Assembly (NCBI GenBank): GCA_949710005.1
Contig: OX453284.1
Coordinates: 6,361,477-6,425,476, forward strand
Reading direction: 5' to 3'
Origin: Ricordea florida
Lineage: Eukaryota > Cnidaria > Anthozoa > Corallimorpharia > Ricordeidae
Length of the DNA: 64,000 nucleotides
The notes under the pieces were generated by a model that saw nothing but the letters and a program-made list of their open reading frames with translations, had not been told where the DNA came from and made no database searches. Both the position numbers and the translations under genes were made by a program. Positions 1 through 64,000 of this stretch are shown here, in pieces. Numbering within the stretch: the first letter of the stretch is position 1; the number at the start of each line of letters is the position of its first letter.

Positions 1-400
1 GAAGAATGATTAATATGAAACAGCTTTCATACAACAATTTGATGTAGACACTTTGCTTTCACTTGCCGTTTCACTCTTCGAGCTATCCATCATGCGTTAT
101 CCTGGGTTGTTAGTTGAATGAAACTGGCCAAAAAACAAAACCATATGTAAAGAACTTGTTACTAATGTGATAAGCGGATTATTTAGCCAAGCCACTGAAT
201 GTATCCAAAGAAAACTTGCTAGATAAGCCTTACGTCCTGCTGAAATCCACGACGCCGGCAAATCTCTCTTAGGATCTCTTACCAACGTCGTCTACTTTGA
301 TGCGACGCCGGCCAGTGCTCAGATAGGCATGCGCAGTAGGCATGTGACTCAATCCAACGGCGTCGTCGTGAAAAAGTCGTCATTTCGTAAGCTCCCTATT
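1..400. other. No gene seen
   Basis: Only short chance reading frames are visible in this leading stretch and no splice-bounded exon was found. It ends at the edge of the 20-bp minisatellite. Confidence 0.5.
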
Positions 401-780
401 GAAATTGCCGTGAACATATTGAAATTGCCGTGAACATATTGAAATTGCCGTGAACATGTTGAAATTGCCGTGAACATGTTGAAATTGCCGTGAACATGTT
501 GAAATTTCCGTGAAAATGTTGAAATTGCCGCGAACATATTGAAATTGCCGTGAACATATTGAAATTGCCGTGAACATATTGAAATTGCCGTGAACATGTT
601 GAAATTGCCGTGAACATGTTGAAATTGCCGTGAACATGTTGAAATTGCCGTGAACATGTTGAAATTGCCGTGAACATATTGAAATTGCCGTGAACAAATT
701 GAAATTGCCGTGAGGAAGTTGAATTTGCCGTGGTCAAATTGAAATGGCCGTGATCAAATTGAAATTGCCGTGAACTTTTG
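401..780. repeat. 20-bp minisatellite, about 19 units
   Basis: A tandem array of the unit gaaattgccgtgaacatatt runs for about 19 copies with exact 20-bp spacing. The common variation is atatt versus atgtt at the end of the unit. Units in the middle are nearly identical, while the last four (from about 700) carry more substitutions, as expected at the edge of an array that expands by unequal exchange. No unit contains a stop codon on the minus strand, so all three minus frames stay open and give three overlapping repetitive pseudo-proteins. Because 20 is not a multiple of 3, the peptide period is 20 residues per 60 bp. I see no sign that it is translated. Confidence 0.95.
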
Positions 781-1375
781 GGCCACCGCACATAATATAC
801 TCATTTTGGCCCAGGCAACGTTTTAGGTGTGTTTTATTTGAATTCGATAGTTAATGATTTTTTTTGTTTATTACCACAAAATGCATCCTGGATCCAGCCT
901 GTGTTTTTTGCTTCCTCTGCGGTCAACGGTAACACGCTTGGCCTAATGAAATTCACTGTGTAAATCAACAAAAGAAGGTCGCTTATTAGATTGGACAACT
1001 TCATCTTTAAATTTTTAACGCCCTACAGTTAAGTTTGACTTGAAATCTTCATAATCAGATTTTATGGAAATTGCAGTTAACACATTCCGGCTAGAGAAAA
1101 CAAAGGGAAAGTTCCTAATATGGCCATACAACAATATCAAATCTCTCTTTTCCCCTTGCGGGATTTAAATTAACTTACTTACCAAGCAACCGATCCCATT
1201 TACTTCCTAAGAATAACATGAAAATAAGAATTCATCAGCTTTTGTCGTTAAGAAATAGAACTATTTTGTGCTCTCAGTCTCAGATTCTGCTTTGACGTTC
1301 AGTGAAGTCATAATTAACTCACTGGTCATAGCCTCCCCACCCCAGAAGGGGTCAAATATTGGGTTTTATTGTATG
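781..1375. other. No gene seen
   Basis: AT-rich unique-looking sequence between the minisatellite and a dispersed repeat. No exon, RNA gene or element terminus was recognised. Confidence 0.5.
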
Positions 1376-1545
1376 GACGTGAGTATTTTACTGGGAATCA
1401 CACCACTCGTAAAATTCATACGAAACTACATCCGGGACCGTAGTGGCGTATTTTCTCTATCCTAACTAATAAGGATATCGATGACGTCGTTTCCTGGTTT
1501 GCAAGATTCAGTTTGTGTACAAAGCTGCCAAACGAACGTCTTAAT
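1376..1545. repeat. Dispersed repeat, copy 1
   Basis: The stretch starting at the gtgagtattttactggg sequence, through taaaattcatacgaaacta and the gaggatatc-like motif to the tttgtgtacaaa motif, closely matches 45762-45935 inside PAF1 intron 4 in the same orientation. Both copies contain the string caccactcgtaaaattcata. No terminal inverted repeat was seen, so the element class is unknown. Confidence 0.7.
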
Positions 1546-1560
1546 GTGTTTTTGTCTATA

Positions 1561-2833
1561 TAATGAAAACACAATTACACGTTAACTCGAATATATGAAT
1601 TTTATGTTCTCGTAAGATTTTGTTCTTATTTTCTCGCCATCGTGCAGTATCCTCTATGTAACCCGCCCAATAGGAGGTAGGGGAAAGACAAGCGCTAGGG
1701 CTTAAGGGGCATGTAAGATACAATTTCATTGAGCAACTCAACTTGAAATGCAAATTACTTCGGAGCAAAAAAAAAAAAACCGAGATCTTTCCCCTTTGAT
1801 GATCTTCGTTTTTCTACATATCGCCAAGAATCGCACTTATCTGTAGATTAACTGAAAAGATATTCATTACTGATTTTCTTACATCTGAATTTTATTGTTT
1901 ATTTTCAAAAGGATCATATATAAGTTGCATAAGATTAATATTTCAAAAAGCAAACACTAACATCATTTTTAAAGCCAAGCTTATAATGTGGATAACAAAG
2001 CAATCAAAACACAGTTGAAAGAGCAAACTAAACCGCAACATAGCGCTCAAAAATAAGGTCAAATTTATATGATATGGAATGCCCATTGCCAATATCATTT
2101 TCCTGTCTAAAGTCCAGCATTTGTTATGAAGTTTTAGCCTTTAAAATTATCTGGCTAATTATTCGATGGATTGAACCATGAAATTAAAGCGTTCTTTTAA
2201 ACTGATCAACAGTACCCTAGTTGAGTACGGTTCATTTTACTACACAGAGTAGCTGGAATAAGGCAGTGAGGTGAGACCCTTTTATGAAAGCCATTGAACA
2301 GTGTTGTTCTTAGCAAAAGGTATCTTGTATTCTACACCTATCGTCCTGATATTTCATCGATGGGTATTGCTCTAGTTTAAAGTCATTCATTAAAACAGTT
2401 TTTTTCTCAAGTTGTTCATTAAAAATTTTTTTTCAGACGTGTGTCACAAAAAAATGTCGCTTAAACCGAGCGAAATCGGAGGCCTTAAATTAGTTTTGTT
2501 CCAAGCTAAAGCGAACATTAAGACAATACAATTTAAGGAATACGTTTTACAAATGACGCGGAAAAGAGTGCAAGCTCAATAAATAAATAAATAAACCAAA
2601 CAGTTCTTCTTGTTTTAAGTAATGTGTTGACACTGTCCTCTTTGTAAGCTAAGGTTGTTTTCCTTTCTCGTACTTGCTCATTTCTTTTCTTAATAATAAT
2701 AATAATCGAATATTTTCTCAGGATAACCCTTCAGTACATAGTACTGTTATCAACGGGGTCCTGCTAAGAATTAAAAATATTAAGATATATAAAATAAGAT
2801 ATATATTAAAAACCGTTGAAAATAGAATAGAAT
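1561..2833. other. AT-rich, no gene; 3' flank of the LINE
   Basis: No coding exon was recognised. The sequence lies downstream of the minus-strand LINE and includes short runs of aaat (about 2580) and taa (about 2690) units. CR1-like elements often end in short tandem repeats, so the true 3' end of the LINE may lie in here, but I could not fix it. Confidence 0.4.
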
Positions 2834-5800
2834 TTACAAGTAATAATCGTCTAAGGCTTTCCTAAATAAGACTCTAGAATTAATGTTTCTTAAACTTAAA
2901 GGCAATAAATTAAAAATCGAGGCACCTAAAAAATAAAAGCTACGGCGCGCAAAATCCAGTCTGACTTTTGGTAGTTTTGCAGTTTTCCCATTGTTGCGGG
3001 TGTTTAAAGCGTTATGATGTAATCGGTGAAAATAGTCTTTAAATGGAAAGCATGCAGTTCCATTAAGGCAGTCAAATACAAAGCAGCACGCTCTCTTTTG
3101 TAAAAAGTTATCAACAGTTAGAATTCGAAGATCACAGTTCTGCGAACTGCATTTTGGAGAAATAATTTCAAGGCTTCGGGTCTCAATGGAGCGGATCATG
3201 CGTTTGCGGGACTCTGACCATCCAAGACTAGTATAGCCGCAATACGTAAATATTGGCATAATCATCGATTGGTAAATTCGTTGGGCAGTGAAAGTATCAA
3301 TACTGGAACGGATGCGCCGTAAGAGGTTCACTCTTCCTGCTGCCTTCTTGTAAAGTTTTTGAAAATGAGTTTCAAAATTAAGTGTCGGGTCCAGATGCAC
3401 GCCGAGGTACTTATAACATGTAGTGATGTTGATGGGAAAACCGTTGACTGAGAGCTTGACTTGACAGCCTTGAAACAGGTTCAACCGCTTACCGGTACCA
3501 AACAGCATCACCTCAGATTTTCCTTTCTTTAGATTAAAAATAAGTTCATTATCACGAAACCAGTTAGATAGATTATCTAAGTCCTGTGAAAGACTGCTTT
3601 GTATCGCATCAATATCACTTGAGGATGTAAAAATCACCGTATCGTCAGCGTAAGTGATAATCTTACAATGACGAAGCGGACTATGCACATCATTAAAGAA
3701 GATGAGAAAAAGGAGGGGCCCAAGAATACTCCCTTGAGGAACTCCAGTGTTAATTGGATTTGGTTCAGAAAGCACACCGTGAAATTGAACGATCTGCTTA
3801 CGATGGAATAAATAATCAGTAAACCACTGAAGTTCCATATCATATACACCAAAACGGGACAGTTTACTCAATAAAATGCAATGACTAATGGTATCGAATG
3901 CCTTTGATAAGTCAATAAAAACTGCTCCTGTCGCCTTTCCACTATCGGCCTCCTTTCTGATGAGATCAGTGAAGTAAGTAACAGCTAGTTCCGTTGAGCG
4001 GTTCGGACGGAAACCAAATTGGTACTCAAAAAGTAGATTATGACGCTCTAAATGAGCCATCAGCTGCTTATAGACTATCCTTTCCAAGATCTTTGACAAA
4101 GTAGGGAGAATTGAGATAGGCCTGTAATTGTCAACCTCAGCCAGAAACCCTGATTTGTATAGAGGGATCACCTTTGCCACTTTCCACTCACTAGGCACAA
4201 CTCCAGTTTTTAGAGATAAATTGATGATAAATGTCAAAGGCGTGGTTAAAACATAGGCAGCGTCTTTGAGCAGTCCCGGGGGGAAATTATCCAGTCCAGA
4301 CGCTTTTTTCCGCTTAAGATTTTTTAGCTCCTTAAGAATGTCTGATTCTTTCACAGCTTTAAAAGTAAACTGACTTCCCGTGAATTGCTTGGGAAGATTT
4401 TCTTCAGCAGGTTTGCTCCAGACAAAGTCACGGAGTAAGATTGATTTCCCTTTCAGACATCTGGCAATGGAACTGAAATATTCGCAGAAGCTATTTGCAA
4501 TAAAGCTTTTGTCAGTTGACTTCGATCCATTTATCACAAACGCCGAACCTTGATCAGAAGGCGACTTGGTAGGATAGAGTTTCTTGATGGCTGCCCAAAA
4601 TTTATCCGGAGAGTCAGCACAATCTTTAAGGAGATCGCGATGATATCTGCTTTTGCTTTTTTTAACAAGGCCAGAAACTCTGTTGCGTTGCCGTTTATAA
4701 GAAGACCAATCGTTTTCTTGATTAGTACGACGGGCTTTCCTGAGCAAACCATCCCTGAGATTCATCTCTTTTTTGACATCCGGAGTCAGCCAAGGACATA
4801 GTCGGCCTTTGACCTTCTTTAAGATTAGAGGAGCGTGCTTGTCGATACACTGTTGCAGTATGTCACGAAAAGAGGCCCATGCCTCGCTTATGCTGACAGA
4901 TGAATAAACTTCTTCAAAATTCGCAGAATTTAGCTCTTCGCAAAATGGCTTGGGGTCATAGTTAGCAAAATTCCGGCAAGTAATGATTCGCGGATTGAAC
5001 TTAGCATTGTTTAGCTTGCGAGCGCATCCAATGAGCTCATGATCACTCAGGCCAGCTGGAATTACTTTCACCGAAGAGATGTTATGTGGTACGTTACTGC
5101 AAATAACATCAATTAGGGTCTTGGACTCACGCGTAATTCTCGTGGGGGTAGTAATGAGTTGTTTCAGACCAAAATAGGTGAGAATGGATTTCATTTCTTT
5201 GTGATCCGAGGACACCAAAAAATTACAGTTAATGTCGCCTAAGAGAATACATTCCTTGTTTTCAGCTGATATTGTCGAAAGCATTGATTCAAATTTGCAA
5301 TTAAAATTTGCGCAGAGATGTTTAGAAGAATCCGGAGGGCGGTAAATAATTCCAACTAGAAAACTTTTGGTTTTAGGAAATAAAATTTCAATCCAAATGC
5401 ATTCAATGTCCTCTTGCTCGAGATCCATTCGTCTTTGAAAGGGAATAGATAAAGAAATATAAACACCAACACCTCCACCTTGACCAGAAGCCCTTGACTT
5501 TGCAATAAACGTATAACCTTCAATTTGAACCTCGGCTTCGCTTTCGGTGGATAAATGTGTTTCACTGACCGAAAAGATGTGTATGTTCCTAGAGCCATCC
5601 AGGATTTGACAGATGATAGTTTTGTTTGCCAATAAACCTCTAATATTTTGATGCAGAATTTTAAGGCCCTTTTTAGAGAGAAGCTCGCTAAGTTCGGGGA
5701 TGACATATCGTTGAGCATCTTCTTGTTGATCTTGGTCAGCTCCATCTTGGGTGTTGTTGTTAAACAGACAAGAACTGCAGATGACTCCGCTATCATCGGA

Positions 5801-6175
5801 GCAGAAGCATTTCAGGTGAAACTTTAAATGACATTGCGAACAAGCCATCCTGCTTTGTCTTTTCTTCAAAGCTTTTAAGCACGAGCCACACCTATCAATC
5901 AGTCCAGGACAAGTTTCGATATCGCCTGATAGGAGAAGCAGGAGCTGAATTAGCGAAGTTCTCGATGTTCGATGCCCAATTCCATTTATCTGGCGGTAGG
6001 ACCAAAGCGAAGAGTAGATAAAGGTTTCTTGTAAACCCTGGCATTGCTCCATATCGTATAGTACGTTTGAACTGCAGAAGGCTTGCTTTTTTATGTAGAA
6101 AATAGCAAAAGTGAACAGAGCGAAATAGCACACAACCGCTCGTAACGACGCCATAATGTCTGCAGTAAAAGGCAT
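2834..6175 (-). CDS. CR1-like non-LTR retrotransposon ORF: endonuclease plus reverse transcriptase, unbroken
   Basis: A single open reading frame of 1113 codons encodes a non-LTR retrotransposon protein that would nick DNA and copy its own RNA at the nick. In order it shows a hydrophobic N-terminus (about residues 10-30), a degenerate 2A-like motif (84-92), a Cys-rich PHD-like finger (about 96-136), an AP-type endonuclease (about 171-390) and a reverse transcriptase (about 660-900). Endonuclease catalytic positions are intact: HQN with N177, SETH with E205, GDIN with D314/N316 and SDH with S377-H379. The polymerase has DNYRPIS (682-688), FIDLSKAFD (D755) and YADD (842-845). No RNase H follows. 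The domain order fits the CR1/L2/Rex group. No stop or frameshift is present, so the copy is young or recently active. The start at 6175 is the first ATG of the long frame; the 5' UTR was not delimited. Confidence 0.93.
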   Translation of the reverse strand: MPFTADIMASLRAVVCYFALFTFAIFYIKKQAFCSSNVLYDMEQCQGLQETFIYSSLWSYRQINGIGHRTSRTSLIQLLLLLSGDIETCPGLIDRCGSCLKALKKRQSRMACSQCHLKFHLKCFCSDDSGVICSSCLFNNNTQDGADQDQQEDAQRYVIPELSELLSKKGLKILHQNIRGLLANKTIICQILDGSRNIHIFSVSETHLSTESEAEVQIEGYTFIAKSRASGQGGGVGVYISLSIPFQRRMDLEQEDIECIWIEILFPKTKSFLVGIIYRPPDSSKHLCANFNCKFESMLSTISAENKECILLGDINCNFLVSSDHKEMKSILTYFGLKQLITTPTRITRESKTLIDVICSNVPHNISSVKVIPAGLSDHELIGCARKLNNAKFNPRIITCRNFANYDPKPFCEELNSANFEEVYSSVSISEAWASFRDILQQCIDKHAPLILKKVKGRLCPWLTPDVKKEMNLRDGLLRKARRTNQENDWSSYKRQRNRVSGLVKKSKSRYHRDLLKDCADSPDKFWAAIKKLYPTKSPSDQGSAFVINGSKSTDKSFIANSFCEYFSSIARCLKGKSILLRDFVWSKPAEENLPKQFTGSQFTFKAVKESDILKELKNLKRKKASGLDNFPPGLLKDAAYVLTTPLTFIINLSLKTGVVPSEWKVAKVIPLYKSGFLAEVDNYRPISILPTLSKILERIVYKQLMAHLERHNLLFEYQFGFRPNRSTELAVTYFTDLIRKEADSGKATGAVFIDLSKAFDTISHCILLSKLSRFGVYDMELQWFTDYLFHRKQIVQFHGVLSEPNPINTGVPQGSILGPLLFLIFFNDVHSPLRHCKIITYADDTVIFTSSSDIDAIQSSLSQDLDNLSNWFRDNELIFNLKKGKSEVMLFGTGKRLNLFQGCQVKLSVNGFPINITTCYKYLGVHLDPTLNFETHFQKLYKKAAGRVNLLRRIRSSIDTFTAQRIYQSMIMPIFTYCGYTSLGWSESRKRMIRSIETRSLEIISPKCSSQNCDLRILTVDNFLQKRACCFVFDCLNGTACFPFKDYFHRLHHNALNTRNNGKTAKLPKVRLDFARRSFYFLGASIFNLLPLSLRNINSRVLFRKALDDYYL
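5900..5926 (-). other. Degenerate 2A-like motif in the LINE ORF
   Basis: Residues 84-92 read GDIETCPGL, directly after a run of leucines and just before the Cys-rich finger. Several CR1-type elements of invertebrates carry a 2A ribosome-skipping peptide ending in NPGP at this place. Here N is replaced by C and the final P by L, so the two residues at the skipping site are lost. Skipping is therefore unlikely, and the upstream leader should stay fused to the enzyme. Resemblance is by motif and position only. Confidence 0.6.
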
Positions 6176-6780
6176 TCGTTTGTTTGCACTTAAAGCGAGC
6201 TATTGTCTTAAACGAAAAACATAATGATAGAAATTGATGAATTTTGTGCCTTACCCTTTCCATGACGTCTTGAAACAATTTCTCCGAAGCAAAATACAAT
6301 TCCAATGAAAAGAATGACTCCTTTATAATGCATGGTTGCTTTTCACCTGCGCAACATCAGAACAAAAGGGAATAGTCTGGGTGGTGCCGTGCTGTATTCG
6401 TGAGTTGTGATAGGTCAACTTAAATGACAGCAATTACTATGGCAACGTTGGTGGACCTGTGAGGCTAAAGATGGTGACATTGTCAGCTGCCAGTATCACA
6501 GGTACAATGACTTTCTTTGCCGACCCCCTAAAATCGTTTTAATTTCCAAAATGAGAAAAAGTGAAAACCAAAAAGAGCTGAAATTCAATTTAGGCAAAGA
6601 TTTGAAAAACGAATTGGTCATCGCTTGGAGGAAAATTGCTATCAAACTAGAAGTTCTTTTCAGAAGGTGAAAATGCTGCGATTTGACTTTTAAGATATAC
6701 AAAGTGTAATAGAGGTACCAAAGAAAAGCAGAGACATTTTTTTTTTACATTCAACAATGTATTAATTAAATATAAACTTT
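6176..6780. other. 5' flank of the LINE; no gene seen
   Basis: Sequence upstream of the LINE start codon. It may include the element 5' UTR. No independent exon or promoter motif was recognised. Confidence 0.4.
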
Positions 6781-7605
6781 AAACTATAAAATTTTAACAG
6801 CTGACATCATTAAAATGGTAATCATGTAAAATAATAATGTATAAAACTATTGTTATATCAAATGTATAAAATTCGAATCCTTAGTATATAAAATACAAAC
6901 TTTAAACTTTTAATTAATGGTTATTATATGAAATATAATCTATATAAATAAAATTCAAACGGTTATTATATAAAATATAAACTATAGACCACTTTCATAA
7001 GTGCCTACCATCGATTTTATATTATTGGCAATAGTAAGGAAACATTCAGCACTGTCATATTGAAGAACTATCAGAAATAAGTAATTGTGCAAAGTTTTGA
7101 AGATATAGACTAAATACTAACGAAGTTATGGAGGAATGAAAATACAAGGATTTGTATGAAATTCTTTGCTGAGGTCTCGGTAGCCTCGTTTTGGTGTTTT
7201 CCTGCATCTTCTAAGCCTTATAACTTCAAGAGGATTTAATATTTTTCTTTGAAACTTTCAGAAGTTATCTTTAGCTTTGATATCTATCATCTGAGTGTCT
7301 TCATATGTCAACATAATGAATTTAACAATAATATGCTAATTAGTGTCGGCCATTATGAAAGTCGTCAATAACATTTTAACAGCTGAAATAATTCAAATGG
7401 TAATCATGTAAAATATAATGTATAAAACTATTGTTATATTAAATGTATAAAATTCAAATGCTTAGTATATAAAATTCAAACTTAAAACTTTTAACGGTTA
7501 TTATATAAAATATAAACTATAACATTTTAACAGCTGAAATAATTCAAATGGTAACCATGTAAAATATAATGTATAAAACTATTGTTATGTTAAATGTTAG
7601 GTGTT
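6781..7605. repeat. AT-rich imperfect repeat, about three copies
   Basis: The phrase ttttaacagctga, then aatggtaatcatgtaaaat and tataaaactattgttat, recurs starting near 6793, 7373 and 7533. Intervening DNA contains the related strings ataaaattcaaa and ggttattatataaaatataaact. The copies are direct and diverged by a few substitutions. Function is unknown and composition is close to pure AT. Confidence 0.75.
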
Positions 7606-7943
7606 AGGTTTTGATTTTGTGCCACGTTGGGCATTTTTGGCTGTTGACGCAAGTCAATAGTTTGGCTGTTATGCTTTGTCTCAATGGTTGTTCGTATCGT
7701 TGAGCAAAGGACTCGATCAGGCAGATAGTTCAAAGAAATCGTCTCTTCGTCAGGTATAGATAAGTCTTCAAAAGCTTTTAGGTACATATCATCTCCTTCG
7801 ATTAGAACTCTATCGATAACGTCGGTCGACCATGTGAAAGCTGAAAGACTCATAAAAGCAGACTGTCTTCCTCTAGAAATATCGCTGAAACGATTATTAC
7901 CTTGATGAATACTTCCATGAGCGAAAAAAGTAGAATTTAGCAT
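7590..7943 (-). pseudogene. Fragment of a transposon-associated cysteine-protease-like domain
   Basis: A 117-codon frame contains the pattern GSIHQGNNRFSDISRGRQS followed by WSTDVIDRVLIEGD and then SIPDEETISLNYLPDRV. This resembles a domain I associate with large metazoan transposon proteins, where an HQG...RFG/S...GRQC block carries the presumed catalytic cysteine. Here that cysteine is serine (GRQS), and the segment between the GRQ block and the WST block looks shortened by about 20 residues, which suggests an internal deletion. An in-frame TAG lies a few codons upstream of the ATG, so nothing longer extends 5'. I regard it as an inactive fragment. The family assignment rests on remembered motif order and is tentative. 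Confidence 0.4.
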
Positions 7944-9049
7944 GATAAATTTCGTAACCTACCGAGTAAAAGAACGCAGATCCAAGAGAACCCTTTATCG
8001 TGGTTGTGAGTTGGCTCATGTCTTTCGTAGGCTACCGCTGATTACATATGACAAACACTGCATGCGCTCGTAAGTAATTTATGTATCCATGGTGATTAAT
8101 TTATGCGGACATCGCGAAAAAAATTGAGATCCTCTCTGCATTACTATCAGGCACCACAGGAAGCCCAACTTCGCGAATAGTTTCGCTGCTCGCTCGCTAC
8201 GCTCGCTCGCAGCAACTATCAACTAGAAGACTAAATATGTCACTGCTTAAAAAGAGCCTCACCCCGCTGTTTTTGTTGCGCGTGCAAACGCTCATAGTGC
8301 GCGCGTTTAGAACACGCACGACAAGTGATCAGGGACATGATAATGCACAAGTTACGCGTCTCTAACAAAACGTAGAAGCTGAAGCTTATAGAAAATCTAA
8401 AGCGGATGTGTATGAATTTATTGATAAGTTTTCTCATCGAGTTTCCTCCTAAATCTGATGCTGCTTTTACGCAGTTTTGTTTGCATTGCTGTAGTTACAG
8501 GTAGTATTTCAAGAAGCTTTGCGTCGCCGTTTGCCATTCGATTTTCTCCCTCCCCTCCCCTCTCGCTTCGCAACGTTTCAACGGCGGCACAGGGACCGTC
8601 TGTTAATCACGTGGTACTGCCAGAGGTATTTGTGTACCGCGGCTTTATTGGCTGACAAAATGTAATGTTGTGATTGGCCAAAGGAAGCATTCAGATGGCC
8701 TATTGTCGGGATTGTAGACTCGTACGAGTCGGCTCAAAATGCGGATAGCATTTGCAGGTACAAGGAAGAAGATGAAGACGACATTTATAAGCAGATCTGC
8801 CGAGAAACGTCAGCAGAAGAAAAGAGTGGCAGGAAAACGAAAGAAATGGATCATAACAGTAACTCAACAAATCTTGAACCGAAGCTTCTCTACAACGATA
8901 GATTGCTGATTGATTTGTTGATTTCTTAGCTGAGATTTCATTCTAGGTGCCAAATCTAACACTGGTGCTAATTTTTTTTCTCCTGTTACTTGCACAGCCC
9001 GCCTTCCCTCCTTCAGTGAAGAAGATTGCAGTGCTTTTCATAAATTGCT
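7944..9049. other. No gene seen
   Basis: No exon was supported. A GC-richer patch at about 8150-8330 includes a repeated cgctcgct motif. The rest is unique-looking with no clear inverted-repeat boundaries. Confidence 0.4.
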
Positions 9050-10010
9050 CGCTTAGTTATCGAAGAAATCCTGCTCCCTGTATCACCTGCCTGGGTTGAT
9101 GTAGCGATACTTCTTGGCTACCGATATTTGCCAAGATAATTAATATTTCTCTTTCACATGACCTATTGCTGCCTACTAGTATTAACATCGTCAACCTTTC
9201 CATTCGTGAAGGCTGTGTCCCTGCGAGTCTGAAATGTGCAGTATTATCACCTTTGCTCAAGAAACCAGATGCGGACTTTTAACAATTCAAGAACTTTAGA
9301 CCCATCTCAAATTTGAAAGCACTATGAAAGATTATTGAGAAAAATGTTCCCAGCTAAACAACTAGCTGTGAATAACAACACGAGACCTTTCAATTAGTCT
9401 ATTAAGTACATCATTCCACTGAAACTGTAATGGTGAAGGAACAAGGTGATATTCTTCATGCAATCGACAGCAACAAGGCCGTGTTGTTCTACTTATGTTA
9501 GATTTATCTGCTTCTTTTGATACTGTGTCCCATGAAATACCACTGAATAGTTTGACTCAACGTCATGGAATTACAGGTTCTGTACAAGACTGGTTTGCAT
9601 CTTACCTGTCATCTCGTTGGCAATTTGTTCAGATTGAATGTTGAAGATCTTCTTTACGTGAACTTAATTTCTCCCCCCCCCCCCACCCCTCACAAAACCC
9701 TGGATCTGCACCTGGTCTTAAGCTTAATGAGGACTGAAAAACTGAAATGCTTCTACTCAGTTCAGGTTATCGGCAAAGTTCCACTTTGGAATTTGTTCGA
9801 GTTGGGAATGAAACTACTCAGCTGTCCTATTCTGTTTGTAATCTTGGAGTGATATTTATTCCTAGTGATGTTGTGAAAAATCACATCAAAAAGATATGCA
9901 AGTTATGCCATTTCCATTTAACTAATACTGGTAAGATAAGAACATATTTGGACCGTGAATCAACTGAAGCAATTACTACCATCTTGGTTTATCCGAGACT
10001 CGCCGAGACG
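9050..10010 (+). pseudogene. Decayed non-LTR retrotransposon reverse transcriptase
   Basis: Translating across frames recovers reverse transcriptase blocks in the right order. There is a region like VNLSIREGCVPASLKCAVLS then a FKNFRPISNLKAL block (about 9185-9330), a DLSASFDTVSH block at about 9500-9535 (equivalent to the D-x4-FDT-x-DH motif), a TQRHGITGSVQDWFASYL block at about 9558-9610, and a C-terminal part with NLGVIF, KNHIKKICK and GKIRTYLDRESTEAI (about 9840-9975). Stops, frameshifts and a deletion that removes the YADD region break it. It is a different lineage from the intact LINE at 2834-6175. A run of C at about 9670 sits at the internal deletion. Confidence 0.8.
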
Positions 10011-10439
10011 CCGAGCCCTTGTTTAAAAATCCGAGATCAAAACTGAACAATTTTCGAAAATCCGAGCCCGAGACCCTGTGCTAAACAAAATAGAGCCAGA
10101 GACTTGATAATTTGACTTTCGTCTCACAGCGATAACTGGAAGCCAACTTTTGAAAGAAACCCTCGGCTATAAGCTCAAATCCGAGATTTCGAGACCTCAG
10201 TTGGGGAAAAACTGAAATCTTAAACTGTAAAACTGTAAAACGAGGCTTCCAGACACTTCCCAAATGCTGTTGAGATTTCGAGATTGGATGAAAATTTTGC
10301 GAGACCCAAGATTTGGTAATCAAAGTGGTTGGACAAAAACGAGTGGAGGGAAAATAATAACATCAAGGACTTCTCAATATCCATGCACTTGTGACGCTAG
10401 TTTATTGACCTAATCTGCAAAAACGTCAGCTGATACACA

Positions 10440-13400
10440 CTAAGCACAGTCGAGTGTAAAAGGGTTCACAAAGTAAACGTGTTGTACAGACACCAACGTG
10501 TAGTCTTTGAGACACCTGGGTGTTGTCTCAGGTTGCATTGACCTCTGTAGAAAAGGAATCAAAACACGAGATTATTTTTTTTCTTATGAATGTGTTGAGC
10601 AGGGCAATGTTTAGAGCATATCTGAGGGAAGAAACAAATTTCGTTATTTATCGATACCTCACCCAAAATGGAAAGGATTTCTTGTCTGTAAAACAATAAG
10701 ATTTGTTACATACCTAGACTTTCACTCAAAAAAGCGAGCACTGTGAATGGTTGATTCTTGGTCACGTGCCCTGAAAAAATTCAAATGTATCCCGACCGGG
10801 ATACAATTGCGCAGTTGTTGCCCGCGCGCCAGTTTTGCTGTCTTTGTTTGTTTGTTTTTGCTATATTCTGTTTCAGGGAAAGTCTAAATATATAACAAAG
10901 CACTTAACGTATGGTCCCTCTGGAAACTAGTTAGTTTTGTTTTTCCTCGAGTTCTGATGTTTCCCTCGACTTCGTCTCGGGAAAACAAAACTAACTGTTT
11001 CCCTCGGGACCATACATTAAGAGTATATTGTTGTATCGCTAGCTTTGGGTTAGATTCCAAAAATGTCATTAAACGGCGTGCCGCCACAAAATTGTGTTAC
11101 TAACTGAGAAATGACTATGATTCAAGTTACGTTATTTTCTGTTTTCCTAGTAACGTCAGTGAAAGGCGCACCACTGACGAAAAGGAAAGCAAAATAAAAA
11201 CAACTCACTGCGAACAGAGAAGGGTGAGGCTTCTCCCAGGCAGCGCTGTTGACGTCAATGGGACCACCCCACCCAAAGCCAACCAAATCCGCGTCCTTGA
11301 ACAGAAGAAATACTGGTAAAGTCTTGTCGCAATCGAGGTCCCGTGAAATATTGTAGTGATAGTGAACACCTGTAAGAAAAACGGAACAATACAGTTATAA
11401 TCTGATGAATTAACCCATCTTAAAAATGCGCACTTATTTTGCTATTTTTCTGTATATTTCAATTTATGTTTCCCTATTTCTATTTTGTTATTTTTTGTTT
11501 ATTTCAATTTATGTTTCCCGCTCCTTTTTTACTATTTTTTTGGTTATTTCACAGTTTATGATACCCATTTCTTGTTTTTGACTACATTTGGTGATTGCGT
11601 CATCCGCAACCCCAACAAAATACCGAAAAATCTGTTAAACCCACCACACTCTTCGTCCTTTCAGAACACTACATAATGTATTGTCTCACATGCATTAACA
11701 GGAGAAAAAAAAATAGCACCAATATTAGACTTTGCACCTACAATGAAATCTTCTCAGCGAAGAAATTAGCAAATCAACAAATCAATTATCAATCTATCGT
11801 TGTAGAGAAACTTCGGTTCAAGATTGGTTGAGTTATTGTGATCCATTTCTTTCGTTTTCCTTCCACTGTTATTTTCTCCTGTTACTGTCCACATATATAT
11901 ATTCGCTCCTGAGCTTCGTAGGTTCAAGTGAAACAGCTTCATTCTTTAATAAGCCAAACATATTCTAGTCCTTTACCCGCGACAGATCAGAAAAGCGTAC
12001 TTTACGTCTCCCGCGTGTGACTAATAAATATCGCGCGCGAGGAAGCGCTGCGCATGCGCATTTCCTCTTGACTACGTGCGTGTGGCTTCACTAGTTCATA
12101 CCTCGCATGGGCACGAACATGGCGGAAACCTAATTTGTATAAGCTTATGACGTCAGCTGAAACCCAAGAATAGGCATTTTTCAGAAGATTTTTCTTTATA
12201 TAGTGTAAATTACCCATGGTTCTGACGCATGTTCCTTTCACCCAAGGGGTGTTAACCAAATGGGACTCTAGCATTGGTATTTTCATCATACAAGAATCCT
12301 TTTTAAGACAACGATTCTGACGAAGATCGTCAAACTGGATCCAAAGTCGGTCTCCTATTGGCGGCTTCATTGACTTATGCTTTTGGCATTTTCCTTTGCA
12401 GGCGCAAATTTTTTTCGGGTCCCGGAAATACGCAGTCAGCGCCATTTGTCCGTTGTCGGTTGGAATCCATGGTGGTTGGTTGTAGCTGGTAGGGTAGGTG
12501 ACTGTACCGTTTATCTGAACATGAAATAAACGAACCGATATTGGTCAGATGCCGTGAACAGCAAGTTGAGCACTCATTAATTTAAAAAAGTACTGTACCT
12601 ACCTACCAACCCTCACGCTTTATGCTCGAGTCTCACGCTTGAGGACTAAGGGACGGACCATTAGAAAAGTGATGGGGGGGGGGTGGGGAATTTTCAGCTT
12701 GCACGAATTTTTTTTTTCGCTCACTACTTGTGCAGGAATTTTTTTTCAGGTGAACCCCTCTGCACGAATTTTTTTTACTACGTGTGAAAAAGTCACAATT
12801 GGACCTTCCTTCTGCATGAATTTTTTTTACCTTCTTCTTTGCATTAATTTTTTTTCTTGGCATTTTCCCTTGCATTAATTTTTTTTTGTTTTTTTTTTCC
12901 CACCCACCCCCCCCCCCCCCAATCACTTTTCTAATGGTCCGTCCCTAACAGACTAAATGCATCGATCTCACGCATCGAGAACAATTTCTTACTCGTGAAT
13001 CAAAAACTTCTCTTCAACAATATAACTTAAGCTTTGACACACTAACAATAACAAATTCGATTTAATATCCCCGAAAATGAAAAAAACCGCTTAATGTTTA
13101 CTTTGTGTTCTAACTGTATCAAATCAGAATTATCGGAATATCTTTCGATCTTTAGGTGGCTAGCTAATCCCGCTTATAGCTAGACGAAAGTCTCACACTT
13201 TTGACTCGTATAATTGAAAGAGAGAGAGATAGATGGAGATCTTAGGGTTCTTGTGACACTCCTTATTGGATAAAATAAAAACAACAGTCCTTTCTGACTA
13301 CACGAGGAATGCAGACGCTCCTTTACATCCATTGTGGAGTAGACACCTCCTTTGTGATTCTGTTGTTTTTGCTTAGAAAGGGAGCAAACGGATGAATAGT

Positions 13401-15234
13401 TTAAGTAAAAGTCGCAGGTAAATTTATTACTACTATTATTATTATTATCATTATAATTATCATCGTTATTATCATCATTATTTTCATTATCATTATCATC
13501 ATCCTTATTATCGTCATCATCATCATTATTATCATCATCATTATAATCATCATCATTGTTATCATCATTATCATCAGCATCAGCATCATCACGGTCATTA
13601 TCATCATTATCAGGGTGTGGCGTCTTACAGTAGCTTGTATCCCTCCCAAGCTGCCATCACAATCAAAGATCAGACGAGTTGCTTCATCGGTGCCATAGAT
13701 AAAGCGGTTACCAGTGAAAAAATTGGGGCGATCTGTGAAAGAGAGACGCTATTATTGATTTGCGTTGTGACGCAAAGGTGCGCAATGTATAAAAGAACAA
13801 GGAGCAGACATTTCAAATTGTTCAATTTGACGTCACTTACTGGTAACAGAAACAAGAGAATGGTTTAAAATTGCCACAGGGTAAAAACCGCATATTATGA
13901 ACACGGTAAAAGAAACTGATACACAGAAGAACGAAAGCAACGGCAAAAGAGAGTCGTGTACGACAAACATTTAATACAAAGGGAGGGGATACCTGAACAA
14001 TAGGCGTCCATTTTCCAGCCGGCCTGTCTTGCTTGGCCCATGGTCAGCGGGTATGCAGTGAATTTCCCAAAAGTGACTACAAAGATGACATAGAAAAAAA
14101 AAAAACAGAAATAACAAAGAAAAAATTCTACATTTTGGTTTTGGTTACCATGGAAAAGCCTTTCCATTGTGGGCCTTTGTGATATATCTCTTCTATGCTT
14201 ATTTCTCTTTTAATTTTAGATCGTATCTTACCTTGGAGTCTGTCCCATTTGACACCTGGGTGGAAAAACACCAAACAATAATGATGTTGAAGATATGGCG
14301 GCAATAAACTTCGTATCTGTGATCTGACTTGATAATGATAATGAATTTGTATAGCGCAATTTTTTATATGGAAATGTTCAAAGGCGCTTTACATGAATTC
14401 TTTTTTCAATTTATTACAATTAAACTTTTTTTACAAAGGTCGAGCACAGCACCGGGGTTTATGTCCCCTACTCTTTTCGAACAGTGTTGCGGGATCTTTA
14501 ACGTCCCACAAGAACAGTGCTGTGAGACTGGGCCTACTGTTTTTCGTCCTTATCCGAGAAGACTAGAATGTCTAACCATTTGCAGATGTCATAACAAAGG
14601 CAGCACACTCTCCTCAGTTATTTTAAGACCTTGAGAGTTGGTCCGGCCGAGGTTTTGAACTCACGACCTCCCGCTTGACAGGCCGGCGCTCTACCAACTG
14701 AGCTAACCGGGCGGCGATAACTCCTCTGAGCAAAATATTCTTGATTTTTTGTTATAAGAGGCAGTGTTTCTTATAGATCTATTTAAAATACTCCGACTCC
14801 GCAAAAATCCGTAAAACCAATCATTTTCCAGGAATTATTTCAAATTTCAAAATTTTCGTGATAACTTAAAACAAGGCCATGCCCTAAAAACGTTTGGCAG
14901 AGCTGCATCCTCTCTCCGCCAATAGAACAATAATTTTTTCCATGGGGGAAAGGCGCAATGAGGTTATCCAATAGAACATAACGGAGAGAGTCCCTTGTTC
15001 TCTTTGGACTCTCTGTCCCTTATGTTCTCTTGGGTTATCCCTATGTGAACGCCAACCCAAACGCCAGACCACAACACCCGGAACTATGTCCCCTACTCTT
15101 TACGATCAGTGTGTGGGTTCTTTAATGTCCCACTAAGTTATCATGAACAAGGGTTGTGAGACGAGACCTACGGTTTATCGTCCTTATCCGAGAAGACTAG
15201 AAAGTCCAGCCATTTTCAGATGTCATAACAGAGT

Positions 15235-15265
<31 letters not shown>

Positions 15266-15998
15266 CGAGTGTTGGTCCGGCCGGGGTTTGAACCCGCGTC
15301 CTCCCGGTGCTTTACCAACTGAGCTGACCGGTCGGCCAACAACCGTATCATCCCTGCACGGGACCCTAGTCAGTAATGATTATGCACTTCTTTCTCAGAG
15401 TTAAGTCCGGTTTTTGATCAACGCATTCGCCACGCTGCCCAACACAACTCAGTGCTGGGCTGCCCTTGAAATATAGCTATAATTAAACCATTAATAAACA
15501 TTTTTGCCAAAAAATTAAAGGGCAAACGTGAAAAATGCATTCAGTTTTACGTACATACATCGCCTCATTGAGGTCCCCTTTTATTCAGCCAAAAGTGTGA
15601 CAAAATGTCCATTGTATATTTCATGGAACATGAGTTAGATACGACTTGAAAACCATAGCGCTAACATGACCAAGTTCTACATTAAATTTGGACTCGAAGT
15701 GTTACCATGATTGGTATTAATAACACAAGGACATGAAGCTGGATTCGAAGTCAGTCTTTGCGCGGCCCCAGGAGGTTTTTTTTTGCAACCATCCCCGATT
15801 GTTTTATTGTGCGTGTTATATCAACATGCTTCCTATTTTTTCGTCACAGAAGAAACGAAATGGGAGTCACTGATACATGATAAGTAACGAAAAAGAAACC
15901 GAAAAAGAAAGAAAACTGAAAAAGAAAGTGTGAAACCTACCTGCAGCAAAGCCAGTGGACACTTGAAGAACTGCCACGAAAACGATGAACCAACTCAT
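10440..15998 (-). CDS. Secreted protein of unrecognised family, 7 exons, 278 aa
   Basis: I assembled seven minus-strand exons: 15941-15998, 14232-14255, 13993-14076, 13629-13732, 12214-12514, 11209-11369 and 10440-10544. They total 837 nt, giving 278 residues and a TAG stop. All donors are GT and all acceptors AG, several with strong context (CAG|GTAGG, TACAG). Phases match at every junction. The protein starts with a clear signal peptide (MSWFIVFVAVLQVSTGFA) and has no other membrane span, so it should enter the secretory pathway. Visible features are KWDRL near residue 22, a KICACKGKC cluster (C127, C129, C133), about 11 cysteines in all, and sequons at N92 and N197. The C-terminal half has FLLFKDADLVGFGWGGP and ends with CLKDY...LDCA. 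I do not recognise a named domain. It resembles uncharacterised cnidarian secreted proteins, but that is from memory. Exon 2 is only 24 nt. Confidence 0.85.
10905..11024. repeat. Inverted-repeat element in intron 6 of the secreted gene
   Basis: The sequence tatggtccctctggaaact...agttagttttg at about 10910-10941 is answered by caaaactaact then gtttccctcgggaccata at about 10986-11020 on the opposite strand. The arms of roughly 35 bp enclose a short spacer, so the RNA of this intron could fold into a hairpin. It has the look of a small foldback MITE. No target duplication was identified. Confidence 0.65.
12650..12945. mobile_element. PIF/Harbinger-type MITE, copy 1
   Basis: A 296-bp element has terminal inverted repeats starting gggacggaccattagaaaag and is flanked on both sides by TAA, a 3-bp TWA target duplication typical of PIF/Harbinger elements. 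The interior is a set of short motifs, each a T-run preceded by tgcatgaa, tgcacgaa or tgcattaa. It lies in intron 4 of the secreted gene. The copy at 18891-19165 has the same termini and the reverse-complement interior. There is no transposase frame, so it is non-autonomous. Confidence 0.88.
13421..13616. repeat. Degenerate att/atc microsatellite
   Basis: About 195 bp are built from irregular att, atc and gtc-type triplets (attattatcatcatc and variants). It is in intron 4 of the secreted gene and ends only about a dozen bases from the donor site of exon 4 (exon edge at 13629). Confidence 0.95.
14331..14715 (-). mobile_element. tRNA-Asp-headed SINE, near full length
   Basis: Read on the minus strand, the element starts at about 14715 with a tRNA-like head. 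It has an A box (GTTAGCTCAGTTGG), an anticodon-loop-like CTGTCAA that would carry GUC (Asp) and a B box (GAGTTCAAAACC). A body of about 300 bp follows, including ACTGAGGAGAGTGTGCTGCC and GGGACGTTAAAGATCCCGC. The tail reads TGCGCTATACAAATTCATTATC and ends in ATTATC repeats. It should be transcribed by RNA polymerase III when active. It lies in intron 1 of the secreted gene. Two further copies are at 15081-15337 and 48806-49106. Confidence 0.88.
14960..15040. repeat. Hairpin-forming inverted repeat
   Basis: ggttatccaatagaacataa, a gagagagtcc box, a short loop, then ggactctct and ttatgttctcttgggttatcc form two arms of about 30 bp with few mismatches. It lies between two SINE copies in intron 1 of the secreted gene. 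Confidence 0.7.
15081..15337 (-). mobile_element. tRNA-headed SINE, 3'-truncated copy with damaged head
   Basis: This copy shares the body and head of the 14331-14715 SINE in the same orientation. The A box (GGTCAGCTCAGTTGG) and B box (GGGTTCAAACC) are present, but about 13 nt between them, covering the anticodon arm, are missing. The far 3' part of the body and the tail are absent. Confidence 0.82.
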
Positions 15999-15999
15999 C

Positions 16000-17870
16000 T
16001 CTCACTGAAAAAGAATTAAACGCATTTTAAATTACAAACCATTTAGTAACAATGAATAGTCTTGAATATTGCAGTTTTGTTACCAAGTATTTTGGAAGAA
16101 CCTCAGAGTTACGTGTTGATTGCCAAGGGTATAACCGCTTTTCTTTGATGCCTACCGCGTATTTAAATACTGCACCTTGTCTTTCCCACGCTGATGGCAG
16201 TGTGATGGTATTACATGATAGTAATTTTACCGTTGATACGGTACAGTTAAACGAGATTAAAGTCAGTTTGCCTCGCACTTCTATAAAACACAAAATATTT
16301 TAGTTTGAATTGTTAAAAAGAAAACAATTTCTCCTTTAAGGAAAGACGAACTATTAACGTATTCGAGTCAGGGTTTTGTTTTGAATGAATTGAATGGATT
16401 TTTTTGTTTTTAATATAAACTGAATGCATCATTAAACGCCACAATGTATACAGCACTCGTGATATTTTCACAATACAAACAAAACCAAGACTCTTGCCCG
16501 ATAACTTTCCTTGATAAATTTTAATTAAGCGGGTTCTTTTTATCCTGCTTAAAGAGTCCGTATTGAACATCTATTTGCACCTCGCAGAACGTCAAAAAAT
16601 TTCAACAGTTCTGCATCGACCAATAAAAAATCCCGTTTCTTGATACGTAGTGATTAAACCACAAAGTAACATTAACTCAGTCTTCAGTTTATGAAGTATA
16701 CACAGAAAATGAATAAGCTGTATGCTGCTGATAATAAAACACCAGTCAACTATCACTTTTCACTTGAAACTTTCATCTTTTCTTTCAAAAAGCGTAAAAA
16801 CTGCTATCATTTCTTGGTAGAAGAAGGAATTCTAATAAGGTTATTTTTCTCTCTTATTTTTCGAACACTGATAAAAAGTTTTAAAATGCGCGGCACTTTT
16901 TTAAAGAACTTCTATCTCTGCCTCAGATACAAGGACTTATTGAAGGCTGAATTGAAATTCTGGTCTATATGTAGCCTTTGTTGCAGGCGGTCAGCGGGTT
17001 GAGATTTCACGTGCACGTTGAGGGTCTGCAACGCAGCATCAGTTACGTACACGAATCAACATACACACTAGTGATGTTTAGCAAATCTACAATTTTAAAA
17101 GTTTTAACGATGAATATTGCCTTTAATATCCTCCCCATTGAATCTGATAAGTGATGAATTGCTGTTTATTCACAAGCGAATCACGATAGCACCGAGAAAC
17201 AAAGACATTTGAATAATCCCTATAAGTCAACAATATCGCCGTACACCACCCCTGTGGAGACAGAAACGCTTGTCATCCGCACTCTCAAGCTAAACAAGCA
17301 CCACCTAAAACCTCTTTCACTTTCACCACCCCGGGCGGAGCGATAACTTCTTTTATGGCTACTGCATATGAAATAATGCAAGAGCCAATAGTTCAAAGGA
17401 AACATGAGTGAGTGAGTGAAGGAGCGAATCAGCGCGTGCCTAGTATTTAGTCAATCACAATGCACAATACAATTCGTACACCGCAAAGAATTGTAATTGT
17501 GTTTAAACTCAGAAGAGAATATGCAAAAGTAATGAAATCGAGGAAAGGCGATAGGTATGGCAAAAAGGTCCGAATAAACTTAATAAATGCAGTAGCCACA
17601 TCCATGCTATAATTGCCTTTTTTTCAGTATACCAACCTTACCAAACTTCATTTTCAGACGCACTGACTAAAAATAATAACAATAGTTGCGTAATTAAGGA
17701 TGTCACCGTAATCATCTTTTTTTTTTTTTTTTTTTTGCTGCTTCACAGAAAACAATCATACTGAAGAAAACATACAGTGAGAGGTTTAAATCAAAGGCAG
17801 GTTGAAAATCGCATTCACACACGCAAAGCATATTTATTTTTTACACCATGCCTCGGGTGAAAAAGTACTT
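16000..17870. other. Upstream flank of the secreted gene; no further gene seen
   Basis: This stretch lies 5' of the minus-strand secreted gene. A TATTTAAATA box at 16160-16169 is about 160 bp upstream of the start codon and could act as a TATA element, but a leader exon cannot be excluded and no start site can be read from sequence. Two frames of about 80-90 codons on opposite strands (16027-16303) have no recognisable features and are probably chance. The remainder shows nothing. Confidence 0.3.
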
Positions 17871-17871
17871 A

Positions 17872-18286
17872 ACAATTATTCGCCGAAGGCGAAGTGATTC
17901 TCGGTGAATATTCACCGAGAATCACTGAGCCTGAGGCGAATAATTGTTTTAGTATAAATACACAGGTGATTATTTCAAAAAAGAAGAGAAAAGCATTTTA
18001 CAACGCGAAAAAGTTCTATTTCATCAAAAGCGCGCGAGCGACTGGCAGCCATTTTGTTCGTCGAGGTGATTATCGCTAATAATCCGAGATAGCGAACCAA
18101 TCAGAGCGCGCAGTTTTGTATAATCACCTGAGTATTTATACTAAAATATATTAACCTCATTCGATGTTTGACGAGACGGTAAGCGCGGCTATTTTACGAG
18201 TTGGGTAGTATGTGAGTTAAAATTCGAGCAATGAGTAAAATGTCCGCGCGTTTTATCTCGCAAAACATCGAATAAGAGGTTTATTA
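17872..18286. repeat. Cluster of three abutting palindromic elements
   Basis: Three inverted-repeat units lie side by side. First, 17872-17947 has a perfect 32-bp palindrome (17894-17925, arms gtgattctcggtgaat) inside outer arms acaattattcgcc/ggcgaataattgt. Second, 17947-18146 has terminal arms ttttagtataaatac plus aggtgattat, about 25 bp with one or two mismatches. Third, 18152-18286 has arms aacctcattcgatgttt against aaacatcgaataagaggtt. None carries an ORF. They look like MITEs that inserted next to or into one another. Confidence 0.75.
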
Positions 18287-18890
18287 TGCCACTTGAATTT
18301 TTTATGTCATCAAGCATCTTTATTTTTTAGTCGGCTGCTGCAATAAGTTCGTCATCCAGAAAGTTAATTTTAAAAGCTGTAAACAAGTCGAAATTTGGTT
18401 CGTCCTGTCCAGCCATTTTTTCTTTCTCGTCTTCCTCTAGAAACAGTGTAATACGCCTCTACAGTGTAATAAGCTGGCATATTTTGCGTGTTCTCTTGGC
18501 CTTAAAATTGCAAAATGACGTAATAGTAGAATAATAATGTTACATACGCGTTTTAAACTTTTTATCACAGTTCACTGTTACGGCCGGGGGGGGGGACTTT
18601 CTGGGTCGGGATGTGCCGCTGGAACCCTTAGCCTATACCAGAGCTGGTTCAGCTGAATTTTGCCACCCTGTACTAGAGTAAATCCCCCAAATCCCTCCTA
18701 TCCTAGAGTAGCTGTTTTCCAGAAACTGAGGTCACTAGCATAGTCTAGCCAAGACAAAACCTTATACCACAATCGTTTCTCTCTCAAAAAAGAGTTATTT
18801 ATATCAGTTTTTTTTGTTTTTAAATCTTCACACAACTGGTCAGTTTCGTGAAAAATGATACCCTTTTCTAGAACCAAACGCTCTGATTTA

Positions 18891-19165
18891 GGGACGGACC
18901 ATTAGAAAAGTGATGGTGGGGGGGGACAAAAAAAAATTAATGCAAGGAAAAATGCCAAGAAAAAAAATTCATGCAAAGAAGAAGGAAAAAAAATTCATGC
19001 AGAAGGAAGGTCCAATTGCGACTTTTTCACACGTAGCAAAACAAATTCGTGCAGAGGGGTTCACCTGAAAAAAAAATTCCTGCACAAGCAGTGAGCGAAA
19101 AAAAAATTCGTGCAAGCTGAAAATTCCCCACTCTCCCCCCCATCACTTTTCTAATGGTCCGTCCC
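18891..19165. mobile_element. PIF/Harbinger-type MITE, copy 2, inverted
   Basis: The termini gggacggaccattagaaaag match the 12650-12945 element, and the element is flanked by TTA on both sides, again a TWA duplication. The interior is the reverse complement of copy 1. The TIRs are symmetrical, so orientation is defined only by the interior T-run motifs. Length is 275 bp. Confidence 0.88.
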
Positions 19166-19217
19166 TTATATACCCTATGCTAGAGTAAACTGCTTGAAAA
19201 CCATGCCCTTCACAGCG

Positions 19218-19253
<36 letters not shown>

Positions 19254-19326
19254 ACCCCCCCCCCCCGAGCTGTATCGTTATCATCTTATTTTTCATTTCG
19301 CCAACCCAAATATAAAAAATATATAT

Positions 19327-19795
19327 AGTGCGACTTCCATTAAGCGGCAAAACGCTTATTGAAAAGAGCTAAATACGTGAAGATACATTCAAATAAATCC
19401 ATGAAACAAAACGTAGACTTATTGTTCACGCCAACAATCTGTGGAAAATCTATTGTAGTTCAAATTTGATTTGTGAAAGATTTCCACGCGTATACATTTT
19501 GCGGCTTGTGACTTTATTGTCATGATGGAGATTAAATTGCAGTTCTTGTTGTTAACAGTTATCACCTATTCTTATTGCCGTCTTCCTGTCACCACTTCGC
19601 TCGAAAAGATAATTTACTGGCCGCTTAATAGGGGTAAAAAAAAAAAACAATAAATGCTTGACCTTGCAACAACAAAAAGCTGGCCGCGCCGCTTAATGGA
19701 GGTGGCCGCTGAATAGAGTTAGCATTTTGGTGACAAATAATTCGGGACTTTTGAAAGTGGCCGTTTAACGGAGGGTGGCCGCTAGAGGTCGCACT
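19327..19795. mobile_element. Inverted-repeat element with gtgcgac ends
   Basis: The left end agtgcgacttc...ttaagcggc and the right end gtggccgctagaggtcgcact are inverted copies. Further ggccgctta-like motifs are repeated inside near the right end (about 19620-19790). There is no coding frame. The exact boundary and target duplication are uncertain because both flanks are AT-rich. Confidence 0.6.
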
Positions 19796-20770
19796 CTATT
19801 TCTATTGCAAGTAACAAAGACAAACACAAGGTAACCTTTGGAAGCGCACGCCAGAGTTTGCAGATGGTTACAGGAATATATATTGGAAAAATCTATTCAC
19901 TGATTTTAACCCTTTAAGCCCCGAGGGGTCTCCCTGTGACGAGCAAAATCGTCTGGCGTTAGCCAGAGAAAAATCTGTAAAGACACTATTGGGGCTTAAA
20001 GGGTTAATGTTCTGCCAGGATCCAAATCAAAATTGGAGCATATCTAGATGAAAATATAAGCCCCCTTACATTACAAAGAAGTTATAAAATGTTTCCAATT
20101 TCAAATAAATAAGTCTTAATTTTCGGGGGTAAGTCCCATGCCTCCATCGCTATCAAAATCTCAGGTTTTCATTCATTAAAATGACAGCCGCGTCTGATTT
20201 CCCGCGCAAAACAAAGCCGCCAATCAGGAGAAAATCCCGTGCAAAAAATCGGCCAATCACGTAAAACAGGCTTTCCCCACAAGGTGAAGAACAATATGCG
20301 CGCGTTAATTCAAATTTTCATTCAACTCCTAGAAAGGCAAGCGAAGCCATGAACTTTAGTAAACGGAAAGTTGCTTCATTTTCTGTTAACCTCTTTGAAG
20401 TTGGCTTCCACCAATACTTCAGTCTCACAATGCTTGGACGGAAAAATGGACAGCAGTACCTCGGTGTGTAAATTATTTGTTACACGTTTGTACTTTGTAG
20501 CGACTTTTAACACCACCACATGTCAACTCACTCGGCCAGTCAAACTGGAAACTTTTCTTTCTAGTTTTCCATGAATTAATTGATATTGCATTCTAAATTA
20601 AAGGCTTAATGTTTTCCGAAAAACTTGGTGAGAATTCTCGCGATTCAAAGCAAGGAAAACACGAGGACACTAGGCATTGTAACATTTCCCTGTGTCGCAT
20701 TTCAAGCCCTAAAATGCCGCGGAGGTGAGTTTAATTCTATTAATTTTGTCGTTTGTTTGTATGCTGTGTC
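19796..20770. other. No firm gene; possible promoter-like patch
   Basis: ccaatca boxes at about 20218 and 20255 precede a short frame starting at ATG 20349 that runs 40 codons to TAA. No good donor or downstream exon was found, so I do not call a gene. Confidence 0.25.
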
Positions 20771-21062
20771 TATATGTCCGACAGACGGACAGAATTTTCA
20801 AAATACCCGGTGTCCGGCAGGCGAAATTTTCTCGTGTTATGATTTTAATCGGTGATTACCTAATATAAACATCCATATTCCTTGTCTCCTAGCCCTAATC
20901 CTTAACCTAATTGGCATCATCTACCCTGAAAGCGAAGAAAATCAGACTGCCGGACACGGAGTATTTTAAAGTTATGTGTCCGACAGCTCCAGTAAAGAGT
21001 GAAATGTCGACTGTCGGACACGGAGTTTCCTTGTAACCTCAGCCGACTGTCGGACACGGAGA
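20771..21062. repeat. Scattered gtcggacacggag motif cluster
   Basis: The motif ctg[t/c]cggacacggag occurs three times on the plus strand (about 20948, 21015 and 21049). Its partial inverse (gtccgacag, ggtgtccggcag) occurs at about 20776, 20808 and 20976. The copies are not evenly spaced. Together they could pair in several hairpins. Function is unknown. Confidence 0.7.
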
Positions 21063-21456
21063 CACTTCGTTGTTTGTATAGAACAGTTTAGGGATAATTT
21101 TCCCCTTTTTATATAAGCAAATGTTGACTCTAAGAAGCAAAAAATGCGAAACCGAAGACAGCAATTGTGAAAACTCGTCGGAGCGCCACTTTGTTGAAGA
21201 GTGTCGCCCTCTGTCTTCGCTTACAAGATAATACAAACAAATTTTCAGTTATTCTAAAACTTATGTAGTTGTTTTTAATCAATCTATTTTTCATTAAAAA
21301 AAAAAAACGAGTAATCAAGATTCTATTCGAATGAACAAAGAAAGTATTTTAAAAAAATCTCCTACACTGACTCGGTAACCAATCTTTGCTACTAAAGCCA
21401 AATTCTACATATTTTGAAGGAAAATATAATTAACGGTAAATTGACCGATATGTGGA

Positions 21457-21606
21457 ACGATTTCCGCACAGGTCCCTACTTCATTATGCATAGTGTAGTT
21501 GGATTGTCTTGGGAAGTGCGCGTGCAAATATTTCTTGTTTTCTGAGAACGAAACCGTAAGGGTACAGCATGCATAATGAAGTAGGGACCTGTGCGGAAAT
21601 CATTCC
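21457..21606. mobile_element. Short MITE with about 35-bp inverted repeats
   Basis: ggaacgatttccgcacaggt then ccctacttcattatgcat at the left is matched by atgcataatgaagtaggg then acctgtgcggaaatcattcc at the right. The two arms are nearly identical and enclose about 80 bp with no ORF of note. It sits immediately before the left edge of the tandem duplication and has no counterpart at the second copy. Confidence 0.8.
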
Positions 21607-23898
21607 AACAACAACAAAAAAAAAATATTTGAATGTTTGTACGCGAATTACCTTCAACACAAATGTACATATTTCTTTCACGATTCAATTTTTCGTTTTG
21701 GTGTAACATTTTGTGGCCGAGTGCACTTTTTACTTTTCTTTAAGTCGTCAAAAAAGTAACTCGAGGAGAATTATTTAAAAACTGATTTGATAGGACTATT
21801 GTTCTGTTGCATGCGGGGCCAGTAGGATTGTCTGTGTTGTTTGTCTAAGCGCGATTTTCTGTTTATTTTTTTTGCAAAATTTTATAAAAAACAATCCAAG
21901 GGATGCGTATTCCTCCATTTGACAACTTTTTTGAAACCACTAATCCTCGGCTATTAATCTTCTTTTCAGCTCCTCCATCGCTCGGAAATGAATAAGTTTA
22001 GTCCACGGCAGCATGCATCCAAACCAACTCGCAAAAATCTGGTCCAACAGATCAGCCACTCCCACCCGCTCAAGCACAACAAGCCTGGTGGAAAGCTAGG
22101 AAATGTTGGTTAGCCAATTTTCCTTGTGGGTTGGGTTGGTGGGTAAATAAATAAAGCTCTGGATAAACCTTAAATTCGGCCAGGAACCCGAGGCTCCTGA
22201 ATTCGGCTTAATTAAATTAATTTAGATAGCCTTTAATTTAGTTAAAGTAGTTAATTAGATATTAGGCTTTTTTGATCGATCACACTTTCATGGTTGGGTC
22301 CCTCCCCTCGTTCGGTCTTAGGATAAGTTTATATTTCGAAATTTTTTTCGACTTTCAATTCCGACTGCTATTCGGCTCCGATTTGTCTTCAGCGCGATTT
22401 CCCGCCTAGTTGCTGATTGATATTTTGAGTTCTCCCCAGTGGCAGTCAATTCTCTGTGACTGAGTAGAACTGTTCGGCAAGGTTTATCCAGACATAAAAG
22501 ACAAAGTAAGTAGAAAATATCTCTTAGAATACTGGAGCTATGAGCCGTTTAATTGGTGAAAAGGGGACCAGTTTGTGAACGCCTTTTCAGTTGAGTGGTT
22601 CATCTCTAGTTACAGGTAGACAGATAGGTAGGCTCGCGTCTCTTGCGAGTGTAGACAGTTTATAGGCTTATAAGTAGTTAGGTGGGGCACTTTGGGACAA
22701 TACACACACAAAACGCACTTAGCTTAGATCGTTTACAAATTGTAAGCGTAGGCTGCCTTCGAGACGCGCACAACAAGACCAGCCTACGAGATGCATCCTA
22801 CGAGAAGTAACCAACCTACACGGATGCTAATTTAGACAGAGCGGTTTTCAGATGATTTGTCGCATATATCAATTATTAGAACTTCGTCTTGAATGAGATT
22901 ACAGGCCAAAAACGACATAAGTAAATTCCAAATTTATTTCGGATCCATGATCATCCAAGAACCGCTCTAAAGATAGATAGCGTTGGTGTCAGGAATTTTC
23001 AGGCATTCAGGAGGCTTACCCCATGAGGTGGTGTCGTGGAGTGCCTCCCTTTGGTCTGTATCAAAGAGATTCGTTCCACTAAGCAACTTCAAGACAATCT
23101 CCATAGTCTGTATGCTAGCGCTACCACGTGGAATAAGCCTTATGAATATTTGATCATTCCTGATCCTAACGGAAGGATAGATCGTCTACAAATTGTAGGC
23201 GTAAGTAGTCTTCATGTCTACAAATCGTCAATCTCTGGAAACTGGTGGAGACTGTGACATCTACACTATCACTGCTACAGCTGTTGGCACAAAACCCACG
23301 CCCACCCCATCCAGAGATGGCCCTGATGCACAACAACAGCCTGTGCATGACCCACCCAGACATTTGACGCACTGCAGTTATACAGATGAAGAAACCAATC
23401 ATAACGAGAGAAGAATCATTACCAAGCGTAAATCACGATAGGCAAACAGGCAGCGTATCTTTAAGACTAATACCTTAACTGTCGTAATCCTTAGCTTCTT
23501 CAAAATGATTTGGCTATTATCAAACAAATGTCTTAGGATTTGCAACTGGCTAGGTAAGAGGAAAATAGGGTAGTCAGAGTAAGATAGTAAAAATGCACAA
23601 GACGAAAAATAAAGTAAAGTGTATCAAGAATGGAAAGAAGGACAAAAGGTTCTACAATTTATGGAAGTACCTACACAGATGCGTGGAAAAGACACCCAGA
23701 TGATTTCGAAAGTTTATTCAGTTGGCGGTCGAAGCAGGCGAAAGCATTCTGCTAATGAATAGCGACATCAGTAAACGGTGGAATATCTTATTGGGCTTCA
23801 GAACAGCATCAAAGGTAGGGCAAGTACCAGCACGTGGGAAAGGTATGTGGAAAGCGCGCGACCACTGAGGAGTATGGGTCGTTGCCGTGGAAGACAGT

Positions 23899-24126
23899 AT
23901 GCGTTCCTATAAAGCCTGGCTTTTATTTCTCTTATTTAGTGTCGTAGCCATGACTATGCGATGTCAAGCGGAAAAAAAAAACTCATCTCCTAGGTTTGGA
24001 GCCCATACCGCATTCCAGCGCAAGACAACATATATGCGATTCGGTTCGGTATTCGGCTCTGTGTTCGATTCGATCACTGATTCGACATTCGATTCGGCAG
24101 TTCTTCGATCAGGCCTGATATCGTGA
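23899..24126 (+). CDS. Putative signal-peptide ORF, copy 1
   Basis: The frame starts MRSYKAWLLFLLFSVVAM and continues to TMRCQA, which has the basic start, hydrophobic core and small residue before the cut expected of a signal peptide. The tail beyond a 10-A run is low-complexity (FGSVFGSVFDSITDSTFDS) and not convincing. In copy 2 the first 22 codons encode the same peptide, but the A-run shifts the frame and the tails differ. The leader could be a first coding exon that splices away before or near the A-run, but no strong donor was found there. Its role is unknown. Confidence 0.35.
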   Translation: MRSYKAWLLFLLFSVVAMTMRCQAEKKNSSPRFGAHTAFQRKTTYMRFGSVFGSVFDSITDSTFDSAVLRSGLIS

Positions 24127-24402
24127 ATGATCACGTTAACAGGCCACAACCCAAACCGCAATTTGCTGTCCTGACAATCCTGATTGTTCCAAGAGCGTGT
24201 CACATTTTATCGACACAGGGACATTCTTGATTTCTCAGGAAGCTGTAGATGCGCATCCCCCCATGTTTATTTAAGTCATGTGTTACTTAAGTATGTGTAG
24301 TTGTACTAATATAAAATGGGTTGGGAGATACAGGGTACCGTGATTTAGCTGCGTTCATGGAATGGGCGTGTGCTTGTTCGACACAAGGTTATACGCGTGC
24401 AT

Positions 24403-24644
24403 CGCCCATTTTCGTGGGGCAAAGGAGAACAAGACAACAACGGTACATGATAGCATGAGAAGACTATCCCTATGGAGACATCTTGGATTCTGCGGAGTGA
24501 ATCAGCTGCTGCACAAATTCTTTTTGGCACCAATTTTCGGGGTGATATTTGCTTGCACCAATTTTCGGGGTGCATTGTGTTTAGCGCCAATTTTCGGGGG
24601 TGCATATCGGAGGAAAATTGGTCACACCCATTTTCGGGGGGTGT
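24403..24644. repeat. Array of five near-identical short stem-loops, copy 1
   Basis: The motif GCACCAATTTTCGGGGTGC or close variants occur at about 24403-24420, 24527-24544, 24555-24573, 24584-24603 and 24624-24644. Each pairs a GCACC-type 5' side with a GGTGC-type 3' side around the constant loop AATTTTCG. A partly inverted copy of the loop (ggaaaattggt) lies between the last two. The array could form a row of RNA hairpins if transcribed on the plus strand, and the minus strand would also fold. Confidence 0.75.
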
Positions 24645-24689
24645 CGTCAGTTGCACACGCAGTAGTGGACCAAGGAAAGAGCAGAGGCT

Positions 24690-25240
24690 TTCTTTCTTTT
24701 TCCTTAACAGGTAGGGTTTTGGTCACTCTTTGAGTAAGGTAAGTATTCAAGGTAAGAAATATATTTAATATGCTTCTATGTCTAATTAGGATGGGATGGG
24801 ATATATGTGTGTGTTTTTATATTTTCTCTTCCAGGGACTACAGGTAAGTATTTTCAGGTAGGGAAGGTAGTTATGCCTTCAGGACAGGTAGTTGGATCTC
24901 GGCACATTTCTACTGAGTTCCGTCTCAGATGGAAGTAGATATGCGACTGTAAGTGGGGTAAGTACTAAAGGTAAGAAATATATTTTATATGCTTCTGCAG
25001 CTACATGCTTAAGGCAGTTTATGTAAGAATATTTCGATTGCAAGTGTACAAAGGTTTGCAGGTAGGCCAAGAAAGGGGAGACAGAAAGAAAGCCTTTTGA
25101 AATGGGGAAAACGAAGAGAGCCTCGAGAATGACTTTCAACGTAAGCTAGAATCTTTCCAATCCTAACAAGAAGGGCCCCTCCATACTGAAAAACAGTAGC
25201 TGCATCCCTCTGGACACACAGAATCTAAGGTAAGCCTTGG
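24690..25240 (+). other. Dense splice-signal region with 9-nt candidate micro-exon, copy 1
   Basis: A pyrimidine-rich acceptor (ttctttttccttaacag) precedes 28 nt and then GTAAGT. Farther on, ttttctcttccag|GGACTACAG|gtaagt outlines a 9-nt candidate exon. More GTAAG and CAGGTA sites follow (aaaggtaagaaat, aaggtaagcc). This spacing of consensus sites is unusual for random AT-rich DNA. No continuous protein could be assembled, so it may be a noncoding spliced transcript or a micro-exon gene. Confidence 0.4.
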
Positions 25241-25489
25241 TAAGTTGAATTACAAATTCTCATTAAAAGGCTTGTAGACAGGCTGGCTTTTTTACAAATT
25301 CTCTCTTATTAGAATTTGCTCCTGTTTTTCCCATCAAGCTAGGTTAGGAATAATGTGCTTTCTCTCTTACCTTATCAAGTACTTTTGATAAAGACCTTTT
25401 AACGAACTGTTTACGTCACAAAAAATAGAGAATGATGCAAATAAATATATGAAAGACCATATATTTGAATAGCGGATTAATACGTAAGG

Positions 25490-25640
25490 ACATTAATTGA
25501 TCATCGCAGTTATGTACACAAGTTAAGCAGCTGTGAAATTAAAGCCTGAAAAAATTCGGGCCTGAACGGGATTCAAACCCATGACCTTTGCTATACCGAG
25601 GTATAAATAGAGAGCTAGCTCATCAGTGGCTTGGCCACAC
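25490..25640 (-). mobile_element. SINE-like fragment with B box
   Basis: On the minus strand it reads ATGGGTTTGAATCCCGTTCAGG, which contains a B-box-like sequence, then GGCTTTAATTTCACAGCTGC and TTGTGTACATAACTGC. The same 90 bp recur at 56536-56625. This stretch is absent from the second copy of the tandem duplication, although agagagctagctcatcagtg at its right edge is kept there. That pattern fits an internal deletion rather than an empty site. Confidence 0.5.
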
Positions 25641-28600
25641 AGACAATCTTACATGCAATATTCCACAATCATCCCTTGATTAAATTTTATTACAGAAAGC
25701 AATTTTTCTTGCAATGGATTATGAAAAGGGATTCTCTTTTTTCACAAGCACAATTACATCGGGTTATGCTGTGCATATTAACTGTGACCGTGTGCTGAGT
25801 TTATAGTCAGCTCTTTAGACACCAGCAACATTCGTACTCAGCTTCCATCAGAAAACCAGTGACCCGGCGTCAAGGGTCAGCCATGCGCAGTTGGATCATC
25901 ACCACAGACGATCACCTTATTCTCTCTGGCCCAACATGTAAGACGCTGATGTAAAGGGGATATTATCTAGCAGCAGAAGGATACCAAATTTCTCTTCAAG
26001 TGCTGTTATGGGACAGAGTATCTAGTATCTCCACAGGAAGATTCTGGACATCTCCCAGCTGGACGATTTAAATACATATTCAGCAAGGGATAGAAGTGAG
26101 TAGATCAGTTACTTTAATCTTGCATAAAAGTGTTTCTCTTGAAAACAAGAATTAATGCATTTTTGGAGCCGTTAAGATCTCTAGTTATGTCCTCATTCAT
26201 TAAATCTTTGTGTGTGTTAAAACACCTGTATTTATTTTCTCAACCAGCAAACATATTTATTTCAATATCAACAGGTATCTTATAAAGTTGATGAACCAAA
26301 AACAATTTGATCTGTTTCATTCTATTAAAACAACAAGAAACAACAAAGGCAACAAGAAAAAAAATAGCTGAATGTTTGTATGCGCATTGCCTTCAACGCA
26401 AATGCAAATATTTTTTTCACGATTCAATTTTTCGTTTCGGTGTAACATTTTGCGACCGGCTGGTGCACTTTTTACTTTTCTTTCAGTCATCAAAAACGTA
26501 ACCTAAGGAGAATTAAAAACTGCATACCTATGATTTGATAGGACTATTGTTCTGTTGCTTGCGGGGCCAGTAGGATTGTCTGTGTTTGTCTAGGCGTGAT
26601 CTTCTGTTTATTTTTTTGCAAGACTATATAAGGGACAATCCGAGGGATGCGTAACTCCTCCATTTGAAAACTATTTTTGTAACCACTAATCCTCGACTAT
26701 TTATCTTCTTTTCAGCTCCTCCTTGGCTCGGGAATAAATAAGTTTAGTCCACGGCAGCATGCATCCAAACCAACTCGCAAAAATCTGGTCCAACAGATCA
26801 GCCACTCCCACCCGTTCAAGCACAACAAGACTGGTGGAAAGCTTGGAAATGTTGGTTAGCCAATTTTCCTTGTGGGTTGGGTTGGTGGGTAAATAAATAA
26901 AGCTCTGGATAAACCTTAAATTCGGCCAGGAACCCGAGGCTCCTAAATTCGGCTTAATTAAATTCATTTAGATAGCCTTTAATTTAGTTAAAGTAGTTAA
27001 TTACATATTAGGCTTTTTTGATCGATCACACTTTCATGGTTGGGTCCCTCCCCTCGTTCGGTCTTAGGATAAGTTTATATTTCGAATTTTTTTTTGACTT
27101 TCAATTCCGACTGCTATTCGGTTTCGTTTGTCTTCAGCGCGATTTCCCGCCTAGTTGCTGATTGATATTTTGAGTTCTCCTCAGTGGCAGTCAATTCTCT
27201 GTGACTGAGTAGAACTGTTCGGCAAGGTTTATCCAGACATAACACACAAATTAAGTAGAAAATATCTCTTAGAATACTGGAGCTATGAGCCGTTTAATTG
27301 GTGAAAAGGTGACCAGTTTGTGAACGCCTTTTCAGTTGAGTGGTTCATCTCTAGTTACAGGTAGATAGATAGGTAGGCTCGCGTCTCTTGCGAGTGTAGA
27401 CAGTTTATAGGCTGATAAGTAGTTAAGTGGGGCACTTTGGGACAATACACACACAAAAACCGCACTTAGCTTAGATCGTTTACAAATTGTAAGCGTAGGC
27501 TGCCTTCGAGACGCGCACTACGAGACCAGCCCACGAGATGCATCCTACGAGAAGCAACCAACCTACACGGATGCTAATTTAGACAGAGCGGTTTTCAGAT
27601 GATTTGTCGCAGATATCAATTATTAGAACTTCGTCTGGAATGAGATTACAGGCCAAAAACGACATAAGTAAATTCCAAATTTATTTCGGATCCATGATCA
27701 TCCACAAACCGCCCTAAGGATAGATAGCGTTGGTATGAGGAATCCTCAGGCATTCAGGAGGCTTACCCCATGAGGTGGTGTCGTGGAGTGCCTCCCTTTG
27801 GTCTGTATCAAAGAGATTCGTTCCACTAAGCAACTTCAAGACAATCTCCATAGTCTGTATGCTAGCGCTACCACGTGGAATAAGCCTTGTGAATATTTGA
27901 TCATTCCTGATCCTAACGGAAGGATAGATCGTCTACAAATTGTAGGCGTAAGTAGTCTTCATGTCTACAAATCGTCAATCTCTGGAAACTGGTGGATACT
28001 GTGACATCTACACTATCACTGCTACAGCTCTTGGCACAAAAACCCACGCCCACCCCATCCTGAGACGGCCCTGATGCACAACAACAGCCTGTGCATGACC
28101 CACCCAGACATTTGACGCACTGCAGTTACACAGATGAAGAAACCAATCGTAACGAGAGAAGAATCATTACCAAGCGTAAATCACGATAGGCAAACAGGCA
28201 GCGTATCTTTAAGACTAATACCTTAATTCTCGTAATCCTTAGCTTCTTCAAAATGATTTGGCCATTATCAAACAAATGTCTTAGGATTTGCAACTGGCTA
28301 GGTAAGAGGAAAATAGGGTAGTCAGAGTAAAATAGTAAAAATGCACAAGACGAAAAATGAAGTAAAGGGTATCAAGAATGGAAAGAAGGAGAAAACGTTC
28401 TAGAATTTATGGAAGAACCTTCACAGATGCGTGGAAAACACACCCAGATGATTTCGAAAGTTTATTCAGTTGGCGGTCGATGCAGGCGAAAGCATTCTGC
28501 TAATGAATAGCGACATCAGTAAACGGCGGGATACCTTATTGGGCTTCAGAAGAGCATGAAAGGTAGGGCAAGTACCAGCACGTGGGAAAGGTATGTGGAA

Positions 28601-28646
28601 AGCGCGCGACCACTGAGGAGTATGGGTCGTTGCCCTGGAAGACAGT

Positions 28647-28847
28647 ATGCGGTCCTATAAAGCCTGGCTTTTATTTCTCTTATTTAGTGTCGTAGCCATG
28701 ACTATGCGATGTCGAGCGAAAAAAAAAAATCATCTCCTAGGTTTGGAGCCCATACCGCATTCCAGCGCAAGACAACATATATGCGATTCGGTTCGGTATT
28801 CCGCTCTGTGTTCGATTCGATCACTGATTCGACATTCGATTCGGTAG
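28647..28847 (+). CDS. Putative signal-peptide ORF, copy 2
   Basis: The leader MRSYKAWLLFLLFSVVAM is identical to copy 1 and is followed by TMRCRAKKKN. After the A-run the frame differs from copy 1 and ends in a tail without resemblance to it. The leader has been kept at the peptide level while the tail has not, which may only reflect recent duplication. See copy 1 for the splicing caveat. Confidence 0.35.
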   Translation: MRSYKAWLLFLLFSVVAMTMRCRAKKKNHLLGLEPIPHSSARQHICDSVRYSALCSIRSLIRHSIR

Positions 28848-29150
28848 TTCTTCGATCAGGCCTGATATCGTGAATGATCACGTTAACAGGCCACAACCCA
28901 AACCGCAATTTGCTGTCCTGACAATCCTGATTGTTCCAAGAGCGTGTCACATTTTATCGACACAGGAACATTCTTGATTTCTCAGGAAGCTGTAGGTGCG
29001 CATCCCCCCCATGTTTATTTAAGTCATGTGTTACTTAAGTATGTGTAGTTGTACTAATATAAAATGGGTTGGGAGATACAGGGTACCGTGATTTAGCTGC
29101 GTTCATGGAATGGGCGTGTGCTTGTTCGACACAAGGTCATATCCGTGCAT

Positions 29151-29395
29151 CGCCCATTTTCGTGGGGCAAAGGAGGACAAGACAACAACGGTACAGGATA
29201 GCATGAAAAGACTAGCCCCATGGAGAGGTGTTGGATTTTGCGAAGTGAATCAGCTGCTGCACAAATTCTTTTTGGCACCAATTTTCGGGGTGATATTTGC
29301 TTGCACCAATTTTCGGGGTGCATTGCGTTGAGCACCAATTTTCGGGGTGCATATCGGAGGAAAATTGGTCACACCCATTTTCGGGGGGTGTGGGC
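29151..29395. repeat. Array of short stem-loops, copy 2
   Basis: The same hairpin motif is repeated five times. One unit that reads GCGCC/GGTGC in copy 1 is GCACC/GGTGC here, so the stem is kept in both versions, by a G-T wobble in copy 1 and a full pair in copy 2. Confidence 0.72.
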
Positions 29396-29439
29396 AGTTG
29401 TACAGCAGTAGTGGACCAAGGAAAGAGCAGAGGCTTTCT

Positions 29440-30215
29440 TTTCTTTTTCCTCAAAAGGTAGGGTTTTGGTCACTCTTTGAGTAAGGTAAGTATTCAAGGT
29501 AAGAAATATATTTAATATGCTTCTATGTCTAATTAGGATGGGATGGGATATATGTGTGTGTTTTTATATTTTCTCTTCCAGGGACTACAGGTAAGTATTT
29601 TCAGGTAGGTAAGGTAGTTATATCTTGAGGACAGGTAGTTGGATCTCGGCACATTTCTACTAAATTCCATCTCAGATGGAATTAGATCTGCAACTGAAAT
29701 TGAGGTAAGTACTAAAGGTAAGAAATATAGGTAAGTACTGAAGGTAAGAAATATATTTAATAGCCCGGTTCTGGATGGGATGGGATATGAGTATCTGGTG
29801 TGATATTTTCTCTTCCAGGGACGTCAGGTAAGTTTTTTCAGGTAGGTAAGATAGGTATGCTTTCAGGACAGGCAATTGGATCTCAGGATATTTCTACAGA
29901 GTGTCATCTCAGATGGAAGTAAATATGCGACTGTAAGTGGGGTAAGTACTAAAGGTAAGAAATATATTTGGTATGCTTCTGCAGCTACATGCTTAAGGCA
30001 GTATATGTAAGAATATTTTGGTTGCAAATGTACCAAGGTTTGCTGGTAGGCCAAGAAAAGGGAGACAGAATGAAAGCCCTATGAAATAGTTAAAATCCAA
30101 GAAAGCCTCGGGAATATGACACTCAACGTAAGCTAGAATTTTTCCAAGCCTAACAAGAAGGGCCCCTCCAGTCTGAAAAACAGTAGCTGCATCCCTCTGG
30201 ACACACAGAAGGTAA
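29440..30215 (+). other. Dense splice-signal region with two 9-nt candidate micro-exons, copy 2
   Basis: Consensus sites match copy 1, and the internal repeat adds a second acceptor-9 nt-donor unit. The two candidate exons are GGACTACAG (29581-29589) and GGACGTCAG (about 29819-29827), each between ttctcttccag and gtaagt. Exon multiplication by local tandem repeat is therefore visible in the DNA. Confidence 0.4.
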
Positions 30216-31108
30216 GGTAAGCCTTGGTAAGTTGAATTACAAATTCTCATTAAAAGGCTTGTAGACAGGCTGGCTTTTTTTACAAATTTTCTCTTATTAG
30301 AATTTGCCCCTGTTTTTCCCATCAAGCTAGGTTAGGAATAATGTACTTTCTCTCCCACCTGATCAAGTACTTTTGAATTAAAGAACTGTTTACTTGACAA
30401 AACAAAAAGAGAGCTAGCTCATCAGTGGCTTGGCCACACAGACATTCTTCCATGAAATATTCCACAATCATCCTTTGTCTTTAAATTTATTACAGAAACC
30501 TGTTTTTCTTGCAATGGATTATGAAATGGGATTCTCTTTTTTCACAAGCACAATTAGATTGGGTTATGCTGTGCATATTAACTGTGACCGTGTGCTGAGT
30601 TTATAGTCAGCTCTTTAGACACCAACAACAATCGTATTCAGTTTCCATCAGAAAACGAGTGACCCAGTGTCAAGAGTCAGCCATGTACAGTTGTATCATC
30701 ACCACACAAGGTCACCTTCTTCCCTCTGGCCCAACATGTAAAATGCTGATGTAAAGAGGATATTATGTAGCTGCAGAAAGATAACAAATTTCTCTTCAAG
30801 TGCTGTTATGGGGCAGAGCATCTAGTATCTCCAAAGGAAGCTTCATGGACTGCTCAACTGGAAGATTTACATACATATTCAGCAAGGGATAGAAGTGAGT
30901 AGATCAGTTACTATAATCTTGCATAAGTGTGTTTATCTTGGAAACAAGCATTAAATGCATTTTTGGAACAGTTAAGATGTCTAGTTGAGTCCTCATTTAT
31001 TGAATTTCTGTTTGTTAAAACAACTATATTAATTTTCTCAGCCAGCTAACATATTTATTTTCATATCAACAAGCATCTTATAAAGTTTATGAACTAAAAA
31101 CAATTTGA

Positions 31109-33164
31109 CCTTAAAGTTTTCAGAAGACCAAGACTTGGTATGATACACATTGTTACTGTATTTTTTAGCACAGATGACAGAATGTAAACCAATTGCCTGC
31201 AGATGGAATGATAAAGATTGCCAAATATGAGGAAATATATAGAGAACATATTGCATTCAGGTGAGCAGAGTTAAAAACAATCTATATGTCATAAACAGTC
31301 TAAAAGAGAATCAAAGCTGTACTGGATCTCCTTTAGACATAGGAAATAGTACATTGCTAGTTCATGCATATTCCTTAGTACATTTTTCTGAGATTTTATG
31401 TAAGCATTTTATGTAATCATTTAACTACATAGTAATAATTATTTAAGTCTTTCATTTGCTACGTATTCTTTGTCTGCTATAAAGATTGAGCCAGCCACAG
31501 GTACCTATTTGACGCTGACTTGTAAATCATCACCAAACGTCATAGTGCCACAGAGGTGGACATGAATTATCAAACGCAGCTGCACTGTACACAAATAAGA
31601 AAAGGTAATTAAATACATTAAAGCAATAACTGTAAGTATTAGTAAAATCGTGGTCACGAATGGGAGAGGAACCAAATCTCAATGAGAGGAAAGAAAAAAT
31701 GGACAGTTCAAACTTCTATCAGACCTTATTAATATGTTAACTGGCTTTAATAAACAACTTGAAAACAGTCAAGTAAGTTTTCAGGTTTCTCCTGACTTGC
31801 AGTATTTGAGGTTGTCTAGTAATTAGTTCTGCTGGTAACTGAAGAAGGAGGATCAAGGTTAGAGAGATTTAACTTATGGATATACTGCAACTGGCTTAAA
31901 ATCAATTTAAACTATCCAGTGGATAACACTGTCAGCTGTATCAACCTTTAAGAGAACTAATGCAACAATGTAATTGCTACATACATAATAGATAACTTGT
32001 GGTACTAAACCATTTCTCAATCTGTTATATTTACAGACCTGTGATCTCATGAACCTTCAGAATAGTATGCAGGACTCTTCACAGGATCGAATTTGGCAAC
32101 AACATACCATGTTGTACTATTTTGTTGGCTTACACACACCCAAGTAATGTCATGAGTATCATAAGGGAAAGTACAAGTGTAATTGCTGGTAGTGTCATAC
32201 AATTGATTGAAGCAAAAATTGAATCATTCCCTATAAATTAACAGTTCAAAGGTAATTAATATAGTCAGGTTTTCAAGGTCCAATAATTTGATAAAACAAA
32301 GGTTTGGTCAGCTTACATGTTTGCAGTTTGTAAACAAATTGGTACAATTTAGTTTTCCCGTTTGGAAGTTATTGATCCCTCATTTTCTGGAAATTAAACC
32401 ACGGGCATTTTTTTACTTGGAACTTCTAAATTCTTCCTAACAGCATGTGCTTTAAAAAGCATAACAATAATAATAAGTAATCACTAACACATAATATAAA
32501 GCATTAACAAATAATGCATGAAGACTTTGGTATTTCCAAGTTCAGTTTAGGACATTTGGCGCTTTTGTCTACTGACTGTGTGTATTTCTCACACCAGCTC
32601 TGACCAAACCTAAGCAGTAGAAAAATAATTAGCTTAGGGGTTTATTTCAGAATTTTTAGGAATATATTAAAGATTAAAGAGTTTTCTTACAATATGGTAT
32701 TGTTAGCAATCGTTGCCATACACACTTACAGTACACTGAAGAACATTTGCATTTGATTTTAGCACCAAATGATCATAGTGATAGATTGGTAGGTACGTGG
32801 TGTAAGCATCATATAGTGGTTCCCCGTTAGTGAATATATGGCATACATTGCTCTCCATAGCCATACACGATGCTTACACCACGTACCTACCGATAGATTC
32901 TAAATTTTGAGTTAATGGATGCTGTCAATTAATAGGCCTGTGAAACTGAAAAAATAAATCAACACCAAGGACGTTGTGCATGCCCCATCTCACCACTGTG
33001 ATTAATTGCTATAGCAATGACTTATGATTTTGTTCGGTTCAGTGAATCACTCTGTTTTGTATGGCACAGTGTATATTAATTGAGTGTAAGTTGGTATTTG
33101 GTTTCACAATGTGGTATCTTTATAATTTCATTTCACTCTTACTGCGCACAATAGTTTTCCTATT
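31109..33164. other. AT-rich, no gene; one hairpin element
   Basis: No exon was supported. At 32788-32895 an inverted repeat (ttggtaggtacgtggtgtaag at left, cttacaccacgtacctacc at right) with about 24-bp arms marks a small foldback element. Confidence 0.5.
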
Positions 33165-33888
33165 CTATTTAGTAAGGAATGCAACTTCTTCAAAATGACA
33201 GAATTGTTTGGTGATCAATTTTTGTCTGGCATTGCTTAAGGAAAACGTAATACCAATGGGACAATGAACCTGTTTGTACGTTTGTTCATCTTCGTCATTG
33301 GACAGAGGCTTGGATTCTTTTATTAACTGCAGTTTGTCAGGGGTGAAGACTTTAGGCTGCAAATTATGTTACAATTCCTTCAGCAGGTGGAATCCATAAG
33401 TTCTCTACCTTGCTCTACAAGAATTGGAATCACATATCATATGTACACATTTCTGCAGATTTTTCTAAACTGGTTAAGCTTCTATTATTCTCTGTGAATA
33501 CCAATTGTCTTCCTTTTGTTACAATGCGACAGTTATCTTTAATAATCTGGAGGTTTAATGGTGCTTGGCCTTGGTGCTTAGATACTGATTAATTATTACG
33601 GTCAAGCCAAGTATGTGAAAGTGTTTATCGAATGCCTTCTTCATCTGATATGCCTTTGCAAAAATTCATCATTGTTCTTACTTCACAATTAGTGATTAAT
33701 GGATTGTTCCCAAAACTGTTTGTATGTTATTTGAAGGTAGTTGTTGAGTCTGGTAGAAGGCCAGGATAGGAAGATGGAAGGATGGGACTTAATGCTCCAG
33801 AGTAATGGCACTTACCCAGCAACAATTGTCCAAAACTGCTGAGCTCTGGTTCTGCTGGCTTTAAATCAGGCAATGGGATTGGGGTATA
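33165..33888 (-). CDS. Candidate coding exons of an unrecognised gene
   Basis: Three minus-strand blocks look like exons. 33816-33888 is bounded by tttgtcccacag and GG|GTAAGT and reads YTPIPLPDLKPAEPELSSFG. 33434-33584 follows aattaatcag and reads SKHQGQAPLNLQIIKDN...RQLVFTENNRSL. 33165-33361 follows ataatttgcag and is open to TAG (PKVFTPDKLQLIKESKPL...). The first two join in phase. The third does not join the second in its longest frame: the phase would give a short alternative end instead. Another Q-rich open block lies at about 33960-34170. The gypsy element begins 130 bp farther on, so the upstream part of the gene may have been separated by that insertion. I do not recognise the protein. 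Confidence 0.35.
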
Positions 33889-34307
33889 CTGTGGGACAAA
33901 CCAGGAATATATAAACTAACTCCTTTCTGGGTCTTTAAAGTAGAAATTAAGCTATCAGTTTGATTTGTGGCTGACTGGATTTGCTGTGGAATGTTGGTTG
34001 TTGAGTTCAACTGCTGTCCAATGACCTACAAACATCTTTTGAGAAACAACAAAATACAAGGGAAATATGACAGAATGCCCTGAGCTCACTATTATTTGGT
34101 TGCTGTTTTGCTTCCAGTTGTTGAGGACTAAATCTGGTAGCCAGATACATGATGCTTTGGTTAGAAATGTTTTTTTTTTTCTTTCAATTTCAATCCACCT
34201 CTGCACTATCTTATTCCCAATGAAAGATCACTAATGGTATCTGGATCAAATATAAAATCTTGTTCTTCCTTACAAGTTATAAGCCATACCTGCTGTTTTC
34301 TTCTTGT

Positions 34308-34466
34308 TGTAGTGACCTGCATTATGGATTCAGACTATTAAGACTCAGTGAAGACTAAGGACTTGTTCGTGTATATCTCTGTATATATTCTCAGTATCGT
34401 TCCATGTGCTCGGTGGTAATTAGTTACATCATGTGATCCATGTCATTGAAGTATTGGCTTACTACA
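34308..34466 (-). repeat. 3' LTR of the gypsy element
   Basis: 159 bp from TGTAGTGACCTGC to CTTACTACA, bounded on the outer side by the CTTGT target duplication and on the inner side by a purine-rich tract on the minus strand (34467-34479). Confidence 0.9.
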
Positions 34467-35175
34467 TTCCTTCTTTTTCAAGATAATCGTCTACATAAAC
34501 AAATTACAAATAATCAATCAATATGAACAGTCATCATTTCTCAATCCTTATAAATGTGAATGCTCTGCTTATGTAACTGTAACAACGTTTCTCATTCTTA
34601 GTGTTCTTTCAATGTTCTGCTCCTTTAGTCTATGGTTCTATTTCTGTGTGAAATCTCTTAGTCTGTTATCAAACACAGACACATGTCCCCTATGAGGTCT
34701 CCTTGGCTGGACAGCGTCTCCTGTGTGGTCTGTTTGCTGGTTCATCTTGGTTTCTGTTGTTCTCGTGGCAAGCTGGTACTTGTGATTTTCTGAGCTTCTG
34801 TTTCATTGTCCTCAGGATCTGCTTGTGTACCAGATGCAGTTGTTTCACTTGTCATGCATCTCTGTATATTGTCTGCCTGTCTCCAATTCTCCTTGCCTTG
34901 ACTGTTGATCCTCTTATTTCTAAGATTATGTATATGTGTGGTTTGTATGGAGTTTGTGCTTTCCTCTTCTTGTCCTGCTTCACTAGTATATTACCTGTCT
35001 TACTGCCAGTTTGTGCGTTGTAGCTCTGTTTCTTATCGTAGTACTTCTTGGTCTGGGCTTTTAACTTTCCATCATTTTCTCTGACGTCAGCATCCTAGGC
35101 CGGTTGGTCTAATGGGAAGTGTTCCAGTCTAGTTCTCACTTCTCGGTTCATCATCAGCTCATATGGAGTCATATG

Positions 35176-38100
35176 TCACTGGGTGAGGTGTTTCTCTGTA
35201 GGCTTGAAGCATGTCACTTCGTGAACGTCCATAATATTATTCTTGCGGTTGGTGATCATCACTATCTTGTTTATAAGCTTGTTAAAGCCTTCCACTTGAC
35301 CTTGAGCTTTGGGGTGTCTTGGGGTTACTTTCTTTTGGTGGAATCCTGCTTCTGCTGAGAACTCTGTGAATTCTGCATAGTTGAATGGTGGTCCATTGTC
35401 TGTTTCTACAACTTTTGGTATGCACTGTGTAACAAACATCTTCTTCAATTTCTTCTGGGTTGGCTTGCATGACGTTGATGTGACAAACTCTACTTCCGGG
35501 TATCTAGAGTCTGTGATGACTTGGACGCATTCATTGTTGGGTGGTGGTCTGCAAAAGTCAGCTTCAAATGTGTCCCAGGGTCTTTCTGGCAGCTCTGTCA
35601 ACTTAGCAGGCTCAGTGTGTTGTGTATTTGTTGATACTTGAGAGCTGAAACATGTGCTGACGATGGGTTTGATTCATCTGTTCATCCCTGGAAACCAGTA
35701 CTTTTGACTGAGTAGTTCCTTTGTCTTTGTTATTCCAAAGTGTCCTTGCTTGTGGGGTACTGTGATGATCTTGTCTAGTCTCAACACAACATGTTTATTT
35801 GCATAGATCTCGGAACGAAGATCGTAGTATAGTGCGACGTCAGGATCGTTTATGTCCCATCGTCCAGTGTGTAGTGCTATCTGTAATTTCTGTAGCTCTT
35901 TCTCTTCTCTTGCAGCTTTCTGTATGGTTGCCATGACGGCTTTGATGTAATGCTCATTGTCACAGTGCCATCATTTGGGATTGCATGTCTTGATAGGTAG
36001 TCCATCATGTTGGATTTCCCTGCAATGTGAATGGCTGTGTAGGCAAGGTTAGAACTGCATTTTCATCACTATCTGCTCGATTTGTCGTGGTAGTTTTGGC
36101 TTCGGATTGTTGAGCAGTGGTAATAAAGGCTTGTGATCTGTGGCCAGTTGAAAGTGTGGTGCTCCCAGGAGGTATAATGATAGTCTGGTGGTGGTAAACG
36201 CTGCTGCTAAAGCTTCACACTCAATTTGTGACTACCTTTTTTTCTCGTACCTGTCAGTGTTTGGCTTACGAAGTGTACAGGTTGAAATCCTTGATCTGTT
36301 TTCTGGAATAGCCCGCCTTCCTAGTCCAGTTAGACTTCCATCACAGATTACTACTGTCTCCCAGTTAGGCTTGTATGGTATCAGGACTGGTGCGGTTATT
36401 GCTTCCTTCAGGTCTTCAAATGTGTCTTGCTGTTCGGTTGTCCACTTGAACTTAGCGTTGTTGTGTCAGTCTCCTCATAGGTTCGAATCGGCTTGAGAAG
36501 TTAGTGATGTATCTAGATAGATATGTCATCATTTGTAGAAAGGAGACAAGTTCCTCTCTTGACTTAGGTGGAGTGCATCCTCGCACCACTTTCACCTTGT
36601 TTGGGCTTGGTTTGAGACCACCAGATGTGAATAGATGTCTGTTAAACTCGATATCTGTCTTCTCCAACTCGCACTTCTCTCTTTATAGTGTTAGATTGTG
36701 GGCTTCCAGTCGCTTGAGTACTGCTGCTAGATTCTTATTATGGTCCTCCTTGTCCAGCCATCTGATTAGGATGTCGTCGCAGTTGTTTTATACTCGCTGT
36801 AGTCCAGATAGAATACGGCTCATCTCTGCGTCAAAGAGATCTTGTCTGTAGACTCCTCCGAATGCCAGGCGCTTGTATCTGTAGTTGCTTCTGTACTGGC
36901 AAAGGTCATTAGCTTGCGTGATTCTGCATCCAACCCAACTTGGCGATATCCGTGATTCATGTCTAGTTTACTGAACAGTCCACAGTCCTTAAAAGTTGTG
37001 ATGAAATCTTTGGTGATAGGTGCTTGTACTTGTTGTATGTGTTGCATTGATTTGTTCAGAACACGTAGATCTAAACTCACTCGGATGTCTTCTGGCTTCT
37101 TAGGTTTTGGTTGAACCACTAATGGAGAACACCAAGTGATCGATTCATGCTCCGGCACTGGCTCCATTATATCATTATCGACAAATTCTTGCATTCTCTT
37201 CTTCAGTGGTTCTACCAGGTGATACAATAGTCATCTTAGCTTCTGTGTTATTGGCTCAGCATTATCTTTCAGAGGTAGATGGATCTCTCAGTCTCTTCTG
37301 TATCATTGTGCTTTCCCGATTCCCTGGAATAGCTTGTCGTGGTTGTCAATGATCTAATCAAGCTCCCTGTTTCCGCTTTGTCCTTTGTGTACGGTCTTGT
37401 TGTCATGGTTCGGTTTCTGGAGGTCCTCTGGTTGCGTCGAACTTCACCAATACCAGTTCTTCAAGCGTCTCTCGCCCCAGTAATGGTGGCAAGTCTATGG
37501 TCTCTTGGATTATAGCAATCCGAGCTACGGTATATTGGGTGTCTCGTTTTTGATTGTAGCCGTAAATTCTCCGATAACAGGAAGGTCTTATGTGAGAGTT
37601 TTCAACTTGAGCATTGTTTTGCGTAGTCTTACTTCTGGTCGGGTGTGTTGGAGTGTCTTCAACTGCTCTTCATCCCCGACGTTTGTGTCAGCTCTGGTAT
37701 CCGGTTCGACGATGGCCTCGATGCCGTGGATCCAAACTTTGCATTTGTTCAGGCTCTTGGATGGTACTTTCCCTGTTTTGTGGATATTACCATGCTTGAG
37801 AATTTGCTTGATGTCTTTGTTGCTTTCGCTCTCTGTTTCGATGCGATCACTGTCACTCTCTTGTTCCACCTGTCTGATTTGCTGGCGTCCTTTGCCTTCT
37901 GGTTTGCCGCTCTTTGATGACTTTGTTCGCATCTTCTGTTTTCTTTCCATCTTGATTCCTTTTCGCTGCTTCTGCACATTAATTGTGTAGTGATTTCTTT
38001 TACCGTATTTATGGCACTCTGCTCCGTATGCTCTGCAATTCCTTGCTTCATGTTTTGCTCCGCATCGGTCACATTCCATAAGTGGTTCTTGCTTTTGCCT

Positions 38101-38764
38101 CTTTGTTATTTCTTTGACTTTTTGCACTTCTGACTATTCTTTCAGTTTTTCTTTCTATTGCTGCCACATGAGCACTCGATTCTTCATCTATTGCTGCCTC
38201 GTCTAAAATCTGTGCCAGTGTTAAGTTATTTCTGATTGTCTTGATTTCTCAGCTGCCCACTTGTCATCGTCTTGATAAGATGGTCGCGTATTGTTTCATT
38301 CTCATCGGTAAACTCGCATTTCCAGGCGATCTCTCTGATTCTGGTGTAATATGCCCCCATACTCTCGTCCCTACTTTGGGTCAGGTTTCCAAACAGGAAT
38401 CTTGTGTAATCCTTGTTTTTCCTTGGTAGAAAGTTCTCGTCCAGCTTCTTGATCAATCGTGTGTACTCATGCATCGCCTCCCACTGGTGCTGGTACTTCG
38501 GGTGGCGAATCTTCCAGATCTGCTACATGCGATCTGCTGCAGATTATTAGTCCGTCTTTCTTTGTTTGCGTGTCTGTCAATCCAAAGAAGCAGATGTCTC
38601 TTGAACGCATTCTTCCATTTATCCCAAGCTACTGCCGTATCATTGCTGTCGCTGGATTTGATGAATGGTTTGATATGTAGGTGTCTGTTGATGATGGTGA
38701 TGTGCGGGTTCAAAGTCTTCGCGCTACTTGTGCCTGAACTCGTAGCCTCTGTCTCATTCGTCAT
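35176..38764 (-). pseudogene. gag-pol of the gypsy element, broken by frameshifts and stops
   Basis: Gag (about 38226-38764, frameshifted) has KLDENFLPRKNKDYTRFLFG. The nucleocapsid has one intact knuckle (CDRCGAKHEARNC) and a damaged second. The protease active site reads DTRAD in place of DTGA. Reverse transcriptase (about 36450-37230) has SPLVVQPKPKKPEDIRVSLD and FSKLDMNHGYRQV. Its active site is NCDD in place of Y-x-DD. RNase H-like sequence follows (about 36290-36470). Integrase (35176-35934) shows HKQGHFGITKTKELL, TFEADF, ETDNGPPF and GQVEGFNK, so the D-D-E positions are visible. The protease, polymerase and second knuckle lesions plus frame breaks indicate a dead copy. Confidence 0.9.
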
Positions 38765-38807
38765 ACTCTTCTTCTTCTCTTTGAAGGTCTGTATTCCTCG
38801 TCGCCAA

Positions 38808-38978
38808 TGTTGTGACCTGCATTCTGGGTTCAGACTATAAAGACTCAGTGAAGACTAACGAATTGTTCGTGTATATCTCTGTAGATATTCTCAGTATCAT
38901 TCCATGTGCTCTATGGTAATTAGTTACATCATTTGATCTGTGTGATGTAGACAATCACTGAAGTGTTGGATTACTACA
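38808..38978 (-). repeat. 5' LTR of the gypsy element
   Basis: 171 bp from TGTTGTGACCTGC to ATTACTACA, followed by the CTTGT duplication. It contains about 12 bp (near atgtagacaatc) not present in the other LTR. Confidence 0.9.
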
Positions 38979-39010
38979 CTTGTAACAGCAGCTGCAATGA
39001 TTTTCTCACC

Positions 39011-39226
39011 TCATATCATGTAAGAGGTCTCTCCTCCCACTTTATCCAAAACCTTGCGCACCTCCATATTTGGTAGGAAGAATCTCCTGTTCCTGCATTT
39101 CCCTTGTGGGTCCCAATTTAGTGCACCCTTGGCAATGTGCCTGTCTGGTCTACAATACTGCATGGCCAGTCCATCATCAAACTCTTCCTTTTCTCCCTTC
39201 TGCCATGTTAGTTTCCAAAGCTCCAT
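39011..39226 (-). pseudogene. Possible LINE C-terminal remnant
   Basis: The frame contains RHIAKGALNWDPQGKCRNRR, resembling the IA..AL.W.PQGKRKRGRP block found near the C-terminus of many non-LTR retrotransposon proteins. The basic run has lost its usual GRP and WRR residues. A clearer example of the same block is at 59128-59310. Confidence 0.4.
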
Positions 39227-40462
39227 GTTGCGAACTCTTCAGATCTGTTGTATGTTAAATAATAATCTTTACTGAGATGACTTTTTTCATATAAAAATAG
39301 GGTTCATCCACTGCTAATCTTATTTAATTTTCACAACAGTCTAGCCAAAGTATTTGTCTGACATTGTTTGTGGCCAATGTATTACACATTCTGGCATCTC
39401 TGAATGGACAGCATTTCTTAATTTCTCACTCTACTTTGTGGTAAATGTTTGTACCCTTGGAAACCAATACTGCTTTCCTCAGTAAAGGAATCTCTGCATA
39501 CTTTTGGTATTGCTGTAAAATATTTCATATTTAAATATTCCCCTCAGTTCTCTTATACGCAGTTCAATTCGCTCAGGGTATTGGTGTAATAGACTGCTTC
39601 CTCTAACCCCATCAGCATCTCCCTTGCTTCATTAATACCCTTGGACCAGCATCTTATGTACACATGACAAAGGAAGAATTCTCTATGCTTTCCTTTTATC
39701 CTGAATCATTCCCTGCTATGCTACAGCTTGCACAACCAGAGCGTTTACTCGCCCCTTCTGGTCAACAATGATGAGAAACTGGTTTGAAATTATACTTTAT
39801 AATGATTATTATGATCAACTTCAATGTAAAACTGGATCTCTATCAAATTAAATTAGTTGAATTGGTTCTGCATGGTTCTCTCTCTCTCTCTCTGACTCTC
39901 TCTCCTCCTACAATTAGTTACCAGTAGTTAGTTTTTTTTTTGAGCACTACTTTGAGTTTATTTTCCTGAAAAAATATGCATATTTTCTGATTTGAATAGA
40001 CCTAGATCCAGGACATTAATTTGTACTTGAAGCTTTTACAAATTGGTCTTTATCATGACTTTACACTTAGGAAAAATGTTACATTTGGTTAATACTATTG
40101 CAATGAAGATGATGTATAAGCTGCACCCATATTTTGGTAGGTGGTGATGTATGGGGCATGCACTAGGCAACAGTACCATTTTTATCAATTTTGAATCTTT
40201 GTACAGCTATAACTAGAAAGAGCTTTGTTTGACGTTTTCTGAGCAGAACCTAATTAACTAGCATGCTATTTCAAATCCTGCGATGTGATTATAGTAATCA
40301 TATTTGTAATAAAAAAGCTCTATGGGATAAAAAAGAATAAATACTCGGGTACTGGTAATACCCTCTGATCAACGTAGATAAAACATGTAAATTAAGTATC
40401 TGAAATAAAATGGCAGTAACGAATCACCATTTGCTCGTAAGTTCATGAAATCTGATCATGGG
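39227..40462. other. No gene seen
   Basis: AT-rich with a short ct-dinucleotide run at about 39878-39902. No exon or element boundary was recognised. Confidence 0.45.
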
Positions 40463-40853
40463 CAGGGCTAAAAATTGGGGGTCGCACGGTCACCAGTGGC
40501 GAGTTAAAACTGACCAGGGCTACCAAAAGTTAAGGTTTGAATGCCAGATGTGCGACTATGCTACAGAATTTCAAAACGTTGCAATGTAAATTATGCGAAG
40601 TGCAAATTTAAAAATAAAACTCAACATGTAGTTTACTATTGAACTTTTAGTTTTGAAGTGGAAATTCCGAGTCATTTTAACAGTGATTTCACGAGTGATC
40701 CACATTCACAAGATATAGATGCCACTTTGATTTTGTGATTGCCACGTGACTCTAAAAAAAATGGAGGGCTACTTCATTTTGGGATGGGCCACTAAGAATT
40801 CAAGGAAACTGGCCTGACTGGCCACCAAGCAATGGAGTTTATTTTTAGCCCTG
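40463..40853. mobile_element. MITE with cagggctaaaaat ends, hAT-like
   Basis: The termini CAGGGCTAAAAAT and ATTTTTAGCCCTG are perfect inverted repeats, and CATGGG flanks both sides (40457-40462 and 40854-40859). The CAGGG start recalls hAT elements, but their duplication is normally 8 bp, so the superfamily is uncertain. Inner sequence includes ccagtggcgag and tggccaccaag. No transposase frame is present. Confidence 0.65.
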
Positions 40854-41500
40854 CATGGGGTTTGACAATCATATCCTCATCCTGGCTGTCTTCGGATGTT
40901 GTATGAAAACATTTGGCTGGACACGCATTAACAATTGGGTCTTTATATAAAAGCCATATCCATTGCAACAAATGGGAAATTTGACATTTTCAGGTTTTCA
41001 ATGTCAATTTCCCCACCTTTGGGTCTCCATTATAAGTCAAATTCACACCCCTGGGGACCACAGGGGGTGTCTTGAAAACTGAGACCTCGAAACTTAAGAC
41101 CTTGGGCCTCAGACCTCAAAAACTCGGACCCATCGAAAACTCTTGTCAAAGAGTCTTATCTTAAATTTGTCTTGGATATCAGATTTAGAAAACTCAGACC
41201 CATTGAACAGACTGCGAAATATCTGATAATTTTGATGACTAATTCACTTGATCAAACAATGAAACTGAGAACTACTGTCCATACAAATGCTTTCAAGTTT
41301 TGTAAAGACAAATGTTTTGAGAGGGTCAAAGTTCTACTGGTTTCTGGCTCCTCAAAAGGATATCAACTTGGCATCTCGATCCACACTACGTTAAATTTTT
41401 AACACTTTAAATTTGAGTGGCAACCACTGCAGAATAAATTACATCGCACAGCCTTGCATTTGAAACTTTGGTAGGGTTGTTTTCTATTAATTGTACATTA

Positions 41501-41638
41501 TATATGTTGTAGTTCAATTTTTTCCTCAGTTCAAATTTTATTTTCCTTTTTTTTCTGGTATGGTAATGTATGATAATGAGTTTGAAACACAGGAAAATCA
41601 AATTTGAACCAAGGATAAAATTGAACTAGAACATATGC
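41501..41638. mobile_element. Foldback MITE, tatgttgtagttcaa family, copy 1
   Basis: Ends tatatgttgtagttcaattt and aaattgaactagaacatat are inverted repeats, and a second inner pair (cagttcaaattttattttcc/ggaaaatcaaatttgaac) extends the stem. A related copy lies at 46279-46386 in a PAF1 intron. Confidence 0.7.
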
Positions 41639-41877
41639 ACGATCTCAATTTCTTGACTGTATCTACTCAACGGTGAGCGCATTTTTCTAGTTTCATGCAA
41701 GATACTTGGGGGAACGTGTGACGTGCAAACCAAGAATACAAACCCTAGCTTCTACCTGTCTTCAGTTATTTATTTAGTTTTGACAAGAGTTTTTGATGGG
41801 TCTGAGTTTTCAAGGTCTGAGTTTTCAAAACACCTGGGATCACAGACCTTGCATACATAGTTATACGTACATTAAAC

Positions 41878-42656
41878 GGGGTAACCCGAGAACACTGACC
41901 CCCGGTCCGCGGACCCCCATACAGACCGGGTCCACACATTACCCTACGGACTGGTCCACGGACTACCCCTACGGACCCCCTCTACGGCCACTCCAAAAAT
42001 AGAATAAAAAATAATAACTAAAGATTTGACTTACTGGTTGCCTAATAGATCACTCGTGTCGGCGAAATTTCGAGCGTTACGCCTTGCAAATGTAACAGAC
42101 TTGGGTTCAGGCTCGGGCGCAAGTTATATCATTACACATTGCCATTTCCTTTCCTGTGGCTGTCTATCAAAGACCGGGAAGCCTCGAAATTTGTGCTTTT
42201 TTTCTCTCCGCCAGAAAAACAAAAGAATAAAAGTGATTCATATTCAACAATTCTTACCAGTCATCCATGGTTTCCACGAGAGAGGAAGAGTAAAGGCTGG
42301 GACGAGATCACGAACCCGCGGGAGAATGAGCCGAACAAAATGGCGGAGAGAAAAACACCGGGGAAAAACAGCACAAATTTCGAGGCTTCCCGGTCTTTCA
42401 TAGGAAAGGAAATGGCAATGTGTAATGATATAACTTGCGCCCGAGCCTGAACCCAAGTCTGTTACATTTGCAAGACGTAACGCTCGAAATTTCGCCGACA
42501 CGATTGATCTATTAGACAACCAGTAAGTCAAATCTTTAGTTATCATTTTTTATTTTATTTTTGGGGAGGTCCGTAGAGGGGTCCGTAGGGGGTAGTCCGT
42601 GGACCCGGTCTGTATGGGGGTCCGCGAACCGGGGGTCAGTGTTTTCGGGTTACCCC
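41878..42656. mobile_element. Long-arm foldback element, 779 bp
   Basis: The two halves are inverted copies with arms of about 330 bp. Outer ends are GGGGTAACCCGAGAACACTG and its inverse, next to blocks rich in cggaccccc/gggggtccg. Inner arms include cgaaatttcgagcgttacg, aacttgcgcccgagcctg and ccgggaagcctcgaaattt with few mismatches. It is flanked by ATTAAAC on both sides (41871-41877 and 42657-42663); the duplication is 7 bp, or 8 if one terminal G is counted outside. No transposase is present. It sits about 600 bp upstream of PAF1. Confidence 0.88.
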
Positions 42657-43263
42657 ATTAAACGAAATGATAGGCACTTACGACAAGTTTATTGCAGCAC
42701 TCCCCCAGAGAGTAATAGTACTCATTGGCAAATGGTCCTCACCAAGTTTGATCATTTTCCCAAATGAAGAAGGCATATTCTAGATATTTCAGAACAGGTT
42801 CAATGGCAATTTTATATCCATTCTTTACTGCGCTCCCGCCTCCCCTCTCCCCAGCACTTCCTCCGTTTTTTTCTTGCACTCGCTTTCTTTCGCTCGTCTC
42901 CACCAACTGAGAGCCTCGAACAGGCTATTCAGACACATGTAAATGAAATGGACGGGTCTTCTGAAATCGCTCCAAACAATCCACAAAGGAAATAAGATTG
43001 AGATCGAGAAAGCGGTAAGTTCGAGATTAAACCGAGATGTTCGACTGTATTTACCATTCTTCCCTGCGGAGCCCTCCCCCCTTGACAAACTTGCTCCTGG
43101 AGCAGTGAGTCTACATGGAGTACTTACTGCGATAATCCAGTGCTTGACCGGACGAGTGAGGACTGTGAAGTGCCATTCTTCCAGGCGCCATCTTTGTCGG
43201 CAGCTTAAATGTAGCCGATAAAAAACTTTGCTTGTAGCGTTGTTATTGGACCCTTCAGTTGTA
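42657..43263. promoter_or_regulatory. PAF1 upstream region with a candidate leader exon
   Basis: The interval between the foldback element and the PAF1 start codon is GC-richer than its surroundings, as expected of a promoter. A plus-strand ATG at 42943 reads MKWTGLLKSLQTIHKG and meets a strong donor (AAAGCG|GTAAGTTCG) at about 43014. This could be a short first exon of another transcript or a 5' leader. Core promoter elements were not identified. Confidence 0.35.
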
Positions 43264-46200
43264 ATGGCTCCAACAATCCAAGATGGTCAGAAGAACAGAG
43301 ATCAAGAACGAAGGTAAGTTTATTCCTGTAATAGTTTTATTTTGCTGACTGTTCTCGAACGCCTCATCGGGGTATAAACACGTTATCGGGAAAGTTTTAT
43401 TTTGTGTATGGAAAAGCGAGCTCGTGTTTACTCAGGGTTGTAGGTCGATTAGCCCCCAAGTCGATTAGCCCCCACTAAGTCGATTAGCCCCCAAGTAAAA
43501 GTCGACCAGCCCCAAACGAAAATCTGTTTTCAACTTACTAGATTACTGTTCTTTGGGTTTCTCATTGTTTTACTGATGCTTGGATTATAACTTGCGATCT
43601 AAGTTATCTACTCGTGACGCTGACATCGGCATTCTACTGAACAAACCTGCGATGGTCCACGAATCAAACTTTTTTAATGTTGATGAAATTGTAGCCTGTT
43701 GCGATCGAGAAAAATCAGTTGATCTGATCGATTAGAACTGTATCTTGTAAATGTTCTTTACTTCATAAACATTCAGAACTAAAATCTCGTTCTAAAGATC
43801 TCAAACCAACCAAAAGTCATGAAGTTTTTAAACGCAAAGTAAAGATTAAAGAAGAAAGGAAATCCGGTCACCCTCAACGGACGAACGAGCGAACAAACGA
43901 TTTTAAAGTTATTGACTTCGATTCCAAGCATAAGTAAAACAACGAGAAACCCGAAGAAGAGTAATCTAGTAAGTTGAAAACAGATTTTCGTTAGGGGCTG
44001 GTCGACTTTTACTTGGGGGCTAATCGACTTAGTGGGGGCTAATCGACTGGGGGCTAATCGACTTGGGGGCTAATCGACCGGATTACCTTACTCAGATGTA
44101 TGAATGAAGTCGATCTTGAGAAATATTGTTTAGCCATAACCATTGAGTTTGTCAATCTTAATGTGTTGTCTACATCTACGCACAGAATGCCTCATCATTT
44201 TAATCAATTTTATCATGCATTTGTGTGTGATTGTTTTATTTGTTCAAAACCCCTTTGACACATGGTGAAGAAGACAGAAGGATAGCTACAAACAGTAAAA
44301 ATATATCTTTTGTTTGTAACTCTTGTAAATGGGGCTTAATCAGCGGTTAGCTGGTAATAGACTCGAACAAGAAAGGCAAAATCAATGGCCATTCCCAGAA
44401 CAAAATTGGTGAAAAGATATACGCTGCCAAGCATATCTTGAACTATAATAATAAATATTCTTTTTACTTCCTTTAATCAACAGGCAAAGTACACATCGCT
44501 CCACAGTAAGGTGAGATGAGTGTCTTGTATAAATAAGGGTCTTGAGCTCAAAAACAATGGATTTGCTTCGAATAGTTGGTCCCAAGATATCATTGAAATG
44601 TAACTCCTTGACTACAAGGCATTAATTAAATTTTGACTTGCTGTCAATCAAAGTGATAACATCTTAAACGTGCAAATGGTTATGGCTGTCTCTTGTAAAT
44701 TGTAGTACACTAAAAGGAGAATGATAAGTGTTGGAAGAAAAGGAAGAATAGATTAAAATACTCTTTTCAAGATATTAGATAGTTGTTTCTTTGCAAACTT
44801 CTTAATTATTGCTGTTTTTTTTTTTTATATATTTCTAGCAAAGCTGATTTTGTGAGCAGGGTAAAGTTTAACAACAACCTTCCAGACATTCCTTTTGATG
44901 CCAAGTTTATTTCATATCCATTTGAATCAAACAGGTGAGCTTGCAACATAAGACAGAAATATTGTATTCATGCCAGATACAGTATTCTTTGGTTGTCAAT
45001 GCACTGTTGTATTTACCTATCATTGTTGATAGATCCTGTTGACCAACAAACTTCATCTAAATGCCCACTTGTAAACTGAACTGAGTGTTTTCTTTTTTTG
45101 CCAGATTTGTTGAATACAAGCCCACCTCCTTGGAGAAGAACTATAGACATGAAATGCTCACTGAGGTTGACTTGGGAGTAAACATTGATCTTATCGACCC
45201 TGATACATATGCCTTGGACCCTAACAGTAAGACTTGAAACCATGCTTGTTTTAGTTAGAAATCATTTACATATACATGTAACCTTTTTTAATAAAAATTT
45301 ACCTGAGCTTCCAATGGCTTATCCCAAGTAAAAGTTAACATAGGAATACATGTACACTATTGAATGTATTATTCTTTTCTATCATAATACAGTTACTTTG
45401 GATCCAGATGATGAAAAATTGTTGGAAGAAGACCCTGTAAATTTGCCTGATAAAAAGCGGTATGTACATGTATATGTAAGTCTGTCAATATGCCAAAATA
45501 AATTAAAGATTAAAATCTACCTAAAGCACTTGATTGTTGTTAGCTTCTGTTAATCATTATCTTTTATAAACTCCATTTAGTAGCATCCTTTTGTTAGTAT
45601 TTGTTGTCTTTGATGAGTGTATAAAGGTGAAATTTTCAATTTTCTGCAATCTGCATCTATCATTGACAAACAAAGTCACTTATAGAAATCTACTTATTTT
45701 TGGAGCTTCTAGAATAAAAATTAAAATAATAATTAATTCCTTATTTATTTTTATTGCATAGATGTGAGTGTTTTACTAGTAATTACACCACTCGTAAAAT
45801 TCATACAAAACTACATCTGGAACTATAGTGGCATATTTTCCATATCCTCACTATTGAGGATATCATTGACGTCAGTTCCTGCCTTGCACTATTCAGTTTG
45901 TGTACAAACCTGCCAAATGAAAGTCTTAAATCGAAGATATGAATTTTTTGTTCTAGTGGCAAGAACAATAATTATCTGGCCACTTGAACATAACATTCAT
46001 ATCTCATTTCTATCTTCTCACCACTGTGTAATATCCCTTTGTGTAATAGTAATCAATAATTATAAAATTAATATTGTAGTAATAGTATTACATTAATTTT
46101 TATCCTTTTCTTGTTAATCTTTTAGAACTGTGCACCATAACAAGAGTGTGTCATGGTTAAGAAGAACAGAGTATATCTCCACAGAATACAACAGGAGTAG

Positions 46201-48671
46201 GACAAGCAATGAGATGGTGGAAACTAAGTATGGATTTCACTATCATATTTTATATTTGTTTTTTGGCACGTTAGTGTCTATGTTGTGGTTCAATTTTCTC
46301 CTTGGTTTCAAACTCATTATCATACATTATCATACCAAAAACAAAGGAAAATAAGACCAAGGGAAAAAATTGAACTACAACATATACAGTATGTAATGGA
46401 AGTGCATGTGGGTTATTGCTAAGATGACCAGAGGTCAAGAGTTAGTAAGAGGCTCTGGTTGTGTTTACTGGTGATCTTTGGTCAAGTTTTTGTTACTCTT
46501 CAACTTCCTTTTCACTACAGGGTTGGATTCAATGTCAGGAAAAAATTCCAAGGAACAGATATCTATAAGGTGACTGTACAGTGTATTTAACTTTGGTCAG
46601 TACCTGCACAATCAATAGATAAAGTGGGAAGTATTTTAACAAAAACATTCTTTGTGCACATTGCACATTACACATTGCATTATCTATCCATTCAGGATCG
46701 TGAAAGCCAAATTGCTGCAATTCAAAGCACCTTTGATGCTGCTCAAAGACCAGTGAGTAAAATTCAGTGAAACATTTCTGGCTCTCTTGTGGTGTTATAT
46801 AGACTATTATGTTGTGGTATGTAGACTGTAGACTGTGTGTTGTGTTAATATAAACACTTATTAGACTGTGTACAGTTCATTCACCTTGCAGTGTCGGATT
46901 TTATCACTGACTCAATCTGTTTTAGATAACTCGACACCCCACCAAGCCAAACGTCACACCAGTAGAAGTCCTTCCTGTCTTCCCAGATTTCCAGGTAATT
47001 ACATGTACCTGTACAGATGTAATGAGATAATGTTGACTAAAAAAAGCTTGTTGTTATCTTAGTGTTTACAAGTATGTGATTATGTTTGATAAAGGAACTG
47101 TGATCCACCCCCTCCCCCCCTTGAAGACACTGTTAATACTGTACAAATGTCCACAATTGCAGGTTACATGTAGGTAGAAGTTGCAAGTGAAATTACACTG
47201 TACATACAGACCAGTATTAATTCAGCATGTAGATAAGGATTAAAAGTCAAAAATAAATTTGTTGGAAATTTGTGGCTGTTTTTTTTTTCCCATAAATAGT
47301 ATGTATGACTATTTTTTTAGCTTGGGTCTTTTAACTTCTTTCTAGATGTGGTCACACCCATGTGCTCATGTTATATTTGACACTGACCCCACACCTAGGG
47401 GTAGAAATGGCCCTGCAGAAGAGGATGAGATGTCGCAAGCAATGATCAGGTCAGTAGAGAATGGAATTTTTGGATAAATAACTTGGGAATTTCCAAGTTG
47501 ATCTCTTATCGCTATGATCATTTTCAAACTGGCTTGGACAAACATGTACATGTACCACATTTCTGATACACTTATCAATTCAGATATTTGACCTGGTGCT
47601 CACCATGTATGTCTGAAATACTGAGACTTGAATATCTGAGCAAAATTTGAAAGGTTTTAAGCAATCAACAAATACCGGTAGTAGATTTCCCTTTTGGCTG
47701 ATTTTGTTAGAATGATAAACAGTGATTATAGCTATTTTAGGAAGTGCATTCTTACATTATATAGTAAAATGTAAAATTAATAAATGTTACGGTGCTTTTA
47801 GGTTGTGTTCTATTGGGATCAACCATTTTTGGTTGGTTGGATTTTTTTGTGTTCTATTGCGAAAAAAACATTTTTCGTTGGTTTGGTTGATCAACTATTT
47901 CAGCCAGCTTAGAACTTGGTTGAAAATGATGGGCAATTTCCGCTGACAAGCTAGCACACATCATTTTTGCAGTGCGTGTTGGCTCACATGTCTGACAATT
48001 AGCCACAGCATCCTCAAAATAACCCATAATGGGAGTGACAGGTGTCCTCTCAGTTTCCAAAAACAAAGCTGCTGGGGCTTCTACTTCATTGTCTGCTTCG
48101 TTGTTTGGAAGAACTTTGTCTTCCAACAGTTCTTGAAGGTTAACTGCGGTAGCAAAAGTCTGCGTACTGCCATGTTGACATCCTGATGTCAAGAAGTTGA
48201 AGAAGTCTGGTAACATGTGTCCCAGTCCAAACTGCGTTTCAACCAGAAATGGTTGATGAAGCGTTTCATTGGGAGCCTCAACTAAATCAACCGAAACAGG
48301 TTTTAGTTAAAACAGTTGATTCCAATAGAACATGACCTTAGATATCTCCTTGTTTATGGGTCAATTTTGGTATTTCCTGCTCTAGAGGTATGGTGGATGC
48401 CAGTGGTGACCAGTTTGTTGCATACTTTCTACCAACCCGAGACACTCTTGGAAAACGAAAGAGGGACCAGAATGGTGGATTAGATTACAGTGAAGATCAA
48501 GAGTAAGTACCCTGTCTTATGGCTGGTCATCAGGTGTATCCTGAGTTCTGATTGGCTGCCTGAGCAAGCAAGGTGGGCCAATACTGCTTGCTCAGGATCT
48601 CCCACATTGCCGTGTGAAACAAAACAAATCAGAATGGTGATGTAATAAATCCTTTGTTGACCAGGCTTGCC

Positions 48672-48703
<32 letters not shown>

Positions 48704-51700
48704 ATTTTGTGTTTTTATTGACCTCAATTATATCTCAGTTGATAACATAACCTTAAAGAAAGAACTTGGCCAAAAATGCATAATTATATATGAACAGATT
48801 ACAAATGAGTTCAAACCTCAGCCAGACCAACACTCAAGGTCTTAAAATAACTGAGGAGAATGTGCTGCCTTTGCTGTAACATCTGCAAATGGTTAGACAT
48901 TCTAGTCTTTTTGGATAAGGAAAAAAAATGTAGGGCCCGTCTCACAGCACTGTTCTTGTGGGACATTAAAGATCCCACAACACTGTTGTTGTGGTCGACC
49001 TTTGATAAAGATTGATTGTAATTAATTAATTGATAGGAGAATTGATGTAAAACGCCTTTGAACATATCCATTATGAAAAAGAGCACTGTACAAATTCATT
49101 ATCTTTATGGTAGGAATCCTTGATGGAAGGTTAACAGAGTCAATAAACAGACATGGAATAAAAATAAAAGAGGGTACTGGTAGCGATGAAGAGAATGTGA
49201 TTGTCTGCTTTAAGCCATGTTCTAGGATTGGTTGGGAAATACAGGTTACTTTTTTGCTATTAAATTACAGGCTCCATTTAGCTGATCCTAATTGTTATTT
49301 CCAAAGCATCAACTTGTCAATTTTGGTTTCAGATATGAATACAAAATGGCACGTGAATACAACTGGAATGTTAAAAATAAGGCTACCAAGGGTTATGAGG
49401 TAAGGAAAAAAAAAAAAATATATATATATATATATATAGTTCATTTTTATGGTGGATTTATAAATACATATGCAATGAGCATCAGTCTGTTGCAGTTTGT
49501 CAAGCACTGCTGGTGGACATGCTTTTGTTACACTGTACCACTGTTCAATAGAATCATGCACCTCTTATTTTTTGTCGCTATTGGGTTGTGGGAAGTTCAT
49601 GTATTCCTTGTTGGTAAGGGTGCAAGATTTGTGCTGGGGTTCTAACACTTGCACATGCTGTTTCATCAGAAGTTCAGTTGTCTACTTTCATAATAGAACC
49701 ATCTTTATGTCAGTAGGCTTAGAGCCAGGTATGCTACAGTGTATGTGATCATTAACTTTAATTAACCTTGAACTGTAAATGGCTCAGACAATGTGCAGTT
49801 TAAAATGCACTGTTTTCCCTTTTCTTTGATAGGAAAACTATTTCTTTGTGTTCCGTGAAGGTGAAGGAGTCTTCTATAATGAACTTGTCACAAGGTACAG
49901 TATTTTGTAAAGTCAATAGAACATTGTTAGAAGATGGAAGCAATGAAAACCATACAGAAGATTTTCTTATTTAAATTGTAGAAATACGAGTGTACCTGAG
50001 TTTTGTTTCTATAGACAGTGTTTTCTTTGGAAGCCAGCAACCGGCAAAAATCCCTGCCCACCTTGTTAGAATTTACCTCTCACTGCCGCCTATTTTGTCA
50101 AGATTTCACTAAAATGATTGAAAAAATCAGTCGGGTCGCTGCTTCCTTTCCTTTCCTCAGGCAGCTACTTAAAAAATTACTGAAACCCCTGTATAGATAA
50201 CATTATTGTTAGTGAGCCTTAGCGAGGCAGCAGCCTATTCTTGATATTAGCAAAAAAAAATTATAAGTTGGATGCAAGATCGGAAGCATGCACAGCCGAT
50301 TGTGGCGTTATCATCCAGGGTATTTTAATTTAATTTAAATGTCATGTTAGTATCCTTTCTTATCCTTCTCTGAAAATCTTGCCTATTGTCTGAATGTTTG
50401 TGTTGTGCAGTTCAAAAGTGAGGAAATGCGGAGAATTGCACATTTGAATCACAAATATTTCAACCAGTTTACTTCGCACAAAGTTGTTTGCTATTTGACA
50501 GAGATAACTTGTGTTCAATTAATGTTTGATTTTCTGTAAACGTGGTGCAATTTTTGAGACGTCTGACTCTAGGGTATTCCATGCTCTTCATGTAAAGAAG
50601 AAAAAACTTGCCAAATGTGTCAAATATTTGTATTGTGGGAAAATTGATGTCCTTGAAATTGAATGGGATGGATGGCAACATATTGCAAGTTGACACAGCA
50701 CCTTTACGAAAACCCTAATGTTTAAGAGGTCTGATGTCCAATTACTTTCAACTAGGCTTGGTTTTAGTAAACATATTTTTATCTTTGTCACAAACATCCC
50801 TGCTGTGAGAATGGCGTTGTATGTGCGAAACACCTGCATCGCACAAACCACAATTGGAGAACAACATTAAGGAAAAGGGCAAGATGGTATATGATACATG
50901 AACACAGAAGTGATTGTTTCTTCAGCACATTTTATCGTGGGGGCTCTTAATAATAAGATCTCATTGGGCACTACAGTTAGAGAATTTAAGAACAAAAACT
51001 GAACCCACAATAGTTCATTTGATCAAATTTGTTCCGTGGAACTCAAAGTTTCAATTTTTGTCCAGTTTTGTCATCTTCAGATTATATTAGCACATCAAGC
51101 TCCAATTTTTGTCAGAATAAATTTTGTGTTTTGAGAAAAAAATTTTTAATGTCTGGTGACTTTGAACTAAAAAAAAAAAAAAAAAAAAAACAAGAAAAAA
51201 ACGCTTTCTTCCAGTTTGTCAATTTACATTTTTTTTTTCAAAGGCCACAAGCCCGTATTGAACATGAATAAAACTGTTTACAAGTTACCGAGTTTGTTCA
51301 ATGAACTAGGGCCATAACAATTTTAGAAAACTAACAAAAATTTAATTTCATTTTAGAAGCAATCAGTGGGTTGCCTAAGTCAATTCCAGTCATGGAAAGG
51401 ATGTTCGGCCCAACATATTTCCCTCCATAAAAAATACCCAAATAACACAAGTGCTCCCTGTGTACTTCATTTACATTGCTTGGCTTTGTAAGCTCTCTTT
51501 TGATAAACTTGTGACCTCAAAGAAAGGATTACTCCTATACCATAGGGAGGGAAACATACAAACGCCCATGCAACTGGGACAACATTGGCATGACCTTACC
51601 AAAGCATCTTGTCTTGCATAATTTCATCAATACCGTATACTCTTCCGTGTCCAACACCAGCACTTACTTCCTCATGGAAACTCCTAGTTATTGTACTTAT

Positions 51701-52466
51701 GGGTTATTAGCACTTGATCAAAGTATTAAAATAGCAGGCACTTGGCATTTATTGCAGAATGCAGCATAATTGCAAGTTCAGACATTGACATTTATGTAAT
51801 CCTTGTTTATTTCAAGGGTTCATTTAAGCAAGCGTCGAGCACGTGGTGGTGCTGGTGGAGTTCAGTCAGCAGTCTCCCAGTTGGTTGTGAAACACAGAGA
51901 ATTAAATGATGTTGAACGAAAGGGAGAGGTAAGTCACTACAGTCTCTTTATATGCAAATTTACTTGGATGTCCTCTTACCTCTGTGAATCAACTTTGTGA
52001 TAAGCATAATTGTGTACTCAGGTTTATTGTCTGGGAAGAAGCAGATCCAACTCTTAAGTGCCCCGTGTGATCGGGTCGCAAGATTACAGATAACTTACAT
52101 GTACACAGTAAGGCGGTCATGAAAAACATCAACATTTTGTTAACTTTTTGTTTCAAGCGGATTCGCATGCGTCAACTCGATGCCACCTTGGCAGAAGAGG
52201 AAGGTGAGGAATATGAAGAAGAGGAGGAGGAGGAGGATGAAGAAGAGGAAGAAGAAGCAGGAGCAGATGAAAGAACAGAGGAGACAAACAATGATGAGGA
52301 GGCAAAAGAGGAAAGTAACCAGGGTAATGATGATGCTGAAGACATGAAAGACAATGACGATGAGGCTGACCAAGAGAGTAATGATGAAAGAGATGAGAAA
52401 GAAAGCAGTGGAGAGGAGGAGTCAAGTGTTGAAGATTCTAACAGTGACGAAGAGGAGGAGGGGTGA
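43264..52466 (+). CDS. PAF1: RNA polymerase II-associated factor 1 (PAF1 complex subunit), 14 coding exons, 460 aa
   Basis: PAF1 is the scaffold of the nuclear PAF complex, which travels with RNA polymerase II and supports elongation and histone modification. Exons: 43264-43313, 44839-44934, 45105-45226, 45393-45459, 46126-46227, 46521-46569, 46696-46752, 46926-46994, 47346-47449, 48386-48502, 49333-49399, 49833-49894, 51817-51928 and 52158-52466. They sum to 1383 nt with all phases matching and GT/AG introns throughout. Hallmarks are [71 protein letters not shown] and [17 protein letters not shown]. The last exon is a long acidic Glu/Asp/Ser tail, as in animal PAF1, but shorter than in mammals. 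The start MAPTIQ matches the family N-terminus. Introns hold several unrelated MITEs and a SINE fragment. Confidence 0.97.
43443..44079. mobile_element. Foldback element with gtcgattagccccc subterminal repeats, in PAF1 intron 1
   Basis: Both ends carry three or four copies of gtcgattagcccccaa in inverted orientation, then agtaaaagtcgaccagcccc and cgaaaatctgttttcaactt. The arms are about 150 bp with few mismatches. The left end starts ggtcgattag and the right end is its inverse. No target duplication was convincing and there is no transposase frame. Confidence 0.85.
45762..45935. repeat. Dispersed repeat, copy 2, in PAF1 intron 4
   Basis: Same family and orientation as 1376-1545, sharing caccactcgtaaaattcata, actacatc, tagtggc and the gaggatatc and tttgtgtacaaa strings. 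The element class is unknown. Confidence 0.7.
46279..46386. mobile_element. Foldback MITE, tatgttgtagttcaa family, copy 2, in PAF1 intron 5
   Basis: Ends tatgttgtggttcaatttt and aaaattgaactacaacatat form an almost complete hairpin with inner arms tcctt/aagga. It begins about 50 bp after the donor of PAF1 exon 5 (exon edge 46227). Confidence 0.72.
47801..48337. mobile_element. PIF/Harbinger-type element with ORF remnant, in PAF1 intron 9
   Basis: Ends GGTTGTGTTCTATTGGGATC and its partner (GGTCATGTTCTATTGGAATC on the minus strand) are inverted repeats. TTA flanks both sides (47798-47800 and 48338-48340), the duplication typical of PIF/Harbinger. Inside, a minus-strand frame of 120 codons (47854-48216) includes [16 protein letters not shown] and could be a remnant of an element-encoded protein; I cannot match it to the transposase. 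Its terminal sequence is unrelated to the two MITEs at 12.6 and 18.9 kb. Confidence 0.75.
48655..48722. repeat. Dispersed repeat arm with ggtcaagatggctggatatt
   Basis: ttgaccaggcttgcccggtc then aagatggctggatattggcc matches one arm of the hairpin element at 62316-62467, and more weakly 56201-56260. Here only one arm is present. It lies in PAF1 intron 10. Confidence 0.65.
48806..49106 (+). mobile_element. tRNA-headed SINE, 5'-truncated, in PAF1 intron 10
   Basis: The body is shared with 14331-14715 but on the plus strand. It begins at the B-box part of the head (gagttcaaacctcagcc) and keeps ataactgaggagaatgtgct, gggacattaaagatccc and the tail acaaattcattatct. The A box and anticodon arm are gone, so it could not be transcribed from its own promoter. 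Confidence 0.85.
49900..51816. other. PAF1 intron 12, no further gene seen
   Basis: The largest PAF1 intron (about 1.9 kb). It contains a 20-bp A-run at about 51171 and no clear element boundaries or exons. Confidence 0.6.
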
Positions 52467-53359
52467 ATGATACACCTATGAACAAGGGTGAATGATGCAC
52501 CAATGGACATGGGTGCCTGACACACCTTTAGGCTGTTGTGTAAGGAAATGTCCATGAGCATTTTGGTCAGGTTAAAATGACTAGTTCACATTCCCGTGAA
52601 ATGGAATTAGTTTTAGACTGTGGCAAATCACCTGTGGTATGTTGCCCAGTGATGAACAAACATATCTCAGTGGAGGATGAGATACCATCAGGAATTCACA
52701 ACCAGAGGTTTTAATGTGCAATAGTGTGGCCAATTAGTTTATGGTTTTGTATTTATTACAATGGTATACTAATGGCTAGGGCCAACTGAGCAAGATGTTA
52801 AGGTTCCTGATTAAGGGAGATAGTTTTCTAAATACTTCTGGCCTTGTACATATCTACTTTGCAACTCCTCAATTTAACTTTTCTCAGTCCTTCTTTGTTT
52901 TTCAGTTCTTTTAAAAAAGATAGAGGGTTCATAAGGTAATATAATTACATATATATATTATGGCTCCAGATTTTCCCCTTGCCAGAGAGGCTACTAAAAA
53001 CTAACAGACACGTCTTGTTGGGATCATTCATTTATAGTCCCACAGAGAAAACGAACCATCTGCATCATGATCAAGGGGATCCTTGGTTTACATGTTTCCA
53101 ACCAACCAGAACAGATTTGGTGGTTTTCACTTGTAATGTTGCATCATTGTCACATCACATGATAAAAATGCCTGGTAACTTCCTCTGTTTAATTTGCAAA
53201 TACTGGTATCCTTATTCAAGTCAGACCTTGTTGAGACTGATGTATATTTATTTTTTTTTTTAGATAAATATGATTTCAAGTTTTTGAAAAGTAAACAGAT
53301 TGGTATTTATTTGTGTGGGTGACTTTCGATGCTTATTAATTGCTCAGAGGAAAGTGTTC
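52467..53359. other. Tail-to-tail interval between PAF1 and STN1
   Basis: The 3' UTRs of both genes should lie here. A short repeat ggtgaatgatacaccta/ggtgaatgatgcaccaatgg follows the PAF1 stop. No AATAAA in a convincing place was found on the plus strand, so 3' ends could not be set. Confidence 0.5.
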
Positions 53360-56300
53360 TTACACCAAACAGTACTTATGTTCACTTTCTCTATATACAT
53401 TACTACTTTGTAACAGTCTGTCAAGTGATTCCTCTACTTGGTTCAAAGTGACATAGTGGAACTTGTGTGAGGAATGCAAGACATCCATAATGGCCCAAAC
53501 AGATGCTGAAGAATCTGAAGGAACTAAATATAAATAAAATAAATAGAAATGATAAATATGACAGTATTTTCCCAGCAACAACCTTGCACTGACTTAGTAG
53601 TTTTCCAGCTGTTTGTGAGATACCAGTCTTAATGGAACCAAAAAGCAGTCCAAGAGAAGTTCTAACGATTTGTCTAAACTGTAGTACTCTTAAGAGTACT
53701 GGACATAGTACTCTTAAGAGTACTGGACATAGAAGGAGAAAAAGTGCAAAACAATCAAAGGATTGATTCTAAACAATTTATGCATATTACATTATAGAAA
53801 ATTTCTAAGCATTTTTGCCCAGCACCCTTCTTCCTTGCATTTTGATCCCATATTATCTAAGAGACAAAAAATATTGATATTGTCTCTCAGAAGTAGTCAT
53901 TGGTCACATGACCAAGGCAGTTCCAAGCCATTGCAACACACCTTTGTCATTGCTCAAGAAAGAGTGCTACAGAACATGATAAATTAAGCCAATGAGTACA
54001 AACATAGCCATTAGCCCCGAAAACAAATGAAGTAGGGAATATAATGGCTACAACACAGTGTGGTATCGTACATAGTCAGTTTCATTACCTGAAAGCTTCC
54101 TGATAGCTTTTAAGATGGCAGGGCCCAAATTGTGTTCATGAGAAATGACCTGGAATCATAACATATAAACATAATCATGTCCTGTTAAGATGGAAATATA
54201 TTTTTTTGAACAACTCCATTCAGAACATATATAACTGCGCTTTACCTCATAAAGGTCAGTCTTGGAGTCCTTGAAATACACCATTCCCTCTTTCTCAAGG
54301 TTCTTGATCACTTGACGAATTATCTTCCTCTCTTCAAAAGAACTTTCCAGTTTATTTCCTTGAACCTAAATAAGTATAACAGAATACAGTGTACAAATTT
54401 TTGCCGGTGGAATTGTTGCTATGCAACTATAGATCTATACAATATTTTTAGTAAACAGCAATCAGGTGGTGAATGATTCCTCATTATTCTTGAGCACTGA
54501 AGAATTGCTAAATATTGACCATTTATACTACTCAAAATTTTCAAAAGAAGTTTCAAGAGGGGTGCACATTGGTTTCAATTAGATTTAGCATTGCAAGTGC
54601 TTTTTGAACTTACTTTAACTACTTCTCTTGCAACTTGAAGAATATCTGGCTCAAGGCAGAAGGTCCTAAACTGAAAAGCTATAATCTTCTTGTTTCTTAG
54701 GTGATTAGCAATTGTCCTTCTTAGTTCTTCCTCTTTTGAAATCTCGCCTGTGTTGGCTTGACCATGAAAGACATTAGGTGGCAGATCAAATGGCTTCTTG
54801 TACTCTGTTTTACCAAGGTTCATAGCTTCTAACCAGAACAAGACCTCAGAATTAGGGTCTAGCTGTTCATCTTTGAAATGTTAAGTTGTCTAGTCCCAGG
54901 GCAGGGGGGATGGGAGATAATTATGTTCTGCTGCAAAGGGTGTGGTTTTCAAGCAGTTGTCCGAGATAAGGTATAGAAATCAAAGAGTTTGGGTTTAAGG
55001 CAAGGGTATCATTTCCAAGAAACTGATCTGTTGGTTGAATATTGTAGTCTAGACTAGGAAAAACGGGTATTGTCTTTGTTGTGGCTGTACTTTTCTGTTG
55101 ACGTTTGTAGTTTCCAGAACATTGTGAGTTTCGTCTACTATGGGGTTAGCAAAATTCAGCTCGGCGGGTAGGTCTGGTATAGATAAGAGTCTCGGCTTTA
55201 CATCCCCACCCAAAAATCTCTAAACAGTGTTCTCCTTTTCAGGCGGTAACTGGTAAAATTTACTGCTTGTAACAGCACTTGTGACCACCTAAAATGGCCT
55301 GAAATTCTTGAAAATTCAAAGGAGAACACTGCTTACAGTACTCCCCCTGGGTGCTTAGTACAGTAACAAACAAATTCTTGGCTGTGTCATAGGGTGAAAT
55401 TCCAAAGAAACAAGTGCACCAGTGGGGGCTCAAAACAGAATAAAACGAAGTTGACCAGAACAACATGACTGTACAAGACAGTGCTTGACTGAAGGATACG
55501 AATTAGTTCAATAGTGAGCTGCCTTTGTTCTCTGAAAGTTGAAACTTTTCCTTGAACTGTCACCCGCTGCCCAAGATCATATTCTTCTTTCTTATTCACA
55601 ACTGAGGAATGCCACTGGCAGCAGGGAATTGCACCGCTACCATCATCGACTAAAAAGCAAACAAAAGCCAGACTTGGTGTGACAAGATGTCAAAATATGC
55701 ATACACTGCAAAAAATCTGGTATTAAATGTTCCCCATCAGGACTTTAAGGAGGAATTAAACTACAAACGCAGTCCAAATATAAAAGTGGAGTTGCACTGT
55801 GGAACTTTCATTACTAACAATGTGTGTTGATAGCACAGCGAGTTACTATACCTCCATATGTTGTCAGTTTCTCTCTTCTGTCTACACTAACAATATACCC
55901 CAGTATTTCCACTTTCATGATTGGATGGGTATCAGAATAACAGTACACTCCTAGTAAGCAGGAAAAAGAAAAAAAACTTATGTGATTTGGACGAAGTTTA
56001 AATTTTTAAATGACATTGGGACATTTAGGACAGGACAAACTAAAAGCTGGATTGTGATTGGCTACCCTTGGGGAGTTGTTGTCCAATCCCCACCCCTCCT
56101 CCATTCCAAAACACATGGCTTGTTCCCACAAGAAATGTGTAGTGAGTTCCAGGGTGGTGTGGGGTTGCACTAGCCCCTTATTTTGCGCAACAAATAAATC
56201 TCTTCAGTCAAAATTTCTGGATATTGGCCTTATTTTTTGCGTATTAAGGGATTTGACCATAAGGCAAAAATGTCAAGCCAATATGTGGGTTAAATTAAGG

Positions 56301-57171
56301 TGCATTCATCTGGCTTAGCATGAAGTAAATGCTAATGAAGTCATAGTAAAGGGAGACCCAGTGCACCTCTACTAACTATGATGAAGTAAAGGCTAGTCTT
56401 TTCCATCATGAAGTAAATACTAGTTTAACTGACGTTAGTCGTTTGATATAGGGCTCAGCTCCGGTGTAATATAATTTATGCACACAACTGACGTAAAAGA
56501 AAGGGCGCAAAGCATAATTAACAATGTACTTAACGACATTAATTGATCATTGCAGTTATGTACACAACTTAAGCAGCTGTGAAATTAAAGCCTGAAAACT
56601 CAGGCCTGAATGGGATTTGAACCCATGTATCGCAGAGGTCATGGGTTCCAATTTATTTAATCAATGAATTCAATTAATCAATGTACCCTAATTAACAAAG
56701 AAATTGAGTAAATTATATTACACCAGGCTTGACCTGTTCATAGTTAGCACGTTGTGACTGGAAAGCCATGTAAAGGTGGTCTCAATAAATGTATGTACCT
56801 AAATGCTTCTTAACGATGTGGTTTGATACAACTTTGACATTGTGTAGGGTGAAGGAGGGGAGATTATCGTTCTGGGGGTTTACCTCGGTGTAAAAACCTG
56901 TGAAGTTATTCTCTTTTTTTAATTTTCACTATTATTTTCCTAGTCTCTATTGTTTTGTCTCCCTTGTTTTTTTTTTTTCTACGTCACTCGTGAACGTAAC
57001 TGGTTTTAACACCGGGGATGAGCTGTCAATCTTACCCTTAAAATCCGAATAATCTGTCAAAGCCAAAACATCTTTCACAAACAACTTCATGTGTGTCCAA
57101 AACAACGGATTTAAACCCCAGAAACGCACAGCATGCCGGGGAGTAGCTTGACCTACAACACGATCATCCAT
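53360..57171 (-). CDS. STN1: CST complex subunit STN1 (OBFC1), 7 exons, about 325 aa
   Basis: STN1 with CTC1 and TEN1 forms the CST complex, which binds single-stranded DNA and helps DNA polymerase alpha-primase fill in telomeric and stalled-fork C-strands. Minus-strand exons: 57036-57171, 55852-55950, 55500-55649, 54614-54870, 54246-54365, 54089-54149 and 53360-53514. They sum to 978 nt in continuous frame. Hallmarks are WGLNPLFWTHMKLFVKDVL, HPIMKVEILGYIVSVDRRE and VDDGSGAIPCCQW (OB fold), then GQRVTVQGKVSTFREQRQL. Two C-terminal winged-helix parts include IIRQVIKNLEKEGMVYFK and ASVWAIMDVL. The start at 57171 has good Kozak context (AAAATGG) and matches the family N-terminus. The frame is open to an ATG at 57285, which would add 38 residues. 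The exon 3 donor (TTC|GTATCC) is weak and is the least certain junction. Confidence 0.88.
53683..53724. repeat. Two perfect 18-bp palindromes in tandem
   Basis: AGTACTCTTAAGAGTACT occurs at 53683-53700 and again at 53707-53724, separated by ggacat, giving a 24-bp tandem unit. It lies in intron 6 of STN1. Function is unknown. Confidence 0.9.
56201..56260. repeat. Diverged dispersed repeat arm
   Basis: cagtcaaaatttctggatat then tggccttattttttgcg resembles the arm seen at 48655-48722 and 62316-62467, with several substitutions. It lies in intron 1 of STN1. Confidence 0.5.
56536..56625 (-). mobile_element. SINE-like fragment with B box, copy 2
   Basis: About 90 bp match 25490-25583 on the same strand, with GGTTCAAATCC (a perfect B box) read on the minus strand. 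The A box is missing. It lies in intron 1 of STN1. Confidence 0.55.
56874..57013. repeat. Foldback repeat with gtgtaaaaacctgt ends, copy 1
   Basis: gggtttacctcggtgtaaaa then acctgtgaagtt at the left and cgtgaacgtaactggtttt at the right match 58135-58267. The arms taaaaacctgt and acaggttttta are inverted. It ends about 20 bp from the donor of STN1 exon 1. Confidence 0.75.
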
Positions 57172-57425
57172 TTTCATAAACCTTGGGCTTCTTCCGGTAT
57201 TTAAGCCGGAGAGAAAGGAAGTGTCTATCAAGTCACTTTGAACGGTACATTTCTTATCCAAATGCAAAACGCAGCCATCTTGCATTTCAATTTCCCGCGA
57301 AAATTCCTGGGAACTAGTAAATCAATGACGAATGCTTATAGAGTGCCTGATTGTTTTTGAACATATTCCATTCTGGGAATTCTAATGTTCCGCGTACAAA
57401 AGCGGAAATTATACACTGTAATGAC
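57172..57425. promoter_or_regulatory. Shared head-to-head interval of STN1 and GCH1
   Basis: The two start codons face away from each other across 254 bp (140 bp if the upstream STN1 ATG is used). No other gene fits between them, so this interval probably drives both transcripts. No TATA box was seen. Confidence 0.5.
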
Positions 57426-60400
57426 ATGGAAGACGCTTTTGAGCCTAATGAGCCTAGTAAAAAGCGTTTTTCGTCATCAAGTTCGACCATTAGCATGGAT
57501 GATGTGCCCGATGTTAAGGCGCGACCCAGTGACCCGCAATCTTTGCACGATCGTCAACAGCGAATCGAAGGTGCATTTGAGACAATTTTGGAAAGTATAG
57601 GAGAGGACAAAAGTCGCCAAGGACTCTTAAAAACACCAGCGCGTGCGGCCAAGGCACTGTTATTCTTTACTAAGGGCTACGAGGAGACGATATCAGGTAT
57701 ATAGCAATGAAACCTTTAGAGCTTACTCAGAGCCAAAGTAACACGATCTCAGTTACGATCTCATTCCAACTCGTTTCCAATTTGTACAGGCACGCTAAAA
57801 TGCTGTGTTGGGAAAAAGTAAATTATTGGTAAGATTGGCTTATGTAGGTTTGTTTTGCAATTTTGATGTCTAAGCTTCACTTGAAGGATACAATCGATCT
57901 CAGGTAAAACAGTCTATTTTCTTAGTTCCGTCAACTCAAATAGAGACGGCCAGTTTTATAAAAGAAATGAGATGCAAAGTAACGATGATCCGTGTGTACT
58001 ATGTGCACCGCCCACCCGATCATGATGTCGAGTCATACTTAATGTCAAACAGCAGGCCTGATCTTAAGACCATACAGATGTTTTTTTTTTTTATATTTAG
58101 TATACGGTATTCAGTCGAAGGAACCTATGCGTTTATTGGGGTTTACCACGGTGTAAAAACCTGTGAAGTTTTTCTTTTTTTTCACTATTATTTTTCTAGT
58201 CCCTATTGTTTTGTCAGCTTTGTTTTCTTTATTTTACGTCACTCGTGAACGTAACAGGTTTTTACAACGATGATGTGCAGTTTATTGTAATGTGCATTGT
58301 ACATTCAGGAATCAACCTCGGTAATTGCAATCAGTTTTGTACTTTTGTGTTAGATTCAATTAGTGGATCATTAAGATATGACTCGTGAACTTTAATTTCT
58401 TAATTATATATTATACCTACCTGTTACCTTATAAGTGACAATTATATTTCCACAATTCATTGTCAGTCAGCTATGAAACTGTCAATCAAATAACCGTTCG
58501 TCCAGAATGTCATGAGCGGACTCAGAGCCCTTTGGAACTGGAAAAGTCAACCAACAAAAGAGAGTCTCTTGACTTTGAGAGCACATTCTATCATTCAGAG
58601 GTTACTCATGTTTGGCTGAGTTTTTTGTTGTATGCTTTGTGTATCAAATTTCTGCTGAGGTTCATAGTTGCTTTTGGATTGTAGGGTATGCTGTGTATTG
58701 GCCTTAAAATTAAAATTGAACCACAATTTACAGTTTAGTTGTTTAAAAGATGCTTAACGCAATTAAATAGCTCAGCCATTCTGTGAAGAAATTTGCAGCC
58801 CTTTGTCCTTGTTGGGAAACGTTCTCAGCCCTTAAACAGCTGACCAACACTGTTTACAAAACCTTATAAGGTTCCTTGGTTTCTTAGATATTTTGTATTC
58901 CTCATTATTCTTGCAGAACTTTTAAATGATGCTGTGTTTGATGAAAATCATGATGAGTTGGTCATAGTTAAAGATATTGAAATGTTCTCATTGTGTGAAC
59001 ACCATCTAGTACCATTCATGGGAAAGGTATCATTTAAGATTCTGTTTTTGATATGGGCCTCTGTACGATTCTCTTACATGTTGTCCTTGTATTTGATTAC
59101 TCATACCATCAGTTTAGAGAATCTACCAGCATTTCTAAAGTTGCTCTCAGATGGACACCAGAGGGTAAAAGAAAAAGAGGTCATCCAAAATCCACCTGGA
59201 GAAGAACTGCGGAAGCAGAACTTAAGACTCTAAATCTTACCTGGGGGCAAGCTTCACGGCTTGCAAAGGACCAACAGGAATGGAGGCAACTTGTTGATGG
59301 TCATCTCAGTACCTGTTGCCAGATATTGCAAAATAGAATATTCTAACCCTTTGGCCAGTGGCAGGTTATTTCCACTTCATTATAGTAGCAGTTGAAAGGA
59401 TGCCTGGATTAAAGCCCTAAGTGACTTTTGATGAACTGTTACATTCTCCCTCCAGTTTGTCATGTAAATGCTTGTGAAACAAAGGGGAGAATTCGAAATC
59501 AGATCAAGAGTCACTTAGGGCCTTTTTCCATGTACCCCTTCAGTTATTATTATAAATGCAAACAACAAACTTTAGATAATAGAAGTAAGTTTGGAACATG
59601 CTTAGATTTAGGTTTTATAGCATGTCCCTAAAATGTGTTTTACATGATAATTTATTCAATGATTTGTACAGTTCAAAGACTTGGAGTTGATGTTGATTTT
59701 TAATTGTAGGTGCATATTGGTTATTTACCCAACAAGAGAGTTGTGGGCCTTAGTAAACTTGCAAGGTAAGACTTTTTTATCTTGGGAAGGCTTGCATTTT
59801 GAGGTAGTTTTCAGATTAGCAGAAACCATTGAGGTAAATTTCAACAAGAATAACATTTATTGTCTCTAATGGGACTTGTCAGGTTGGCATTATGATACAG
59901 ACAGATTACACCTGTTTCCCTCCCACACCCATGATCTGAATGGCAGTTCTTCAAAGTGTCATTCATCCTTGCTTGTTTGGAGAATTTGTTGGTTGTTCAA
60001 TCTTCTATACAGTTTAAAACTCTATAGCTGTTATTATGGTTGAGCCCACACTTCAGCTGTGTTTGTTTCTGACTGCATGTTAGTGATGCTTTCGGGTCAA
60101 CTTTTTGCGATGGAAATATGGAAGCACAACAACAATGACAATACATTGGTACTCCAAATAGAAGTCCAGTGTTGATCATGTCTAAGAACAGGAGCCAGTT
60201 GTTCGAAGGCTGATTAGCGCTAACCCATGGTTAAATTTTAACATGGGTTTCTTTTCCTCTTGTTAAAAAGCGTTTTCTCCGATAACTTTCTCTATTTTAT
60301 TCAGAGCATACAATCATCAAATTGTATGAAAGAGAATTATACTGAATGTGCATTTTAAGCTCTCGCATCTGTATTTAAATTTCGCACTAACCCTGGGTTA

Positions 60401-61069
60401 CCTTAACCCTGCTTCGAACAACCTGGCCCAGAAGGGTAAAAAAGTGCTGTTGGTTAAAAGGAAACTAAATACATACTATGCTAGAGTACAAGACCTTTGC
60501 ACCTGCTATCAGCTAAAATAGATTGTCAAAACTAACAAAGAAAATAAACAGAGCAAAAGATTACATTATCTTTTCTCACAGGATTGTAGAGATGTTCAGT
60601 CGGCGACTTCAAGGTTGGTCATTTTGCTCTGATGACTTGTATTGTCAAGTGGCATTAGATTAGAAAATTTGCGAAAAAAAAAAATTATATTAATAATTAT
60701 TATAACCCTTATTTGCTTATCTGTTGTAGTTCAAGAGCGTTTGACAAAACAGATTGCTATGGCTTTAGTTGAGGCTGTTAGCCCAGCAGGAGTGGCTGTT
60801 GTTATTGAAGCTACGTAAGTCTGAAAGGGCTTTTCTCGTAGCCAAACACCTCACAATCATTTGCATAACAATGTATTGACATTTTTAAAGTTCTAATTTG
60901 ATCATTCGTTGGAGTTAGTGTTAACTTCTTTTCCTCACATTATAGGCACATGTGTATGGTAATGCGTGGAGTACAGAAGCCAGGAAGTAAAACAGTGACT
61001 AGCTGTATGTTAGGTGCTCTCCGCGAAGATCCCCGCTCACGAGATGAATTTCTTACCTTGATTAAATAA
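57426..61069 (+). CDS. GCH1: GTP cyclohydrolase I, 6 exons, 225 aa
   Basis: This enzyme converts GTP to dihydroneopterin triphosphate, the first and usually limiting step of tetrahydrobiopterin synthesis; the active form is a decamer in the cytosol. Exons: 57426-57696, 58917-59026, 59710-59765, 60582-60613, 60730-60814 and 60946-61069. They sum to 678 nt in continuous frame. Key motifs are [31 protein letters not shown] (zinc ligands C and H), [37 protein letters not shown] and [12 protein letters not shown] (third zinc ligand C). The N-terminal 40 residues are Ser-rich and unlike the catalytic core, a region that is regulatory and variable in animals. Length is close to animal enzymes. The start at MEDAFEPN was chosen because upstream codons lack family resemblance. 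Intron 2 contains a LINE fragment. Confidence 0.97.
58135..58267. repeat. Foldback repeat with gtgtaaaaacctgt ends, copy 2
   Basis: Same family and orientation as 56874-57013, in intron 1 of GCH1. The arms gtaaaaacctgt and acaggtttttac are inverted, and the inner segment includes ttttacgtcactcgtgaacg. The two copies lie on either side of the shared STN1/GCH1 promoter. Confidence 0.75.
59128..59310 (+). pseudogene. LINE C-terminal fragment in GCH1 intron 2
   Basis: In an open frame the sequence reads [20 protein letters not shown] followed by [14 protein letters not shown] and [14 protein letters not shown]. This block is characteristic of the far C-terminus of many invertebrate non-LTR retrotransposon proteins. 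Only this 3' piece is present, as expected of 5'-truncated insertion. The frame is still unbroken here, so the insertion is not very old. Confidence 0.75.
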
Positions 61070-61379
61070 AACCGCTAGATTGTCACAATTTATTAGCTGT
61101 TTAAATTTGCCATATTAACCTCATGGATGCTAGTTTTTTTTGTTTTGTTTTTTCACACAGGTATTTAATGCAAAATTTTGTAAAATTAATTATTTATTTC
61201 ATGTTAATGCACAAAAATGTACTTAATGGTAAATAGCAAAATATATTCACAACAATGTTTTTACATTCTTTGGAATCTTCTTTGTTAACTCTGGAATACC
61301 ATAGTACATTGTAGATATGCCTTTGGAACTGATGTTAGCCTCAATACCAATAAAATAGAATTACCAGTAAAGGGATATG
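61070..61379. other. GCH1 3' flank
   Basis: Probable 3' UTR. Possible polyadenylation signals include aataaa at about 61349. No other feature was seen. Confidence 0.4.
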
Positions 61380-61840
61380 ATATACCTTATTCCATGAAAT
61401 TTTGGCGACATGTTTATTTCATGATTTTGCTGTGCACATATTTCGGGACTTTTAAATTTCGCGATTTTGCAAAAATGTTATATTTTGAATCATGTTAATT
61501 TCGCGTTTTCGGGTAAGACAAAATTTTTACAGTTCATTGGCAATCTTATTTAAAATGTCCTTGAATTTAATAAAACGTCTTTATGAAGGGAAGAATAATG
61601 TTAAACTTAAGAAAAACGCAACAGCGGGACTAGATTCAACAGTTATACCAACAAAACAGTTCTCACAATGTCCACAAACAGTTCATGCTTGTATGTGAAT
61701 CACTGTTCTTGAGTCAATTGACCACCACATCCTTTACAATAAAAATTCGACATTATGTTAGCCACTTAATTTTCGCGTCAAGTTATATTTGCGTCACACG
61801 GAATTAACGTGTCGCGAAAATTTCATGTAATAAGGTATAT
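61380..61840. mobile_element. Inverted-repeat element with ataccttatt ends
   Basis: The left end tataccttattccatgaaat then tttggcgaca matches the inverse of the right end (tgtcgcgaaaatttcatgta then ataaggtata). Arms are about 30 bp with a few mismatches. Inner sequence repeats aatttcgcg-like words. No transposase was seen. Confidence 0.7.
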
Positions 61841-62315
61841 GCCAAATTAATGGCCTATCTGTCTAACTGGACTGATCATATTGGGCTTTAGACTTCCTTC
61901 TTGACAACCTTCTGGGACAGGGCCTCTTTCGTGTTTTTAAATGTCACTTTTGGAGACAATTTCATAAAGAACAATGATACATTAAAAAAATATATGTAAA
62001 ATACATAAAAAAAATATTTGAAAAACTTAAACATAAAAAAATATTGTAAAAGATATTTTGCTGCATTGGCTTGATAATACTTGAATATATACATGTATGC
62101 ATGTATGTTAAGACGTTTATTGCATGGTCTCTTCAAGGTGAATGTATTTGATAACAAATAAAAATTCTATAAATTCGTACGTGTAAATACTTGACTTTTT
62201 AATGGCTTTAACGTTATGAGCATGTCTTGTATACACATTTTGAATATTTCTGCACACTTAATTGCAGCGGTTACGCGAAGTGGAAATGAACGTTGTTGCT
62301 TAAGATATATGGGTT

Positions 62316-62364
62316 ATTGACCAAGCGTGAGGTCAAGATAACTGGATATTGGCTAAGTTCTTTT

Positions 62365-62407
<43 letters not shown>

Positions 62408-62418
62408 CACGCAAAAAA

Positions 62419-62453
<35 letters not shown>

Positions 62454-62467
62454 AAGCTTGGTCAATA
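62316..62467. repeat. Hairpin element of the tcaagatggctggatatt family
   Basis: The left arm (ttgaccaagcgtgaggtcaa then aactggatattggct and agttctttttt) and right arm (aaaaaaagaacgaggcc then aatatccagccatcttgacc) are inverted around the short centre gaccgagacgaagtcgaggtc. The arms are about 65 bp. Single-arm relatives are at 48655-48722 and 56201-56260. Confidence 0.8.
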
Positions 62468-62865
62468 AAGGATTTATTATATGGGATAAAACACCAAAAA
62501 ATGATCCGTGTACGTGTTTTGTTTTCTTTGTTTTCTTTCTCGTTGACGCATCCAGTTTTCTCGTATTCCAGCTCCATCGATACACAAACCACAGGAAATC
62601 TTTAACTGTCACGGAAAAGATTTTTCAGGGAAAAACTAAGAAAGAAAATTTTGGTAAACCGGCTTTCGCCTCGGATGAATTTTCCTTGCGGGACAAAGCC
62701 CTTATCCCAAGCGGGCAAGATAGCTCCATATTGCCCGCTCGGGTAGCCAATCACAGCGCGAGATTCGGTTCGTCTTGCCCGCTCACGGAGGTAGTCATAT
62801 AATAATGCCAGTTAATTTAACGCTTTAACTCTGTTATATGTCGCGTCACGCTTTTTAAAACTCTG

Positions 62866-62892
62866 TCAATAATATACATGAAAAAATTACTC

Positions 62893-62925
<33 letters not shown>

Positions 62926-63435
62926 TGTAACACCAGTGCAAATTACAGATCGATATTCTGGATTATGATATTCTGTATTTTTAAAGGAACCGCTTTGAGT
63001 TCGTAGCGTTATCAGCTGATCTTCATCAGCCAATCAGTAAAAATAGTGTCAAATCCGCGTCAAATGCTCACTTCCTGTACGCAATGAGATCTTCCGGCAC
63101 TTCCTCTAGGCGAATTTTTTCGTGTTTATATTAGTATAGGTAATCACATGATTTCGAGTGCAATTTGGGATAAATCAGCACGAGTAAATTTTTCAAAGGC
63201 TAACCAAATTGCACGAGCTCGTAGGGCGAGTGCAATTTGTAGTCTTTGAAAAATTTACGAGTGCTGATTTATCCCAAATTGCACGAGACAAATCATGTGA
63301 TTACTTGTTAATAATATACATGCAAAAATTTAATTTCAACTTTCTGCACTCAATATCAATTTTCTGCACCGTTTGGGATTAATTGACGTGCTCTCAGCCA
63401 ATGAGCATGCTGAAATTTTTGCATGTATATTATTA
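62866..63435. repeat. Nested inverted repeats near the right edge
   Basis: aataatatacatg plus aaaaaatta and gattggctgagagc at about 62866-62912 are the inverse of 63388-63435. Inside, 63141-63302 is a second foldback (taatcacatgatt, gtgcaatttgggataaatca and inverses). A third pair, taatatacatgcaaaaattt and its inverse, uses 63309-63330 against 63410-63435. Boundaries of the individual elements are not resolved and no ORF is involved. Confidence 0.7.
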
Positions 63436-64000
63436 TTAAATAGATTTAGGCAAACCTAAAAGCGGAGCTCCTCACACAGTCCCTCCAAAAATGCTTGAAA
63501 ACGTGTAGAAAGAACTCAGCTTTATGCTGATGTCCCTCCAAAAACGCTTGAAAACTTGTAGGAAAAAATTTTTTCCTCCAAAACCGCTATGAATAATCCG
63601 TTTCTTCAGCAAAACATCGTAGACTGCTGTAGACTGCTGGCTGTAGGTTGTGTAGCCGCGGCAAGCCGCGAAAAGCGCGCGAAAAACAAAGCCTCGTTTC
63701 GGTTTAAGACCTTCTAAATATCCCGGATGACTGTGGCCGCCATGTTGGGGCAACATCGTCGTCGTCGTCGCTAGGCGCACGCGCCCGCGAGCCGTGCCGC
63801 TAGCCACGATGACCATGAAAACTCAAACGCATGGTTTTCTCAATTTCTATCCTCGCACGGTAGTTATGGGGCTCTGCTCTGCGGCTCTTCGAGCCGCTGT
63901 GGAGCTCCGCTATTAATAAGTAATCATACGGTTTTTCTCGTTCAAGCCGACGCGGATCGTGCAATTTCAGCTTTTTGAAAAACTCATTCGTGCAAATTAT
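63436..64000. other. GC-richer end of the window, no gene assigned
   Basis: A gtcgtcgtc run and a ggccgccatgttgggg string at about 63735-63775 recall the start region of a gene. The longest minus frame (63472-63816) starts at about 63816 and is low-confidence. The window ends before this could be tested. Confidence 0.3.

Follow-up and report, generated by a model that had tools for sequence, protein, structure and literature searches.

A seven-exon gene for a probably secreted, cysteine-rich protein in Ricordea florida, with relatives in the same genome

Ependymin-related proteins (PF00811) are secreted animal proteins that resemble in size the protein described here and carry several conserved cysteines. 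The locus that we compare with them lies in a window of 64,000 nt (positions 6361477-6425476 of contig OX453284.1, hereafter C13) of the R. florida genome assembly (538 Mb, 48 contigs). The initial annotation of this window had proposed a seven-exon gene for a secreted, Cys-rich protein without a nameable domain. We find that the gene, read on the minus strand from position 15998, probably encodes a protein that is soluble and secreted and has a disulfide core; this is the firmest statement that can be made on its function.

The gene was rebuilt exactly at 10440-15998 (Table 1). Splice signals and reading phase had been said to fit at every junction, and all six introns are indeed GT-AG, with the exons joined in a single open frame of 837 nt. 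The translation reproduces the announced 278 residues, with 11 cysteines and two sequons (N92 and N197). Secretion and the lack of a nameable domain are likewise supported, by a signal segment in the hydropathy profile and by libraries that gave no credible match. The first 28 nt of exon 1 occur only once in the genome. A polyadenylation hexamer follows the stop codon 33 nt downstream; it is weak evidence alone, because the hexamer is frequent by chance. We set aside two other last exons, starting from the acceptors 10685 (TRNPFHFG, 8 aa) and 10621 (20 aa), as the last exon of the relatives presented below matches the one ending at 10440. Judged from the sequence, the annotated gene model is correct, and it is strengthened by these relatives.

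Table 1. Exons of the focal gene, its polyadenylation signal and the neighbouring relative T (window positions unless a contig is given)
Feature	Position	Length	Strand	Description
Exon 1	15941..15998	58 nt	-	ATG and signal peptide MSWFIVFVAVLQVSTGFAA; ends in phase 1; donor GTAGGT
Exon 2	14232..14255	24 nt	-	microexon; linker GVKWDRLQ; phase 1 to 1
Exon 3	13993..14076	84 nt	-	YPLT..A..GW....C segment with conserved C54
Exon 4	13629..13732	104 nt	-	FTGNRFIYG...LIFDCDGSLGGIQAT
Exon 5	12214..12514	301 nt	-	conserved C127, C186; focal-only Cys 129, 133, 159, 165
Exon 6	11209..11369	161 nt	-	HYHYNIS...DC...PVFLLF...GFGW; conserved C204; sequon N197
Exon 7 and stop TAG	10440..10544	105 nt	-	PRCLKDY...VQHVYFVNPFTLDCA; conserved C255, C277
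AATAAA hexamer	10401..10406		-	polyadenylation signal
T exon 3	875..955		-	E 3.7e-5 with a profile not containing T
T exons 4-7	C13:6351522-6353585			left of the window
T probable exon 1	6255..6333		-	signal peptide MHYKGVILFIGIVFCFG; from the search for hydrophobic ATG exons, with a phase-1 donor; not by homology

A search of the genome with the focal protein (E ≤ 10) gave 17 places. Six are exons of the focal gene, three fall within C13:6351931-6353586, seven within C4:14440653-14493123 on a second contig and one on a third, C5. We discarded the C5 place (E 0.2), which falls on a low-complexity repeat. Exon profiles were run over the regions on C13 and C4, intervening DNA included, and the exon borders were read. 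Four relatives were obtained in this way: T, adjoining the focal gene on C13 with its 5′ end inside the window, and A, B and C, clustered on C4 (C4:14439469-14493128 and C13:6351522-6367809 in all). T, A and B were reconstructed from ATG to stop, with only a weak match for exon 3 of B (E 0.16), while gene C, which lacks exons 1 and 3 in our model and had to be joined over an intron of 24 kb, is the least certain relative. For A, B and T, the first exon comes from a filter for hydrophobic ATG exons that required a GTAA or GTGA donor. For A this filter offered 14449406 and 14446231, of which the nearer was taken; it found no exon 1 for gene C, nor did it return any candidate upstream of the focal gene, which has a GTAG donor. 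Because they were selected by hydrophobicity, these first exons are not independent proof of focal exon 1, nor do their signal peptides lend it independent support.

Further genome searches with B, T, A and C returned no additional member except a C12 match (E 0.077) that contains an internal stop; the number of members, at least five related genes, is a lower bound. Identity to the focal protein is 33% for A, 32% for B, 39% for T and 40% for C, and the closest pair, B and C, is 62% identical. For this pair dN is 0.30 against a dS of 2.0 over 203 codons; although dS is near saturation, these values indicate purifying selection on B and C, the pair for which they were measured. It is nearly certain from these comparisons that the focal gene and its relatives form a gene family, whose copies, by their divergence, are old and do not stem from a recent burst.

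Counterparts of focal exons 3-7 are present in A, B and T, and of exons 4-7 in the partial gene C. The relatives have 18 introns, five each in A, B and T and three in the part of C that was found, all of them GT-AG. All 18 agree in phase with the five corresponding focal introns and 16 fall in the same alignment column; the remaining two belong to T and are offset by one or two columns. After the linker the phases run 1-1-0-1-0 in A, B and T, at homologous columns. For each border in a relative, an AG or GT had to be present at the proper position and in the proper phase. This agreement is strong but not blind, because the borders were chosen near homologous positions. In every intron compared the phases fit the initial annotation, but A, B and T were reconstructed with six exons and not seven.

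The missing exon is the counterpart of the 24 nt exon 2, the weakest link of the gene model. We scored it with splice matrices built from the family's other sites (24 acceptors and 23 donors, none from exon 2). Between exons 1 and 3 there are 80 phase-compatible candidates 15-60 nt long; the exon ranked first among them, and an equally good candidate arose in only 3 of 500 order-1 Markov introns (0.006). Its peptide also resembles the relatives' linkers more than that of any other among the 22 candidates measuring 21-30 nt, although narrowly (score 12 versus 11 for a runner-up that has poor splice sites). Taken together, rank, Markov result and peptide likeness make inclusion of the exon likely. 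The gene could nevertheless be real with this exon absent or only sometimes used, exon 1 being spliced directly to exon 3 to give 270 residues. Skipping would preserve the frame, because the exon is 24 nt long in phase 1-1, and the reconstructed A, B and T have the linker inside an exon 1 of 76-79 nt, whereas the focal gene splits it into 58 + 24 nt. However, inclusion brings the focal N-terminal part to 82 nt, matching the length in the relatives, and with the scores given above this makes habitual or occasional loss of the exon very unlikely.

The expected cysteine count was confirmed but has to be refined, since only six of the 11 are family-wide. Cys 54, 127, 186, 204, 255 and 277 are found in every member covering the column, that of C54 not being covered in gene C, whose model misses exon 3. 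Cys 80, 129, 133, 159 and 165 are present in the focal protein only. Exon 5 carries two insertions absent from the relatives; Cys 129, 133 and 159 are inside insertions relative to all four of them, and Cys 165 stands just after the second. The family alignment (A1) has 38 invariant columns, many of them G, W, Y, F, P or C, and shows no recognisable catalytic pattern by eye. The focal protein helped to define the family, and its fit to the six cysteines and to the A1 blocks is description more than test. In hydropathy plots (Kyte-Doolittle, 19-residue mean above 1.6) the only windows to pass start at residues 1-4, and the whole focal protein contains no second hydrophobic segment above 1.6. 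Judged by hydropathy only, it thus combines an N-terminal signal peptide with the lack of a further membrane segment, as expected for classical secretion. The N197 sequon is kept in three of the five members (A has YNLL and C has YKIS), and that at N92 is limited to the focal protein. Structure prediction of exon 5 alone gave a mean pLDDT of 39.8, too low to say anything about the fold.

Libraries of known families placed neither the focal protein nor its relatives. In Pfam the focal protein had no match at E ≤ 10, bearing in mind that HMMER filters drop most matches above about E 0.1, and a single one of the five members had a weak match (Pro_sub2, E 0.23), none being credible. The focal protein had no match in NCBIfam, and the best PHROGs match of the five members had an E of 0.31 and was not credible either. 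The PDB gave no match by sequence and, by profile, a best E of 1.1 over 37 positions, which is at chance level. Pattern scans of bacterial and archaeal and of viral contigs produced 25, 35, 61 and 39 pattern matches and no relatives; distant relatives could be missed there, because each scan used one or two short patterns. The open literature searched for the family's peptide strings contained no mention of them, and word searches returned nothing about the focal family in titles and abstract beginnings. The family is likely to be catalogued elsewhere already as uncharacterized proteins.

We give an even chance to the reading that the focal gene is functional, belongs to a small and old family of duplicated genes for secreted proteins, and encodes a soluble binding protein that acts outside the cell and has three disulfides in its core. 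The signal peptide would be removed in the endoplasmic reticulum, and the chain would fold into a compact disulfide-stabilised domain; there are six family-wide cysteines, and therefore probably three disulfides. N197 would perhaps be glycosylated, and the protein would then leave the cell. Outside, it would most likely bind a surface, a glycan, a lipid or a partner protein rather than act as an enzyme; binding is weakly suggested over catalysis because no enzyme family was matched. Cys 129, 133, 159 and 165 would probably form two extra disulfides, stapling the two exposed loops of exon 5 together. C80 would be left over, and the odd total of cysteines suggests one unpaired cysteine or an intermolecular bond.

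A probably secreted, Cys-rich product from a small tandem family with diverged copies could also be a component of venom, gland cells or mucus, one copy having acquired a new target through its insertions. We consider this unlikely: no animal toxin or other domain of Pfam matched the focal protein at E ≤ 10, with none credible in the relatives, and copies that are 32-62% identical are old rather than products of a recent burst. One type of matrix protein is acidic. The mature focal chain, by contrast, is net basic by count (31 K+R versus 24 D+E), which makes a structural role in the extracellular or skeletal matrix distinctly unlikely, even though the protein is probably secreted and disulfide-rich and lineage-specific proteins have been reported in animal skeletons, those of corals included (PMC6824150). 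Repeats in the introns might point to a pseudogene in decay or to open frames assembled by chance. Every exon is open and in phase, however, and the relatives have matching introns, so that we give this almost no credence. The repeats are a stretch at about 10690-10800 in intron 6, with at least 41 further matches in the genome at 83-94% identity, and a tRNA-like match in intron 1 (14640-14712, minus strand; Rfam RF00005, 34.9 bits), possibly part of a tRNA-derived SINE, which a diverged stretch at about 15050-15340 resembles by eye.

The secreted binding protein preferred here may have a deeper history. We propose, tentatively, that its unclassified fold arose by internal duplication of a module of about 100 residues, and that the focal copy later gained its split first exon and Cys-stapled double loop. 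The module might read [LI]P..(A/L)...W...C, then GNRY or HYWY, then LLFD..GK.AGIQ or FLLY...L.GFGW, then TAYFTDP..IC or QHVYL..P...C, and each copy of it would possibly be cut by a phase-1 and then a phase-0 intron. Both the motif order and the recurrence of phases 1-0 suggest such a two-module origin. Local hhalign of one half against the other gave the expected register, but without significance (17 of 200 shuffles scored as high). Two other local settings were equalled by 11 and 7 of 100 shuffles; two global settings returned only a trivial 6-column match (34 and 37 of 100 shuffles as high), and a semi-global aligner a trivial end match (208 of 300), so that significance was reached in none of these comparisons. 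The phases 1-0 / 1-0 fit a duplication, but, judged by eye, the hhalign alignment brings only the phase-1 introns close together and leaves the phase-0 introns about 18 residues apart. If real, the stapled double loop would be a new binding surface of the focal copy.

Other features of the window were recorded. On the minus strand at 2834-6199, inside the presumed first intron of T, is a LINE-like element with an open frame of 1121 residues that matches reverse transcriptase (PF00078, E 9.1e-40) and, just below the cut-off, an endonuclease. A strong AT skew (-0.26 to -0.32) marks 34001-40000, where two minus-strand frames, each scoring below its Pfam cut-off, resemble reverse transcriptase (at 36823-37230) and integrase (at 35179-35673); this region is probably a decayed retroelement. 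An open frame at 58844-59230 (plus strand) contains part of GTP cyclohydrolase I (PF01227, E 4.9e-12). Another on the same strand, at 52071-52463, is rich in Glu and Asp, and its only Pfam match, Piezo_TM1-24 (E 0.0051), is below cut-off and looks compositional. Tandem repeats occupy 397-775 (19 copies of a 20-nt unit) and 29536-29966 (1.8 copies of a 237-nt unit).

A multi-exon gene read from raw sequence is thus confirmed by homology as part of a family for which the searched Pfam copy gave no credible match, and its 24 nt exon gains statistical support. A ready profile for tracing the family in other animals and for fold prediction is provided by its six-Cys signature, its fixed introns and the additional cysteines in the loops. 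The finding alone opens no new biological mechanism, and the gene is uncharacterised but otherwise of an ordinary kind. It is like the ependymin-related proteins in its predicted secretion, its size and its several conserved cysteines, but the Pfam searches linked neither the focal protein (at E ≤ 10) nor its relatives to ependymin. Its nearest likeness is within the family. Although A, B, C and T are only 32-40% identical to the focal protein and are without its five extra cysteines and two exon 5 insertions, and although A, B and T have no separate 24 nt exon, all four share with it the blocks GNR...D...GIQ, TAYF..P..IC and YxY...C...FL...FGW and the six Cys positions as far as covered (that of C54 is not in C), and A, B and T also share a probable signal-peptide exon and the succession of intron phases.
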